Shown here: piece by piece, positions 1 to 64,000 of the stretch
How positions within the stretch are numbered: position 1 is the stretch's first letter
Layout of the letters: every line of letters starts with the position of its first letter
NCBI RefSeq assembly: GCF_006716185.1
Contig: NZ_VFOP01000001.1
Location: 1,364,001 to 1,428,000, forward strand
Length of the DNA: 64,000 bases
From: Ornithinicoccus hortensis
GTDB lineage: Bacteria; Actinomycetota; Actinomycetes; Actinomycetales; Dermatophilaceae
Direction of reading: 5' to 3'
Notes under the pieces: generated by a model
What the model saw: only the letters and a program-made list of their open reading frames with translations
What the model was told of the DNA's origin: nothing
Databases searched by the model: none
Translations under genes and position numbers: made by a program

Positions 1-867
1 CACGCGGTGGTCGCCTTCCTGTTCGTGGTGCTGTGGGTCCCGGCCAAGGTCGGCATGTTCAGCGCCGCCCTGGTGCTGCTGCCCCTGCTGATCGCCCAGT
101 GGACGCTGAGCCGGGACACCTACGAGCGGCGGTCGCACACCCGGACGGTGAGCACGCTCGTGGCCGCCCTGGAGGCCGCCAACCCCTATTCGGTCGGTCA
201 CAGTGCCCGGGTCGCGGAGTTGTGCCGACGGATGGCCCCGCGCCTGGGCATCACCGGCTCGACCGCCGAGGAACTGCACTTTGCGGCGCTGCTGCACGAC
301 ATCGGCATGGTGGCGGTGCCGCCGCAGGCGCCCCGGGCGTCCGGTCCGGTGGACGTGGGCTTCCTGGTGGCGATGAGCGAGCACCCCCAGGCCGGCGTCC
401 GGATGCTGCAGGACATCGACTTCCTGGCCAACGCCCTCCCCGGGATCCTGCACCACCACGAGCGGTTGGACGGCAAGGGGTACCCCGCCGGACTCCGGGG
501 CGAGGAGATCCCCTGGTTCGCCAGGGTCATCGCGGTGGCCGACGCCTTCGACTCGCTGACGACGACCCGGTCCTACCGGGACCCGCTCGACCAGGCCGCC
601 GCGCTGAGACAACTGCGGGGTCGGGTCGGGACCCACCTGGACGGCGAGGTCGTGGGAGCCCTGGCCGACGCGCTGGCGGCCCGGGCCTGGGAACCGACCC
701 TGATCCACGAGGACCTGCGGTCGGCGCTCGGCGACGTCCACGACCACGACGACCCGTTGGTCAGTGACCAGTACGCGCAGTGGTCACCCGACGCCGACCA
801 CGCCGCCCCGGGGCAACAGGTCCAGGCCGCCGTCCGGCAGGGCGAGATCGACGGGACCGTCCGATGA
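1..867 (+). CDS. Membrane HD-GYP phosphohydrolase, 5' end outside window
   Basis: The frame is open from base 1 and the first in-frame start (GTG at 7) lies inside a hydrophobic stretch, so the true start and probably more membrane segments are upstream. Counting from that GTG, hydrophobic residues 1-32 lead into a complete HD-GYP domain (about 45-245): GHS (His65), LLHDIG metal dyad (His97-Asp98), EHP (His126), the HHHE...DGKGYP signature (149-160) and ADAFD (Asp179). Proteins of this family hydrolyse cyclic di-GMP; all the usual metal ligands are visible, so activity is expected at the inner face of the membrane. The stop overlaps the next gene by four bases (ATGA), so the two are probably translated together. 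The substrate is inferred from the family only. Confidence 0.85.
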   Translation, partial: HAVVAFLFVVLWVPAKVGMFSAALVLLPLLIAQWTLSRDTYERRSHTRTVSTLVAALEAANPYSVGHSARVAELCRRMAPRLGITGSTAEELHFAALLHDIGMVAVPPQAPRASGPVDVGFLVAMSEHPQAGVRMLQDIDFLANALPGILHHHERLDGKGYPAGLRGEEIPWFARVIAVADAFDSLTTTRSYRDPLDQAAALRQLRGRVGTHLDGEVVGALADALAARAWEPTLIHEDLRSALGDVHDHDDPLVSDQYAQWSPDADHAAPGQQVQAAVRQGEIDGTVR

Positions 868-2189
868 GGGTGCAACTGTCCGGCGAGACCGTCGACCGTA
901 TCCTGGTGACCGTCGCCGCGCTGATCGTCCTCGGGTCCCTCGTGCTGCTAGTCGGCACCGTGCAACCGGTCGGTTCCGCCGCGGTGGCGCTGCACCTGAT
1001 GTTCCTGGTCACGATCGCGCTCAGCGAGAACTGGCGGGTGCGGATCCCGAACTCGCGGGAACTCGCCCCGTTGGCGGTCGCCTCGTCCGTCGCGTTCGCC
1101 GTGACGGCCGAGCTCCCGCAGAACGTCACCGTCACCCACGTCCCGGGCCTGGTGATCGTGGGCACCGCGCTGGCCAGCTTCGCCGGGCACGCGCTGTATG
1201 CCCGCACCGCGGACCTGCCGATGGACCTCTCGCTCGTCGCGACCCGGGTGATCGTCGTCGCGCTGGCGGCGATGCTGGCCCGGACGGTGCCCTATGAGGG
1301 GGCGACCCTGGTGGACCGGATCGACACTGTCGGCGACGACCGCTGGTGGGTGGCGCTGGCCCTCTTCGTGGTGGCCGGCCTGGCCATCGGCTGGCAGATC
1401 CTGCTGATGAGCGTGCAGCGCTCGGCCAGGACGCACGCCATCCTGCGCCGCGCATTCCTCGAGGAGGCCACCGCGGTGGGGCCGCTGGCCGCCGCCACCA
1501 CGTCCACGGCGGTCGTCGTCGCCCTGGCCGTGGGCACGCTGGGTCCGATCGCCGTCCCGCTGTTCCTGATCCCGCTGATGCTGCTCAATCTGGCGGTCGC
1601 CCGCCAGGCAGGGGTCCGCACCGCCCAGCGCCAGACGATCTTCGCGCTGTCCCGGCTCACCGACCTCAGCGGGTACACCTCCCCGGGGCACGCGGCGCGG
1701 GTGGCCGACTACTCGGTCGCCATCGGCCGGGACATGGGGATGTCGGAGCGGGAGCTGGTGGACCTGCAGGCCGCCGCCCTGCTGCACGACCTCGGCCAGG
1801 TATCGCTGCGGCGCCCGATCCCCGGCGGCGCGACCCTGCTCACCTCCCCGCTGGACCAGCGGCGGATCGCCGCGGCGGGTGCGGCGATCCTGTCCCGCAC
1901 GGCGGAACTGTCCCGACTGGCCACCGTCGTGCAGGACCAGGCCGTCGCCTACCGACGGACCACGGACACCGGGATTGTCTCCCTGGCGAGCCGGACACTG
2001 AAGGTGGCCAACGCCTTCGACGACCTCGTGGGGCCCGATCGCGAGCCCGAGGCGGTGCGGCGGGCCACCCAGCGGCTCCGGCTCAGCGCCGGGTACGAGT
2101 ACGACCCGCTGGTCTTCCGCTCGCTGTGCCGCGTCCTGCAGCGGGAGGGGCTGCTGTCGGGCCGGGACGTGGTGCGGCTCGACGTGTGA
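864..2189 (+). CDS. Membrane protein with degenerate HD-GYP domain
   Basis: 441 residues starting at the ATG that overlaps the previous stop. The N-terminal half has several membrane segments (about 12-32, 40-53, 68-82, 92-108, 124-140, 162-183, 205-247). From about residue 255 an HD-GYP-like domain follows: GYTSPGH (His276) and LLHDLGQ (His308-Asp309) are kept, but the HHE and GYP block is gone; the equivalent region reads VQDQAVAYRR. The protein therefore probably lacks full phosphodiesterase activity and may act as a sensor or partner of the intact HD-GYP protein just upstream. That pairing is an inference from the overlap and shared architecture. An alternative is a different HD phosphohydrolase activity that needs only the HD dyad. 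Confidence 0.8.
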   Translation: MRVQLSGETVDRILVTVAALIVLGSLVLLVGTVQPVGSAAVALHLMFLVTIALSENWRVRIPNSRELAPLAVASSVAFAVTAELPQNVTVTHVPGLVIVGTALASFAGHALYARTADLPMDLSLVATRVIVVALAAMLARTVPYEGATLVDRIDTVGDDRWWVALALFVVAGLAIGWQILLMSVQRSARTHAILRRAFLEEATAVGPLAAATTSTAVVVALAVGTLGPIAVPLFLIPLMLLNLAVARQAGVRTAQRQTIFALSRLTDLSGYTSPGHAARVADYSVAIGRDMGMSERELVDLQAAALLHDLGQVSLRRPIPGGATLLTSPLDQRRIAAAGAAILSRTAELSRLATVVQDQAVAYRRTTDTGIVSLASRTLKVANAFDDLVGPDREPEAVRRATQRLRLSAGYEYDPLVFRSLCRVLQREGLLSGRDVVRLDV

Positions 2190-2200
2190 GCCCGGCCGGT

Positions 2201-2206
2201 TAGCCT
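2201..2206 (+). promoter_or_regulatory. TAGCCT -10 box, leaderless tsaB start
   Basis: TAGCCT ends six bases before the GTG of tsaB and no Shine-Dalgarno sequence lies between, as expected for a leaderless transcript. Confidence 0.5.
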
Positions 2207-2212
2207 GGGACG

Positions 2213-2941
2213 GTGCTGCTCGCTCTCGACACCGCCACCGCCTCCGTGGGGGTGGCCGTCCACCATGACGGGCGGCTGCTGGCCGAGGTCGCCACGCAGG
2301 ACGACCGGCGCCATGGCGAACTGCTCGCCCCGACGCTCAGCGCCGCGCTGGACCGGGCCGGGGTGCGCACCGGTGACCTGGATGCCGTCGTGTGCGGGGT
2401 CGGCCCGGGACCGTTCACCGGGCTGCGGGTCGGCGTGGTCACGGCACTCGTCCTCGCGCACGCGGCGGACGTCCCGGTCTACGGCGTGTGCTCCCTCGAC
2501 GCGATCGCGCACGACGGGGTCGGGTCCGGACTGCTCGACGATGAGTTCCTGGTGGCCACGGACGCCCGGCGCAAGGAGGTCTACTGGGCGCGGTATGCCG
2601 TCTCGGACGGTCTCGCCCTGCGGGTGGCCGGGCCGGAGGTGGCTCGCGCCGCCGACCTGCCGGCACCGTTGCGGGCCCTGCCCTGCCTCGGCCGTGGCCC
2701 GCTGCTCTACCCGGACAGCCTGACCGCGCCCGGCGGGACCGGCGCCGGGGCCCCGGAGGGGACGGTCGACGTGCGCGCCGGTGCGCTGGCAGCGGTGGCC
2801 GCCGGGGCGCTCGCCGACGGCGACCCGCACGGGGTGCTGCTCGACCCCGAGCCGCTCTACCTGCGCCGCCCCGACGCCGCCGTCCCGGGCCCCGTGAAGC
2901 AGGTGCTGGCGCCCGGGCCGTCCCCGAGGGGGAGCCGGTGA
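2213..2941 (+). CDS. tsaB: tRNA threonylcarbamoyladenosine biosynthesis protein TsaB
   Basis: 242 residues, GTG start. The N-terminus LLALDTATASVGVAV is the ASKHA-fold phosphate-1 segment of TsaB, and the block GVGPGPFTGLRVGV (about 63-76) is diagnostic of the family. TsaB is the non-catalytic partner of TsaD in making N6-threonylcarbamoyladenosine at position 37 of ANN-decoding tRNAs. The gene heads a tight operon tsaB-rimI-tsaD-GH3, with GTGA overlap to rimI; tsaB, rimI and tsaD are commonly grouped this way in actinobacteria. Length is normal for the family. Confidence 0.95.
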   Translation: MLLALDTATASVGVAVHHDGRLLAEVATQDDRRHGELLAPTLSAALDRAGVRTGDLDAVVCGVGPGPFTGLRVGVVTALVLAHAADVPVYGVCSLDAIAHDGVGSGLLDDEFLVATDARRKEVYWARYAVSDGLALRVAGPEVARAADLPAPLRALPCLGRGPLLYPDSLTAPGGTGAGAPEGTVDVRAGALAAVAAGALADGDPHGVLLDPEPLYLRRPDAAVPGPVKQVLAPGPSPRGSR

Positions 2942-3444
2942 GCGCCCCCACGAGCGCCGTCGTGCGCCCGATGCGCTGGACGGACCTGCCGGCGGTGAGC
3001 GCGCTGGAGGCGCGGCTGTTCCCCGAGGACGCCTGGTCGACGGGGAGCTGGTGGGCCGAACTGGCCGGCCGTCCACGGCGCGACTACGTGGTGCTCGGCG
3101 ACTCCGCCGGGACCGTCCTGGGTTATGCCGGCCTCGACCTCGCCCCCGACGTGGCGGACGTGATGACCGTCGCGGTCGATCCCGACCGGCAGGGCGCCGG
3201 TCTCGGCCGTCTGCTGCTTGGCGCGCTCGTCGACCGGGCGACCGCGCAGGGGGTGCGCTCCCTGATGCTCGAGGTCCGGGCCGACAACGCGCCGGCCATC
3301 CGGTTGTACGAGCGCCACGGGTTCGTCCCGGTGCACACCCGTCGTGGCTACTACCCGGGCGGGGTCGACGCACTGGTGATGCGACGGGACGTGACCCGAC
3401 AGGGCACGGGGGTACTCCCGGGAGAGGTGTCGGTCGATGGCTGA
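2938..3444 (+). CDS. rimI: Ribosomal-protein-alanine N-acetyltransferase RimI
   Basis: 168 residues with a GNAT fold. The acetyl-CoA pyrophosphate loop is [11 protein letters not shown] (about 84-94) and the C-terminal [13 protein letters not shown] motif is typical of RimI, which acetylates the N-terminal alanine of ribosomal protein S18 and, in some actinobacteria, other N-termini. The GTG start overlaps the tsaB stop (GTGA), and its own end overlaps tsaD by eight bases, so translation is coupled through the operon. The name rests on the motifs plus the tsaB-tsaD context; the target protein cannot be read from sequence. Confidence 0.9.
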
Positions 3445-4477
3445 ACCGCTGGTGCTGGGCGTGGAGTCCAGCTGTGACGAGACGGGGGTGGGGCTGGTGC
3501 GCGGCACCACCCTGCTCGGGCACGCCGTGGCGAGCAGCGTCGAGGAGCACGTCCGGTTCGGTGGGGTGGTACCCGAGGTGGCCAGCCGGGCGCACCTGGA
3601 GGCGATGGTGCCGACCCTGGACCGTGCCTGCGCCGAGGCCGGGGTCCGGTTGCGCGACGTGGACGCGATCGCGGTCACCAGCGGTCCCGGCCTGGCCGGG
3701 GCGCTGCTCGTGGGGGTCGGTGCGGCCAAGGCGCTGGGCATCGCGCTGGACCGCCCCGTGTATGCCGTGAACCACCTGGCGGCGCACGTGGCGGTGGACA
3801 TCCTGGAGCACGGACCGCTGCCGACCCCGACGATGGCGCTGCTGGTGTCCGGGGGACACACCAACCTGCTCCTGGTCCGGGACATCGCCTCCGACATCCA
3901 GTCGCTCGGCACCACGATCGACGACGCGGCCGGGGAGGCCTTCGACAAGGTGGCCAGGGTGCTCGGGCTGCCCTACCCTGGGGGGCCGCACATCGACCGG
4001 GCGGCCCGCGACGGCACGCCCTCGATCCGGTTCCCGCGCGGGCTCACCTCCGGCCGGGACATGGAGCGGCACCGCTACGACTTCTCCTTCTCCGGGCTCA
4101 AGACGGCGGTGATCCGCTGGGTCCAGGCCACCGAGCGCGCCGGTGAGGGCGTGCCGGTGGCCGACGTGGCCGCCAGCTTCCAGGAGGCCGTGGCCGACGT
4201 GCTCACCCGCAAGGCGGTGCTCGCGTGCCGGGAGCACGACGTCCACGACATGGTCCTCGGTGGTGGGGTCGCGGCGAACAGCCGGATCCGGGGACTCATC
4301 GAGCAGCGCTGCGCCGAGGCCGGGATCCGGCTGCGGGTGCCCAGGCCGGGCCTCTGCACGGACAACGGCGCGATGGTGGCCGCCCTGGGAGCCCAGGTCC
4401 TGCGGGCCGGTCAGGACCCGTCACCGGCCGACTTCCCGGCCGACTCCTCGTTGCCCGTGGAGCAGGTGCGCGGATGA
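3437..4477 (+). CDS. tsaD: tRNA N6-adenosine threonylcarbamoyltransferase TsaD
   Basis: 346 residues, ATG start eight bases inside rimI. It is the catalytic subunit that moves the threonylcarbamoyl group from the AMP adduct to A37 of tRNA, working with TsaB. Visible hallmarks are the N-terminal [14 protein letters not shown], the metal-binding HLAAH (His113, His117), the nucleotide loop [10 protein letters not shown] (about 137-146), [19 protein letters not shown] and the C-terminal [10 protein letters not shown] and [10 protein letters not shown] segments that carry the last metal-binding aspartate. Length and motif order match the family. The stop overlaps the next start (ATGA). Confidence 0.97.
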
Positions 4478-6258
4478 CGCGGCCGCTCCGGCTGCTCGTG
4501 CCGCTGGTCGTGCTGGGGGTGCTGGCCGCCGGGTGCGCCGGGTCCGGCGACGCGGACCGGGGGGCGGGCTCCGGCCCGACGCCCGCGCCGACGACCCCTA
4601 CGGGCGAGGCCACGGGAGACTCCGGGGCCGGCGCCACCGCCGAGCCGCCGGACGGGGAGACCACCTCGGGACCCGGGGAGGACACGTCGACGGGGACCTC
4701 GTCGGGCGGGGAGGCCACCGACGCGCCACCGGCCATCTCCGGTCGGCCCTCGCCGGAGGAGCTGGACCGGGCCCGCCGCGAGGTCAGCGAGCTGTCCCTG
4801 GAGGAGCTCGCCGGCCAGCTGGTCGTGGCCTCCTACGGGGGCACCGACGCCCAGGGCGCCGCGGACCTGGTGGGTCGCTACCACCTGGCCGGCGTGATCA
4901 CCCTCGGGGACAACGTGCCGGAGGACCCGGAGCAGAGGGTGGGGGCACTCCAGGACCTCACGGCGGCGGTTGATGGTGCCGTGGCGGCCGACGGACGGGA
5001 CTGGCCGGCGTTCCTGGGGATCGACCAGGAGGGTGGCCCGATCACCCGGGTCGGTGCTCCCCTGCCCCGGTGGCCCTCGGGCATGGCACTGGGAGCCGCC
5101 GGCGACCCGGGGCTGGCCCACGCCGTGGCAGCCGCCTCGGGGGAGCAGGTGCGGGCCCTCGGCTACACGGTGGTCTTCGCCCCCGTCGCGGACGTCACCT
5201 CCGGTCCCGACGACCCCACGATCGCCGCGAGGTCGCCGGGGGCCGACCCGGTCCTGGTCGCCGAGATCGCCGGGGCACAGGCCGACGGGTATGCCGATGC
5301 CGGGCTGGTCCCCGTCGCGAAGCACTTTCCGGGGCACGGGTCGGTGACCGCCGACACCCACCTCGGGTCGGCCGTGCAGGACGCGGACCTGGCGACCCTG
5401 AGGGCCCGGGACCTGGTGCCCTTCGAGGCCTTGGCGGACCAGGGGATCCCGGCCATGATGACCGCGCACATCGAGGTGCAGGCGCTCGATCCCGGGCGAC
5501 CCGCGACCCTGTCCGAACCGGTCCTGACCGGCCTGCTGCGCGACGACCTGGGCTTCGACGGGCTGATCATCACCGACGCGCTCAACATGGGGGCCATCGT
5601 CAACACCTACGGGACCGGCGACGCGGCGGTCCTGGCGGTGCAGGCCGGCGCCGACGTCCTCCTGATGCCCGCCGACCCCGGGGCCGCGACGGCCGCCCTG
5701 GTCGGCGCGGTGCAGGACGGGACGCTGGAGCGCGAGCGGCTCGAGGAGTCGGCCGCACGGGTCGTGGCCACCCTGCGACAGGGCGAGGAAGTGCCGGCGC
5801 CGGACCCGGGCGTCATCGGGAGCGGGCACGACCTCGCGGTCGCGGCGGCCGCCGCCTCGATCACCCAGCTGGACGGTACCTGCGGCGACCGACTGGTGGG
5901 TGATGCCATCCAGGTGGTCGGTGGCACCGAGACGGACCGGGCACGACTGGCCGCGGCGGCGGAACAGGCCGGCCTGGGCACCGGTTCCGGCGACGTCGTG
6001 GCCCTGGTCGGCGCTCCCACCTACCAGGCCGGTGGGGGAGGCGGCGGGACCGACGGTGTCACCGGGGACGTGGTCGTGGCCCTCGACGTGCCCTACCCGC
6101 TGGCCGCGAGCACGGCCCGGACCGCCCGGCTGGCCGCCTACGGCCGGGACGAGGCCACCTTCGAGGCCCTGGTCCGGGTGCTGCTGGGTGAGGCCGAGGC
6201 GGCCGGTCAGCTGCCGGTGCCGGTCGGTGACCTCCCGATCGGGTCGGGCTGCGACTGA
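4474..6258 (+). CDS. GH3 family beta-N-acetylhexosaminidase-like lipoprotein
   Basis: 594 residues from the ATG overlapping the tsaD stop. A lipoprotein signal peptide ends in LAAGC (Cys21), followed by a long Pro/Thr/Gly/Glu-rich linker to about residue 90 that would hold the enzyme off the membrane. The catalytic GH3 domain shows [12 protein letters not shown], the KHFPGHG...DTHLG motif (about 281-292) typical of NagZ-type enzymes whose histidine acts as acid/base, and [15 protein letters not shown] (about 361) bearing the nucleophilic aspartate. NagZ-type enzymes remove terminal N-acetylglucosamine from muropeptides; as a lipoprotein this one would act outside the membrane in cell-wall turnover. 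A poorly defined C-terminal domain follows. The exact substrate is inferred. Confidence 0.85.
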
Positions 6259-6261
6259 AGG

Positions 6262-7488
6262 TCAGTGCGGCTGGACGTGCAGCACCACCGGACGGCCCAC
6301 GATGCGGGTGACCACGACCACGGCCTCCGCCGACCCCTTCAGGCGCAGCTGTCGGCGCAGCTCGTCCGCGTCCAGCCGGACACCACGCTTCTTGATCGTC
6401 AACCGGCCCAGGTCGTGGTCCCTGGCCCAGGACCGGAGCCGCTTCGGGTGCAGCGGCAGCACCTCGAGCACGCGCCAGCGCCGGGCCCACGGCAGGTCGG
6501 TGACCTGGTCCGCGCCCACGTAGCCGACGCCGCCGTCGAGCTCCGAGCCCTGCACGGCCGCGGCCAGGGTCCCGACGAGGCCGGCCTGCAGGACGGCCCG
6601 GTCCGGCTCGTACAACCACCCGCCGATGTCCTCTGCGGTCGCCAGGGTCGGCGCCGGACCGGTGCCCGCGTCGTGGATCTCGACCCACCCGTCGTCCGTG
6701 TGCACCGCCGCGGTCCGCCCGGGCACCCGCACCGCGTCGCCCCACCAGACCGTGCACTCCAGCGCCTCGCCCCGGTAGGAGGTCCACTGCGCCTCCGCCC
6801 CTTCGGGGACCCGGGCGTGCGGGAACGCCGGGCTCAGCTTGGCGCCGGCCGCCGGCACCCGGCTGGCCACCTCGCGCACCGTGTCCCAGGACGGGGAGAT
6901 CTCCTCCAGCCGGAAGATGCGCCTAGTCCGCCCCCCGGCGTCGGTCGCGCCCGGCACCCGTCGCGCCGGGTCGAGCCAGGCACCGCACCCCACCGCGTCC
7001 GGTCCGTGGGGCAGTTCCGGGAGGACCTCCTCCACGGTCGCCTGCCGGACCCGTGCCGAGGGCCACCCCCGGAGGTTGACCTCGGCGACCGCGACGGTCG
7101 CCGGGTCCGAGTCGACGGCGCTGACCGTCAGGCCCGCCGCGGCGGCGCCCATCGCGTCCGCACCGATACCGCAACCCAGGTCCCACACCCGGGTGACGCC
7201 CGCACCGACGAACCGGGCCGCGTGCCGGGCCGCGATCTCCGACCTGGTCGCCTGCTCCACCCCGTCCGGGGTGAGCAGCATCGCGTCCACCCGGTCGCCG
7301 AACTTGTCCCTGCCCCGGGCCCGCAGCCGGGACTGGGTCAGCGCGGCCGCCACCAGTTCGGGGTCGAAGCCCTCACCCCTCAGCCGGTCCCCGAGCGCGA
7401 TGACCTGCTGCTCGTCATACGGAGGAAGCGCCTGGAGCAGCCCCCAGCCCTCGCCGCTGCTCAGGCGGCGCACCAGGTCCGGGCCCAT
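6262..7488 (-). CDS. SAM-dependent methyltransferase with THUMP-like C-terminal domain
   Basis: 408 residues; the ATG at 7488 is preferred because GATAAT lies six bases before it and upstream codons look random. The SAM-binding motif is VWDLGCGIGADAMGAAAAG, with VSAVDSDP as motif II, and CGAWLDPARR in the place of a catalytic motif. The C-terminal 70 residues (from VLEVLPLHPKRLRSW to the end, with LTIKKRGV) match the THUMP-like domain common in actinobacteria. Such proteins are thought to modify RNA, but the target is not known. It converges with the GH3 lipoprotein gene, with three bases between the stops. Confidence 0.8.
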   Translation of the reverse strand: MGPDLVRRLSSGEGWGLLQALPPYDEQQVIALGDRLRGEGFDPELVAAALTQSRLRARGRDKFGDRVDAMLLTPDGVEQATRSEIAARHAARFVGAGVTRVWDLGCGIGADAMGAAAAGLTVSAVDSDPATVAVAEVNLRGWPSARVRQATVEEVLPELPHGPDAVGCGAWLDPARRVPGATDAGGRTRRIFRLEEISPSWDTVREVASRVPAAGAKLSPAFPHARVPEGAEAQWTSYRGEALECTVWWGDAVRVPGRTAAVHTDDGWVEIHDAGTGPAPTLATAEDIGGWLYEPDRAVLQAGLVGTLAAAVQGSELDGGVGYVGADQVTDLPWARRWRVLEVLPLHPKRLRSWARDHDLGRLTIKKRGVRLDADELRRQLRLKGSAEAVVVVTRIVGRPVVLHVQPH

Positions 7489-7494
7489 CACCCC

Positions 7495-7500
7495 ATTATC
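7495..7500 (-). promoter_or_regulatory. GATAAT -10 box of the THUMP-like methyltransferase
   Basis: On the minus strand GATAAT ends six bases before the ATG, with no ribosome binding site between. It is consistent with a leaderless mRNA diverging from the PLD gene. Confidence 0.5.
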
Positions 7501-7528
7501 CACCAGCGCCCGCGGTGCCCGGGCCGGG

Positions 7529-7534
7529 TAGGTT
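7529..7534 (+). promoter_or_regulatory. TAGGTT -10 box of the PLD gene
   Basis: TAGGTT ends six bases before the ATG at 7541. It forms a compact divergent promoter pair with the methyltransferase gene. Confidence 0.45.
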
Positions 7535-7540
7535 GGCCGC

Positions 7541-8788
7541 ATGTCGATACTGCGGTCCCGGGTGCGTTCGGCCCGGCGCGTGCTCGTCGGGGCGGCGGCC
7601 GCCACCTTCGCGGCCCAACTGGTCGCTGCGGGCACGGTGGTCGGGGTCGACGCGCTCCGCAAGCGGCGCACCACCGAGGCGCACGGAGCACCCGACCACG
7701 AGCCGAGCTCCACGGCAGTGGGGGAGAACGCGGTCACCACCTACACCTACGGCGAGCACCTCTACGACGCCATGCTCGAGGCGATCGACGGCGCGACCGA
7801 GTACGTCTACCTGGCGAGCTACATCTGGAAGGGCGACGACCTCGGCCAGCGGTTCAAGGACGCCCTGATCGCCGCGGCGGGCCGTGGCGTGCAGGTCTGC
7901 GTCGTCTTCGACGGGTTCGCCAACGTCGTGGTCCCGCGGGAGTTCAAGAAGTTCCCCGAGCCGCTAGCGGTGCTGAAGTTCCCCACGGTCCGCGGCGGGT
8001 TCCTGCTCAACCTACGGCGCACCGGCCGGGACCACCGCAAGATCCTCGTGGTCGACGGCCGGGTCGGGTTCGTGGGCGGCTACAACATCGGTGGCCTCTA
8101 TGCCACGCAGTGGCGGGACACCCACGTCCGGGTCGAGGGCCCCTCGGTCTGGGAACTGACCAACACCTTCGTCGACTTCTGGAACCGGCACCGCAAGCGC
8201 ATCCACCCGGACCTGCCCAACTCGGGCAACGACGACTGGACCGGTCCGGTGCGGGCGGCGCGCAACGAGCCGAGCCGGCTGGTCTACCCGGTGCGGGGGA
8301 TCTATCTCGAGGCGATCGACCGGGCCACCCAGCGGGTCTGGATCACCCAGGGCTACTTCATCCCCGACCGGGAGATCGTGGACGGCCTGCTGACGGCGGC
8401 CGAGCGCGGAGTCGACGTGCGGGTCATCATGCCGGCGGTGTCCAACCACGTGATCGCCGACTGGGTCGCGCGGTCCCGGTTCTCCGAGCTGCTGCGGGGC
8501 GGTGTGCGGCTCTACCTCTACGAGGGCGCCATGGTGCACGCCAAGACCGCGACCGTGGACGGGCGGTGGAGCACCGTGGGCACCGCCAACATCGACCGGC
8601 TCTCGCTGCTGGGCAACTACGAGGTCAACCTGGAGTTCCGCGACCGCGACCACGCGGCCGAGATGGAGGCGATCTTCCGCCGGGACCTGGAGAACTGCCA
8701 CGAGCTCACCGCTGAGGAGTGGGCCGACCGGAGCCTCCTGGCCAGGGTCGCCGAGGGTCTGCTGGACCCGTTCAGCCCGCTGCTCTGA
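7541..8788 (+). CDS. Phospholipase D family protein, cardiolipin-synthase-like
   Basis: 415 residues with an N-terminal hydrophobic anchor (about 15-35) and two HKD motifs, each HxKxxxxD: HRKILVVD (about 164-171) followed by GFVGGYNIG, and HAKTATVD (about 331-338) followed by WSTVGTANID. Paired HKD motifs of this spacing define the PLD superfamily; the second-motif context and the Phe/Tyr-rich stretches fit bacterial cardiolipin synthases, which join two phosphatidylglycerols. The protein is shorter and has fewer N-terminal membrane helices than ClsA, so it is closer to ClsB/ClsC-like enzymes. Membrane lipid synthesis is the likely role; a phospholipase function is the alternative. Confidence 0.8.
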   Translation: MSILRSRVRSARRVLVGAAAATFAAQLVAAGTVVGVDALRKRRTTEAHGAPDHEPSSTAVGENAVTTYTYGEHLYDAMLEAIDGATEYVYLASYIWKGDDLGQRFKDALIAAAGRGVQVCVVFDGFANVVVPREFKKFPEPLAVLKFPTVRGGFLLNLRRTGRDHRKILVVDGRVGFVGGYNIGGLYATQWRDTHVRVEGPSVWELTNTFVDFWNRHRKRIHPDLPNSGNDDWTGPVRAARNEPSRLVYPVRGIYLEAIDRATQRVWITQGYFIPDREIVDGLLTAAERGVDVRVIMPAVSNHVIADWVARSRFSELLRGGVRLYLYEGAMVHAKTATVDGRWSTVGTANIDRLSLLGNYEVNLEFRDRDHAAEMEAIFRRDLENCHELTAEEWADRSLLARVAEGLLDPFSPLL

Positions 8789-8807
8789 GCACCGGGACCG
8801 ACGGATC

Positions 8808-8834
8808 CTGGCACTCGGCTTGACCGAGTGCTAA
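8808..8834 (+). promoter_or_regulatory. CIRCE operator 1 upstream of groES
   Basis: CTGGCACTC, nine bases, GAGTGCTAA. The right arm is a perfect CIRCE half site and the left arm has two changes from TTAGCACTC. HrcA binds CIRCE to repress chaperone genes. The spacer contains the TTGACC -35 hexamer of the groES promoter, so bound HrcA would block RNA polymerase. Confidence 0.9.
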
Positions 8835-8849
8835 TGAGCGACATAGATT
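8820..8849 (+). promoter_or_regulatory. groES-groEL vegetative promoter
   Basis: TTGACC (8820-8825), an 18-base spacer and TAGATT (8844-8849). Transcription would start near 8856, at the left edge of the second CIRCE, leaving a leader of about 130 bases. Confidence 0.7.
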
Positions 8850-8854
8850 CGGTG

Positions 8855-8881
8855 TTGGCACTCGCCCCCGGCAAGTGCCAA
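8855..8881 (+). promoter_or_regulatory. CIRCE operator 2 upstream of groES
   Basis: TTGGCACTC, nine bases, AAGTGCCAA: a near-perfect inverted repeat one or two changes per arm away from the CIRCE consensus. It lies over the expected transcription start, 20 bases after the first CIRCE. Confidence 0.9.
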
Positions 8882-8985
8882 CGAGGTCAGGTCGAAGCCG
8901 ACCCCCGCGACGGCGGCCCAGATCGGACCAGACAGACAGACATCTGCCAGACATTTGTCGACACACCTGAAGGGAAGGCCCCACC

Positions 8986-9285
8986 GTGTCGGTTTCTATC
9001 AAGCCGCTCGAAGACCGGATCGTCGTCCAGGCCGTCGAGGCCGAGCAGACCACCGCCTCCGGCCTGGTCATCCCGGACACCGCCAAGGAGAAGCCCCAGG
9101 AGGGCGAGGTCCTGGCGGTCGGCCCGGGCCGTTGGAACGAGGACGGCGACGAGCGCATCCCGCTCGACATCGCCGTCGGCGACCGCGTGATCTACAGCAA
9201 GTACGGCGGCACCGAGGTCAAGTACGGCGGCCAGGAGCTGCTGATCCTGTCCGCGCGCGACGTGCTGGCCGTCGTCGCCAACTGA
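8986..9285 (+). CDS. groES: Co-chaperonin GroES
   Basis: 99 residues from a GTG start with the ribosome binding site AGGGAAGG about nine bases upstream. It is a complete Cpn10: [10 protein letters not shown] at the N-terminus, the mobile-loop region [17 protein letters not shown] (about 19-35) that docks on GroEL, and the C-terminal [16 protein letters not shown]. It caps GroEL and is needed for folding in the enclosed chamber. Two CIRCE operators and one promoter upstream show heat-inducible control by HrcA. groEL follows after 90 bases in the same transcript. Confidence 0.98.
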
Positions 9286-9306
9286 CGCACCGAGCCGCCC
9301 CGGTGA

Positions 9307-13111
<3,805 letters not shown>

Positions 13112-13112
13112 G

Positions 13113-13916
13113 TCAGCCGAACTGCCAGGAGCGCTTGGACAGGCCGAACCAGAAGCCCTCGACCGCGTTCTCACCGGCCAGGTCGCCGGTGGTGTCCGCC
13201 GCGCCCAGCGCCACGTACAACGGGGCCCAGTGCTCGGTCCGGGGGTGCGCCTCGTGTGCCGCCGGTGCGACCGTTTGGAAGGTGAGCAGGGCGTCGATGT
13301 CCTGCGCCGCGATCGCCTCTGCCGCCCAGTGGTCGAACTCCGCCGACGCAGCGGGAGGGGGCGTGTCCGCACCGGCCCGCGGGACGAACCAGCGCAGGTT
13401 GTGCGTGGTGAAGCCCGACCCGATGATCAGCGTGCCCTCGTCGCGCAGTTCGGCGAGCTGACGGCCCAGCCGGAACAGTTCGCGCGGTTCCAGCGTGGGC
13501 AGCGACATCTGCAGCACCGGCACGTCGGCGTCGGGGAACATCTCGACCAGCGGCACGTAGGCACCGTGGTCCAGCCCCCGACCCTGGTCGTGCCGCACCT
13601 GCCCCCGGTCGGCGACCAGGGCGGTCACCCGGTCGGCCAGGTCCGGCGCGACGGGCGCGTCGTAGGTGACCTCGTAGTACTTCTGCGGGAATCCCCAGAA
13701 GTCGTAGAGCAACGGCACCCCGGGACGGGTGGCGCTCAGCGAGAGCGGGTTGTTCTCCCAGTGGGCGGAGACGACCAGGATGTTCTTCGGCTTCGCCAGG
13801 GTCCGGGACCACTGCGCAAGCTCGGCGCACCAGCGGGTGTCGTCGGCCAGCGGAGGGGCACCGTGGGACAGGTACAGGACGGGCTGCCGGGTGCTCGGGG
13901 CGGTGGCGTTCGACAC
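13113..13916 (-). CDS. Class III extradiol dioxygenase, DODA type
   Basis: 267 residues from the GTG at 13916; the weak box CATGAT lies six bases upstream. LYLSHGAPPLADD carries the first metal-binding histidine, SAHWENNPLSLS the second, DHGAYVPLVEMFPDADVPVLQMSLP the catalytic region, and GSGFTTHNLRWF a third conserved histidine. This arrangement is that of the LigB/4,5-DOPA extradiol dioxygenase group (YgiD-like), which cleave catechols with non-haem iron or bind zinc. No aromatic catabolism genes lie nearby, so the natural substrate is unknown. It is divergent from guaB3 and may have nothing to do with purines. Confidence 0.85.
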   Translation of the reverse strand: MSNATAPSTRQPVLYLSHGAPPLADDTRWCAELAQWSRTLAKPKNILVVSAHWENNPLSLSATRPGVPLLYDFWGFPQKYYEVTYDAPVAPDLADRVTALVADRGQVRHDQGRGLDHGAYVPLVEMFPDADVPVLQMSLPTLEPRELFRLGRQLAELRDEGTLIIGSGFTTHNLRWFVPRAGADTPPPAASAEFDHWAAEAIAAQDIDALLTFQTVAPAAHEAHPRTEHWAPLYVALGAADTTGDLAGENAVEGFWFGLSKRSWQFG

Positions 13917-13979
13917 GGTGCCATCATGCCGCGCCACGCGCCCCGGCGGGAGGGGGCGGCCGTCCGGGACCGCTGCGGA

Positions 13980-13985
13980 TAACCT
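13980..13985 (+). promoter_or_regulatory. TAACCT -10 box of guaB3
   Basis: TAACCT ends six bases before the GTG of guaB3; no Shine-Dalgarno sequence is present. Confidence 0.5.
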
Positions 13986-13991
13986 GAGCGG

Positions 13992-15113
13992 GTGAGCGAG
14001 ATCGAGATCGGACGTGGCAAGCGCGGGCGGCGCGCATACTCCTTCGAGGACATCGCCGTGGTGCCCTCCCGGCGCACCCGTGACCCGGAGGAGGTGTCCA
14101 TCTCCTGGCAGATCGACGCCTACCACTTCGACCTGCCGGTCATCGCGGCCCCGATGGACTCGGTGGTCTCGCCGGCGACCGCGATCGAGGTGGGTCGGCT
14201 CGGCGGTCTCGGGGTGCTGGACCTCGAGGGCCTCTGGACCCGGTACGAGAACCCGGAGGCGCACCTGGCCGAGATCAGCTCGCTCGACGCCCCGGGCTGC
14301 ACCGCCCGGCTCAAGGAGCTGTATGCCGCACCGGTGCGCCCCGAGCTGATCACCGAACGGCTCCGGGAGATCCGGGACGCCGGCGTCACTGTCGCGGGGG
14401 CGCTCTCGCCGCAACGGACCCAGCAGTTCTGGAAGACCGTGGTCGACGCGGGGGTCGACCTGTTCGTGATCCGCGGCACCACGGTCTCCGCCGAGCACGT
14501 CTCCAGCAACGCCGAGCCGCTGAACCTCAAGCGGTTCATCTACGAGCTCGACGTCCCCGTGATCGTCGGCGGCGCCGGCACCTACACGGCGGCGTTGCAC
14601 CTGATGCGGACGGGGGCCGCCGGGGTGCTCGTCGGCTTCGGCGGCGGGGCCGCCCTCCGCACCCGCAGCACGCTGGGGATCCACGCCCCGATGGCCACCG
14701 CGATCGCCGACGTCGCGGCCGCGCGCCGGGACTACCTGGACGAGTCCGGGGGCCGCTACGTGCACGTCATCGCCGACGGCGGTGTCGGACTGTCCGGCGA
14801 CATCGTCAAGGCGGTGGCCTGCGGCGCCGATGCCGTGATGCTCGGTGCGGCGCTGGCCCGCGCGGCCGAGGCGCCCGGGCAGGGCTACCACTGGGGGTCC
14901 GAGGCCCACCACCCGCTCCTGCCCCGCGGGGAGCGCGTGCACGTGGGCACCTCCGGCAGCCTGGAAGAGATCCTGCTCGGCCCGGGCGTGGACGCCTCCG
15001 GCACGACCAACCTGATGGGCGCGCTGCGCCGGGCCATGGCGACCACCGGCTACAGCGACGTCAAGGAGTTCCAGCGGGTGGAGATCGTGGTCGCGCCGTA
15101 CCAACCGCGCTGA
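13992..15113 (+). CDS. guaB3: GuaB3 family IMP dehydrogenase-related protein
   Basis: 373 residues, GTG start. It has the IMPDH/GMPR TIM barrel (DIAVVPSRRTRDPEEV, FDLPVIAAPMDSVVSP, VHVIADGGVGLSGDIVKAVACGADAVMLG) but no CBS domains. Where GuaB has GPGSICTT, this protein reads GFGGGAALRTRSTLGI near residue 214, so the catalytic cysteine is replaced by leucine. Actinobacterial GuaB3 proteins are a recognised subfamily of uncertain activity, and as far as I recall the mycobacterial one also lacks the cysteine. A non-catalytic or regulatory role is therefore likely here. It sits between guaB and guaA, all on the plus strand, which ties it to guanine nucleotide synthesis. Confidence 0.9.
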   Translation: MSEIEIGRGKRGRRAYSFEDIAVVPSRRTRDPEEVSISWQIDAYHFDLPVIAAPMDSVVSPATAIEVGRLGGLGVLDLEGLWTRYENPEAHLAEISSLDAPGCTARLKELYAAPVRPELITERLREIRDAGVTVAGALSPQRTQQFWKTVVDAGVDLFVIRGTTVSAEHVSSNAEPLNLKRFIYELDVPVIVGGAGTYTAALHLMRTGAAGVLVGFGGGAALRTRSTLGIHAPMATAIADVAAARRDYLDESGGRYVHVIADGGVGLSGDIVKAVACGADAVMLGAALARAAEAPGQGYHWGSEAHHPLLPRGERVHVGTSGSLEEILLGPGVDASGTTNLMGALRRAMATTGYSDVKEFQRVEIVVAPYQPR

Positions 15114-15214
15114 CCGCGGGCACCGCACGCCGCCGGTGACGGCGTGTCGGTCCGTTCGGGCGGTTGGCGGCGCCGGTCCACGTACGCTGACCCCGAGCGA
15201 AGGGAACATCGGGT

Positions 15215-16570
15215 ATGCAGATACGCCAGGAACGTCGGTACCGGCGTCGTCGCAGGGTCGCCGGGGGAGCGGTGGCACTCGTGGTGGCGGGGGTGACCCT
15301 GACCGCCTGCCTCGGCGGCGAGGACGACGAGGGCTCCGACGAGGGGTCGGTGGCCCAGACGGACCAGTCCTCCGGTGACGGCGCCGGGGACGGTGCGCTG
15401 ATGACCGGCGGGGGGCTGCTCGCGGGGGACGAGGACACCGCGAGCGCGACCGGGGACGAGGACCCGGCCGGCGGGGGGTCGGGGGAGGACACCGGGGACG
15501 ACACCGGCGAGGAGGACGCGGTATCCCCGGCCGAGCAGGCGCTGCCCTCGGACGAGTCGACCATGGAACGGGTCGACTACATCACCGGCGGGATCACCCC
15601 GAAGTCGGTGGTGGCCTCCGGCCACGGCCTGGTGATCGCCAACAACATGATGTACAGCCACACCATGACGGTGTACGACTCCACCAGCCGCGAGCTGCTG
15701 GAGACCCTCTCCGACAGCGTCGTGATGGAGGACTTCGGCATCCCGGACCACCCCGGGGAGTCCAGTGGCTCGCCGGTGGAGGCGGCCTGGACCGACAACG
15801 GCAAGTACGCCTACGTCTCCCAGTACACGATGTACGGCCAGAACTTCGGGGTCGAGGGGTTCGACGACTGCAGCCCGCAGAGCGGCGTGGGGGCCTCCTA
15901 CCTCTACCGGTTCAACGCCGAGCTGATGGACTGGGACCAGGTGATCAAGGTCGGGGCGGTGCCCAAGTACGTCGACATCACCCCCGACCAGACCAGGGTG
16001 CTGGTCAGCAACTGGTGCGACTCCACCATCTCGGTGGTCGACCGGGAGAGCGCCACCGAGGTGGAGGTCATCCCGGTCGACGCCGCGCCCCGGGGGATCG
16101 AGGTGTTGCCGGACAACCGGACCGCCTACGTCGCCGCGATGTATGCGAACAAGTTGTTCAAGGTGGACCTCGAGGAGGGCACCTCCGAGCTGATGATGGA
16201 CACCACCCGCAAGCCGCGGCACCTGAACCTCTCGCCCGACGGCAAGTACCTCTACATGGCGGTCAGCGGGGCCAACACGATCTACAAGATCGACACGGAG
16301 ACCGAGGAGATCGTCGACGAGGTCGTCTCGGGGGCCGAGCCGCGCAGCATGAGCATCTCCCCGGACGGGACCGCGCTCTACGTGGTCAACTACTACGAGC
16401 CCTCGGTGGCCAAGATCGCCACGGAGGACATGGAGGTGCTCCAGACCGAGCCCACCGACGCCAACCCGATCGGGATCACCTACGACCCGGTGACCCACCA
16501 GGTCTGGGTCGCCTGCTACGGCGGCAGCCTCTACGTCTTCGACGACCAGGCGGGCGCCGCCGGCGACTGA
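15215..16570 (+). CDS. YVTN-type beta-propeller lipoprotein
   Basis: 451 residues. An arginine-rich start and hydrophobic segment end in the lipobox LTAC (Cys32), so it should be a membrane-anchored extracellular lipoprotein. A strongly acidic Gly/Asp/Glu linker runs to about residue 105. The rest is a set of YncE/YVTN beta-propeller blades, seen as repeats such as PKYVDITPDQTRVLVSNW, PRGIEVLPDNRTAYVAA, PRHLNLSPDGKYLYMAV and PRSMSISPDGTALYVVN. Propellers of this type bind partner molecules or ligands; no catalytic residues are evident and I do not assign a function. The ATG is preceded by AAGGGA nine bases upstream. It lies alone between guaB3 and the SURF1 gene. Confidence 0.8.
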   Translation: MQIRQERRYRRRRRVAGGAVALVVAGVTLTACLGGEDDEGSDEGSVAQTDQSSGDGAGDGALMTGGGLLAGDEDTASATGDEDPAGGGSGEDTGDDTGEEDAVSPAEQALPSDESTMERVDYITGGITPKSVVASGHGLVIANNMMYSHTMTVYDSTSRELLETLSDSVVMEDFGIPDHPGESSGSPVEAAWTDNGKYAYVSQYTMYGQNFGVEGFDDCSPQSGVGASYLYRFNAELMDWDQVIKVGAVPKYVDITPDQTRVLVSNWCDSTISVVDRESATEVEVIPVDAAPRGIEVLPDNRTAYVAAMYANKLFKVDLEEGTSELMMDTTRKPRHLNLSPDGKYLYMAVSGANTIYKIDTETEEIVDEVVSGAEPRSMSISPDGTALYVVNYYEPSVAKIATEDMEVLQTEPTDANPIGITYDPVTHQVWVACYGGSLYVFDDQAGAAGD

Positions 16571-16579
16571 CCCAGGGCC

Positions 16580-16585
16580 TACCCT
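16580..16585 (+). promoter_or_regulatory. TACCCT -10 box of the SURF1 gene
   Basis: TACCCT ends six bases before the GTG start. The bases between also read GGAGGG, too close to the start to act as a normal ribosome binding site. Confidence 0.4.
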
Positions 16586-16591
16586 GGAGGG

Positions 16592-17419
16592 GTGTGGCGC
16601 ACCCTGATCAAACCCCGGTGGCTGCTGCTCCTCGCCGTGCTGGCCGTCGTCGTGGTGGCCTTCGCCCGGCTCGGCCTGTGGCAGCTCTCGGTCGCCCAGG
16701 ACGACGCCGTCGAGCAGGCCCGTGCCGAGCAGCTGGCCCGGCCGGTGGTCCCGGTCGACGAGGCGCTGGTACCGCACCAGCGGTTCCCCGACGACGGCGC
16801 GGGTCGTCCCGTGGTCGCGACCGGTCACTACGTCGGCGACCAGCAGTTCCTGGTGCCCGACCGGGTGCTGGACGGTGAGGCCGGCTACTGGGTCGTGACG
16901 CCCCTGGTCGTCGCGGACACCGGCGCCAACCTCGCGGTCGTGCGCGGCTTCGTGACCGACCCGGCCGCCGCCGACCGGCCGGACGACACCCCGGTCGCCG
17001 TCAGCGGCACGCTCGCCCCGGGGGAGGCCCCGGAGGTCCGCAAGGACCTGCCGGAGGGGCAGCGGGACAGCATCGACCTGTCCGCGCTGGCCAACGAGTG
17101 GCCCGGGGAGTTCTACAACGCCTTCATCTTCGCCACGGACGAGGAGCCCCAGGTCACCGCCGAGCAGGTCAGGCTCATCCCGCCGCCGTCCTTCGGTGGC
17201 GAGGTCGACTGGCGCAACTTCGGCTACGCCCTCCAGTGGTGGGTCTTCGCGGCCTTTGCGGTCTACATGTTCGTCCGGTTCGTGCGGGACGACCACGAGC
17301 TGGACCGGGCGCAGGCGGGTGCCCTCGCGCAGGAGGTCCCGGCGGCACGGCATACAGTGGAGGTGCCGGACGACCCCGGCGCCAACCCCGCGGAGAGGAC
17401 CCCGTCCCACCATGTCTGA
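16592..17419 (+). CDS. SURF1 family protein, cytochrome oxidase assembly
   Basis: 275 residues with one membrane helix near the N-terminus (about 10-27) and one near residues 212-230, the two-helix hairpin topology of SURF1. FARLGLWQLSVAQ, ATGHYVGDQQFLVPDRVLDGEAGYWVVTPLV and RGFV fit the family signature (R-x-GxWQ, G-y-..vl.R..Gr.Gy.v.TPL). SURF1 proteins help load haem into aa3-type cytochrome c oxidase, so the organism should respire aerobically. A charged tail extends past the second helix. It overlaps the DUF3817 gene by eight bases. Confidence 0.88.
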   Translation: MWRTLIKPRWLLLLAVLAVVVVAFARLGLWQLSVAQDDAVEQARAEQLARPVVPVDEALVPHQRFPDDGAGRPVVATGHYVGDQQFLVPDRVLDGEAGYWVVTPLVVADTGANLAVVRGFVTDPAAADRPDDTPVAVSGTLAPGEAPEVRKDLPEGQRDSIDLSALANEWPGEFYNAFIFATDEEPQVTAEQVRLIPPPSFGGEVDWRNFGYALQWWVFAAFAVYMFVRFVRDDHELDRAQAGALAQEVPAARHTVEVPDDPGANPAERTPSHHV

Positions 17420-17747
17420 CCAGGCAAAGCTCGTGTTCTTCAGGGTGATGGCCTTCGTCGTCGGCGTCGCCCTGTTGGTGCTCACCCTGCACATGGTGCT
17501 GCGCTACGGCTTCGGCAACCACGTGCTCGACTGGTGGGCGATGCCGCACGGCTTCCTCTACATGGTCTACCTGGTGGCGGTGATGATGCTCGGCTTCGAG
17601 CTGCGCTGGGGGATGGGCCGGATCGTCGGGGTGATGCTCGCCGGGGTGGTGCCCTTCCTGTCCTTCTACGTCGAGCACCGGGTGAGCCGGCAGGCGCGGG
17701 CCCAACTCGCGGCACGGGCGGACGCACCGCCCACCGTGCGCCGGTAA
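17412..17747 (+). CDS. DUF3817 small membrane protein
   Basis: 111 residues from an ATG inside the end of the SURF1 gene, so the two are co-translated. Three membrane segments are visible (about 7-30, 41-60 and 67-85) with an FFRVMAFVVGVALLVLTLHMVLRY start and the pair MPHGFLYMVYL typical of DUF3817. The family has no established function; the coupling to SURF1 suggests a link to the respiratory membrane, but its usual neighbour guaA follows ten bases later. Confidence 0.8.
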   Translation: MSDQAKLVFFRVMAFVVGVALLVLTLHMVLRYGFGNHVLDWWAMPHGFLYMVYLVAVMMLGFELRWGMGRIVGVMLAGVVPFLSFYVEHRVSRQARAQLAARADAPPTVRR

Positions 17748-17750
17748 CCT
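17745..17750 (+). promoter_or_regulatory. TAACCT -10 box of guaA
   Basis: TAACCT overlaps the DUF3817 stop and ends six bases before the guaA GTG, which suggests guaA has its own leaderless transcript besides read-through. Confidence 0.45.
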
Positions 17751-17756
17751 GTAGCG

Positions 17757-19334
<1,578 letters not shown>

Positions 19335-19336
19335 CC

Positions 19337-20689
19337 GTGGCAGGACGGACGACGGACCGGCAGCGGTCCTGGCGGGCCACCGGCCGGATGACGCTGGCGC
19401 TGGCCGCCGGGAAGGTGGCCCGGGTGGCCTCCCGGCTGCGGGGCGGGGGTTCGGCGCTGCCCGGGCTGGTCACGGAGCGGGTCGACCCGGCCGTGCTGCG
19501 GCACACCCTGGCGGGGCTGCCCCGCGGGATCGTGGTCGTCAGCGGCACCAACGGCAAGACCACCACCACCAAGATGCTCGTCGCGGTGCTGCGCGGCCAC
19601 GGGGTGCGGGTCTTCACCAATCCCACCGGGAGCAACTTCACCCGCGGGGTGATCAGTGCGATGCTCGGCGAGGTCACCCTGCGGGGGCGGCTGGACGCGG
19701 ACTGCGCGGTGCTCGAGCTGGACGAGGCGCACGCGCTGAAGTTCGCCGCGGAGGTCGCGCCCACGCACGCCCTGCTGCTCAACGTCGCGCGGGACCAGCT
19801 GGACCGGTTCGCCGAGATCGACCACACGGCCCGGCTGCTGACCACCCTGGCCGAGCAGACCACCGACGGCGTGGTGCTGAACGCCGACGACTCCTTCATC
19901 TCGCGGATCGTGGACCACGTGGGGGACGGGGTCGCGGTCCACTGGTTCGGGGTGGACCCCGAGATCGCCGACCGGCTGCCGGAGCTGCAGGAGGCCGACG
20001 TCCGGTTCGCCGAGGACGAGGTGGCCCCGCACATCCGCGACGGCGACCCGGTCGGGCTGCTGCACCCCGACGACGAGCGGGCCTTCTCGGTGCTCCTGGG
20101 CGGACAGACCGTGGGTCCGGTCACGCTGAAGCAGCGGGGGCTGGCCGCGATGATCAACGCGACCGCCGCGACGACCACCGCCCGGGCCCTGCTGGGTGGG
20201 GACTTCGACGCCGCCAGCGCCGTGCGGGCCCTGCAGGCCGTCACCCCGCCGTTCGGCCGGGGCGAGGTGATCGACGTCGACGGCCACCCGTTGGAGCTCG
20301 TCCTGGTGAAGAACCCGGCGGGCTTCACGGTGGCGCTGGGGACCTACGGCAGCGAACCGGTCGCCACGATGATCGCGATCAACGACGACTACGCCGACGG
20401 CCGGGACGTCTCGTGGCTCTACGACGTCTCCTTCGAGAGCCTGCGGGAGACCGGGGTCGCGATGACCTCCGGGTTGCGCGGCTGGGACATGGCGCTGCGG
20501 CTGCGGTACGACGGGGTCGAGACGGGACGGGTCGAGACCGACCTGGACGGGGCGCTGGACTCCTTCCTGGCCGAGCACCGCGGTGGACCCACCCGGATCT
20601 TCTGCACCTACACCGCGATGATGCACCTGCGACGACGGCTGGCCGCCCGGTTCGGACTCGCCCGGTTCGGAGAGGACACCCCCGGATGA
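19337..20689 (+). CDS. murT: Lipid II isoglutaminyl synthase, Mur-ligase subunit MurT
   Basis: 450 residues from the GTG at 19337, preferred over a GTG at 19325 because GGGAG stands five bases upstream. It has the Mur ligase ATP loop VVSGTNGKTTTTKML (about 69-83), NPTGSNFTRG and a C-terminal MurT domain. MurT with GatD amidates the alpha-carboxyl of D-glutamate in the lipid II stem peptide. In other MurT proteins a four-cysteine zinc ribbon sits in the central domain; here the matching stretch (about 200-245) is acidic and has no cysteines at all. Only two cysteines exist in the whole protein. It overlaps gatD by four bases (ATGA). Confidence 0.92.
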   Translation: MAGRTTDRQRSWRATGRMTLALAAGKVARVASRLRGGGSALPGLVTERVDPAVLRHTLAGLPRGIVVVSGTNGKTTTTKMLVAVLRGHGVRVFTNPTGSNFTRGVISAMLGEVTLRGRLDADCAVLELDEAHALKFAAEVAPTHALLLNVARDQLDRFAEIDHTARLLTTLAEQTTDGVVLNADDSFISRIVDHVGDGVAVHWFGVDPEIADRLPELQEADVRFAEDEVAPHIRDGDPVGLLHPDDERAFSVLLGGQTVGPVTLKQRGLAAMINATAATTTARALLGGDFDAASAVRALQAVTPPFGRGEVIDVDGHPLELVLVKNPAGFTVALGTYGSEPVATMIAINDDYADGRDVSWLYDVSFESLRETGVAMTSGLRGWDMALRLRYDGVETGRVETDLDGALDSFLAEHRGGPTRIFCTYTAMMHLRRRLAARFGLARFGEDTPG

Positions 20690-21450
20690 GCCTGGAACCA
20701 CCGGTCGCGCCGCCCCCGACCCGGGACAGCAAGGGCGAGGTGCACGTGGTGCACCTGTACCCCCGGGAGATGAGCATCTACGGGGACCTGGGCAACACCC
20801 GGTGCCTGGCGGCACGGCTGTCCTGGCACGGCTACACCCCGGTGGTCCACGCGCACCACCCCGGCGCGCCGTGGCCGGAGCGGGTCGACCTGGTCGTGGG
20901 CGGTGGGGGACAGGACTCCGGGCAGGTCCGGGTGCAGGAGGACCTCGCCCGCCACGCCGACACGCTGCGCTCGCTCGCCGCGGACGGTGTCCCGATGCTG
21001 ATGATCTGCGGGATGTACCAGCTGTTCGGGAAGGCGTTCATCACCGTGGACGGGGCCCGGCTGCCCGGCCTGGGCATCCTCGACGTGACCACCCAGGGCA
21101 ACGCCACCCGGATGATCGGCCCGGTCGTGCTGGACACCGAGTTCGGCACCGTCGTGGGGTACGAGAACCACTCCGGCTCCACGATCCTGGAGGACGGGCA
21201 GCAGCCGTTCGGCACGGTCCGTCACGGGCAGGGCAACAACGGCACGGACGGCACCGAGGGGGCCCGCTCCCACCAGGTGATCGGCAGCTACCTGCACGGA
21301 CCGATCCTGCCCGCCAACCCCGCGCTCGCCGACGCCCTGCTGGCCACCGCCGCCACCCGGGCGACCGGTGCCTTCGCCCCCGGAGAGGTGGACGACACGA
21401 TCGCCGAGCAGGCGCACGCCCGGCAGGTCGACCGGCTGCTCCGGGCCTGA
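20686..21450 (+). CDS. gatD: Lipid II isoglutaminyl synthase, glutamine amidotransferase GatD
   Basis: 254 residues. It is a CobB/CobQ-like class I glutamine amidotransferase: VHLYPREMSIYGDLGNTRCLAARL at the start, the nucleophile in MLMICGMYQLFG (Cys about 107), and SYLHGPILPANPALAD carrying the catalytic histidine (about 202). GatD supplies ammonia to MurT for lipid II amidation, which is needed for efficient peptidoglycan cross-linking. The overlap with murT and the matching pair of domains make the assignment firm. The gene converges with the flippase-like gene after 13 bases. Confidence 0.95.
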   Translation: MSLEPPVAPPPTRDSKGEVHVVHLYPREMSIYGDLGNTRCLAARLSWHGYTPVVHAHHPGAPWPERVDLVVGGGGQDSGQVRVQEDLARHADTLRSLAADGVPMLMICGMYQLFGKAFITVDGARLPGLGILDVTTQGNATRMIGPVVLDTEFGTVVGYENHSGSTILEDGQQPFGTVRHGQGNNGTDGTEGARSHQVIGSYLHGPILPANPALADALLATAATRATGAFAPGEVDDTIAEQAHARQVDRLLRA

Positions 21451-21463
21451 GCGCGCAGCAGCG

Positions 21464-22651
21464 CTACGGGGTGTCCGGGGGTGGACCGGTCTCCGGTCCC
21501 GCCCCGGTGGCGTCCGGCGCGGGTTCGGTGTCGAGCGGCTGGGCCTGTGGCAACGACTCGGTCGGGACCAGCTCCTCCCCACCGGCGCCCAGCTGCTCCG
21601 TGGTCGGGTGGTTGGGGCCGAACCACCAGAGCAGCACGGCACCGATGCCCAGGGGCACCTCGAGCAGGTGGGTGAACACGGCATACAGCAGGGCGGCGGA
21701 GGCGGCCGACGCCGGCTCGGCGCCGAACGCCACGAGGACGCCGGCCGTCCCGGCCTCGGTGATCCCCAGACCACCGGGCGTGATCGCCACGACGGTGAGG
21801 AACTGGCGGAAGGCGTAGGCGGCGAACATCTCCACGTAGGGCAGCTCCACCCCCACCGCGTGGCAGGCGACGGCATACAGGACGAAGAAGAAGCCGAACA
21901 TGCCGGCCAGACCCAGGGTCATCCGGACCCCGTGGACCCCGACCACGTTGGACATCCGGTCCCGCTGGTCCTGGATCAGGTGGTCGAAGTCGCGGCCCTC
22001 CCGGACCCGCCGGGAGAACGGCCTGGCCAGCCGGCCGACGGCGCGACCGACGAGGTGGGAGACCTTGTCGGAGTAGATGACGGCGATGAACAGCCCGAGG
22101 ATGGCCAGCCCGATCGCTGCGGCGATGCCGCTGCCGATCAGCACGGACCGGGGCGCGTTCACCGGGCCGACCAGGATCACCAGGCAGGCGAGCACCGGCA
22201 GCACCAGGCGGGCCAGCAGGTTCCACACCCCGGTGACCACCAGCGAGGTGGAGATGTTGCGCTTGGTGAACCCCCAGGTGCGGTACATCATGTAGGTCAG
22301 CGCGACCCCGACGGCGCCACCGGCCGGCAGGATGTTGCTGACCATCGACCCGGCGGCGTTGACCATGAGGGCGCGGAAGTGGGTCAGGCCGGGCAGCGAC
22401 CCGATCAGCGTGTAGGTGTAGCAGTAGAGCCCGATCAGCATCAACGCCATCATCAGCGCCGCCACCGGCCAGCCGACCAGGGTCAGCTGGTGGCCGATCT
22501 CCGGCCAGGTGGTCTCGGCCACCCGTGGCAACCCCCACACCAGGAGTGCCCCCGCGATCGCGAACCCGACGAGGGACTGCAGGACCTGGCGCCAGCCGAT
22601 CCCCCCGAACTTCGGCTCGAAGTCCGGGCCGTCGGCGGCGGTGCCGCTCAT
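21464..22651 (-). CDS. Flippase-like integral membrane protein (LPG synthase TM family)
   Basis: 395 residues with about eight to nine membrane helices and a cytoplasmic Pro/Gly/Glu-rich tail of about 50 residues. The pattern NAAGSMVSNILPAGGAVGVALTYMMYR and the C-terminal TPGGLGITEAGTAGVL are typical of the family that includes the membrane half of MprF, AglD and related proteins, which move charged or glycosylated lipids across the membrane. It lacks the soluble aminoacyl-transferase domain of MprF. The start overlaps the stop of the PIG-L deacetylase gene by four bases, so the deacetylase and transporter are probably made together. Confidence 0.8.
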   Translation of the reverse strand: MSGTAADGPDFEPKFGGIGWRQVLQSLVGFAIAGALLVWGLPRVAETTWPEIGHQLTLVGWPVAALMMALMLIGLYCYTYTLIGSLPGLTHFRALMVNAAGSMVSNILPAGGAVGVALTYMMYRTWGFTKRNISTSLVVTGVWNLLARLVLPVLACLVILVGPVNAPRSVLIGSGIAAAIGLAILGLFIAVIYSDKVSHLVGRAVGRLARPFSRRVREGRDFDHLIQDQRDRMSNVVGVHGVRMTLGLAGMFGFFFVLYAVACHAVGVELPYVEMFAAYAFRQFLTVVAITPGGLGITEAGTAGVLVAFGAEPASAASAALLYAVFTHLLEVPLGIGAVLLWWFGPNHPTTEQLGAGGEELVPTESLPQAQPLDTEPAPDATGAGPETGPPPDTP

Positions 22652-23469
22652 GCCGGTGCCCCGAAGATCTGGCCCTGCACGGTCCCGGGCGTGGCCGCCG
22701 GGTCGACGAAGTACTCTCGCCCCAGGGCGCGACGGTAGGCCGCGAGGGGCAGTTTCAGCACGGCCGCAAGGTTACGCCCTCCGGACCCGTCGTCGCCGCT
22801 CGCCTGCGACAGGTGGGCGGCCATGGCGGCCCGTTTCGCGGCGATCACCGGGGTGACGTCGATCCGGTGGGTGATCCGGGCGCGCGGGGTGAACCCGTGG
22901 GCCCACTCGGCCGGGTCGAACCCGGTGGGCAGGGCGTGCAGGCGGGCGGCCAGCCGCAGCGCCGTGGTGATCGGCTCCCGCGGGGCGGTCGCCTCGAGCA
23001 GCCGGGGGACCCCGGCGAGCTGCTGGGCACCTCGGACCACCTCGTGCACCCGGACGTGGTCCGGGTGCCCGTAGCCCCCCGCCGGGTCGTAGCCCAGGAC
23101 CAGGTCGGCCCGTTCGCGGCGCAGGACCACGGCCAGCGCCTCGGCGGCCTCCTCGACGGGTACGTCCACGAACCGGCGTCGACCCGGTGGCGCCACCGCG
23201 GGGTCCGCGTCGAGCCCGCTGTCGGAGTAGCCGAGGTGGATGACCTCGGCCGCACCCAGCGCCTCCGCGCTGGCCCGCAGCTCCGCCAACCGCCTGGCGC
23301 CGAGCTCCCCGCCGGTGCCGAACTGCGCGGCGGCGGGCCCGGCGTCACCGTCCGTCGCGGTGACCAGGACGACCCGGTGGCCGGCCGCGGCGAGCTTGGC
23401 GAGGGTGCCCCCGGTCAGGATCGCCTCGTCGTCGGGGTGGGCGTTCACCGCCACGACGGTATGAACCAT
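22648..23469 (-). CDS. PIG-L family N-acetylglucosaminide-type deacetylase
   Basis: 273 residues from an ATG preceded by GGAGG. The zinc site AHPDDE (His11, Asp13, Asp14) near the N-terminus and the distal GGYGHPDHVRVH motif (about 128-139) define the PIG-L/LmbE fold, which removes acetyl groups from N-acetyl sugars. MshB of the mycothiol pathway and GlcNAc-PI deacetylase belong here, but the substrate of this one is open. It is co-translated with the flippase-like gene and divergent from a GT4 glycosyltransferase. Together they could make and export a glycolipid carrying a free amino sugar; that is inference from context. Confidence 0.85.
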   Translation of the reverse strand: MVHTVVAVNAHPDDEAILTGGTLAKLAAAGHRVVLVTATDGDAGPAAAQFGTGGELGARRLAELRASAEALGAAEVIHLGYSDSGLDADPAVAPPGRRRFVDVPVEEAAEALAVVLRRERADLVLGYDPAGGYGHPDHVRVHEVVRGAQQLAGVPRLLEATAPREPITTALRLAARLHALPTGFDPAEWAHGFTPRARITHRIDVTPVIAAKRAAMAAHLSQASGDDGSGGRNLAAVLKLPLAAYRRALGREYFVDPAATPGTVQGQIFGAPA

Positions 23470-23553
23470 GGCCCACCTCCTCCTGCCCCCGCGACCCGCG
23501 CACAAAACCCAGTTCCGATCCGTCCACGGTACCTGGCGTGGCAGGCTGGCCCG

Positions 23554-24657
23554 GTGAGGATCCTGCTGGTGTCCGACTGTTACCTGCCCCGACTGGGCGG
23601 GATCGAGGTGCAGGTGGACGACCTGGCCCACCACCTGCGGGAGGCCGGTCACGACGTGCGGGTGGCCACGGCGACCCCTGGTCCTGAGACGCCCGGGGTG
23701 GTCCGCCTCCTGCCGCCGGTGCGGCTGCCGGTCCCGATCAACCCCTGGGCGGGCGCCGACCTGCGTGACCTGATGGCGCAGGCGGAGGTCGTCCACGTCC
23801 ACCTGGGGATCGTGGCGCCGTTCGCCTCCATGGCCGCGACCCGGGCCACCCGGATGGGCCTGCCGACCGTCGTCACCTGGCACAGCATGTTCGGTGCCCT
23901 CACCCCGTTGCTCCGGTATGCCGAGCCCTGGCGCCGGTGGGTCCGTGGCGGGGCGGTGCCCACCGCCGTGGGGCGCGCCGCGGCCGACCAGGTGGAGCGC
24001 GCCACCGGCTCGGTGGCGCCGGTCCAGGTGCTGCCCAACGGCATCGAGGTGGCCGACTGGGCGGCGCCGGCGCCCCCGCCGGGCGGCGGACCGGTGCAGG
24101 TGGCGTGCGCGATCCGGTTCGCCCGTCGCAAGCGGCCGCTGGCGGTGCTCGACATGGTGCACCGGATGCGGGACGAGCTGGCCGGCGAGGTGGACGTGCA
24201 GGTGGTGGTCGCCGGCGACGGCCCGCTGCTGGCGCCGATGCGCGAGGTCGTGCGCCGGCAGGGGTGGGCGGACTGGCTGCACCTGCCGGGTCGGTTGCCG
24301 CGCCCGGAGCTGGCCCGGCGCTACCACCACAGCCACCTCTACCTCTCACCGGCCCGGCTGGAGTCGTTCGGCATCGCCGCCCTGGAGGCGCGGACCGCCG
24401 GGCTGCCGGTGGCGGGGCTGGAGGGCAGCGGGATCGGGGAGTTCGTCGAGGACGGGGTCAGCGGGGTGCTGGCCCCGGACGACGACGCCCTGGTGACCCG
24501 GGTCGTCGAGCTCGTGCGGGACCGCCCGCTGCTCGACCGGATCGCCGGGCACAACCGGACCACCCCGCCGGCGCAGGCCTGGCCGGCCGTCGTCGAGGCG
24601 ACGGTGTCCACCTACGAGCAGGCCAGGGGGCGCCGTGCTGCGGCTCCGCGCGACTGA
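23554..24657 (+). CDS. Glycosyltransferase family 4
   Basis: 367 residues, GTG start. MRILLVSDCYLPRLGGIEVQVDDLAHHLREAGH is a typical GT4 N-terminal donor/acceptor domain (first 20: MRILLVSDCYLPRLGGIEVQ is the part seen clearly). The C-terminal Rossmann domain has CAIRFARRKRP, VVAGDGPLL and the ESFGIAALEARTAGLPV block, which carries the EX7E retaining motif for nucleotide-sugar binding. The acceptor and sugar are unknown. It is divergent from the PIG-L deacetylase and overlaps the Nudix gene by 23 bases. MshA of mycothiol synthesis is also GT4, but I see no feature that proves that role here. Confidence 0.85.
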   Translation: MRILLVSDCYLPRLGGIEVQVDDLAHHLREAGHDVRVATATPGPETPGVVRLLPPVRLPVPINPWAGADLRDLMAQAEVVHVHLGIVAPFASMAATRATRMGLPTVVTWHSMFGALTPLLRYAEPWRRWVRGGAVPTAVGRAAADQVERATGSVAPVQVLPNGIEVADWAAPAPPPGGGPVQVACAIRFARRKRPLAVLDMVHRMRDELAGEVDVQVVVAGDGPLLAPMREVVRRQGWADWLHLPGRLPRPELARRYHHSHLYLSPARLESFGIAALEARTAGLPVAGLEGSGIGEFVEDGVSGVLAPDDDALVTRVVELVRDRPLLDRIAGHNRTTPPAQAWPAVVEATVSTYEQARGRRAAAPRD

Positions 24658-25261
24658 CCCGTCCGGCGCCGTGCGGCGCGAGCGGCCGGTGCGGCACGGC
24701 GCGGACCCCGTGGAGCTGCTCCGCGCCGAGGGGCTGGAACCCACCTTCCGCGGTGCCGCCCGGGACGGCGCGGGCGATGTCGTCCTGCACTTCGAGGTCG
24801 TGCCGCGGGAGCGCCCGCACCCGTACCAGCGGATCGCCGCCTACGCGGTGGTCCCGGCGACAGTCGACGGCGTGCGGTGCGTGCTGCTCACCTCGTTCCG
24901 GGGGACCCGACGGGACGGCTGGTGGGGCCTGCCCGGCGGCGGGTTGGACCCGGGGGAGGACCCGCTGGACGGGGTGCGCCGGGAGGTCCACGAGGAGACC
25001 GGCCAGCAGGTCACCGGGCTGACCCCGGTGACCGTGGTGACCGCGCACTGGACCGGACCCTCACCCGCCGGCCGGGTGGAGGACTTCCACGCGGTCCGGC
25101 TGATCTACCACGGCGTGTGTGAGCGACCCGGCACCCCCGTCGTGCACGACGTCGGGGGGACCACCGCCGACGCGGCCTGGGTGCCGCTGGCCGACCTCGA
25201 CCGGATACCGGTGCTGGAGTGGGCGCGGCCGGTGATCCTCGACGGGGTCGCCACGTCCTAA
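24635..25261 (+). CDS. Nudix hydrolase
   Basis: 208 residues from a GTG inside the end of the GT4 gene. The Nudix box is complete: GGGLDPGEDPLDGVRREVHEET (about 104-125), GX5EX7REUXEEXGU with the metal-binding glutamates. About 70 residues precede it, including a stretch HFEVVPRERPHPYQRIAAYAVV. Nudix enzymes hydrolyse nucleoside diphosphates linked to other groups, such as NDP-sugars, which would suit a neighbour of a glycosyltransferase, but the substrate is not readable. Overlap with GT4 points to coupled translation. Confidence 0.85.
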   Translation: MLRLRATDPSGAVRRERPVRHGADPVELLRAEGLEPTFRGAARDGAGDVVLHFEVVPRERPHPYQRIAAYAVVPATVDGVRCVLLTSFRGTRRDGWWGLPGGGLDPGEDPLDGVRREVHEETGQQVTGLTPVTVVTAHWTGPSPAGRVEDFHAVRLIYHGVCERPGTPVVHDVGGTTADAAWVPLADLDRIPVLEWARPVILDGVATS

Positions 25262-25264
25262 GGT
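25259..25264 (+). promoter_or_regulatory. TAAGGT -10 box of small membrane protein gene
   Basis: TAAGGT overlaps the Nudix stop codon and ends seven bases before the ATG at 25272. Confidence 0.35.
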
Positions 25265-25271
25265 TGGGCCC

Positions 25272-25637
25272 ATGGAGTTCGTCTACAACCTGGTCGTCGG
25301 CCTGCACTTCGTCGGGCTCGTCGCCCTCCTGGTGGGGTATGTCATCGCCGTGACGCGCAAGACCGAGCCGGTGGCCCCCGGCCCGCTCATGGTGTGGGGT
25401 GCCCGGGCGCAGGTGCTCACCGGGCTGATCCTGGTCGGTCTCGGCGAGGCCGCGCTGGACCACGACTTCAACCACACCAAGATCGGGGTGAAGCTGGTCG
25501 TGGCGATCGCCGTCGCCGCGCTCGTGGAGATCTCCAACGGCCGGAACCGGCGGGGCGCCACGGCGTCGCCCATCCTGGTGCACGTCGCCGCGGTCCTGGT
25601 GATCGCCAACATGCTGATCGCCTTCACCTGGAACTGA
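25272..25637 (+). CDS. Small integral membrane protein, unknown function
   Basis: 121 residues with four likely membrane segments (about 5-27, 38-56, 70-86 and 96-117). The central loop DHDFNHTKIGVKL and the ISNGRNRRG turn are the only polar parts. I do not recognise the family with certainty, though small proteins of this size and pattern are common in actinobacteria. The stop overlaps the convergent membrane protein gene by 14 bases. No function is proposed. Confidence 0.65.
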   Translation: MEFVYNLVVGLHFVGLVALLVGYVIAVTRKTEPVAPGPLMVWGARAQVLTGLILVGLGEAALDHDFNHTKIGVKLVVAIAVAALVEISNGRNRRGATASPILVHVAAVLVIANMLIAFTWN

Positions 25638-26028
25638 GCCACGGGCGGGTCCGCCACAGCCACCAGAGGCCGGCGACCGGCAGCACCAGCGGGACGTAGA
25701 GGTAGCCCCGCCCGAACCCGCTCCACACCGTGTCGTCGGGGAAGCTCTCCGGCGACAGCACGCTCCACAGACCCACGGCGAGCACGCCGACCAGCTCCGT
25801 GCTGATCGCGCAGAGGCTGACCCACCAGGCGCGGGGGCCGGAGATGCACAGCGAGACCGTGGCCAGGACGTACACGGCGGCGGCGAACGCGGACAGGCCG
25901 TAGGCCAACGGCGCCTCGTGCCACCGGGTGGAGATCTGCACGGCGGCCCGGGACGCCGACCCGATCACGAACACGGCATACACGGCGATGATCAGCCGGC
26001 CCGGGCCTGAGGTGCGGGGCGAACTCAC
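25624..26028 (-). CDS. Four-helix membrane protein, unknown function
   Basis: 134 residues from the GTG at 26028, which overlaps the stop of the gene before it (GTGA). Four membrane segments are visible (about 11-29, 41-60, 66-89 and 104-124), ending in RTRPWLSSR. The sequence between helices three and four (SPESFPDDTVWSGFGRGY) suggests an outward loop. It belongs to a three-gene minus-strand operon with another membrane protein and a GNAT enzyme. I do not recognise a named family. Confidence 0.65.
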   Translation of the reverse strand: MSSPRTSGPGRLIIAVYAVFVIGSASRAAVQISTRWHEAPLAYGLSAFAAAVYVLATVSLCISGPRAWWVSLCAISTELVGVLAVGLWSVLSPESFPDDTVWSGFGRGYLYVPLVLPVAGLWWLWRTRPWLSSR

Positions 26029-26423
26029 GACAGCCCCACCCCGTACCAGACCTGCCCGGCCCGCGCGGTCATCACCGCGGCGACGAACCCGGCCAGGGCC
26101 AGGACGAAGGTGCTCCACCGGCTCGGCTCCTCCCGGGCCCAGACGACCGCCAGGACCGGCAGCAGCAGCACGGTCACCAGGTAGGCCCACAGCTCCCAGG
26201 CCGGACCGACCGGGCTCTCGCCACGCAGCGAGCGGACCAGGAAGCTGCCGACGACGAGGAGCAGCACGGCCTCGAGGACGGCGGCGGCCCCCAGGCTCCA
26301 CCGGTCCGGGGAACGTCCCCGCAGACCGGCGACGACGCAGACGGCGGCGGCGACCAGGCCGACGGTCAGCCCGGTCGTGGTCCACACGTCCAGGTAGCCG
26401 GACGACCCCGCTGCGCCCGTCAT
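26025..26423 (-). CDS. Four-helix membrane protein, unknown function
   Basis: 132 residues, ATG start overlapping the GNAT stop by four bases. Four hydrophobic segments occur at about 15-33, 40-62, 72-92 and 100-120, with short loops and very few charged residues. Size and topology mirror its downstream neighbour, so the two may form a heteromeric complex, an inference from coupling and similar layout only. No motif points to a function. Confidence 0.65.
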   Translation of the reverse strand: MTGAAGSSGYLDVWTTTGLTVGLVAAAVCVVAGLRGRSPDRWSLGAAAVLEAVLLLVVGSFLVRSLRGESPVGPAWELWAYLVTVLLLPVLAVVWAREEPSRWSTFVLALAGFVAAVMTARAGQVWYGVGLS

Positions 26424-26899
26424 CCGGCCGTCCCCAGCCGGTGCAGGGCGTCCCCGGTCAACCGCTGGGTAGTCCACTCCCGCATCGGCTCGGCGCCGAC
26501 CCGCCGGTAGACCTCCAGTGCCGGGGTGTTCCAGTCGAGCACGGTCCATTCCATCCGCCGGTAGCCGCGCTCGACGCAGACCGCGGCGAGGGTGGCCAAC
26601 AGCGCCCGGCCCAGGCCCTTGCCGCGGTGGTCGGGGGAGACGTAGAGATCCTCCAGCCACATCCCGTTGGTGCCCTCCCAGGTGGAGAAGGTGAGGAACC
26701 AGATCGCGATGCCGACGACCTCGCCGTCCTCCTCCGCCACGTGCGCCCACGCGGTCGGGGAGCCGTCCGCCGGCCACAGGCAGTCCGTGAACGACTCGGG
26801 AGTGCCGGTGACCGCGTCGGGCTCGCGCTCGTATGCCGCGAGTTCGCGGACGAGGTCGAGCATCCTCGGCAGGTCGGCGGGTCGGGCGGGTCGGATCAC
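26420..26899 (-). CDS. GNAT family N-acetyltransferase, SSAT-like
   Basis: 159 residues, GTG start. LEDLYVSPDHRGKGLGRALL (about 82-101) is the acetyl-CoA loop, and GMWLEDLYV plus VLDWNTPALEVYRRVGA (about 122-138) resemble spermidine/spermine and thialysine acetyltransferases. Such enzymes acetylate primary amines, so a small amine substrate is a reasonable guess but not proven. It heads the minus-strand operon with two membrane proteins and is divergent from the pcrA helicase gene. TACGCT lies six bases upstream of the start. Confidence 0.82.
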   Translation of the reverse strand: MIRPARPADLPRMLDLVRELAAYEREPDAVTGTPESFTDCLWPADGSPTAWAHVAEEDGEVVGIAIWFLTFSTWEGTNGMWLEDLYVSPDHRGKGLGRALLATLAAVCVERGYRRMEWTVLDWNTPALEVYRRVGAEPMREWTTQRLTGDALHRLGTAG

Positions 26900-26905
26900 C
26901 GGCCC

Positions 26906-26911
26906 AGCGTA
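26906..26911 (-). promoter_or_regulatory. TACGCT -10 box of the GNAT gene
   Basis: Read on the minus strand, TACGCT ends six bases before the GTG start; no ribosome binding site between. Confidence 0.4.
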
Positions 26912-26960
26912 ATCCGTGGCGACCGGTGGAGGACGGGGCGGCCGTGTCGGGCGCGCGACC

Positions 26961-26966
26961 TAGACT
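26961..26966 (+). promoter_or_regulatory. TAGACT -10 box of pcrA
   Basis: TAGACT ends nine bases before the ATG, leaving at most a few bases of leader. Confidence 0.45.
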
Positions 26967-26975
26967 GGCGACACG

Positions 26976-29525
26976 ATGAGCAGCCTCTTCGACGACCTCC
27001 CGCTGCCCGGGATGGACCCCGCCCGGGCGAGCGGCACCGTTCCCCGCGAAGACACCTCCCACGGCCCGGTGGACGACTCCGGTGTGCCGTTGTGGGCGCT
27101 CGACGGGGGAGCCGCCCCCGCCCCGGAGTTCGTCGGCGACGGTCCCGCGGGGCGCTCGCCGGGTCGCGGCCGCGCGGTGGACGTGGAGGCGCTCCTTGCC
27201 GGGCTCAACGGGCCACAGCGCGAGGCGGTCGTCCATGCGGGGTCGCCGTTGCTCATCGTCGCCGGTGCGGGCTCGGGCAAGACCCGGGTGCTCACCCACC
27301 GGATCGCCTACCTGCTGGCCGAGCGCCACGTCCAGCCGGGGCAGGTCCTGGCGATCACCTTCACCAACAAGGCGGCCGCCGAGATGCGCGAGCGGGTCGC
27401 GGCGCTGGTCGGCCCGAAGGCCGCGGCGATGTGGGTGTCCACCTTCCACTCCGCCTGCGTGCGGATCCTGCGCCGGGAGGCGGCCTCGGTCGGGCTGAAG
27501 TCCACCTTCTCGATCTACGACGCCGCGGACAGCCAGCGGCTCATGGCGATGGTGGTGCGCGACCTGGACCTGGACCCCAAGCGCTACCCGCCCCGGGTGT
27601 TCACCACCAAGGTCTCCAACGCCAAGAACGAGCTGATCGACGAGGAGACCTTCGCCGCCCAGGTCGGCAACAACCCCTACGAGGCCACCGTGGCGCGGGC
27701 CTACACGATGTACCAGCAGCGGCTGCGGCAGGCCAACGCCCTGGACTTCGACGACCTGATCGCCAGCACCGTCAACATCCTGCGCGCCTTCCCCGCGGTC
27801 CGGGAGCACTACCGGCGCCGGTTCCGGCACGTCCTGGTCGACGAGTACCAGGACACCAACCACGCCCAGTACGCCCTGGTCAAGGAGCTGGTCGGGAGCG
27901 AGGACGACATCCCCGACGCGGCGGTGCACCAGGTGCCACCGGCGGAGTTGTGCGTGGTGGGCGACGCGGACCAGTCGATCTACGCCTTCCGCGGCGCCAG
28001 CATCCGCAACATCATCGAGTTCGAGCAGGACTACCCGCAGGCCAGGACCATCCTGCTGGAGCAGAACTACCGCTCGAGCCAGCGGATCCTGCGGGCCGCC
28101 AACGCGGTGATCTCGCGCAACCCCAAGCGCCGCGACAAGAAGTTGTGGACCGACTCCGGGGACGGCCCGATGATCGTGGGCTACGTCGCCGACGACGAGC
28201 ACGACGAGGCGTCGTTCGTCGCGGGGCGGATCGATGAGCTCACCGACAAGGAGGGGGTGCGGCCCGGGGATGTCGCGGTGTTCTACCGCACCAACGCGCA
28301 GTCCCGCGCGCTGGAGGAGGTCCTGGTCCGGCGGGGGCTGCCCTACAAGGTGGTCGGCGGCACCAGGTTCTACGAGCGCCGCGAGGTCAAGGATGCGCTG
28401 GCCTACCTCAAGGTGGTCGCCAACCCGGTCGACGACGTGAGCCTGCGCCGGATCATCAACGTCCCCAAGCGGGGGATCGGGGACCGGGCCGTGGCCGCGG
28501 TCGCGGCGCTCGCGGAGCGGGAGCGCATCCCGTTCGTGGCGGCGCTCGGCCGCCCCGAGGACGCCCCGGGCATCGTGACCCGGTCGGTCACCGCGCTGCG
28601 CGCCTTCACCGCCCAGCTGGAGGGGCTGCAGGAGGTGGCCCGGGACCCGGAGGCTGGGGTGGCCGACCTGATGGAGGCGATCCTGGACCGGTCCGGTTAC
28701 CTGGCCGAACTCCGCGCCAGCCACGACCCCCAGGACGAGACCCGGGTGGAGAACCTCGAGGAGCTGGTGGCGGTCGCCCGGGAGTTCGACGACAACTACC
28801 CGGACGGGAGCCTCGTCGACTTCCTCGAGCAGGTCTCGCTGGTGGCCGACGCCGATGAGATCCCGAACGGCAGCGACGCCGACGCCGGGGTGGTGACGCT
28901 GATGACGCTGCACACGGCCAAGGGGCTGGAGTTCCCGGTGGTCTTCCTCACCGGTATGGAGGACGGCACCTTCCCGCACCAGCGCTCGCTGGACGACCCG
29001 GACGAGCTCGAGGAGGAGCGCCGGCTGGCCTACGTCGGTATCACCCGGGCCCGGGAGCGCCTGTTCCTGAGCCGCGCCGGGACCCGCGCCGCCTTCGGTG
29101 CCCCGCAGTGGAACCCCCCGTCCCGGTTCCTCGACGAGATCCCCGCGGACCTGATCGACTGGGAGCGCACCGACTCCGACCGGGCCAGCATGTCGGGCCG
29201 TCCCAGCGCGGCGGCGACGCAGTGGTCCGGCTCGTGGTCGGGCGGCACCGGTGGCACCGGTGGCTTCGGGGGAGGCGGGCGCTCGGGTGGCGGCGGCCGC
29301 GGCGCCGGGGTGGTGCGCCTCAACCCGCGGGGGTCGGGTCCCGCCCCGCAGCGCCAACCCGTCTCCGTCACCACCGGGGACCGGGTGAGCCACGACGCCT
29401 TCGGCCTGGGCACCGTCATCCGGATGGAGGGCCAGGGCGACCGGGCGATGGCGCACGTCGACTTCGGCGGGGAGACCGGGGTGAAGCGACTGCTGCTGCG
29501 ATTCGCCCCCCTGGACAAGCTCTGA
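26976..29525 (+). CDS. pcrA: ATP-dependent DNA helicase PcrA/UvrD
   Basis: 849 residues, an SF1A 3'-5' helicase. Motif I is AGAGSGKTRVLTHRIAYL (about 93-110), motif II DEYQDTN, motif III GDADQSIYAFRGA, motif IV QNYRSSQRIL, motif V TLHTAKGLEFPVVFLTG and motif VI VGITRARERL. A 60-residue N-terminal extension precedes the helicase core, and a Gly-rich linker (about 745-775) leads to the C-terminal Tudor-like domain VSHDAFGLGTVIRMEG, which in PcrA and UvrD contacts RNA polymerase. It works in nucleotide excision repair and in clearing stalled forks and transcription complexes. It converges with the M23 peptidase gene. Confidence 0.96.
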   Translation: MSSLFDDLPLPGMDPARASGTVPREDTSHGPVDDSGVPLWALDGGAAPAPEFVGDGPAGRSPGRGRAVDVEALLAGLNGPQREAVVHAGSPLLIVAGAGSGKTRVLTHRIAYLLAERHVQPGQVLAITFTNKAAAEMRERVAALVGPKAAAMWVSTFHSACVRILRREAASVGLKSTFSIYDAADSQRLMAMVVRDLDLDPKRYPPRVFTTKVSNAKNELIDEETFAAQVGNNPYEATVARAYTMYQQRLRQANALDFDDLIASTVNILRAFPAVREHYRRRFRHVLVDEYQDTNHAQYALVKELVGSEDDIPDAAVHQVPPAELCVVGDADQSIYAFRGASIRNIIEFEQDYPQARTILLEQNYRSSQRILRAANAVISRNPKRRDKKLWTDSGDGPMIVGYVADDEHDEASFVAGRIDELTDKEGVRPGDVAVFYRTNAQSRALEEVLVRRGLPYKVVGGTRFYERREVKDALAYLKVVANPVDDVSLRRIINVPKRGIGDRAVAAVAALAERERIPFVAALGRPEDAPGIVTRSVTALRAFTAQLEGLQEVARDPEAGVADLMEAILDRSGYLAELRASHDPQDETRVENLEELVAVAREFDDNYPDGSLVDFLEQVSLVADADEIPNGSDADAGVVTLMTLHTAKGLEFPVVFLTGMEDGTFPHQRSLDDPDELEEERRLAYVGITRARERLFLSRAGTRAAFGAPQWNPPSRFLDEIPADLIDWERTDSDRASMSGRPSAAATQWSGSWSGGTGGTGGFGGGGRSGGGGRGAGVVRLNPRGSGPAPQRQPVSVTTGDRVSHDAFGLGTVIRMEGQGDRAMAHVDFGGETGVKRLLLRFAPLDKL

Positions 29526-29531
29526 GGGCCG

Positions 29532-30353
29532 CTACCAGCCCTCGGTGCCGAAGCGTTCGGTGAGCCAGGGGCCCGGGTCGAGGGGTTCGTCGGCGACCCG
29601 CACCTCGAAGTGCAGGTGGGCCCCCGTGGACCGTCCGGTGCTGCCGACCTCACCGAGGACCTCGCCCGCGGCCACCTCGTCACCGACCTTCACAGCCAGC
29701 GTGGACAGGTGGCCGTAGACCAGGACCGTCCCGTCGTCGAGCGTCAGCTTCACGTGCAGCCCCAGCCCGCCGGAGAACTCGGCCGTGGTCACCCGTCCCT
29801 GCCCCACGGCATACAGCGGGGTCCCGTGGTCCGCCGCGATGTCCATCCCCTCGTGCATCCGGCCCCAGCGCCAGCCGTAGGACGAGGTCCGGGTGCCTTC
29901 CAGGATCGGCCGGTGCAGCTGGCGTGCGGCGACGATGTCGGCCAGCTGCGCGCGGCTCTCGCCCGCGGTCTCGACCCCGGTGCGGAGCGAGCTCGCGCTG
30001 ACCCGCGCGGTCTCGGCCAGGTCCCCCGCCGCGGTCGCGGTCCGCGCCAGCACCTGCTGCGGGACGGGCGCCGCGACCGCGGTCCGTCCGGTCGAGCGCT
30101 GGGCGGCGGGGCTCTGCCGCTGCGAGGTGTCGACCGGGGCGAGCAGGACGTCCCCTCCCGAGGGCCCGGCGGCCTGACCCGGCGGGCTGACCGCCGCACG
30201 GGGCACCGTGCCGGGACCTGCCGTCTCGGCCCCGACGCCCAGCAGGACACCGGCCGCGAGGGCGGTGAGCGGCACCGCGCGCAGCAGCGGCCGTCGCCTG
30301 CGGGGCGGTCGGTGCCGCCCCTGGGGGCGACGTCGGCCGGTGGCAGGGCTCAC
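29532..30353 (-). CDS. M23 family cell-wall endopeptidase
   Basis: 273 residues from a GTG. A basic start and hydrophobic segment (about 22-42) act as signal peptide or anchor, followed by a low-complexity Pro/Ala/Thr region and a helical stretch (about 95-150). The LytM domain has SYGWRWGRMHEGMDIAA with the HxxxD zinc ligands (about His169, Asp173) and GAHLHFEVRV with the HxH catalytic pair (about 246-248). All key residues are present, so it is likely an active enzyme that cuts peptidoglycan cross-links outside the membrane during growth or division. The 233 bases upstream, shared with sucC, show no riboswitch that I recognise. Confidence 0.87.
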   Translation of the reverse strand: MSPATGRRRPQGRHRPPRRRRPLLRAVPLTALAAGVLLGVGAETAGPGTVPRAAVSPPGQAAGPSGGDVLLAPVDTSQRQSPAAQRSTGRTAVAAPVPQQVLARTATAAGDLAETARVSASSLRTGVETAGESRAQLADIVAARQLHRPILEGTRTSSYGWRWGRMHEGMDIAADHGTPLYAVGQGRVTTAEFSGGLGLHVKLTLDDGTVLVYGHLSTLAVKVGDEVAAGEVLGEVGSTGRSTGAHLHFEVRVADEPLDPGPWLTERFGTEGW

Positions 30354-30586
30354 GGGTACTCCCGTCGGTCGTGGGCTGGGCAGGCGGCGTGCGCCCGCGA
30401 CGAGGGGTGCGGGCAGGCACGAGGCGGTCCTCGACCCTAGTACGACACCGACCGGCTTGAGAATCCCCTTCCACGATGCGGAACGAACCGCGGGCGGCTG
30501 ACCCTCCGGCCTGCGATACCCTGCGGATGCACCTTTCGTGGGGTGGCACCCGCCGACACCTACTCACCTGATGGGATAGCTGACTC

Positions 30587-31771
30587 GTGGATCTATTCGA
30601 GTACCAAGCGCGTGACATGTTCGAAGCCCACGGAGTGCCGGTCCTGCCGGCCGCCGTGGTCACCGAGGCCGGGGAGGCGGCAGCGGCCGCCGAGCAGGTC
30701 GGCGCCGCGAGCGGCGGAGTCGTCGTGGTCAAGGCCCAGGTCAAGACCGGGGGCCGGGGGAAGGCCGGCGGTGTGAAGCTGGCCAAGTCCCCGGAGGAGG
30801 CCGTCGAGGCCGCCGGGGCCATCCTGGGGATGGACATCAAGGGGCACACGGTGCACCGGGTGATGGTGGCCCAGGGCGCCAAGATCGCGCAGGAGTACTA
30901 CTTCTCGATCCTGCTGGACCGCGCCAACCGCTCCCTGCTGGCCATGTGCAGCAAGGAGGGCGGCATGGAGATCGAGCAGCTCGCCGTGGAGCGGCCGGAG
31001 GCGCTGGCCAAGGTGCCGGTCGACGCCAACACCGGCATCGACGACGCGAAGGCCACCGAGATTCTGGAGACCGCCGGCTTCACCGCCGAGGAGCAGCCGG
31101 CCCTGGTGCCGGTCCTGAAGCAGCTGTGGGACGTCTACGCCGGCGAGGACGCCACCCTGGTCGAGGTCAACCCGCTGGTCAAGACCGAGGACGGCGCGGT
31201 CATCGCGCTGGACGGCAAGGTCACCCTGGACGGCAACGCCGAGTTCCGGCACGCCGACCACGCCGCGCTCGAGGACAAGGACGCGACGGACCCGTTGGAG
31301 GCCGCCGCCAAGGAGAAGGACCTCAACTACGTCAAGCTGGACGGCAGCGTGGGCATCATCGGCAACGGGGCGGGCCTGGTGATGAGCACCCTCGACGTCG
31401 TCGCCTACGCCGGCGAGGAGTTCCCCGGGTCACCCAAGCCGGCCAACTTCCTGGACATCGGCGGCGGGGCCTCCGCCGAGGTGATGTCCAACGGGCTGCA
31501 CATCATCCTGGGCGACGAGCAGGTCAAGAGCGTCTTCGTGAACGTCTTCGGCGGGATCACCTCCTGCGACGCCGTCGCCAACGGCATCGTGGGGGCGCTG
31601 AAGAACCTCGGTGACGCGGCCACCAAGCCGCTGGTCGTGCGGCTGGACGGCAACAACGTCGAGGAGGGCCGGCAGATCCTCGCGGACTTCGGTCACCCCC
31701 TCGTGACGATCGAAGAGACCATGGACGGAGCGGCCCGCCGGGCCGCCGAACTGGCCGCGGCCGCCAACTGA
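30587..31771 (+). CDS. sucC: Succinyl-CoA synthetase (ADP-forming) subunit beta
   Basis: 394 residues from a [24 protein letters not shown] is the standard N-terminus (first 20 shown up to VPVL). The ATP-grasp domain has [17 protein letters not shown] and [30 protein letters not shown] carries the magnesium ligands; [18 protein letters not shown] and [13 protein letters not shown] form the CoA-ligase-like C-terminal half. With SucD it makes ATP (or GTP) from succinyl-CoA in the TCA cycle. sucD follows after 22 bases. The leader holds ATACCCT near 30516 as a possible -10, but I could not find a good -35. Confidence 0.97.
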
Positions 31772-31793
31772 AAGGCCGGGAGGACACACACTT

Positions 31794-32684
31794 ATGGCTA
31801 TCTTCCTCAACGCTGACTCCAAGGTCATCGTCCAGGGCATGACGGGCTCCGAGGGTATGAAGCACACCCAGCGGATGCTCACGTCCGGCACCAACATCGT
31901 CGGCGGGGTGAACCCGAAGAAGGCCGGGCAGACGGTGGAGTTCGAGGGCGGGACCTCCGTGCCGGTCTTCGGCACCGTGGCCGACGCGATCGCGCAGACC
32001 GGTGCCGACGTGTCGGTGGTCTTCGTGCCCCCGGCGTTCGCCAAGTCGGCCGTGGTCGAGGCGATCGACGCCGAGATCCCGCTCGCGATCGTGATCACCG
32101 AGGGCATCGCGGTGAAGGACACCGCGGAGTTCTACGCCTACTCCACCGACAAGGCGACCCGGATCATCGGCCCGAACTGCCCGGGCCTGATCAGCCCCGG
32201 GAAGTCCAACGCCGGGATCATCCCGGCCAACATCGCCGGCCCGGGCCGGATCGGGCTGGTGTCCAAGTCGGGCACGCTCACCTACCAGATGATGTACGAG
32301 CTGCGGGAGTTCGGTTTCTCCTCGGCCGTCGGCATCGGCGGTGACCCGATCATCGGCACCACCCACATCGACGCGCTCGAGGCCTTCCAGCAGGACCCGG
32401 AGACCGACGCGATCGTGATGATCGGCGAGATCGGCGGCGACGCCGAGGAGCGCGCCGCGGCCTACATCAAGGAGCACGTGACCAAGCCGGTGGTCGGCTA
32501 CGTCGCCGGCTTCACCGCCCCGGAGGGCAAGACGATGGGCCACGCCGGCGCCATCGTCTCCGGCTCCTCGGGCACCGCGGAGGCCAAGAAGGAGGCCCTG
32601 GAGGCCGCCGGTGTCAAGGTGGGCAAGACCCCCTCGGAGACCGCCGCGCTGATGGCCGAGATCATGCAGTCGCTCGGCGGCTGA
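31794..32684 (+). CDS. sucD: Succinyl-CoA synthetase subunit alpha
   Basis: 296 residues. It carries the CoA-binding Rossmann fold ([20 protein letters not shown]) and the phosphohistidine loop [17 protein letters not shown] (His about 249), which is phosphorylated during catalysis. [20 protein letters not shown] and [16 protein letters not shown] are family hallmarks. The ribosome binding site is GGGAGGAC about 10 bases upstream. Together with sucC it forms the operon, closed by a 15-base-pair hairpin. Confidence 0.97.
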
Positions 32685-32698
32685 CCCACCCCTGCCGT

Positions 32699-32743
32699 CG
32701 GAGGCGCACCGGGACCGAATCGAGCGTCCCCGGTGCGCCTCCG
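32699..32743 (+). terminator. Hairpin after sucCD
   Basis: A perfect 15-base-pair stem (32699-32713 with 32729-32743) around a 15-base loop, with no clear T run. It separates sucCD from the DUF6350 gene. Confidence 0.75.
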
Positions 32744-32763
32744 TCGTCCCCGGGGCGGGGCGG

Positions 32764-34062
32764 GTGAGCATGGGACCCGACATGACGCTGCTGCAACGCC
32801 CCCCACGGGCCACCACCGAAGCGACCGGGCAGGACCAGGCCACGGTCCTGCGCCGGGTGCGCACCCTCGGCCTGGCCGCCGTGGCCGGGTCCCTCGCCGC
32901 CTTCCTGTCGCTGATGGTGATCAGCGTCCCGGTCCTGCTGGCCTGGTTCGCCGAGTCCCTCAGCTCGGTGAGCCTGTGGCAGGCGATGGGCATCTCCGTG
33001 GACCTGTGGGCCCTGGCGCACCGGGCCACGGTCCTGGTGGGGCAGACCGAGGTGGTGCTGGCCCCGCTGCTGCTGACCTTGGTCCCGCTGCTGGCCTGCC
33101 GGTATGCCGTGAACCAGGTCCTCGTGGACCGGCCGGAGACCCGGGGCGCGCTCCGTGAGGTGTCGGGGGCCCGGGCGGCGTGGCAGGCCCTGGCCGGCAC
33201 CGAGCTGTCCCTCTTCGTCGGCGGCTACGTGCTCAGCGGCCTGCTGCTGTGCGTCCTGGCCGGGCTCGGCCAGGCACCGGTGAGCGTGGCCAGCGCCGTC
33301 CCCGGCCTGGTGCTGGTCCCGGTCGTCGCGGTGCTGTGGGGCCTGTGGCGCGAGCACCGCGTGCAGGAGCAACCGACCATCGACCGCGGGCTGCGCTGGG
33401 TCGAGGACCACACGCCCGTCCTGGTCCGGCGCGGGCTGCGCCCGGCGGCCCACGCCCTGCTGATCCTGACCGTGGGTGCCCTGGTCGTCGTGGGGCTGCT
33501 CCTGGTCCTGCGCTGGGACCGGATCGCGCTGCTCTACACCACGGTGGACGCCGGCGTGGTGGGCGCTGGCGTGCTGACCCTGGCGCAGGCCGCGGCGCTG
33601 CCGAACCTCACCGTCTGGGCGGCCGGCTGGACGACCGGCGCCGAGGTCTCGGTCGGCACGGTGACGGTCGGGTGGACCGGCTCGACCGAGGGCGACCTGC
33701 CGCTCATCCCGGTCCTGGGGGCCCTGCCGGAGCCCGGCCCGCTGCCCGCCTGGATGTGGGCCGCCATCGCCCTGCCGCTGCTCGCCGGCTGCTGGGTCGG
33801 CTGGCGGTCGATCGCCGCCGCGCCGCGACTGGCCAGCTGGTGGGCCAAGGCCCAGATCGCCGGCTCCGCCTGCCTGTTCACCTCCCTCGCCCTGGGGGCC
33901 CTGTCGCTGTTGACGAGCGGTGGGATGTCGCCGGGTTACCTGAGCACCGTGGGCACCGACGCCCTGCGGGTGACTGGAGGGGCGCTGGTGCTGCTGCTCG
34001 CCGGGTCGTTGACCACGCTGAGCCTGCTGCACCTGGTGCGGGCGCGCCGGCTCACCCGCTGA
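32764..34062 (+). CDS. DUF6350 membrane protein (PerM-like)
   Basis: 432 residues with about nine or ten membrane helices and hardly any soluble parts. GTG at 32764 is taken as start; ATGs at 32770 and 32782 are possible. The position between sucCD and purNH matches that of PerM (Rv0955) in mycobacteria, an integral membrane protein linked to cell division and survival under stress, and the DUF6350 family in general. The assignment rests on topology and conserved gene order, since the sequence itself has few sharp motifs. Confidence 0.75.
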
Positions 34063-34092
34063 CCGGGCTGCGGGATCACGGCCCCTCCGGGC

Positions 34093-34098
34093 TACAGT
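34093..34098 (+). promoter_or_regulatory. TACAGT -10 box of purN
   Basis: TACAGT ends six bases before the purN GTG with no ribosome binding site between. Confidence 0.45.
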
Positions 34099-34104
34099 GC
34101 GCGG

Positions 34105-34761
34105 GTGGCCGCACCGACCGATCCGTCCGTCAGCAACGCCGGCCCAGCCTCCCCGGGGCCGGTCCCCGTGGTCGTCCTGGTCTCCGGCAGCGGCACCTTG
34201 TTGCAGGCCTTGATGGACGCCTCGGCGGACCCCGCCTACGGCGTGCAGGTCGTCGCCGTCGGTGCCGACCGGCACGGGGTCGAGGGCCTGCGCCGGGCGG
34301 AGCAGGCCGGGATCCCCACCTTCGTGCACCGGGTGCCGGACTACCGGACCCGGGAGGAGTGGGACCACGCGCTGACCGCCGCCGTCACGGCATACCGGCC
34401 GCGCCTGGTCGTCTCCGCGGGCTTCCTCAAGCTGGTCGGCCCCGCCTTCCTGGCGGCCTTCGGCGGCCGCTACCTGAACAGCCACAACGCCCTGCTGCCG
34501 TCCTTCCCCGGGATGCACGGCCCGCGGGACGCCCTCGCCTACGGCGTGAAGGTGACCGGTGCGACACTGTTCGTCGTCGACGAGGGGGTCGACACCGGTG
34601 CGATCGTCGCGCAGTGCACCGTCCCGGTCCTGGCCGAGGACACCGTCGACGAACTCACCGAACGCATCAAGGCTGCCGAGCGGCCCCAACTGGTCGAGTA
34701 CGTCGGCCGGATGGCCCGCGACGGCTTCACCGTCACCGGACGAAAGGTCACCATCCCATGA
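34105..34761 (+). CDS. purN: Phosphoribosylglycinamide formyltransferase
   Basis: 218 residues, GTG start, with an 18-residue N-terminal extension before [18 protein letters not shown]. It transfers a formyl group from 10-formyl-THF to GAR in purine synthesis. The catalytic Asn-x-His is in [14 protein letters not shown] (about 123-136): the Asn and His are kept but the residue after His is Asn, where most GAR transformylases have Pro. The catalytic Asp is in DEGVDTGAI (about 154). It overlaps purH by four bases (ATGA), and FolD, which makes the folate cofactor, is encoded 2.6 kb downstream. Confidence 0.94.
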
Positions 34762-36332
34762 CTGACGAGGGTCGCCGCCCGATCTCCCGGGCCCTGATCT
34801 CGGTCTATGACAAGACCGGCCTGGAGGAGCTCGTGCAGGGCCTGCACGCCGCCGGGGTCGCCCTGGTGTCCACCGGTTCCACGGCCGGGAGGATCGAGGC
34901 GGCCGGGGTGCCGGTCACCCGGGTCGAGGAGGTCACCGGCTTCCCCGAGTGCTTGGACGGCCGGGTCAAGACGCTGCACCCGAAGGTGCACGCCGGGCTG
35001 CTCGCCGACACCCGCAACCCCGAGCACGTCCGCCAGCTGGCGGACCTGGAGGTCGAGCCGTTCGACCTGGTGGTGAGCAACCTGTACCCGTTCGCGGACA
35101 CCGTCGCCTCCGGCGCCACGCCGGAGGAGTGCGTCGAGCAGATCGACATCGGGGGGCCCTCGATGGTCCGCGCGTCCGCCAAGAACCACGCGAGCGTCGC
35201 CGTGGTCACCGACCCCTCGGCATACCTGCAGGTCCTGGAAGCCGTCGCCGCCGGGGGGTTCACCCTCGCGGAGCGCACGCAGTTGGCTGCCCTGGCGTTC
35301 CGGCACACCGCGACCTACGACGTGGCGGTCGCCTCCTGGATGGGCAACGTGCTCACCGACACCAGCGAGGGGACCGGCTTCCCGTCCTGGGTCGGGGCGA
35401 CCTGGGAGCGGCAGGCGGTGCTGCGCTACGGCGAGAACCCGCACCAGCGGGCCGCCCTGTATGCCGACGGCTACCTCACCGAGCCGGGCCTGGCGCAGGC
35501 CGAGCAGCTGCACGGCAAAGAGATGTCCTACAACAACTACATCGATGCCGATGCCGCCCGGAGGGCCGCGCACGACCACGGGGACCAGCCGACGGTCGCG
35601 ATCATCAAGCACGCCAACCCCTGCGGCATCGCGGTCGGGCAGGACATCGCCGAGGCGCACCGCAAGGCACACGCCTGCGACCCCGTCTCGGCCTACGGGG
35701 GCATCGTCGCCACGAACCGGCCGGTGACCCTCGAGCTCGCCCACCAGCTCCAGGACATCTTCACCGAGGTCGTGGTGGCCCCGGACTTCGAGCCGGCCGC
35801 GGTCGAGGTGCTCACCGCGAAGAAGAACCTGCGGCTGCTCCGGGCCACGTCCCCGTCCGGCGGTGGGATCGAGACGCGGCCGGTGTCCGGGGGGATGCTG
35901 ATGCAGGCCGTGGACGCCATCGACGCCGAGGGCGACGACCCGGCCACCTGGACCCTGGCGGCCGGTGCGGCCGCCGACGAGGCGACGCTGGCCGACCTGG
36001 CGTTCGCCTGGCGCTCGGTGCGCGCCACCAAGTCGAACGCGATCCTGTTGGCCCGGGACGGCGCCAGCGTCGGGATCGGGATGGGGCAGGTCAACCGGGT
36101 CGACTCCTGCCAGCTGGCGGTCTCCCGGGCCGGGGCGGAACGGGCGGCCGGGTCCGTCGGTGCCTCGGACGCGTTCTTCCCGTTCGCCGACGGCCTGCAG
36201 ATCCTGCTGGACGCGGGTGTCCGGGCCGTCGTCTCGCCCGGCGGCTCGATCCGCGACGCGGAGGTCGTCGCCGCGGCCGAGCAGGCCGGTGCCACCCTGT
36301 ACTTCACCGGGACCAGGCACTTTGCGCACTGA
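34758..36332 (+). CDS. purH: Bifunctional AICAR formyltransferase/IMP cyclohydrolase
   Basis: 524 residues. The N-terminal MGS-like cyclohydrolase domain includes [31 protein letters not shown] and [23 protein letters not shown]; the C-terminal transformylase domain has the [11 protein letters not shown] motif, with the catalytic Lys-His pair, and [11 protein letters not shown]. It carries out the last two steps to IMP. Length and domain order are normal. The ATG overlaps the purN stop, so purN and purH are translated together. IMP made here feeds guaB and guaA elsewhere in the window. Confidence 0.97.
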
Positions 36333-36344
36333 GTCCTCGTCGCG

Positions 36345-37313
36345 TTGAGCGCGTCCACGTCCGGTCGGACGTTGTTCCTGGCGCTCCTGGCGGCGTTCAC
36401 CTGCGGGGCGCTGCTGGCCATCCAGTCGCGGATCCACGGCATCCTCGCGGGCGGGATCGGCACCTTCCAGACCGCCTGGTGGAGCTTCGGCTCCGGGGCC
36501 CTGCTGCTGTGCCTGTTCCTGCTGGCGCCCCGCTACCGGGAGCACGTCGCGCGGATCCCGGCCGCGCTCCGGTCCGGGGGGTTGCGCTGGTGGCAGCTGC
36601 TCGGTGGGGTGTGCGGCGGCCTGCTCGTCGCCGTGCAGGCGTATGCCGTGCCCCTGGTGGGGGTGGCCGCCTTCCTGATCGCGATCGTCGGTGGCCAGGT
36701 GGTCAGCGCCCTCCTGGTGGACAAGTGGGGACTGGGGCCGGCCGGCGCCAAGGCGCTGTCGACCGCCCGGGTCCTGGCGGCGGCCGTGGCCGCGACCGGG
36801 GTCGCCATCGCGGCCACGGCCGGGGGTAACGGGGGCGGCACGTTCGGCGTCGTCCCGGTGGCGCTGGCCTTCGTCATCGGGCTCGGGTCGGCGGTCCAGC
36901 AGGCGTTCAACGGGCAGGTCGGGGTGGCCGCGCGGGACTCCCTGGTCACCGCCCACCTGAACTTCGCCACCGGGTTGCTCACCCTGCTGGTCGTGGGGGC
37001 CGTCGCGGTGCTGCGAGCCGGCCCGCCGGACCCCTCCGGGCAGCCGTGGTGGGTCTGGGTCGGCGGGATCCTGGGGATCTGCTACATCGCCCTCGCGGCA
37101 TGGGCTGTCCGGCACATCGGGATCCTGCTCTTCGGGCTCGTCACGATCACCAGCCAGATGTCGATCGCCCTGGCGCTCGACCTCGCCGTCGCCGAGACCC
37201 GGGCGCTGATCGGTCCCCAGCTGCTGATCGGCATCGGGCTGACCGTGCTGGCGGCCTGCGGGGCGGCGCTGGCCGCCAACCGCGAGCGGCGCCCGCTGCC
37301 CGCTGCCCGGTGA
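36345..37313 (+). CDS. DMT superfamily permease, YdcZ/DUF606 type
   Basis: 322 residues with about ten membrane helices in two similar halves. Each half has the YdcZ pattern ([32 protein letters not shown] in the first; [15 protein letters not shown] in the second). The start is a TTG at 36345; no better start is visible. Transporters of this group export or import small metabolites, but substrates are mostly unknown. It lies 12 bases after purH, so it is probably in the same transcript, and a purine or drug substrate can only be guessed. Confidence 0.75.
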
Positions 37314-37373
37314 GACCCGTGAGGCCCGGCGGCCGGCCCCACCCGCGCCGTCCCGGCGGCAGCTCCGCACACC

Positions 37374-37379
37374 TAGACT
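37374..37379 (+). promoter_or_regulatory. TAGACT -10 box of folD
   Basis: TAGACT ends seven bases before the folD ATG with no ribosome binding site between. Confidence 0.5.
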
Positions 37380-37386
37380 GGCCGGC

Positions 37387-38277
37387 ATGACGGCACAGAT
37401 CCTTGACGGCAAGGCCGGGTTGGCGACCATCAAGGAGGAGCTCGCGCTCCGGGTCCGGGCGCTGCGGGAGCAGGGGGTCCGCCCCGGGTTGGGCACCGTG
37501 CTCGTGGGGGACGACCCCGGGAGCACCTGGTACGTGAACGCCAAGCACCGCGACTGCGCCGAGATCGGCATCGAGTCCATGCGCCGCGACCTCCCCGCCG
37601 GCAGCACCCAGGCGGAGGTGGAGGCGGTGGTCGACGAGCTCAACGGCGACGACGCCTGCACGGCCTTCCTGGTGCAGCAACCCACCGGCCTCGACGAGTT
37701 CGCGATCCTGTCCCGCGTGCTGCCGGAGAAGGACGTCGACGGACTGCACCCGGTCAACCTGGGCAGCCTGGTCCTCGGGCGGGCCGCTCCGCTGCCCTGC
37801 ACCCCGGTGGGGGTCGTGGAGCTGCTGCGCCGCCACGACGTCGAGGTCGCCGGGGCCGAGGTCGTGGTGGTGGGGCGTGGCCTGACGGTCGGCCGCCCGC
37901 TCGGCCTGATCCTGACCCGTCGCTCGGAGAACGCCACGGTGACCCTGTGCCACACCGGGACCCGCGACCTGGCCGCCCACACGCGGCGGGCCGACATCGT
38001 GGTGTCCGCTGCCGGGGTGCCGGACCTGGTCACCGCCGACATGGTCCGTCCCGGGGCAGCCGTCCTGGACGTGGGAGTCGCCCGGGTGGACGGCAAGATC
38101 GCGGGCGACGTCGCCGCCGACGTGGCGGAGGTGGCCGGTTGGATCTCGCCCAACCCCGGCGGCGTGGGCCCGATGACCCGCGCCATGCTGCTGACCAACG
38201 TGGTCGAGGCCGCCGAGCGTCAGGCTGCGGCCGGTGGCGCCCCGTCGATCCCTGCGGGCCCCGCCCCGACCCCGTGA
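37387..38277 (+). CDS. folD: Methylenetetrahydrofolate dehydrogenase/cyclohydrolase FolD
   Basis: 296 residues. It interconverts 5,10-methylene-THF and 10-formyl-THF, the one-carbon donor used by PurN and PurH. The active-site Tyr49 and Lys53 are in [34 protein letters not shown] and [11 protein letters not shown] are family blocks; [18 protein letters not shown] is the NADP-binding loop, with Leu-Thr in place of the more usual S-x-I-V-G. The C-terminus adds about 15 Pro/Ala-rich residues. It overlaps the DUF3017 gene by four bases. Confidence 0.95.
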
Positions 38278-38639
38278 CGGAGCACCAGGACACCCCGGCC
38301 CCGGGCCCGGACGAGGACGCCGCGGCCGACGGGGTGGAGGTGGGGGACCAGGCGGTGGCTCCGCCGCTCCCGACCTGGCGGCGCCGCCAACCGCTGGGCT
38401 GGTGGTGGATCCTGCCGGTCGGCCTCGTCGCAGCGTTCGGGGTGCTGCTGCAGGGCGAGCTGCGCGAGTTCGGCTACGTCGTGGCGGGCACCCTGGCGAC
38501 CGCCGGTCTGGTCCGGTTGGTCCTGCCCCGGGGCGCCGTCGGCGGCCTCCTGGTGAGGTCCCGGTGGCTGGACGTGGCGTGCCTGTGGGGTTTCGCGCTG
38601 GCGGTGGCCTTCCTCAGCGCGACCCTGCGGATCCGCTGA
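38274..38639 (+). CDS. DUF3017 membrane protein
   Basis: 121 residues from the GTG that overlaps the folD stop. An acidic N-terminus of about 38 residues is followed by three membrane segments (about 44-60, 66-83 and 97-115). Proteins of the DUF3017 family stand directly after folD in many actinobacteria; their function is not known. Translational coupling with folD is clear from the overlap, but nothing in the sequence suggests a catalytic role. Confidence 0.75.
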
Positions 38640-38643
38640 CCGG

Positions 38644-38680
38644 CGGACGGCGCCGTCGATCCGGCATACGACGCCGTCCG
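38644..38680. terminator. Possible hairpin between convergent DUF3017 and mdh genes
   Basis: A nine-base-pair stem (38644-38652 with 38672-38680) around a 19-base loop. It is the only structure I see in this short convergent gap. Confidence 0.4.
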
Positions 38681-38685
38681 GCCGC

Positions 38686-39675
<990 letters not shown>

Positions 39676-39774
39676 GATGTCGTGACCCTTCGTCGAGCAG
39701 GAATCTGGTCTGTGGTGACGGTAGCAGCGGGCGGGACCGGACGGGACACCCAGGTCCGTGGGGGAGCGCGATAA

Positions 39775-42036
<2,262 letters not shown>

Positions 42037-42753
42037 TTACCCGTAGCTGGGCAGCACCGGCAGGGGCTTGTCGCTCTGCACGCCGCGGTCGATGCCGCGG
42101 GTGACCCAGAGCAGGATCCGGCCGGTGTTGCCCTCCACCACCTGACCGCCGCCGCCGAGGTGGATCTTGCGGCCGTCGGACGGGATGAGGGTGACGTGCG
42201 GGCAGCCGACCTTGCCGTTCAGCCGGTCGGCGGCCTCGACCAGGGCGGCGTGCACGACCTCGGTGGGGCAGTCCTTGAAGAGGAAGCCGACATCGAGGTC
42301 GACGTGGTGCATGGTCACCTCGCGCAGCCGCATCCACGGGACCTGGCTGCCGGCCATCGTCACCGCCGTGCTGCCGGTGCGGACGTCCGTGAGGTCGGTG
42401 CGCCCGCGCAGGCGCTCGGCGCGCTGCCGGAACGCGCTGGAGGCCGTGGTCACGTCGGCGCGGAGACGCTGGAGCGACTGCTTGGCGCCCTCCTCGATGT
42501 CGGCCTCCCGCTGCTCCAGGGAGGAGTAGGCCGGCACCTCGCGCCCGGTGGACGCCCAGCCGACGAGGTGCTGCAGGGCGTCGGCGTTACGGGCCAGGTG
42601 GGCCAGGACGTGGGCACGGGTCCACCCGGGGAGCAGCGACGGGCCGCGCAGGGTCTCCTCGTCGAGCTTGCCCAGGGTGGCCGCGAGGGCCTTGTCCGCC
42701 TCGTCCAGCCGGGCCAGCGCTCGATCGACGCTGAGGTACACGGGCAGTGTCAT
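42037..42753 (-). CDS. Maleylpyruvate isomerase family mycothiol-dependent enzyme
   Basis: 238 residues; the ATG has GGAGG about nine bases upstream. LLPGWTRAHVLAHLARNADAL (about 41-60, with the metal-binding His) starts a DinB-like four-helix bundle, and REVTMHHVDLDVGF (about 144-157) carries further His residues. A C-terminal domain ending in WVTRGIDRGV is typical of the mycothiol-dependent maleylpyruvate isomerase family. In actinobacteria these use mycothiol; the actual substrate is unknown because no gentisate pathway is nearby. Confidence 0.82.
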   Translation of the reverse strand: MTLPVYLSVDRALARLDEADKALAATLGKLDEETLRGPSLLPGWTRAHVLAHLARNADALQHLVGWASTGREVPAYSSLEQREADIEEGAKQSLQRLRADVTTASSAFRQRAERLRGRTDLTDVRTGSTAVTMAGSQVPWMRLREVTMHHVDLDVGFLFKDCPTEVVHAALVEAADRLNGKVGCPHVTLIPSDGRKIHLGGGGQVVEGNTGRILLWVTRGIDRGVQSDKPLPVLPSYG

Positions 42754-42872
42754 GGGCCAACCTCCGTCTGCAGGGACCTGTCGTGTCGATCCTGCCCCCG
42801 CCCGGGCGGCCCCGCAACCGTCCGCCGGCACGGCGCGCCGGACCGGCGCGCGGTCTCCGGTGTCCTGGGGCC

Positions 42873-43073
42873 TCAGTCCCCGCGGCCCATCGCCCGACGC
42901 ACCCGGCCGAGCCAGCTGCCCGCGGCGGCGGCGCCGCTGCTGCTGCCCAGGCCCCGCCCCACGCTGCGGTTCCTGAGCCGGCGGTGACAGCGGCGGCACA
43001 GGTAGCGCCCGGTCACCGAACGCTGGGGGTTACCCATCTGTCGCTTCCGGCAGTTGTCGCAGGTGAAGGCCAC
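42873..43073 (-). CDS. Small zinc-ribbon protein
   Basis: 66 residues from a GTG, three bases after the stop of the S10 carboxypeptidase gene, so probably the second gene of an operon. Two CxxC pairs (TCDNCRKRQ at 5-8 and LCRRCHRRLRNR at 26-29) are spaced like a rubredoxin-type zinc ribbon. The rest is basic and Gly/Ser/Ala-rich. It could bind nucleic acid or a ribosomal partner, but the function is unknown. Confidence 0.7.
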   Translation of the reverse strand: MAFTCDNCRKRQMGNPQRSVTGRYLCRRCHRRLRNRSVGRGLGSSSGAAAAGSWLGRVRRAMGRGD

Positions 43074-43076
43074 CGG

Positions 43077-44612
43077 TCAGGACCTCCCGCTCGCCCGGGC
43101 GACGAAGTCGGCCAGGTCCGCCGACTGCTGGAGCCGGGACGGCTCGTGGACGTACATCATGTGGCCCGCCTCGTAGTACTTGTGCTCGATGTTGGCGTCG
43201 AGCTCCGCGGGGATGGCCAGGTGCTGCAAGACCTCGCGTGCGGCGTAGTAGGGGGTCGCGCCGTCGAACCAGCCGTAGGCCACGTGGACCTGGAGGTGGG
43301 GGTTGGCCCGCATGGCCCGTGCCAGCTTGGGGGTGACGTCGACCGACCGTCCCTCGAACTCGGCGAACGACCACGGGTGGACCTTGCCGGAGATCTGCTC
43401 GTAGTGCAGGTCCGACTCGTAGCCCAGCTCGGACCGGACGTGGTGGTTGAAGGCGGCGGCGTACGGCCCGGCGATGGCGTCGTGGGAGGGGTCCGCGTCC
43501 ATCAGCTCGGCGTTTCCGGCGGCCGCCGGCCCGGTGAACCTGGAGTCCAGCCGACCGACGACCCGGCCCTGGTCGCGCAGCAGCTCGGTGAAGAACCGCA
43601 GGTGCTCGATCCGCAGGTCGGCGCGGTCCACCCACTCGGGGGAGAGCCCGGTGAGCCCGGCGACCTTCCGGACGTGCTCGGCGCGTTGCGCCCCCGTCAG
43701 ACGACGCCCCTGCGCCAGCGCCCAGGGATAGTCGCGCTCGCAGTACTCCTCCGCCTCGCGGACCACGGTGGACAGCGCCTTGCGCCCGTGCTTGCCGTGG
43801 TAGTGGGCGACCGCCGCGTAGGTGGGCAGGAAGCCGACGAAGGCGCGGTCGCTGTCCGGCTCGTGCAGGCCGATCGACCCCATGTCGAGCACCGAGGAGA
43901 TCAGCATGATGCCGTTCAGGTACATCCCGTAGCGCTGCTGCAGGTGCTCGGCCAGGGCCGCGGCCCGGGTGGTGCCGTAGGACTCGCCCGCGAGGAACTT
44001 GGGCGACATCCACCGCTGGTTGCGGGAGGTCCACAGCCGGATGATCTCGCCGACCGACTCGATGTCACCGGTGAACCCGTGGTAGCTCTTGGCCTTGCCA
44101 CCCTTCACCGCGCGCGAGTAGCCCGTGGAGACCGGGTCGATGAAGACCAGGTCGGAGACGGCCAGCAACGACTCGGCGTTGTCCACCAGGGCATACGGCG
44201 GGGCCTCCAGTGCCCCCACGTCGCCCATCTGCACCCGGCGCGGTCCGAGCAGCCCCAGGTGCAGCCACACCGAGGAGGAGCCGGGGCCACCGTTGAACGC
44301 GAAGGTCACCGGGCGCGGTGGGGCGCTCGCCGGCTGGTCCAGCACGTAGGAGGTCAGGAACACCTCCGCCTTCGCCTCGACGCCGGTGAAGACGTCGTCC
44401 TTGACCACCTCTTCGCGCAGCACGACCCGTCCGGTCGTGGCGGAGTAGCGCAGCGTGCGCCGACCGACCTTCAGGGTGTGCTGGGTGGTGACGAGGTCGT
44501 CCTCGGGTGGCGCCGGGGTGCTGCTGCGCCCCTCCTGACCTGGGTCGGGGGCGTCGGCGGCGGTGCCGTCCGGGTCCTGCGCGGGGGTTCCGTCCTGAGC
44601 GTCGTCGACCAT
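43077..44612 (-). CDS. S10 family serine carboxypeptidase
   Basis: 511 residues. The catalytic triad of the serine carboxypeptidase family is visible: FLAGESYGTTRAAAL (Ser about 212), YGWFDGATPYYAA (Asp about 451) and EAGHMMYVHEPS (His about 485); the oxyanion motif FNGGPGSSSVWLHLGLLGP (about 107-125) is also intact. The first 40 residues are acidic and Pro-rich, with no signal peptide or lipobox, so the enzyme appears to stay in the cytoplasm, which is unusual since most members are secreted or vacuolar. It removes C-terminal residues from peptides; the natural target is unknown. Confidence 0.88.
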   Translation of the reverse strand: MVDDAQDGTPAQDPDGTAADAPDPGQEGRSSTPAPPEDDLVTTQHTLKVGRRTLRYSATTGRVVLREEVVKDDVFTGVEAKAEVFLTSYVLDQPASAPPRPVTFAFNGGPGSSSVWLHLGLLGPRRVQMGDVGALEAPPYALVDNAESLLAVSDLVFIDPVSTGYSRAVKGGKAKSYHGFTGDIESVGEIIRLWTSRNQRWMSPKFLAGESYGTTRAAALAEHLQQRYGMYLNGIMLISSVLDMGSIGLHEPDSDRAFVGFLPTYAAVAHYHGKHGRKALSTVVREAEEYCERDYPWALAQGRRLTGAQRAEHVRKVAGLTGLSPEWVDRADLRIEHLRFFTELLRDQGRVVGRLDSRFTGPAAAGNAELMDADPSHDAIAGPYAAAFNHHVRSELGYESDLHYEQISGKVHPWSFAEFEGRSVDVTPKLARAMRANPHLQVHVAYGWFDGATPYYAAREVLQHLAIPAELDANIEHKYYEAGHMMYVHEPSRLQQSADLADFVARASGRS

Positions 44613-44619
44613 GGGCCCG

Positions 44620-44625
44620 ACTCTA
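44620..44625 (-). promoter_or_regulatory. TAGAGT -10 box of the S10 peptidase gene
   Basis: On the minus strand TAGAGT ends seven bases before the ATG; no ribosome binding site between. Confidence 0.45.
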
Positions 44626-44699
44626 CGTCCTGCGGCTCGGCGGCACCGGCCCGTCCCCGGGGTATGCCGTGCCGCGGGTGTCCGGGCGGCCCTGCGGGG

Positions 44700-44705
44700 T
44701 AGGGT
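44700..44705 (+). promoter_or_regulatory. TAGGGT -10 box of the 2H phosphoesterase gene
   Basis: TAGGGT ends seven bases before the GTG at 44713. Confidence 0.4.
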
Positions 44706-44712
44706 CGGTCGG

Positions 44713-45246
44713 GTGACAGCCCGTGTCGAGCAGAGCCTTACCGTGGGGGTCGCGCTGCCGATCCCGGAGCCCTGGGGAGAGCAGTTGCGTCAGGTCCGGC
44801 TCGGGTTCGGCGAGGAGCGAGCGGCGCACATCCCCACCCACGTGACCCTGCTGCCACCCACCCAGGTGGCGGTCGACCGGTGCGCCGACCTCGAGGAGCA
44901 CCTGGCGGGTGTCGCCGAACGGCACGCCGCCTTCCCCATGGTGCTGCGGGGCACCGGCACCTTCCGTCCGGTGTCGGACGTGGTCTACATCCAGGTCGCC
45001 AACGGGGTGGCGCCGTGCGAGGAGCTGGAGCGCGCGGTCCGGGAGGGGCCGGTGTCGCGGGAACTCCAGTTCCCCTACCACCCACACGTCACGGTGGCCC
45101 ACGACATGGAGTCCGCCACCCTGGACCGTGCCTTCGAGGAGCTGTCCTCGTTCCACTGCGAGTTCACCGCCGACCGGTTCACCCTCTACGTGCACGACGG
45201 CGACGAGGTGTGGCGCACGCTGCGCCGTTTCCAACTCACCGGGTGA
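44713..45246 (+). CDS. 2'-5' RNA ligase family (2H phosphoesterase) protein
   Basis: 177 residues from a GTG. Two HxT-type motifs mark the 2H superfamily: IPTHVTLLPP (about 38-47) and YHPHVTVAHD (about 119-128). The Pro after each motif and the Phe/Tyr-rich strands are typical. Family members hydrolyse or ligate 2'-5' or cyclic phosphodiester bonds in RNA or small nucleotides; the role here is not known. It is divergent from the S10 carboxypeptidase and convergent with the GT4 gene. Confidence 0.82.
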   Translation: MTARVEQSLTVGVALPIPEPWGEQLRQVRLGFGEERAAHIPTHVTLLPPTQVAVDRCADLEEHLAGVAERHAAFPMVLRGTGTFRPVSDVVYIQVANGVAPCEELERAVREGPVSRELQFPYHPHVTVAHDMESATLDRAFEELSSFHCEFTADRFTLYVHDGDEVWRTLRRFQLTG

Positions 45247-45270
45247 CCGGTCCGACGGGGGCCGGGTCGG

Positions 45271-46440
45271 TCAGGCCACGTGCGCGGGCACGTGGCCGAT
45301 GACCTGCCGGTAGTAGTCGAGCAGCTGGTCGGTGAGTGCTGGCCAGGACCGTTCCTGCACCCGCTCCCGCCCGACAACGCCCATCCGGTGCCGGCGGTCG
45401 GCGGCACTGCCGTCCCCGGCGTCGTCAGCCAGCAACGAGGCCACGGCGGCGCGCAGGGCGCCGGGACGGTCGGGGTCGAAGAGCAACCCGGTCACGCCGT
45501 CGTCGACCAGGTCGATGGGTCCGCCGCGGCGGGGTGCGACGACCGGGAGCCCCGCGGCGGCACCCTCCTGCAGCGTCTGCCCGAAGGTCTCCCGGGTCCC
45601 GGTGTGCACGAAGACGTCGAAGGCGCCGTAGGCACGGGCCAGTCCCTCACCCTCCTGGCGGCCCAGGAACGCGGCGCCCGGGAGCATCGCCTCCAGGTCG
45701 GGGCGGCTCGGGCCCTCACCGACCAGGACGAGACGGGTCCCCGGCAACCGGTTCAGCTCGGCCAGCCGGTGCAGCTCCTTCTCCGGCGCCAACCGCCCGA
45801 CGTAGCCGAGGAGGACCTCCCCGCGGGGGGCGAGCTGGCGCCGCAGGGCGATCGTGCGCGGGTCCTGCCGCCGGTCCGGGTGGAACAGGTCGGAGTCGAC
45901 CCCGCGACCCCACAGCGCGACCCGGGTGACGTCGTGTTCCTGCAGGTCCGCCAGGGCCGACGCGGACGGGGCGAGGGTCAGGTCGGCCTGCGCGTGGATC
46001 CGTCGGATCCACCGCCACGCGGCCCGCGCGGTCAGGTCCCCGACCGGGCCGGAGTGCTGCCGGATGTAGCTCGGCATGTCCGTCTGGTAGATGGCCACCG
46101 ACGGCAGGCCCAGCCCCCGGGCCGCGGTGAGTCCGCGCACGCCGAGCACGAACGGTGAGGCCACGTGCACGACGTCGGGCGCGAACCGGTGCAGCACCGT
46201 CTCCATCTCGTAGGAGGGCAGTCCCACCCGGAACTGCCGGACCGGGACGCTGGTGACGGGATGGATCGGGAAGCCCGCGTAGTGCTCGGGGGTGGCGGTG
46301 GTGCTCCACGGGCTGGTCCCTGGCGCGATGACCAGGGCCTGGTGTCCCTTGTCCCGCAGCGACTCCAGGACCTTGCACACGCTGTTGGTCACGCCGTTGA
46401 GGGCGGGGAGGAAGGACTCGGTCACGATCGCGATCCGCAT
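45271..46440 (-). CDS. GT4 glycosyltransferase, probable mannosyltransferase
   Basis: 389 residues. N-terminal VTESFLPALNGVTNSVCKVLESLRDKGH (donor/acceptor domain), then DVVHVASPFVLGVRG, QTDMPSYIRQHSG and the C-terminal YVGRLAPEKELHRL, LVGEGPSRPDL and GTRETFGQTLQEGAAAGLPVVAPRRGGPIDLV, the last with the EX7E pattern. Overall it resembles actinobacterial MgtA and PimB-like GDP-mannose-dependent alpha-mannosyltransferases. The next gene upstream on the same strand makes GDP-mannose, which supports this. The acceptor is inferred to be a membrane glycolipid. The start is the ATG at 46440. Confidence 0.82.
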   Translation of the reverse strand: MRIAIVTESFLPALNGVTNSVCKVLESLRDKGHQALVIAPGTSPWSTTATPEHYAGFPIHPVTSVPVRQFRVGLPSYEMETVLHRFAPDVVHVASPFVLGVRGLTAARGLGLPSVAIYQTDMPSYIRQHSGPVGDLTARAAWRWIRRIHAQADLTLAPSASALADLQEHDVTRVALWGRGVDSDLFHPDRRQDPRTIALRRQLAPRGEVLLGYVGRLAPEKELHRLAELNRLPGTRLVLVGEGPSRPDLEAMLPGAAFLGRQEGEGLARAYGAFDVFVHTGTRETFGQTLQEGAAAGLPVVAPRRGGPIDLVDDGVTGLLFDPDRPGALRAAVASLLADDAGDGSAADRRHRMGVVGRERVQERSWPALTDQLLDYYRQVIGHVPAHVA

Positions 46441-46619
46441 GGGTCCGAGCGTCCCGCCCGCGGGTGGTGGGTCACCGACGTCCTGGGGGGTGTTGCGTGA
46501 GCGGGAGGTGGCCAGTGGGTGACCCAGTGCGTCGCGCGCGCCCCGGGTGCGCGGCGGGCGATCCGCCCGGACAGGCTCGGGCGGCGGCGCGGTGCGTCGC
46601 GGGGGTGGCTGGCGGGTGC

Positions 46620-47720
46620 TCAGGTGAGGTCCTCCCGGCCGATCCGCTGCAGCGTCTCCACGATCCCCTTGACGTCCTGGACCCGTTCCCGGGTGGTGAC
46701 GAGCAGGGCGTCGACAGTGTCGATCACGACCACGTCGGGCACGCCGAGCGTCACGACGGTTCGTCCGGCGTGCGCCGCGACGACGCCGGAGCTGTCCTGG
46801 CTGATCACCTGGTCGCGGGGCCCCAGGATGCGCAGGCCGGGGTGGTCGCCGGATTCCTCCAGGAGGGTGGCCAGGGACGCGAAGTCACCCACGTCGTCCC
46901 ACGGGAAGTCGCCCGGGATCACCGCCACCTTGCCGGCGGCCGCCGCCGGCTCGGCCACGGCGTGGTCGATCGCGATCTTGGTCATCGAGGGCCAGACGTC
47001 CTGGATCCTCCGGGGCTCGGCCGCGATCAGCCGGGCCCCCTCGACGAGGTCGGGGTGCCAGGTCCCCAGCATCTCCAGCAGCACGGCGGCACGGACCACG
47101 AAGATGCCGGCGTTCCACCGGTGCCGACCCCCGGCCAGGTAGCGCTCCGCGGTCGCCCGGTCGGGCTTCTCCACGAAGGTGTCGACCCGGTGCGCCGAGG
47201 GCGCCCCGTCGACCCGCCAGGGCCCGCCGACCTCGATGTAGCCGAAGCCCGTCGAGGGGTAGGAGGGCTGGATGCCGAGGGTGACCAGCGCCCCGGCGCG
47301 GGCCACCTGCACGGCCTCGCGCACGCAGCGGCGGAACGTCTCCGGCTGGCCGATGACGTGGTCGGCGGCGAACGAGCCGAGCACGGCGTCCGGGTCGATC
47401 CGCTCGATCGTCGCCGCGGCCAGGGCGATGGCCGGCATCGAGTCGCGGGGGGAGGGTTCGACGAGCAGCCGGTCCTCGGCCAGCTCGGGCAGCTGCTCCC
47501 GCACGGCGTCGGCGTGCAGGATGCCGGTGACCACGACCAGGCGGTCCTGCGACAGCGGGGTCAACCGGGCGGCGGTGTCCTGCAGCAGCGAGCGACCGCT
47601 GCCGGTCAGGTCCTGGAGGAACTTGGGGGCGGAGCGGCGGGACAGCGGCCACAGCCGCGTGCCGGATCCCCCGGCGGGCACCACCGACCAGAAGTCCGGG
47701 ATCGCTTCCTCACTGCTCAT
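46620..47720 (-). CDS. manC: Mannose-1-phosphate guanylyltransferase
   Basis: 366 residues from the ATG at 47720. WSVVPAGGSGTRLWPLSRRSAPKFL is the nucleotidyltransferase signature, followed by VEPSPRDSMPAIALAA, FAADHVIG and FVEKPDRATAE, all diagnostic of GDP-mannose pyrophosphorylases of the ManC/CpsB group. It lacks the C-terminal isomerase domain of bifunctional versions. It makes GDP-mannose from mannose-1-phosphate and GTP, the donor for mannosyltransferases such as the one encoded just downstream. The 179 bases between the two genes hold no feature I can identify. Confidence 0.92.
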   Translation of the reverse strand: MSSEEAIPDFWSVVPAGGSGTRLWPLSRRSAPKFLQDLTGSGRSLLQDTAARLTPLSQDRLVVVTGILHADAVREQLPELAEDRLLVEPSPRDSMPAIALAAATIERIDPDAVLGSFAADHVIGQPETFRRCVREAVQVARAGALVTLGIQPSYPSTGFGYIEVGGPWRVDGAPSAHRVDTFVEKPDRATAERYLAGGRHRWNAGIFVVRAAVLLEMLGTWHPDLVEGARLIAAEPRRIQDVWPSMTKIAIDHAVAEPAAAAGKVAVIPGDFPWDDVGDFASLATLLEESGDHPGLRILGPRDQVISQDSSGVVAAHAGRTVVTLGVPDVVVIDTVDALLVTTRERVQDVKGIVETLQRIGREDLT

Positions 47721-47727
47721 CCTGGTC

Positions 47728-47733
47728 AGTGTA
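47728..47733 (-). promoter_or_regulatory. TACACT -10 box of manC
   Basis: On the minus strand TACACT ends seven bases before the manC ATG. Confidence 0.45.
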
Positions 47734-47783
47734 AGGACGGTTCGGGTCGCGGTCGCCACGGCCGTGCGGCTGGCGTGCCGCCG

Positions 47784-47789
47784 TAGGGT
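47784..47789 (+). promoter_or_regulatory. TAGGGT -10 box of pyrD
   Basis: TAGGGT ends six bases before the GTG of pyrD. Together with the manC box it forms a divergent pair about 50 bases apart. Confidence 0.45.
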
Positions 47790-47795
47790 GAGGTC

Positions 47796-48869
47796 GTGCC
47801 CCAGGACCTCACCACCCGAGCCCTCGCGACCGGCTATGCCCGGGTCGCACGTCCGGTCTTCTTCCGCGCCGGGGGAGGCGACGCCGAGACCGCCCACCAC
47901 CGGACCGTCGCGGCCGTGGGGGCGCTGGGCAGGAGCCGCTCCGCCGTGCGGCTGACCCGGGCCGCCCTGGCCGCCCCGTCGGGTGACGGCCCGGTGGAAC
48001 TCTGGGGCCTGCGCTTCCCCAACCGGGTCGGGCTGGCCGCCGGGATGGACAAGAACGGCGTCGGGGTGTCCGCCTGGGGTGCCCTGGGATTCGGCCACAT
48101 CGAGCTGGGCACGGTCACCGCCCTCCCGCAGCCCGGCAACCCGCGGCCCCGACTCTTCCGCCTCCCGACCAGTGGCGGGGTGATCAACCGGATGGGCTTC
48201 AACAACCACGGGGTGCGCGCGCTGGCCGAACGCCTGCGGGCGGCCCGTGCCGCCGGCGCCGTCGACATCCCGGTCGGGGTCTCCATCGGCAAGAGCAAGG
48301 TGACACCGCTGGAGGATGCCGTGGGGGACTACCTGACCTCGGTGGACGCACTGGCGGGGCTGGCCGACTACCTGGCCGTCAACGTGTCCTCGCCGAACAC
48401 CCCGGGCCTGCGCAGCCTGCAGGACGCCGGGCCGCTGCGCGAGCTGCTCGCCGCCGTGGTGGACCGCGCCGACGCCCCGGTCCTGGTCAAGCTGGCACCC
48501 GACCTGACCGACACCGCCCTCGACGAGGCGTTGGAGGTGGCGACGGGGGCGGGAGTGGCCGGCATCATCGCGACCAACACCACCCTGGCGCGCGACCACC
48601 TGGCGCCGTCCGACCGGCCGACCGGTGACCGGGAGGCGGGCGGCCTCAGCGGTGCCCCGCTCACCGCCCGGGCGCTCCAGGTCGTCCGGCGGGTATCCAC
48701 CCAGACCGGGCTGCCGGTCATCGGCGTGGGGGGCATCATGACGGCCGGGGACGCTGCCCGGATGTTGGATGCGGGGGCCCGGCTCGTGCAGGTCTACACC
48801 GGCCTGATCTACGCCGGCCCGGCACTGGTCCGGGAGATCGCGTCGGGGACGCGGTCCGGCACAAGGTAA
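47796..48869 (+). CDS. pyrD: Dihydroorotate dehydrogenase (quinone), class 2
   Basis: 357 residues, GTG start. The class 2 N-terminal extension is present (about 1-45), which docks on the membrane to reach quinone. [24 protein letters not shown], and [15 protein letters not shown] hold the FMN site; the catalytic base is Ser (NVSSPNTPG, about residue 197), as in class 2 enzymes, and [15 protein letters not shown] closes the barrel. It oxidises dihydroorotate to orotate in pyrimidine synthesis. Confidence 0.96.
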
Positions 48870-48899
48870 CGTGGCCGCCCAGAAACCAACCCCTCCACA

Positions 48900-50153
48900 G
48901 TGAAGCAGCCAGTGACAGCAACGACCCCGCCAGAACTCCAGCCGGTGCCCTCCATCGACGACCTGATCGAGCGTGTCGTCCAGACGGTCGAGGGCCGACG
49001 TGACGACCTCGTGCAGTGGCGCCGCACCATCCACCGCCACCCCGAGGTGTCCTACCAGGAGCACCAGACCACCGCCCTGGTCAGCCAGCGGATGCAGGAG
49101 GCGGGGCTGGTCGTCAGGACGCTGCCGGGCAGCGGGGCGACGGTGGACCTGGGCGCCGCCGAGCCGCGGGTGCGGATCGCGCTGCGGGCCGACCTGGACG
49201 CGTTGCCGGTGGACGAGATGACCGGGTTGCCGTTCGCCTCCCGCAAGCCGGGCGTCTGCCACGCCTGCGGACACGACGTGCACACGGTGGGCGTGCTGGG
49301 TGCGGGACTGGCCCTCGCCGCCATCGAGGAGGAACTGGTCGCCCTCGGCGTGGGGGTGCGGTTGATCTTCCAGCCCGCCGAGGAGTCGATGCCCGGGGGT
49401 GCGCACGACGTCATGGCGGCCGGTGGCCTCGACGGGGTCGACCGGCTGTTCGCGGTGCACTGCGACCCGTCGGTGGACGTGGGATCCATCGGGCTCAAGG
49501 TCGGACCGATCACGGCCGCCTCCGACTCGGTGCACGTGACCCTGACCGGCCGGGGCGGACACACCTCCCGCCCCCACCTGACCCAGGACATCACGTATGC
49601 CCTCGGCAAGGTGATCACCGACGTCCCGGCCGCGCTGTCGCGCCGGTTGGACCCCCGCTCCGGCACGGCGCTGGTCTGGGGAGCGGTCAAGGCCGGCTCG
49701 GTGGCGAACGTGATCCCGGCACGCGGGGAGTGCGTCGGCACGCTGCGGATGTTGGACTCCGAGACCTGGGACACGGCTGGTCCGCTGATCAAGGAGATCG
49801 TGCAGGGCGTGGTGGCCCCCTACGGCGTCACCGCCGAGGTGCGCTACGTCAAGGGTGTCCCGCCGGTGGACAACGACGCGGCGACCGTGTCGGCGTTCAC
49901 CGCGGCGGCGACCGCCGTCGCCGGTCCGACCTCGGTGGTCTCGACCCGGCAGTCGTTGGGCGGGGAGGACCTCGGCTGGTACCTGACCAAGGTCCCCGGC
50001 GCGATGGCCCGCCTGGGCACGCGGGCCCCCGGCGGGCCGACCTATGAGCTGCACCAGGGCGACCTCGTGGTCGACGAGGAGGCGATCGGCATCGCCGCGA
50101 AGTTGCTCGCGGCCTGCGTGCTGACGTCGGTGGATCCTGCGGGCCTGGTCTGA
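48900..50153 (+). CDS. M20 family amidohydrolase
   Basis: 417 residues from a GTG. RRTIHRHPEVSYQE (about 40-53), ALRADLDALPV, VCHACGHDVHT (about 119-129, metal-binding Cys/His), FQPAEESMPGGAH and the lid-domain GRGGHTSRPH are the hallmarks of the M20D amidohydrolase group that includes IAA-amino acid and N-acyl amino acid hydrolases. It is expected to cut an amide bond in an N-acyl amino acid or similar compound with a di-metal centre. The substrate is unknown. A TAACGT box lies about 28 bases upstream. It precedes the nucleoside importer operon, but no link is proven. Confidence 0.88.
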   Translation: MKQPVTATTPPELQPVPSIDDLIERVVQTVEGRRDDLVQWRRTIHRHPEVSYQEHQTTALVSQRMQEAGLVVRTLPGSGATVDLGAAEPRVRIALRADLDALPVDEMTGLPFASRKPGVCHACGHDVHTVGVLGAGLALAAIEEELVALGVGVRLIFQPAEESMPGGAHDVMAAGGLDGVDRLFAVHCDPSVDVGSIGLKVGPITAASDSVHVTLTGRGGHTSRPHLTQDITYALGKVITDVPAALSRRLDPRSGTALVWGAVKAGSVANVIPARGECVGTLRMLDSETWDTAGPLIKEIVQGVVAPYGVTAEVRYVKGVPPVDNDAATVSAFTAAATAVAGPTSVVSTRQSLGGEDLGWYLTKVPGAMARLGTRAPGGPTYELHQGDLVVDEEAIGIAAKLLAACVLTSVDPAGLV

Positions 50154-50242
50154 CCCGCCGGCCCGACCCGGCCGGCCCGACCCGGGACCGGCTCCCGACC
50201 TGAGGAGGGTGTCGTGGGACGGGTGTGACGGGAGTGGTAGAA

Positions 50243-50259
50243 GTGACACGCTTGGTCAC
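50243..50259. promoter_or_regulatory. Inverted repeat upstream of the nucleoside importer
   Basis: GTGAC, seven bases, GTCAC, about 105 bases before the importer start. It could be an operator for a nucleoside-responsive repressor; no known regulator site is matched. A TACGAT box at 50321-50326 is a possible -10, but the best -35 (TTGCCG at 50294) is 21 bases away. Confidence 0.25.
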
Positions 50260-50363
50260 GTCTCCATTACCTTCTGGTTACGGACAGGTGGTCTTGCCGA
50301 GAAGTTCGCGTGGGACCGGCTACGATCCCCCTCGTTACGTCCCCCCGACTTCAAGGAGTGCCC

Positions 50364-51464
50364 GTGCGTAGGGTGATGAAATTTGCGGCCCTGACTGCGG
50401 CCGCCACGTTGGCTCTGTCCGCCTGTGGCGACGCGCCGGAGGAAGAAGACAGCGGAAACAATGCCGACGCGGGTTCCGACGGGGGCGAGTCCACCGAGGG
50501 ATCCGGTGCCGGCGACTTCACCGCCTGCATGGTGTCGGACTCTGGCGGGTTCGACGACCAGTCGTTCAACCAGTCCGGCCGGATCGGTATGGAGAATGCC
50601 GAGGCCGACCTGGGCGTCGAGACGGTGCTGGTCGAGTCCCAGTCGGACGCGGACTACGTCACCAACGTCAACGGCCTCGTCCAGCAGGGTTGTGGCCTGA
50701 CCATCGGCGTCGGCTTCCTGCTGCAGGAGTCGATGACGGCCGCGGCACAGGAGAACCCGGACACCCACTTCGCCCTGATCGACTCCACCTTCAGCGAGGA
50801 GCTCGACAACGGCAAGCCGATCCTGTTCAACACCGCGGAGGCCTCCTTCCTGGCCGGCTACCTGTCCGCCGGGATGACCGAGACCGGCACCGTGGCGACC
50901 TTCGGTGGCCTGCAGATCCCGTCGGTGTCCATCTTCATGGACGGCTACGTCGACGGCGTCAACAAGTACAACGAGGACAACGGCACCGACGTCAAGGTCC
51001 TCGGCTGGGACAAGGAAGCGCAGAACGGCTCCTTCTCCGGTGACTTCGAGAACCAGTCCCAGGGGCAGACCCTCACCGAGCAGTTCATCGCCCAGGGCGC
51101 CGACATCGTGATGCCGGTCGCCGGGCCGGTCGGCCTGGGTGCGGCCGCGGCCGCCCAGGGCAGCGACGGCGTCAAGATCGTCTGGGTGGACTCCGACGGC
51201 TACGAGACCACCGAGTACGGCGACATCATGCTCACCTCGGTCGTCAAGCAGATCGCCCCGGCGGTCGAGGACACGATCGCCGCGAGCATGGAGGACTTCA
51301 CCAACGAGCCGTATGTCGGCACGCTGGAGAACGAGGGCGTCGGCCTGGCGCCGTTCCACGACTTCGACGGCGACGTTCCGCAGGAGCTCAAGGACCAGAT
51401 CGCCGACTACCAGGAGCAGATCATCTCCGGCGAGCTCGTCATCGAGTCGCCGAACGCCCCGTGA
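50364..51464 (+). CDS. BMP family nucleoside-binding lipoprotein
   Basis: 366 residues from the GTG at 50364, which has AAGGAG five bases upstream. The signal peptide ends in LSAC (Cys21), followed by an acidic linker to about residue 50. The mature protein has CMVSDSGGFDDQSFNQSG, HFALIDSTF, FLAGYLSAGM and VWVDSDGYETT, typical of the Bmp/Med (BmpA, TmpC, RnsB) group that binds purine and pyrimidine nucleosides. It is the first gene of the importer; ATPase and two permeases follow after a strong hairpin. Its early codons are less GC-rich than its neighbours. Confidence 0.92.
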   Translation: MRRVMKFAALTAAATLALSACGDAPEEEDSGNNADAGSDGGESTEGSGAGDFTACMVSDSGGFDDQSFNQSGRIGMENAEADLGVETVLVESQSDADYVTNVNGLVQQGCGLTIGVGFLLQESMTAAAQENPDTHFALIDSTFSEELDNGKPILFNTAEASFLAGYLSAGMTETGTVATFGGLQIPSVSIFMDGYVDGVNKYNEDNGTDVKVLGWDKEAQNGSFSGDFENQSQGQTLTEQFIAQGADIVMPVAGPVGLGAAAAAQGSDGVKIVWVDSDGYETTEYGDIMLTSVVKQIAPAVEDTIAASMEDFTNEPYVGTLENEGVGLAPFHDFDGDVPQELKDQIADYQEQIISGELVIESPNAP

Positions 51465-51500
51465 GGTGACCCTGCCCTGAGCAGACACACCCGCTCGGCG

Positions 51501-51532
51501 TAGCGGCCCGGCCTCGAGGGGCCGGGCCGCTA
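51501..51532 (+). terminator. Hairpin between importer lipoprotein and ATPase genes
   Basis: A perfect 13-base-pair stem (51501-51513 with 51520-51532) with a six-base loop and no T run. Inside the operon it may act as a partial terminator or protect the upstream mRNA so that the binding protein is made in excess. Confidence 0.75.
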
Positions 51533-51592
51533 CGCTGTCACCGCATTGATCAGTGCCGATCGCAGACCCACCGTGACGGGAGCAGGACACCC

Positions 51593-53179
51593 ATGAAGCT
51601 GGAGTTGCGTGGCATCACCAAGACCTTCGGGCCCCTGGTAGCCAACGACCACATCGATCTCGTCGTCGAACCCGGGGAGATCCACGCGCTGTTGGGGGAG
51701 AACGGTGCCGGCAAGAGCACGTTGATGAACGTCCTCTACGGCCTGTACGAGCCCGACGGGGGTCAGATCCTGCTCGAGGACCGACCCGTGACCTTCTCCG
51801 GACCCGGGGACGCGGTCGCGGCGGGCATCGGCATGGTGCACCAGCACTTCATGCTGGTCCCGGTCTTCACCGTCGCCGAGTCGGTGGCGCTGGGCTACGA
51901 GCCCGCCGGGCCGGGCGGGCTGCTCGACCTAGGCACGGCGCGCCGCCGGGTGCAGGAGATCTCCTCCCGGTTCGGCTTCGACGTCGACCCGGACTCCGTG
52001 ATCGAGGACCTGCCGGTCGGGGTGCAGCAACGCGTGGAGATCATCAAGGCGCTCTCCCGCGACGCCAGCGTCCTCATCCTGGACGAGCCCACCGCGGTGC
52101 TCACGCCCCAGGAGACCGACGAGTTGATCAGCATCATGGAGGAGCTCAAGCAGGCCGGGACCTCGATCGTCTTCATCACCCACAAGTTGCGCGAGGTGCG
52201 CGCGATCGCCGACCGGATCACCGTCATACGGCGTGGCAAGGTGGTGGGCGAAGCCAGCCCGACCTCCAGCGAGACCGAGCTGGCCTCGATGATGGTCGGC
52301 CGCTCGGTGAGCCTGACCGTCGCCAAGGAATCGGCCCAGCCGGGGCCGGAGTCGTTCCAGGTGCGGGACCTGACCGTGCACGACGCCAACGGCACGGCGG
52401 TCGTCGACCGGGTGAGCTTCTCGGTCCGCGGTGGGGAGATCCTGTCGATCGCCGGGGTCCAGGGGAACGGTCAGACCGAGCTCACCGAGACCATCCTGGG
52501 GATGACCGACGCCTCCGCCGGCGAGATCGAGCTCGACGGGAAGAACCTGCTGGACCTCGGGATCAAGAAGCGACTGCGGGCTGGGCTGGGGTTCGTGCCC
52601 GAGGACCGGTCGACCGACGGCGTGATCTCCACCTTCTCGATCGCCGAGAACCTCATCCTCGACCTCTACGACACCGAGCCGTTCGCCCGGGGCGTGCAGA
52701 TGTCGCCCTCGGAGGTGCACACCAACGCGCTGCACCGCACCGAGGAGTTCGACGTCCGCTACACCAACGTGGGTGACCCGATCTCCACCCTCTCCGGCGG
52801 CAACGCGCAGAAGGTGGTGCTCGCGCGGGAGATGTCCCGACCACTGAGCCTGCTCGTCGCCTCGCAACCCACGCGTGGCCTGGACGTCGGCTCCATCGAG
52901 TTCGTGCACAAGCGGATCGTCCGGGAGAGGGACCAGGGCACGCCGGTGATCATCGTGTCCACCGAGTTGGACGAGGTGCTCGCGCTCGCCGACCGGATCG
53001 CGGTCATGTACCGCGGCAAGATCGTGGGCATCGTGGACAATGTCGACGTCGACCGTGACGTGCTCGGACTGATGATGGCCGGTGTGCCGTTGGAGGAGGC
53101 GCAGGCCGAGGCGGCCAAGCACCACTCCACGCTGGCCGCCGCCGATCTCGCTGTTGACAACGAGGAGGGCCTGTCGTGA
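51593..53179 (+). CDS. Nucleoside ABC importer, double ATPase subunit
   Basis: 528 residues with two ABC ATPase domains in one chain. The first has the Walker A GENGAGKST (about 35-43), Q-loop MVHQHFML, LPVGVQQRVEIIKAL as signature and LILDEPTAVLTPQE. The second has the altered Walker A GVQGNGQTELTE (about 289-300) usual for the second half of this family, and LSGGNAQKVVLAREM. The layout matches NupA, YufO and RnsB of BMP-dependent nucleoside importers. It hydrolyses ATP at the membrane to drive uptake. The end overlaps the first permease gene by four bases (GTGA). Confidence 0.94.
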   Translation: MKLELRGITKTFGPLVANDHIDLVVEPGEIHALLGENGAGKSTLMNVLYGLYEPDGGQILLEDRPVTFSGPGDAVAAGIGMVHQHFMLVPVFTVAESVALGYEPAGPGGLLDLGTARRRVQEISSRFGFDVDPDSVIEDLPVGVQQRVEIIKALSRDASVLILDEPTAVLTPQETDELISIMEELKQAGTSIVFITHKLREVRAIADRITVIRRGKVVGEASPTSSETELASMMVGRSVSLTVAKESAQPGPESFQVRDLTVHDANGTAVVDRVSFSVRGGEILSIAGVQGNGQTELTETILGMTDASAGEIELDGKNLLDLGIKKRLRAGLGFVPEDRSTDGVISTFSIAENLILDLYDTEPFARGVQMSPSEVHTNALHRTEEFDVRYTNVGDPISTLSGGNAQKVVLAREMSRPLSLLVASQPTRGLDVGSIEFVHKRIVRERDQGTPVIIVSTELDEVLALADRIAVMYRGKIVGIVDNVDVDRDVLGLMMAGVPLEEAQAEAAKHHSTLAAADLAVDNEEGLS

Positions 53180-54480
53180 CCGAGGAACGTCCCGCGACCA
53201 ACCCCGAGACACCCCCGAACGAGACACCTCCCAAGGACCCAGCCGCGAGCACCGACCAGGAAGGCCTGGGCGGCGACCAGGGACGGGCTGCCCTGCGGCA
53301 GATCGTCAACGGCAACGCGGCCATCTCCTTCCTGGCCATCGTCGTGGCCCTCGTCCTCGGCGGGTTCCTGATCGCGCTGGCCGACGAGCGGGTCCAGGAG
53401 GCCGCCGGCTACTTCTTCGCCCGGCCCTTTGACCTGCTCGGGGCGGCCTGGACCTCGGTGAGCGACGCCTACGTCGCCATGTTCCGGGGCGCGGTCTTCG
53501 ACTGGCGCGCGGCGTCCTTCGCCGACTCCATCCGGCCGATCACCGAGTCCTTCGTCTACGCGATCCCGCTGATCCTGGCGGGGCTCGGGATCAGCGTCGG
53601 CTTCCGGGCGGGCCTGTTCAACATCGGCGCCCAGGGCCAGATCATCGTGGGTGCCATCCTGGCCAGCTACATCGGCTTCGCCTGGGACCTGCCGATCGGC
53701 CTGCACCTGATCCTGGCCATCCTGGGTGCACTGGTCGGGGGCGCGCTCTACGGCGCGATCCCCGGTGTCCTGAAGGCCACGTCCGGCGCCAACGAGGTGA
53801 TCGTGACGATCATGCTCAACTGGATCGCCGTCTACGGCATCGCCTGGACCCTGAAGCAGGCCGTGTTCAACCCCGGCCGCTCGGGCCAGCGCAGCCCGGC
53901 CGTGCTGGACTCGGCCCTCTACCCCCGGCTGATCCCGGACTGGTTGGTCCCCGGCAACAGCTTCCGGCTGCACTGGGGCCTCGTCGTGGCGATCCTGGCG
54001 ACCCTCTTCGTGTGGTGGCTGCTGGAGCGCTCGACCATCGGGTTCCAGCTGCGCGCGGTGGGTGCCAACCCGCACGCGGCCCGGACCGCCGGTATGTCGG
54101 TCGGCAGGATCACCGTGATCACCATGGTGATCGCCGGTGGCCTCGCCGGCCTCGCGGCGACCGCACAGGTGCTCGGCACTGAGAGGTCGTTGACGGCCGG
54201 GGTCGCCGCCTCCTACGGATTCGACGCGATCACCGTGGCGCTGCTGGGCAGGTCCAGACCGTTGGGCACCTTCCTGGCCGGCCTGCTGTTCGGTGCGCTG
54301 AAGGCCGGTGGCTCGCTGATGCAACGGATCACCGCCACCGAGATCGACATCATCCTCGTCGTGCAGTCCGTCATCGTGCTCCTCATCGCGGCCCCGCCGT
54401 TGGTGCGCAGCATCTTCCGGCTGCCCGATCCTGATGCGCCCTCCCGGGCACCCGTCACGAAGAAGGAGGCGGCGGCATGA
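53176..54480 (+). CDS. Nucleoside ABC importer permease 1
   Basis: 434 residues. A hydrophilic, Pro/Asp-rich N-terminus of about 48 residues comes before ten or so membrane helices. FRAGLFNIGAQGQIIVGAI (about 145-163) and GANEVIVTIMLNWIAVYGI (about 203-221) are the conserved blocks of the BPD_transp_2 permeases of BMP-type importers, and FDAITVALLGRSRPLGTFLAGLLFGAL is the C-terminal repeat. It forms the translocation pore with the next gene product. Overlaps at both ends (GTGA, ATGA) show tight coupling. Confidence 0.92.
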   Translation: MTEERPATNPETPPNETPPKDPAASTDQEGLGGDQGRAALRQIVNGNAAISFLAIVVALVLGGFLIALADERVQEAAGYFFARPFDLLGAAWTSVSDAYVAMFRGAVFDWRAASFADSIRPITESFVYAIPLILAGLGISVGFRAGLFNIGAQGQIIVGAILASYIGFAWDLPIGLHLILAILGALVGGALYGAIPGVLKATSGANEVIVTIMLNWIAVYGIAWTLKQAVFNPGRSGQRSPAVLDSALYPRLIPDWLVPGNSFRLHWGLVVAILATLFVWWLLERSTIGFQLRAVGANPHAARTAGMSVGRITVITMVIAGGLAGLAATAQVLGTERSLTAGVAASYGFDAITVALLGRSRPLGTFLAGLLFGALKAGGSLMQRITATEIDIILVVQSVIVLLIAAPPLVRSIFRLPDPDAPSRAPVTKKEAAA

Positions 54481-55772
54481 GCACCCCCGTCGTCCCGCTG
54501 GCCGCCGGGACCCCCGCCGACGACATGAGCGCGGTGGCCCAGCGGATCAGCTACAAGACCCCCATCGTCTTCGCGGTGGCCACCCTGGTCTGCCTGCTCG
54601 GGTTCGCCGTCGGGGCGCCCGAGGGGGAGACGACCTTCCAGATCGCGTCGGGGTCGGGCTGGTTCACCATCCCGAACTTCGGGGTCCCTGCGGCGGCCAC
54701 GGCCTGGGTCCTGACCCTGCTGCTGGCGGCGGCCACCGCCTACGCCTTCTGGCTGACCCGTGCCCGCCGCCCGATCCCGATGTGGCTGAACGCCACCGTC
54801 GGCCTGCTGTTCGTGGTCGGGTTCCTGGTGTGGGTCGGCGCGGGCAAGACCAGCGTCATCCCGGTCACCTCCCTGCTGGCCGGCGCGCTGGCGCTGTCCG
54901 TCCCGCTGATCTTCGGCGCGCTCTCCGGGGTGGTGTGCGAACGCTCCGGCATCATCAACATCGCCATCGAGGGCCAGTTGCTGTTCGGTGCGTTCGCGGC
55001 CGCGGTCATCGCCTCACTGTTCGCCCAGCCCTACCTGGGCCTGGTCGGGGCGCCCCTGGCCGGTGCGTCGGTCGGCGCCGTCCTCGCCTGGTTCTCGGTG
55101 AAGTACCACGTGAACCAGCTCATCGTCGGGGTCGTGCTGAACACCCTGGTGCTCGGACTGACCGGGTTCTTCTTCTCCACGGTGCTCCGGGCCGACGTGT
55201 CGACCTGGAACAGCCGGCAGCCGCTGGGGATCCTGGAGATCCCGCTGCTCAGCCAGATCCCCGTGCTCGGCCCCGTGCTGTTCCGGCAGACGATCCTGGT
55301 CTACATCATGTATGCCGTCATCGTGCTGCTGCAGATCATGCTGTTCCGCAGCCGCTGGGGGCTGCGCACCCGCGCGGTCGGCGAGCACCCCAAGGCGGCC
55401 GACACGGTCGGCATCAAGGTCAACCCGCGGCGGGTGTGGAACACCATCCTGGGCGGCGCGATCGCCGGACTGGGCGGGGCGTTCTTCACGGTGGGCTCCG
55501 GGCTCGCGTTCGGCCGCGAGATGTCGGCCGGCAACGGCTTCATCGCGCTGGCCGCGATGATCCTGGGCAAGTGGAACCCCAAGGGTGCGGTGGTGGCCGC
55601 GCTGCTCTTCGGCTTCTCCAAGAACCTGGGCAACGTGCTGAGCACCATCGGCTCCAGCGTGCCCTCCGAGCTGCTCCTGATGCTGCCCTACGTGATCACC
55701 ATCTTCGCGGTCGCCGGATTCGTCGGACGGGTCCGCCCGCCGGCCGCCGAGGGCATCCCGTACACCAAGTGA
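54477..55772 (+). CDS. Nucleoside ABC importer permease 2
   Basis: 431 residues, ATG overlapping the first permease stop. Ten to twelve helices; VCERSGIINIAIEGQLLFGAF (about 158-178) and GVVLNTLVLGLTGFFF (about 218-233) are the second-permease versions of the family blocks, and FTVGSGLAFGREMSAGNGFIALAAMILGKWNP is the typical C-terminal block. Together with permease 1 it forms the heterodimeric channel. cdd follows after 13 bases, linking uptake to salvage. Confidence 0.92.
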   Translation: MSTPVVPLAAGTPADDMSAVAQRISYKTPIVFAVATLVCLLGFAVGAPEGETTFQIASGSGWFTIPNFGVPAAATAWVLTLLLAAATAYAFWLTRARRPIPMWLNATVGLLFVVGFLVWVGAGKTSVIPVTSLLAGALALSVPLIFGALSGVVCERSGIINIAIEGQLLFGAFAAAVIASLFAQPYLGLVGAPLAGASVGAVLAWFSVKYHVNQLIVGVVLNTLVLGLTGFFFSTVLRADVSTWNSRQPLGILEIPLLSQIPVLGPVLFRQTILVYIMYAVIVLLQIMLFRSRWGLRTRAVGEHPKAADTVGIKVNPRRVWNTILGGAIAGLGGAFFTVGSGLAFGREMSAGNGFIALAAMILGKWNPKGAVVAALLFGFSKNLGNVLSTIGSSVPSELLLMLPYVITIFAVAGFVGRVRPPAAEGIPYTK

Positions 55773-55785
55773 GGGGAGACCGACC

Positions 55786-56199
55786 GTGACGCAGGACCAT
55801 TCGACCGGACCGGACTGGGCGCTGTTGCAGGACCGCGCCCGTCAGGTGGCGGCCCTGGCCTACGTCCCGTACTCGCACTACCCGGTCGGTGCAGCCGGCC
55901 TGGTGGACGACGGCCGGGTGGTCGTGGGCTGCAACGTGGAGAACGCCGGCTACGGCGTCACGCTCTGCGCCGAGTGCGGCATGGTGTCGGACCTGGTGGC
56001 CGGTGGCGGCGGTCGTCTCGTCGCCGTGCTGTGCGTGAACCGGGACGGGGCACTGATCATGCCCTGCGGACGCTGCCGCCAGCTGATCTGGGAGCACGGC
56101 GGCGCGGCCTGCCGCATGCTCACCCCCGAGGGGGAGCGCACGATGGAGCAGGTGCTGCCCCAGGCCTTCGGGCCGGAGGACCTGGACGCCGTGCGCTGA
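55786..56199 (+). CDS. cdd: Cytidine deaminase
   Basis: 137 residues from a GTG. YVPYSHYPVGAAG, the zinc and catalytic motif TLCAECGMVSDL (Cys-Ala-Glu, about 64-75) and MPCGRCRQLIWEHGG (PCxxC, about 98-112) define homotetrameric cytidine deaminase. It deaminates cytidine and deoxycytidine to uridine and deoxyuridine, which the thymidine phosphorylase gene product next door can use. It is in one transcript with the importer. Confidence 0.95.
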   Translation: MTQDHSTGPDWALLQDRARQVAALAYVPYSHYPVGAAGLVDDGRVVVGCNVENAGYGVTLCAECGMVSDLVAGGGGRLVAVLCVNRDGALIMPCGRCRQLIWEHGGAACRMLTPEGERTMEQVLPQAFGPEDLDAVR

Positions 56200-56224
56200 G
56201 CCGGCGCCGTCGCCGTCCGGGCGC

Positions 56225-56911
56225 TCAGTCGGCGCCGTGCCCCAACAGCAGCTCCTGCGGCATCCCGTGGCCGAGCAGGTTGGTCGCGTGGGCCGGCGAT
56301 CCCGCCAGGAACAGCACGCTGCCCGCGACCCCCTTCACCTTGCCGAGCAGCGCCGTGGCGGTGCTCGAGTCGAGCACGTGGCGGCCCCGCTCGGCGGGCA
56401 GGTAGACCTTGTCCCCCTTGGCGCCGGATGCCTGCTTGTCGACCACGGTCGCGGGGTCGAGGGGCTGGTGCGACATGGCGCCGGCGAGGGCATCCATCAC
56501 GGAGCGGTCCTGCGGTTCGGCCTTGGCCGGACGGCCGAAGAGGAGTTCCCCGTCGGGACCGGGCGCATACCGCTGCACCGCCATCGCGGCCTGCCGGTCC
56601 CGGGACATCGTCGTGTAGGCCAGCCCCGACCCGGCCTGCTGACCCTCGTGGTCCTCCGTGGCCTCCTGCGCCGGCAGGTTCACCTGGGCGGCGAAGACGA
56701 GGGACTGCGGAGCCAGCCCCACCGCCACCGTGGGGGCGCAGGACAGCGTGATGGCCGGCCGTGGTGCCGTGACCACGCACAGCACCCGGTCGTCCCGGAG
56801 GGCGACCAGCGTGGGGAACAGCGTCTGCTCCCCGTCGCTGCGGGTCATCGACCTGCGCTTGAAGTCCTGGACGGCCGGCACGACGAGGGAAAGGGTCTGG
56901 GCGACATTCAC
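56225..56911 (-). CDS. Protein of unknown function
   Basis: 228 residues from a GTG, on the opposite strand between cdd and deoA. No signal peptide or membrane helix is evident. Visible blocks are DFKRRSMTRSDGEQTLFPTLVALRDDRVL, PTVAVGLAPQSLVFAAQ and a C-terminal AGSPAHATNLLGHGMPQELLLG. Codon use and G+C at third positions look like a real gene. I do not recognise the family. Its start is 36 bases from the divergent deoA start, so the two may share control. Confidence 0.6.
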   Translation of the reverse strand: MNVAQTLSLVVPAVQDFKRRSMTRSDGEQTLFPTLVALRDDRVLCVVTAPRPAITLSCAPTVAVGLAPQSLVFAAQVNLPAQEATEDHEGQQAGSGLAYTTMSRDRQAAMAVQRYAPGPDGELLFGRPAKAEPQDRSVMDALAGAMSHQPLDPATVVDKQASGAKGDKVYLPAERGRHVLDSSTATALLGKVKGVAGSVLFLAGSPAHATNLLGHGMPQELLLGHGAD

Positions 56912-56947
56912 CGGCTCAGGATGGCACACGCCTGGCAGGATGGGCCC

Positions 56948-58234
56948 ATGAGCGAAGCCTTCGACACGGTCGACATCATCCGCGCCAAGCGGGACCGGCA
57001 GCAGCTGACCAGTGAGCAGATCGGGTGGGTGATCGACGCCTACACCCGCGAGGTGGTGGCCGACGAGCAGATGTCCGCGCTGGCCATGGCGATCCTGCTC
57101 AACGGGATGGACCGGCGGGAGATCGCCGACTGGACCGCGGCGATGATCGCCTCGGGCGAGCGGATGGACTTCGGGGCCCTGTCGCGCCCCACCGCCGACA
57201 AGCACTCGACCGGAGGGGTGGGCGACAAGATCACCCTGCCGCTGGCCCCTCTCGTGGCCGCCTGCGGCGTCGCGGTGCCCCAACTCTCCGGCCGGGGGCT
57301 CGGGCACACGGGAGGCACCCTGGACAAGCTCGAGGCGGTCCGCGGCTGGCGGGCCGACCTGAGCAACGAGGCGATGATGAGCCAGCTCGAGGACGTCGGG
57401 GCCGTGATCTGTGCGGCCGGTGCCGGGCTCGCCCCGGCGGACAAGCGGTTGTACGCGCTGCGGGACGTCACCGGGACCGTGGAGGCGATCCCGCTCATCG
57501 CCTCCTCGATCATGAGCAAGAAGATCGCCGAGGGCACCGGGACCCTGGTCCTCGACGTCAAGGTGGGGTCAGGGGCGTTCATGAAGGACGCCGCGTCGGC
57601 CGGGGAACTGGCCAGGACCATGGTCGGGCTGGGCACCGATGCGGGTGTCACGACGGTCGCCCTGCTGACCGAGATGGGCACCCCGTTGGGGCTGACGGCC
57701 GGGAACGCCCTCGAGGTGCGGGAGAGCGTCGAGGTGCTCGCCGGCGGCGGACCGTCCGACGTGGTGGAGCTGACCGTGACCCTGGCCCGCGAGATGCTCC
57801 AGGCCGCCGGGGTGACCGACACCGACCCGGTCGATGCGCTCGCCGACGGGCGGGCGATGGATGTCTGGCGGCAGATGATCTCCGCGCAGGGCGGGGACCC
57901 CGACGCCCCGTTGCCGGTCGCCCGGGAGACCCAGGTGGTGACCGCCGAGGCCGACGGGGTGCTCAGCCGGCTGGATGCCCTCGCGGTCGGGGTGGCGGCC
58001 TGGCGCCTCGGCGCGGGGCGGGCCCGCAAGGAGGACCCGGTGCAGGCCGGCGCGGGCGTGGAGCTGCACGCCAAGCCCGGCGACCAGGTCCGCGCCGGGC
58101 AGCCGCTGCTGACCCTGCACACCGACACCCCCGAACGGTTCGCCCGTGCTACCGAGGCGCTGGACGGTGCCTGGGACATCGCCGACAGCAGCGTCCAGCC
58201 CGGGCCGCTCGTGATCGACCGGGTCTCCGCCTGA
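56948..58234 (+). CDS. deoA: Thymidine/pyrimidine-nucleoside phosphorylase
   Basis: 428 residues from the ATG at 56948. TADKHSTGGVGDKITLPLAPL (about 81-101) is the phosphate-binding signature KHSTGGVGD; SGRGLGHTGGTLDKLEAV, SSIMSKKIAEGTGTLVLDVKVGSGAFMK and the C-terminal PYNP domain (about 340-428) complete it. It cleaves thymidine or deoxyuridine (and possibly uridine) with phosphate, giving the base and deoxyribose-1-phosphate. It belongs with the importer and cdd upstream and with deoC further downstream. Confidence 0.96.
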   Translation: MSEAFDTVDIIRAKRDRQQLTSEQIGWVIDAYTREVVADEQMSALAMAILLNGMDRREIADWTAAMIASGERMDFGALSRPTADKHSTGGVGDKITLPLAPLVAACGVAVPQLSGRGLGHTGGTLDKLEAVRGWRADLSNEAMMSQLEDVGAVICAAGAGLAPADKRLYALRDVTGTVEAIPLIASSIMSKKIAEGTGTLVLDVKVGSGAFMKDAASAGELARTMVGLGTDAGVTTVALLTEMGTPLGLTAGNALEVRESVEVLAGGGPSDVVELTVTLAREMLQAAGVTDTDPVDALADGRAMDVWRQMISAQGGDPDAPLPVARETQVVTAEADGVLSRLDALAVGVAAWRLGAGRARKEDPVQAGAGVELHAKPGDQVRAGQPLLTLHTDTPERFARATEALDGAWDIADSSVQPGPLVIDRVSA

Positions 58235-58299
58235 GGCCGACATCCTCCGAGTCGACCAGTACAAAACTTGAGGAAACCAGACACAAGTTAGACGCGAAC

Positions 58300-58328
58300 T
58301 TGCTTTTTCTTTAACTTCCCTTTACGTT
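58300..58328 (+). promoter_or_regulatory. Promoter of the GT2-sortase cassette in AT-rich leader
   Basis: TTGCTT (58300-58305), a 17-base spacer and TACGTT (58323-58328). It lies in a stretch (about 58253-58331) of roughly half A+T, far below the G+C of the rest of the window. The transcript would have a leader of about 115 bases. Confidence 0.45.
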
Positions 58329-58450
58329 ACTGCTGGGTCGCCGGTCGGCGCACCCAACAGAGCGGCTTCGAAGGGAGCCCCTCTGGTCACTGACTGCTGA
58401 CCCGCAGGACGGGGGACTTTCCCCTGCCCTGGGGCCCGAGGGGAGTTCTC

Positions 58451-59527
58451 ATGGCTGGTGCTGCCGTTCCCATCCATGCGCTCGTGCCGGCGCACAACGA
58501 GGCGGCCGGTATCGGGGCGACCATCGAGGGCCTATTGACCCAGACCCGGCCGCCAGACTCGATCCTGGTGGTTGCGGACAACTGCACGGACGCCACTGTC
58601 GCGATCGCGGCCTCGTACGGGGTCGAGGTGATGGAGACGGTCGGGAACACGGCCAAGAAGGCGGGAGCCCTGAACCAGGCCCTGCGCGAACTCCTTCCGC
58701 GCGTGGGGGAGGACGCACTGGTGCTGGTGCAGGACGCCGATTCGGTGTTGTCCCCGGACTTCCTGGAGAACGCCGAACGCCACCTGGTCCGGCGTCCCCG
58801 ACGCCACCCGAACCTGGGCGCCGTGGGCGGCGTCTTCGCCGGGTCGGAGGGTGGCGGCTTCGTGGGGCACCTCCAGCGCAACGAGTACGCCCGGTACGCC
58901 CGAGACGTCCACCGGCTGGGCGGCCGGTGCCTGGTCGTCACCGGCACCGCCGCACTCTTCCGGGCCGCCACCCTGGGCGCGGTCTCCCGGGCGCGTCTGG
59001 AGGGGCGGATCCCGGCCGGCGACGGGGCGGGCGGGGTCTATGACACCACCGTCCTCACCGAGGACAACGAACTGTCCTTCGCGCTCCTGCACCTCGGCTA
59101 CACCATCGCCTCGCCGACGGACTGCACCTTGGTGACCGAGGTGATGGATTCGTGGGGGGACCTGTGGAAGCAGCGGCTGCGCTGGAAGCGCGGGGCCGTG
59201 GAGAACTGCTTCCAGTACGGGCTGACCGCCGTCACCTGGCGCTACTGGGGCCGGCAACTCCTGACCGCCCTGGGTGTCCTGGTCACCTTCATCTACCTGG
59301 GGACGCTCGTCTGGGCACTGGCCGCCGGTGGGGTGCACATCCACCCATTCTGGCTCGCAGTGACCGGCGTCTTCGTGATCGAGCGCGTCGTGACGGTGCG
59401 CTATCGGGGCTGGCGGCAGATGGTCCTGTCAGCCTCGATGTACGAACTGACCATCGACCTCTTCCTCCAGATCGTGCACGCCAAGGCCTACGCCGACGCT
59501 GCACTCAACCGCACGAGAGATTGGTGA
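58451..59527 (+). CDS. Processive-type GT2 glycosyltransferase, membrane-bound
   Basis: 358 residues; the ATG has GGGGAG six bases upstream. The GT-A domain shows HALVPAHNEAAGIGATIEGL, VADNCTD (Asp43), QDADSVLSPDF (about 93-103, DxD), VLTEDNELSFAL (about 202-213, the TED base) and KQRLRWKRGAVEN (QxxRW, about 241-245). Three membrane helices follow (about 258-285, 290-318 and 326-345). D, DxD, TED and QxxRW together mark the processive class of cellulose, chitin, hyaluronan and PNAG synthases, so it probably makes and threads out a beta-linked polymer or short glycan. It lacks PilZ and other accessory domains. Three bases separate it from the mini sortase substrate gene. Confidence 0.85.
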   Translation: MAGAAVPIHALVPAHNEAAGIGATIEGLLTQTRPPDSILVVADNCTDATVAIAASYGVEVMETVGNTAKKAGALNQALRELLPRVGEDALVLVQDADSVLSPDFLENAERHLVRRPRRHPNLGAVGGVFAGSEGGGFVGHLQRNEYARYARDVHRLGGRCLVVTGTAALFRAATLGAVSRARLEGRIPAGDGAGGVYDTTVLTEDNELSFALLHLGYTIASPTDCTLVTEVMDSWGDLWKQRLRWKRGAVENCFQYGLTAVTWRYWGRQLLTALGVLVTFIYLGTLVWALAAGGVHIHPFWLAVTGVFVIERVVTVRYRGWRQMVLSASMYELTIDLFLQIVHAKAYADAALNRTRDW

Positions 59528-59530
59528 CCC

Positions 59531-59716
59531 ATGTACAACAACATCTCCGCCCCGATGGCCGCCGGTGGTTCGGGTGGCATGCTGGCGATGACCGGGACGA
59601 ACAGCCTGTGGCTGGGGTTGGCGGCGTTCGCGCTCCTGGCCCTGGGCGCGGCCGTCCTGCGGATCGGTCCGCGCCGGGCGTCTCGTGCCTCGATCGACTC
59701 GGGCCACTGGGCCTGA
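59531..59716 (+). CDS. Mini protein consisting of a LAMTG sorting signal
   Basis: 61 residues. After a 17-residue Gly/Ala-rich lead (MYNNISAPMAAGGSGG...) comes LAMTG (18-22), a hydrophobic stretch (about 26-43) and a basic tail RIGPRR (44-49): a complete sortase sorting signal with almost nothing in front of it. LAxTG is the motif recognised by class E sortases, and a class E sortase gene follows after seven bases. No separate signal peptide is present, so insertion would depend on the single helix. Cleavage between T and G would leave a peptide of 21 residues joined to the wall or to another acceptor. The function is unknown. Confidence 0.75.
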   Translation: MYNNISAPMAAGGSGGMLAMTGTNSLWLGLAAFALLALGAAVLRIGPRRASRASIDSGHWA

Positions 59717-59723
59717 GCCTGCC

Positions 59724-60413
59724 GTGCGCTCTCGGTGGGTGGGCAGCCTCCTGCTCATCGCCGGCCTGGTCCTGCTCGGGATCGCGCTCTGGGTGCACCA
59801 CGACTCGGAAGGCGGCCTGCGCTCACGGGCCGCGGCCGCGGTCGCGGCAGCGCGCGAGGAGGCGCCTGCCCCCGTCGGCCCGGGAACACCTGTCGGACCG
59901 ACCCAGCTGAGCGCGCCGCCGGCAGGGGCCAGCGACCGGGGTGGCCCGGACAGCGAGGACGGATCGGCCAACGTCGTCGGTCCGGTCGACAGGGACCCTC
60001 CGCCGCTGGCCACGGCACCGTCCGTCGTCTCCGGCCTGGTGACCATCCCCTCGCAGGGGCTGGAGGCGGTGCTCCGACCGTCGGTATCGGCGACCGACCT
60101 CGATGTCGGCGTCGGACACTACCCGGGGACCGCCAGGCCCGGCCAGGAGGGCAACTTCGCCGTCGCAGCCCACCGCGGGCTGGTACCCGACCTGGACGGC
60201 CTGCAAGCCGGCGACGTCATCTCTGTGGAGTCCGCCGGTCGGGTCTACACCTACACCTGGGTGGAGTCCTTCGTCGTGGCGCCCGAGGACGTCTGGGTCC
60301 TGGACCCCGTGGCGGACGAGCGGGTCCTGACGCTGACCACCTGCCACCCGCGCTACAGCAACGCCCAGCGGCTGGTGGCCAGGTTCGAGTTGACGGGGGC
60401 GGCGCCCGCGTGA
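59724..60413 (+). CDS. Class E sortase
   Basis: 229 residues from a GTG. One N-terminal membrane anchor (about 7-24), a long Pro/Gly/Ala linker (about 45-100) and a catalytic domain with VGHYPGTARPGQEGNFAVAAHR (His150), LTLTTCHPRYS (Cys207) and NAQRLVARFEL (Arg216). TLTTC and the GHYPGTA...GNFA block are class E features; the loop after AAHR is short. All three catalytic residues are present. It should act outside the membrane on LAxTG proteins such as the 61-residue one encoded just before it. A nine-base-pair hairpin overlaps the stop. Confidence 0.88.
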   Translation: MRSRWVGSLLLIAGLVLLGIALWVHHDSEGGLRSRAAAAVAAAREEAPAPVGPGTPVGPTQLSAPPAGASDRGGPDSEDGSANVVGPVDRDPPPLATAPSVVSGLVTIPSQGLEAVLRPSVSATDLDVGVGHYPGTARPGQEGNFAVAAHRGLVPDLDGLQAGDVISVESAGRVYTYTWVESFVVAPEDVWVLDPVADERVLTLTTCHPRYSNAQRLVARFELTGAAPA

Positions 60414-60422
60414 GCGCCGCCC
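60397..60422. terminator. Hairpin over the sortase stop codon
   Basis: A nine-base-pair GC stem (60397-60405 with 60414-60422) around an eight-base loop that contains the stop. It could end the cassette transcript, and the convergent ALDH operon reads towards it. Confidence 0.55.
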
Positions 60423-60438
60423 GGTCGGTGGCGGGTGG

Positions 60439-61332
60439 TCAGCGCCCCTTCGGGTGCCAGACGGTCTTGGTCTCCAGGAACGCCTCCAGCCGGTGCAGGT
60501 CCGGGACCTGGGTGAAGTCCGGCTCGACCGCCGTGGTGCCGCTGCCGGCCGGGCGCAGGACGCGCTTGAGGTTCTCGGCGGCGGCCTCCTCCAGGTCGCC
60601 CCAGGCCAGCCCGTCCACGCCCGCGGACCCGGTCAGGTCGATCGCGTTGACGTCGCGGTGCGAGGCCAGCCACGGGGCGACCTCGGCGGTGCGACCGGTG
60701 ATCAGGTTCACCACGCCGCCGGGGACGTCGGAGGTGGCCAGTGCCTCGGCGAGGGTGATCGCCGGGACGGGTCGGTCCTCCGAGGCCAGCACCACCGCGG
60801 TGTTCCCCGAGACCACGATGGGCGCGACGACCGAGACCAGACCCAGCAGGGAGGACTGCTGCGGTGCCAGGGCGGCCACCACGCCGGTCGGCTCCGGCGC
60901 CGAGATGTTGAAGAACGGTCCGGCGACCGGGTTCAACCCGCCCAGGACCTGGGCGTACTTGTCGGACCACCCGGCATACCAGACCCACCGGTCGATCGCG
61001 GCGGAGACGGTGGCCTCGGCCTTCGCGGCGGTGAGCCCCTCGGCCGCCTGGACCTCGCCGACGAACTGGGCGCGTCGGGACTCCATGACCTCGGCCACCC
61101 GGTAGAGCACCTGCCCGCGGTTGTAGGCCGTGGCGCCGGCCCAGCCGGACAGGGCGCCGCGCGCTGCCTTCACCGCGTCGCGGGCGTCCTTGCGGGACCC
61201 CTGCGCGGCGTTCGCCAGGAACGCGGGGGAGCGGCCGGAGGAGAAGACCTCGTAGCTGCGACCGGACTCGCTGCGGGGGAACTTGCCCCCGATGTAGAGC
61301 TTGTACGTCTTGCGGACATCCACCCGGCTCAT
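60439..61332 (-). CDS. Truncated aldehyde dehydrogenase-like protein, no catalytic cysteine
   Basis: 297 residues from the ATG at 61332, overlapping the stop of the full ALDH gene (ATGA). KLYIGGKFPRSESGRSYEV, AYNRGQVLYRVAEVME and VVALAPQQSSLLGLVSVVAPIVVSGNTAVVLAS follow the N-terminal NAD-binding half of ALDH, and IDLTGSAGVDG matches the FTGS block. After that the protein stops in a short tail LEAFLETKTVWHP; the catalytic cysteine domain is missing, so it cannot be an active ALDH alone. Length and position resemble the C-terminal pseudo-ALDH domain of ALDH16, so the two genes may encode a split ALDH16. An intact second ALDH that lost its end is less likely because the reading frame is clean. 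Confidence 0.82.
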   Translation of the reverse strand: MSRVDVRKTYKLYIGGKFPRSESGRSYEVFSSGRSPAFLANAAQGSRKDARDAVKAARGALSGWAGATAYNRGQVLYRVAEVMESRRAQFVGEVQAAEGLTAAKAEATVSAAIDRWVWYAGWSDKYAQVLGGLNPVAGPFFNISAPEPTGVVAALAPQQSSLLGLVSVVAPIVVSGNTAVVLASEDRPVPAITLAEALATSDVPGGVVNLITGRTAEVAPWLASHRDVNAIDLTGSAGVDGLAWGDLEEAAAENLKRVLRPAGSGTTAVEPDFTQVPDLHRLEAFLETKTVWHPKGR

Positions 61333-62777
61333 GCGTCTGCTCCCGTCCTGACGTAGGCCGCCAGCCCGTGGCGCCCGCCCTCCCGGCCGTAGCCGGACTC
61401 CTTGTACCCACCGAAGGGGCTGGTCGGGTCGAACTTGTTGAACGTGTTGGCCCACACCACCCCGGCCTTCAGCTGGTCGGCCATCCACAGGATCCGGGAC
61501 CCCTTGTCGGTCCAGATCCCGGCGGACAACCCGTAGGGGGTGTTGTTGGCCTTGGCCACGGCCTCCTGCGGGGTGCGGAAGGTGAGCACCGACAGCACCG
61601 GCCCGAAGATCTCCTCCTGGGCGATCCGGTTGGTCTGGCTGACCCCGGTGAACACGGTGGGGCGGAACCAGAACCCGTTGCTGGGCAGCTCGCACTCGGG
61701 GGACCAGCGGGTCGCCCCCTCCTCCTCGCCGATCCTGACCAGGTTGTGGATCCGGTCGAGCTGCTCGCGGGAGTTGATCGCACCGATGTCGGTGTTCTTG
61801 TCCAGCGGGTCGCCCACCCGGAGGGTCTCCAGCCGCCGCTTGAGCTTGCGCTCGAACTCCTCGGCGACCGACTCCTGGACCAGCAACCGCGATCCGGCGC
61901 AGCAGACGTGGCCCTGGTTGAAGAAGATGCCGTTGACCACGCCCTCGACCGCCTGGTCGATGGGCGCGTCGTCGAAGACGATGTTGGCGGCCTTGCCGCC
62001 CAGCTCCAGGGTGGCCTTCTTGCGGGTGCCGGCGATGGCCCGCGCGATCGCCTTGCCGACGGCCGTCGAGCCGGTGAAGGCGACCTTGTCCACCCCCTCG
62101 TGCTCGACCAGGGCGCGGCCGGTCTCCCCGGCGCCGGTGAGGATGTTGACCACCCCGGGGGGTAGCTCGGCCTGCTGGCACACCTCGGCGAACAGCAGCG
62201 CGGTCAGCGGCGTGGTCTCCGCCGGCTTGAGCACGACCGTGTTGCCGGTGGCCAGGGCCGGCGCGATCTTCCAGGAGAGCATCAGGAGCGGGAAGTTCCA
62301 GGGGATGACCTGGCCCACCACCCCGTAGGGCTTCGGGTCCGCGCCGAGCGAGGCGAACCCGAGCTTGTCGGCCCAGCCGGCGTGGTAGAAGAAGTGCGCC
62401 GCCGCGGTGGGGATGTCGACGTCGCGGGACTCCTTGATCGGCTTGCCGTTGTCCAGGCTCTCCAGCACCGCGAACTCCCGCGCCCGCTCCTGCAGGATGC
62501 GCGCGATGCGGAAGAGGTACTTGCCCCGGTCCGCACCGGACATCCGGGACCAGACCCGGCTGTATGCCGTGCGGGCCGCGGCCACTGCCTTGTCGACGTC
62601 GGCGGGGCTCGCGTCGGTGACCTCGGCGAGCACCTCCTCGGTCGCCGGGCTGATCGACTTGAACGTCGAGCCGCCATCGGTCTCGACGAACTCGCCGTTG
62701 ATGAACAGCCCGTAGGAACTCTTGAGGTCGACGACGGCGCGGGACTCCGGCGCCGGTGCGTATTCGAACGTTGCCAT
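61329..62777 (-). CDS. Aldehyde dehydrogenase, catalytic subunit
   Basis: 482 residues from the ATG at 62777. It has all ALDH hallmarks: GQVIPWNFPLLMLSWKIAPAL (the PWNF block), KPAETTPLTAL, FTGSTAVGKAI, LELGGKAANIVF (general-base Glu, about 258), NQGHVCCAGSRLLV (catalytic Cys, about 293-294) and EEIFGPVLSVL. It oxidises an aldehyde to the acid with NAD(P). Located directly after deoC on the same strand, its likely substrate is acetaldehyde from DeoC; that is inference. It is co-translated with the truncated ALDH gene. Confidence 0.95.
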   Translation of the reverse strand: MATFEYAPAPESRAVVDLKSSYGLFINGEFVETDGGSTFKSISPATEEVLAEVTDASPADVDKAVAAARTAYSRVWSRMSGADRGKYLFRIARILQERAREFAVLESLDNGKPIKESRDVDIPTAAAHFFYHAGWADKLGFASLGADPKPYGVVGQVIPWNFPLLMLSWKIAPALATGNTVVLKPAETTPLTALLFAEVCQQAELPPGVVNILTGAGETGRALVEHEGVDKVAFTGSTAVGKAIARAIAGTRKKATLELGGKAANIVFDDAPIDQAVEGVVNGIFFNQGHVCCAGSRLLVQESVAEEFERKLKRRLETLRVGDPLDKNTDIGAINSREQLDRIHNLVRIGEEEGATRWSPECELPSNGFWFRPTVFTGVSQTNRIAQEEIFGPVLSVLTFRTPQEAVAKANNTPYGLSAGIWTDKGSRILWMADQLKAGVVWANTFNKFDPTSPFGGYKESGYGREGGRHGLAAYVRTGADA

Positions 62778-62803
62778 CTGGGTGGTCCTCGGTCCTTCTG
62801 CCT

Positions 62804-63811
62804 CTAGTAGAGGCTGGGGGTGTCGTCGGCGATGTAGTCGGCGCCCGAGTAGGCGCCGGTGCGGATCCGCTGACGCTGCAGCAGCAGGTCGTTCAGCAGG
62901 CTGGAGGCGCCGAACCGGAACCACTGCGGGTCCAACCAGGCCTCGCCGGCGATCTCGTTGACCGTCACCAGGAACTTGATCGCCTCCTTGCTGCTCCGGA
63001 TCCCGCCGGCGGGCTTGACGCCCACCTGGGTGCCGGTCAGGTCCTGCCAGTCCCGCACCGCCTCGAGCATGATCAGCGTGACCGGCAGGGTCGCGGCGGG
63101 CGACACCTTGCCGGTGGAGGTCTTGATGAAGTCGCCGCCCGCCAACATCGACAGGTAGGAGGCGCGACGGACGTTGTCGTAGGTGACCAGCTCACCGGTC
63201 TCCATGATGACCTTCAGCCTGGCGTCGCCGCAGGCCTGCTTCACCTGGACGATCTGGTCGAACACGGTCAGGTAGTCGCCGGAGAGGAAGGCCCCCCGGT
63301 CGATCACCATGTCGATCTCGTCGGCCCCGGCCGAGACGGCGTCGGCGACGTCGGCCAGCTTGACCGCGACGCTGGCGCGCCCGCTCGGGAAGGCCGTGGC
63401 CACGGCCGCGACCTTGATCCCGCTGGAGCCCAGGGCGGCCTTGGCGGTGGCCACCATGTCGCCGTACACGCATACGGCCGCGGGCCGGGGTGTGCTCAGG
63501 TCGCTGGGGTCCGGGGTCAGCGCCTTGGTGCACAGGCCCCGCACCCGGCCGGCGGTGTCCGCGCCCTCCAGGGTGGTCAGGTCGATCATCGAGATCGCGG
63601 CGTCGATCGCCCAGGCCTTGGCCGTGGTCTTGATGGAACGCGTGCCGAACGTGGCGGCGCGGGCGTCGGCCCCCACCTCGTCTACCCCCGGCAGGCCGTG
63701 CAGCCAGGAGGTCAGCGCGCTGTTGGTCAGTCGGGAGACCCCGAGGATGTCGCGGGCCCGTTCCCGGGTCGTCGCGGTGGCGTCGGGGTCGACGGCGGTG
63801 TCGGTGCTCAC
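62804..63811 (-). CDS. deoC: Deoxyribose-phosphate aldolase
   Basis: 335 residues from a GTG; TAGACT lies seven bases upstream. It splits deoxyribose-5-phosphate into acetaldehyde and glyceraldehyde-3-phosphate. The Schiff-base lysine is in DFIKTSTGKVSPAAT (about 229-243), ADEIDMVIDRG holds the proton-relay Asp, and GVKPAGGIRSSKEA the second lysine. Compared with E. coli DeoC it has about 75 extra N-terminal residues, as is common in actinobacterial and eukaryotic-type DeoC. The two ALDH genes follow within 26 bases. Confidence 0.96.
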   Translation of the reverse strand: MSTDTAVDPDATATTRERARDILGVSRLTNSALTSWLHGLPGVDEVGADARAATFGTRSIKTTAKAWAIDAAISMIDLTTLEGADTAGRVRGLCTKALTPDPSDLSTPRPAAVCVYGDMVATAKAALGSSGIKVAAVATAFPSGRASVAVKLADVADAVSAGADEIDMVIDRGAFLSGDYLTVFDQIVQVKQACGDARLKVIMETGELVTYDNVRRASYLSMLAGGDFIKTSTGKVSPAATLPVTLIMLEAVRDWQDLTGTQVGVKPAGGIRSSKEAIKFLVTVNEIAGEAWLDPQWFRFGASSLLNDLLLQRQRIRTGAYSGADYIADDTPSLY

Positions 63812-63818
63812 CTGCCGG

Positions 63819-63824
63819 AGTCTA
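63819..63824 (-). promoter_or_regulatory. TAGACT -10 box of deoC
   Basis: On the minus strand TAGACT ends seven bases before the deoC GTG. Confidence 0.5.
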
Positions 63825-63832
63825 ACGGCCCC

Positions 63833-63838
63833 TAGACT
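63833..63838 (+). promoter_or_regulatory. TAGACT -10 box of the last gene
   Basis: TAGACT ends six bases before the ATG at 63845. With the deoC box it makes a divergent pair only eight bases apart, so the two genes cannot be fired freely at the same time. Confidence 0.45.
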
Positions 63839-63844
63839 CGGGGC

Positions 63845-64000
63845 ATGCCGCTCCGACTCGACCCCGTCCGCATCCCGGTCCCCGGTGGCAAGGTCATCGA
63901 GGAGCTGGCCGGCAAGGCCAGCACGCAGCACGGGAACTACTCGGTCGCCCACATGGTGGCCCCGGCCGGTTGGCAGGAGCCGGGTCAACGACCGGACTTC
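63845..64000 (+). CDS. Possible cupin protein, 3' end outside window
   Basis: Only the first 52 residues are inside the window: [20 protein letters not shown], then [27 protein letters not shown]. The pattern [16 protein letters not shown] is what I expect from the start of a small cupin-domain protein, but the metal-binding histidines would lie beyond the end. It is divergent from deoC. Confidence 0.5.

Follow-up and report, generated by a model that had tools for sequence, protein, structure and literature searches.

What a peptide made up of hardly more than a sorting signal might do between a glycan synthase and a sortase is the question raised by a locus of Ornithinicoccus hortensis, which lies in a 64,000-nucleotide stretch of DNA (the window). 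Three co-directional genes, encoding a GT2 glycan synthase, a 61-aa peptide and a class E-like sortase, form a single run with gaps of 3 and 7 bases (Table 1). The original prediction had described this arrangement, and its ORF coordinates agree with ours; its further claim of a GT2 followed by a short LAMTG peptide and a sortase with His150, Cys207 and Arg216 was likewise confirmed in the sequence. Together with an AT-richer leader of 216 bases, the three genes sit between two genes that presumably encode a thymidine phosphorylase (deoA) and an aldehyde dehydrogenase. In two congeners (G016, locus L215; G015, locus L216) this site is empty, with the aldehyde dehydrogenase gene 34-68 bases after the end of deoA, and other congeners carry different genes at this site. 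Thus, the cassette genes behave as one block, as had been proposed, and this block was either gained here or lost in the congeners as one unit. A search of the region and its leader against Rfam gave no match at E up to 1, and no similar leader was found among related loci.

Table 1. Features of the cassette and its flanks, in window coordinates
Feature	Coordinates	Strand	Basis or remarks
Left flank, presumably deoA, outside the cassette	56948..58234	+	
Leader/promoter region of the cassette	58235..58450	+	G+C 0.59 vs 0.71-0.73 around; AT-richer
GT2 glycan synthase, 358 aa	58451..59527	+	PF00535, PF13641; GT-A domain and C-terminal membrane region
61-aa peptide	59531..59716	+	One-helix ORF; sequence and conservation
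LAMTG sorting motif (peptide residues 18-22)	59582..59596	+	Sequence
Predicted membrane helix of the peptide (residues ~26-43), then basic tail	59606..59659	+	Sequence; fusion model
Class E-like sortase, 229 aa, GTG start at 59724, N-terminal membrane anchor	59724..60413	+	
Right flank, presumably aldehyde dehydrogenase, outside the cassette	60439..61341	-	

The GT2 carries the motifs DNC (43), DAD (95-97), TED (203-205) and QRLRW (241-245), and matches Pfam PF00535 with 69 bits. Its best NCBIfam model, PgaC_IcaA (TIGR03937), scored 71.8 bits against a cut-off of 422.3, and the XrtP-associated glycosyltransferase model NF053846 scored 37 bits against a cut-off of 520, so that the protein belongs to neither family by these models. 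A structure model of the GT2 (pLDDT 87.7 at an alignment depth of 15 rows) was most similar among solved structures to Chlorella virus hyaluronan synthase (8sne; Z 26.0, rmsd 3.5, 325 residues), followed by PcManGT (Z 24.4), with cellulose and chitin synthases close behind. The model combines a GT-A domain and a membrane region in the arrangement of processive synthases, with the D, DxD, TED and QxxRW motifs in place. By fold, the GT2 is therefore a minimal hyaluronan/cellulose-synthase-like enzyme and a putative processive synthase; it aligned to about residues 76-451 of hyaluronan synthase, and the outer membrane helices of that enzyme seem to be lacking.

The peptide has the layout MYNNISAPMAAGGSGGM-LAMTG-helix-basic tail and is without a signal peptide. 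A search of genome contigs with the peptide alone returned nothing, and the GT2 alignment served as a working query instead. Homologues of the GT2 were present in 17 of 148 relatives (E up to 1e-40), the window genome being the sole member of its genus among the matches, and in 46 of 395 genomes sampled across the class (E up to 1e-60); 80 named GT2 loci were added to the comparison. Just downstream of these genes we searched for an ORF of 38-140 aa with one hydrophobic helix and a basic tail. Such an ORF followed the homologous GT2 in 90 of 113 loci, compared to only 14 of 717 control gene ends from the DNA of these loci, and its presence is thus not due to chance; some of the loci scored as lacking it do show one in an earlier listing. 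The downstream peptides start with Met-Tyr in 71 of 90 cases, and their pre-motif segment is most often 17 residues long. On average, the peptides have 0.3 lysine or arginine residues ahead of the motif and 4.5 behind the helix, and an orientation with the N-terminus outside and the C-terminus inside is therefore predicted. The peptide weakly matches a small NCBIfam family, NF058583 (LAXTG_small_WW), to which it aligns over almost its full length (residues 1-52 of 61 on 1-52 of 54) with 27 bits, below the membership cut-off of 65, a cut-off that was reached by no genome in three surveys. Judged from conservation across these loci, the peptide, rather than the sortase, is shown to be the constant partner of the GT2 family. 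At one locus (L148, Nocardioides sp. Root140) the GT2 is followed by a 135-aa peptide with LPNTG, a helix and then a further hydrophobic segment, which looks like a fusion of two peptide copies.

The peptides fall into types that differ at the sorting motif. An L..[TS]G motif was found in 53 peptides just downstream of homologous GT2s, and peptides of the Met-Tyr type usually carry L-A/P-x-T-G before the helix and often [KR]-I-[LV]-P after it. In Actinomadura, Nonomuraea, Microtetraspora and Planotetraspora, SPWLG, APFLG and similar motifs occupy the positions of LAMTG with the same spacing to the helix, and across a set of loci, most of which have a class F sortase (L116-L118, L122-L130, L132, L161, L234-L236), [SAV]P[FWL]xG stands in register for LAMTG, replaced by SSWLG at L132. 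Another type is free of any such motif (e.g. L138-L147, L237-L241); its N-terminus is of the LLPE type, and its cytosolic tail, R-x-ETRSIxPD, is conserved. The expectation that LAMTG would be conserved in all homologues was thus not borne out, as both xPxxG and motif-free peptides occur. Since the peptide is kept without the motif in a whole branch, it must have a role for the GT2 besides sorting, which favors the second reading of the original prediction, that the peptide docks or regulates the GT2. In part of this motif-free branch, genes with similarity to EAL domains, or GGDEF-EAL-like ones, lie nearby (L138, L139, L147, L170, L084 and L159, and further L081, L083, L146, L162 and L167), and this suggests control of the branch by c-di-GMP. 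Furthermore, genes for GH26-like hydrolases adjoin the GT2 at L078, L082, L110, L120, L121, L155 and L243, and a gene for a NodB-type polysaccharide deacetylase does so at L091. The GH26-like, NodB and EAL neighbors fit a synthase-dependent surface polysaccharide, and the first two give a hint to the polymer itself, pointing to a modified polysaccharide.

The sortase of the cassette has its catalytic residues at His150 (60171-60173), Cys207 (60342-60344; TLTTC) and Arg216 (60369-60371), and belongs to the sortase superfamily by both PF04203 (89.7 bits, cut-off 26.6) and TIGR01076 (52.9 bits, cut-off 39.35). Among the NCBIfam sortase classes, class E scored best (NF033747, 115.1 bits) and was 50 bits ahead, but this score lies below the class cut-off of 160, and we therefore refer to the enzyme as class E-like. 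The original prediction of a complete class E sortase thus stands for the His/Cys/Arg triad and for class E as the best match, but not for formal membership in the class. In SrtE1 of Streptomyces coelicolor, Tyr229 follows strand beta3 (V226-H228), and class E sortases are reported to use LAXTG (PMC5148588). The window sortase has the corresponding tyrosine at the start of the beta3/beta4 loop (GHYPGT), and it shares with SrtE1 the catalytic residues and an LAxTG partner; in contrast to the LAXTG chaplins of SrtE1 (PMC5148588), the partner here has no secreted protein domain, and SrtE1 is also set apart by the score of the window enzyme below the class E cut-off. The window genome (3.9 Mb) has two sortase genes, the other one lying outside the window at G000:C1:941152-941574.

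A sortase gene adjoined the GT2 in none of the first 16 relatives. Among the named and Streptomyces loci, by contrast, class E sortases were found beside the GT2-peptide pair in Nocardioides (L120, L121), Streptomyces (L134, L163, L173, L174) and an Acidimicrobiales bin (L160), and class F sortases in a Streptosporangiaceae/Thermomonosporaceae clade. In the GT2 tree, which has 107 rows, class E appears in four places (4 changes; 8 rows) and class F in one clade (11 rows). By motif, LxxTG occurs in 8 rows with class E and in 45 with no sortase, xPxxG in 11 rows with class F and in 3 with none, and the 40 rows with neither motif nor sortase divide into 31 'other' and 9 'MYother', some 'other' rows being loci without any scored peptide. 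L[AP]xTG is carried by 8 of 8 class E loci, whereas 45 of the 53 LxxTG rows have no sortase within 2.5 kb. The position of the sortase gene also varies, from downstream to upstream co-directional or upstream divergent. The class sample, which was taken later, again had class F enzymes next to APFVG and APFMG peptides (L234-L236). Exceptions around class F comprise L123, where no class F gene was seen, L127, where the upstream DNA is missing, and L131 of Yinghuangia, which lies in the class F clade with LAMTG and no class F gene in view on a contig that ends soon after the GT2. Two genomes weaken the case for a strict pairing of LAxTG with class E and of xPxxG with class F, as in them a divergent class F-like sortase (65 and 73 bits) stands beside LALTG and LAMSG peptides (L231, L232). 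A histidine kinase-like gene and a divergent class F-like sortase accompany the GT2 and an LALTG or LAMSG peptide at L253 (3693-5824) and L254.

All of the 40 named and all of the 17 other genomes examined for sortases have them, and the presence or absence of a sortase at the genome level therefore does not separate the groups. Typically there are only a handful per genome, and adjacency of a sortase to the pair by chance in several separate lineages is thus very unlikely. Sister-pair tests of sortase linkage against the motif did not reach significance, as there were too few informative pairs. The combination of GT2, motif peptide and sortase extends beyond this species, as it recurs in several separate GT2 lineages and gene orders, and the idea that the sortase neighbor is unique to this genome and LAxTG accidental was dropped once class E and class F triads had been found. 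Of what had been anticipated for homologous loci, a retained short gene and a GT2-sortase linkage reaching far beyond the species were found, but the motif is not universal and most of these loci have no sortase next to the GT2.

We modeled contact between the peptide and the synthase by exploiting that the two genes share a reading frame: a translation through the stop codon (TGA read as Trp; 61 rows) stood in for the complex, with an artificial linker and no claim that read-through occurs in the cell. In this fusion model the peptide helix lies at 385-405 with a core pLDDT of ~93, while the linker is disordered (<50). The membrane region of the GT2 had a higher pLDDT than in the model of the GT2 alone, but the alignment was also deeper (61 vs 15 rows). 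With this difference in depth and the artificial linker, the hint of GT2-peptide contact given by the model is only suggestive; of the structure prediction that had been proposed for the pair, a confident helix was obtained, but fusion at unequal alignment depth leaves the contact unproven. The fused helix did not align to the membrane helices of hyaluronan synthase, the aligned range stopping at 384-385, and we do not claim that the peptide is a 'missing helix' of that enzyme.

The reading that we place first, at roughly an even chance of being right, is that the peptide is a membrane subunit of a surface-polysaccharide synthase and, in one large branch, a sortase substrate too. The cassette would make a surface polysaccharide by means of its minimal hyaluronan/cellulose-synthase-like GT2, and the 61-aa peptide would be a single-pass partner of the GT2 in the membrane, with its N-terminus predicted to be outside and its basic tail inside. 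From the motif, the sortase class and the repeated linkage, we infer that the adjacent sortase would cleave the peptide behind LAMT and transfer its first 21 residues (MYNN...LAMT) onto a precursor of the wall, with the peptide helix staying with the synthase after the cut. Most likely the purpose would be to position the synthase, or the polymer that it extends, at the wall or to tether it there; the effect of the sortase step could be tethering of the synthase, anchoring of the polymer, or release. An LAxTG peptide without an adjacent sortase could be cut by a sortase encoded elsewhere, as every tested genome has at least one. That the peptide is instead a stand-alone short sortase substrate, lying with its sortase beside the GT2 by chance, strikes us as very improbable: an adjacent sortase is indeed absent from most LxxTG loci, and NCBIfam has a separate category for small LAXTG proteins (NF058583), yet almost all loci of the GT2 family have the peptide after the GT2, whether or not it carries the motif.

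Retention of GT2 and peptide without motif or sortase in the branch with the R.ETRSI.PD tail, partly beside EAL/GGDEF genes, would also be expected if the peptide were only a membrane subunit of the synthase, like PgaD or IcaD, with LAxTG incidental or allowing its recycling by an ordinary sortase and the sortase neighbors reflecting shared regulation. The partial alignment to hyaluronan synthase, with its seemingly absent outer helices, and the higher pLDDT of the membrane region in the fusion model, though from a deeper alignment, point the same way. We nevertheless regard this explanation as rather unlikely, as it leaves aside that rare sortases, belonging to two classes and found in separate lineages, repeatedly lie next to the pair, as do exosortases, and that the main class F clade shows an in-register switch to xPxxG. 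A polysaccharide built on or joined to the N-terminal segment of the peptide, possibly at the conserved tyrosine, with the sortase fixing peptide and glycan to the wall, would be consistent with a pre-motif segment too short for a folded domain, with the GH26-like or NodB genes beside several loci, and with a tyrosine in the first five residues of 50 of 54 LxxTG and 15 of 15 xPxxG peptides, but only 10 of 22 motif-free ones. However, the active site of the GT2 is expected in the cytosol and the peptide segment is predicted to be outside, and Tyr2 could instead serve topology or start context; we consider a glycan carried in this way quite unlikely.

A synthase subunit that is also a sortase substrate can be set beside several known systems. 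PgaD and IcaD are small membrane partners of their synthases. PgaC, IcaA and the cellulose and hyaluronan synthases share with the cassette GT2 model or fold matches and such a partner, but here the GT2 scores far below the PgaC cut-off and has fewer membrane helices, and its partner carries a sorting motif. PcManGT (6yv7), an archaeal GT2 mannosyltransferase of similar size (Z 24.4 over 291 residues, 21% identity), comes from a host in a different domain of life; we know of no sorting partner for it. A paper on exopolysaccharide clusters of Actinoplanes missouriensis makes no mention of sortases (PMC13390465). The nearest known systems are the exosortase-GT2 systems (XrtG/XrtP). That of Lactiplantibacillus plantarum comprises a Firmicu-CTERM protein, exosortase G and two XrtG-associated glycosyltransferases (PMC12854382), and likewise groups glycosyltransferases with a protein that bears a sorting signal and with a sorting enzyme of the membrane. 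In contrast, the cassette has a class E-like sortase and no exosortase as its third gene, a bare 61-aa signal as substrate and one GT2, which would make it a sortase counterpart to the XrtG and XrtP systems with a very short substrate.

The known role of sortases is the anchoring of proteins, and to anchor or organize a polysaccharide synthase via a bare sorting peptide would, if true, be a new use; xPxxG would in turn be a candidate substrate motif for class F sortases. We put forward tentatively, as a possibility that may well prove wrong, a general form of sortase-based glycan anchoring, in which a near-bare sorting-signal peptide acts as subunit or acceptor for a GT2 and a dedicated sortase attaches it to the wall; this design would have been put together several times, with sortases of class E, with those of class F (mostly paired with xPxxG) or with exosortases. 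In four genomes (L033, L034, L035 and L197) a small MY...LAxTG peptide, an XrtR/S/P-like exosortase and a GT2-like gene lie side by side, and the GT2 of L035, the only one scored, matched the XrtP-associated model NF053846 with 213 bits.
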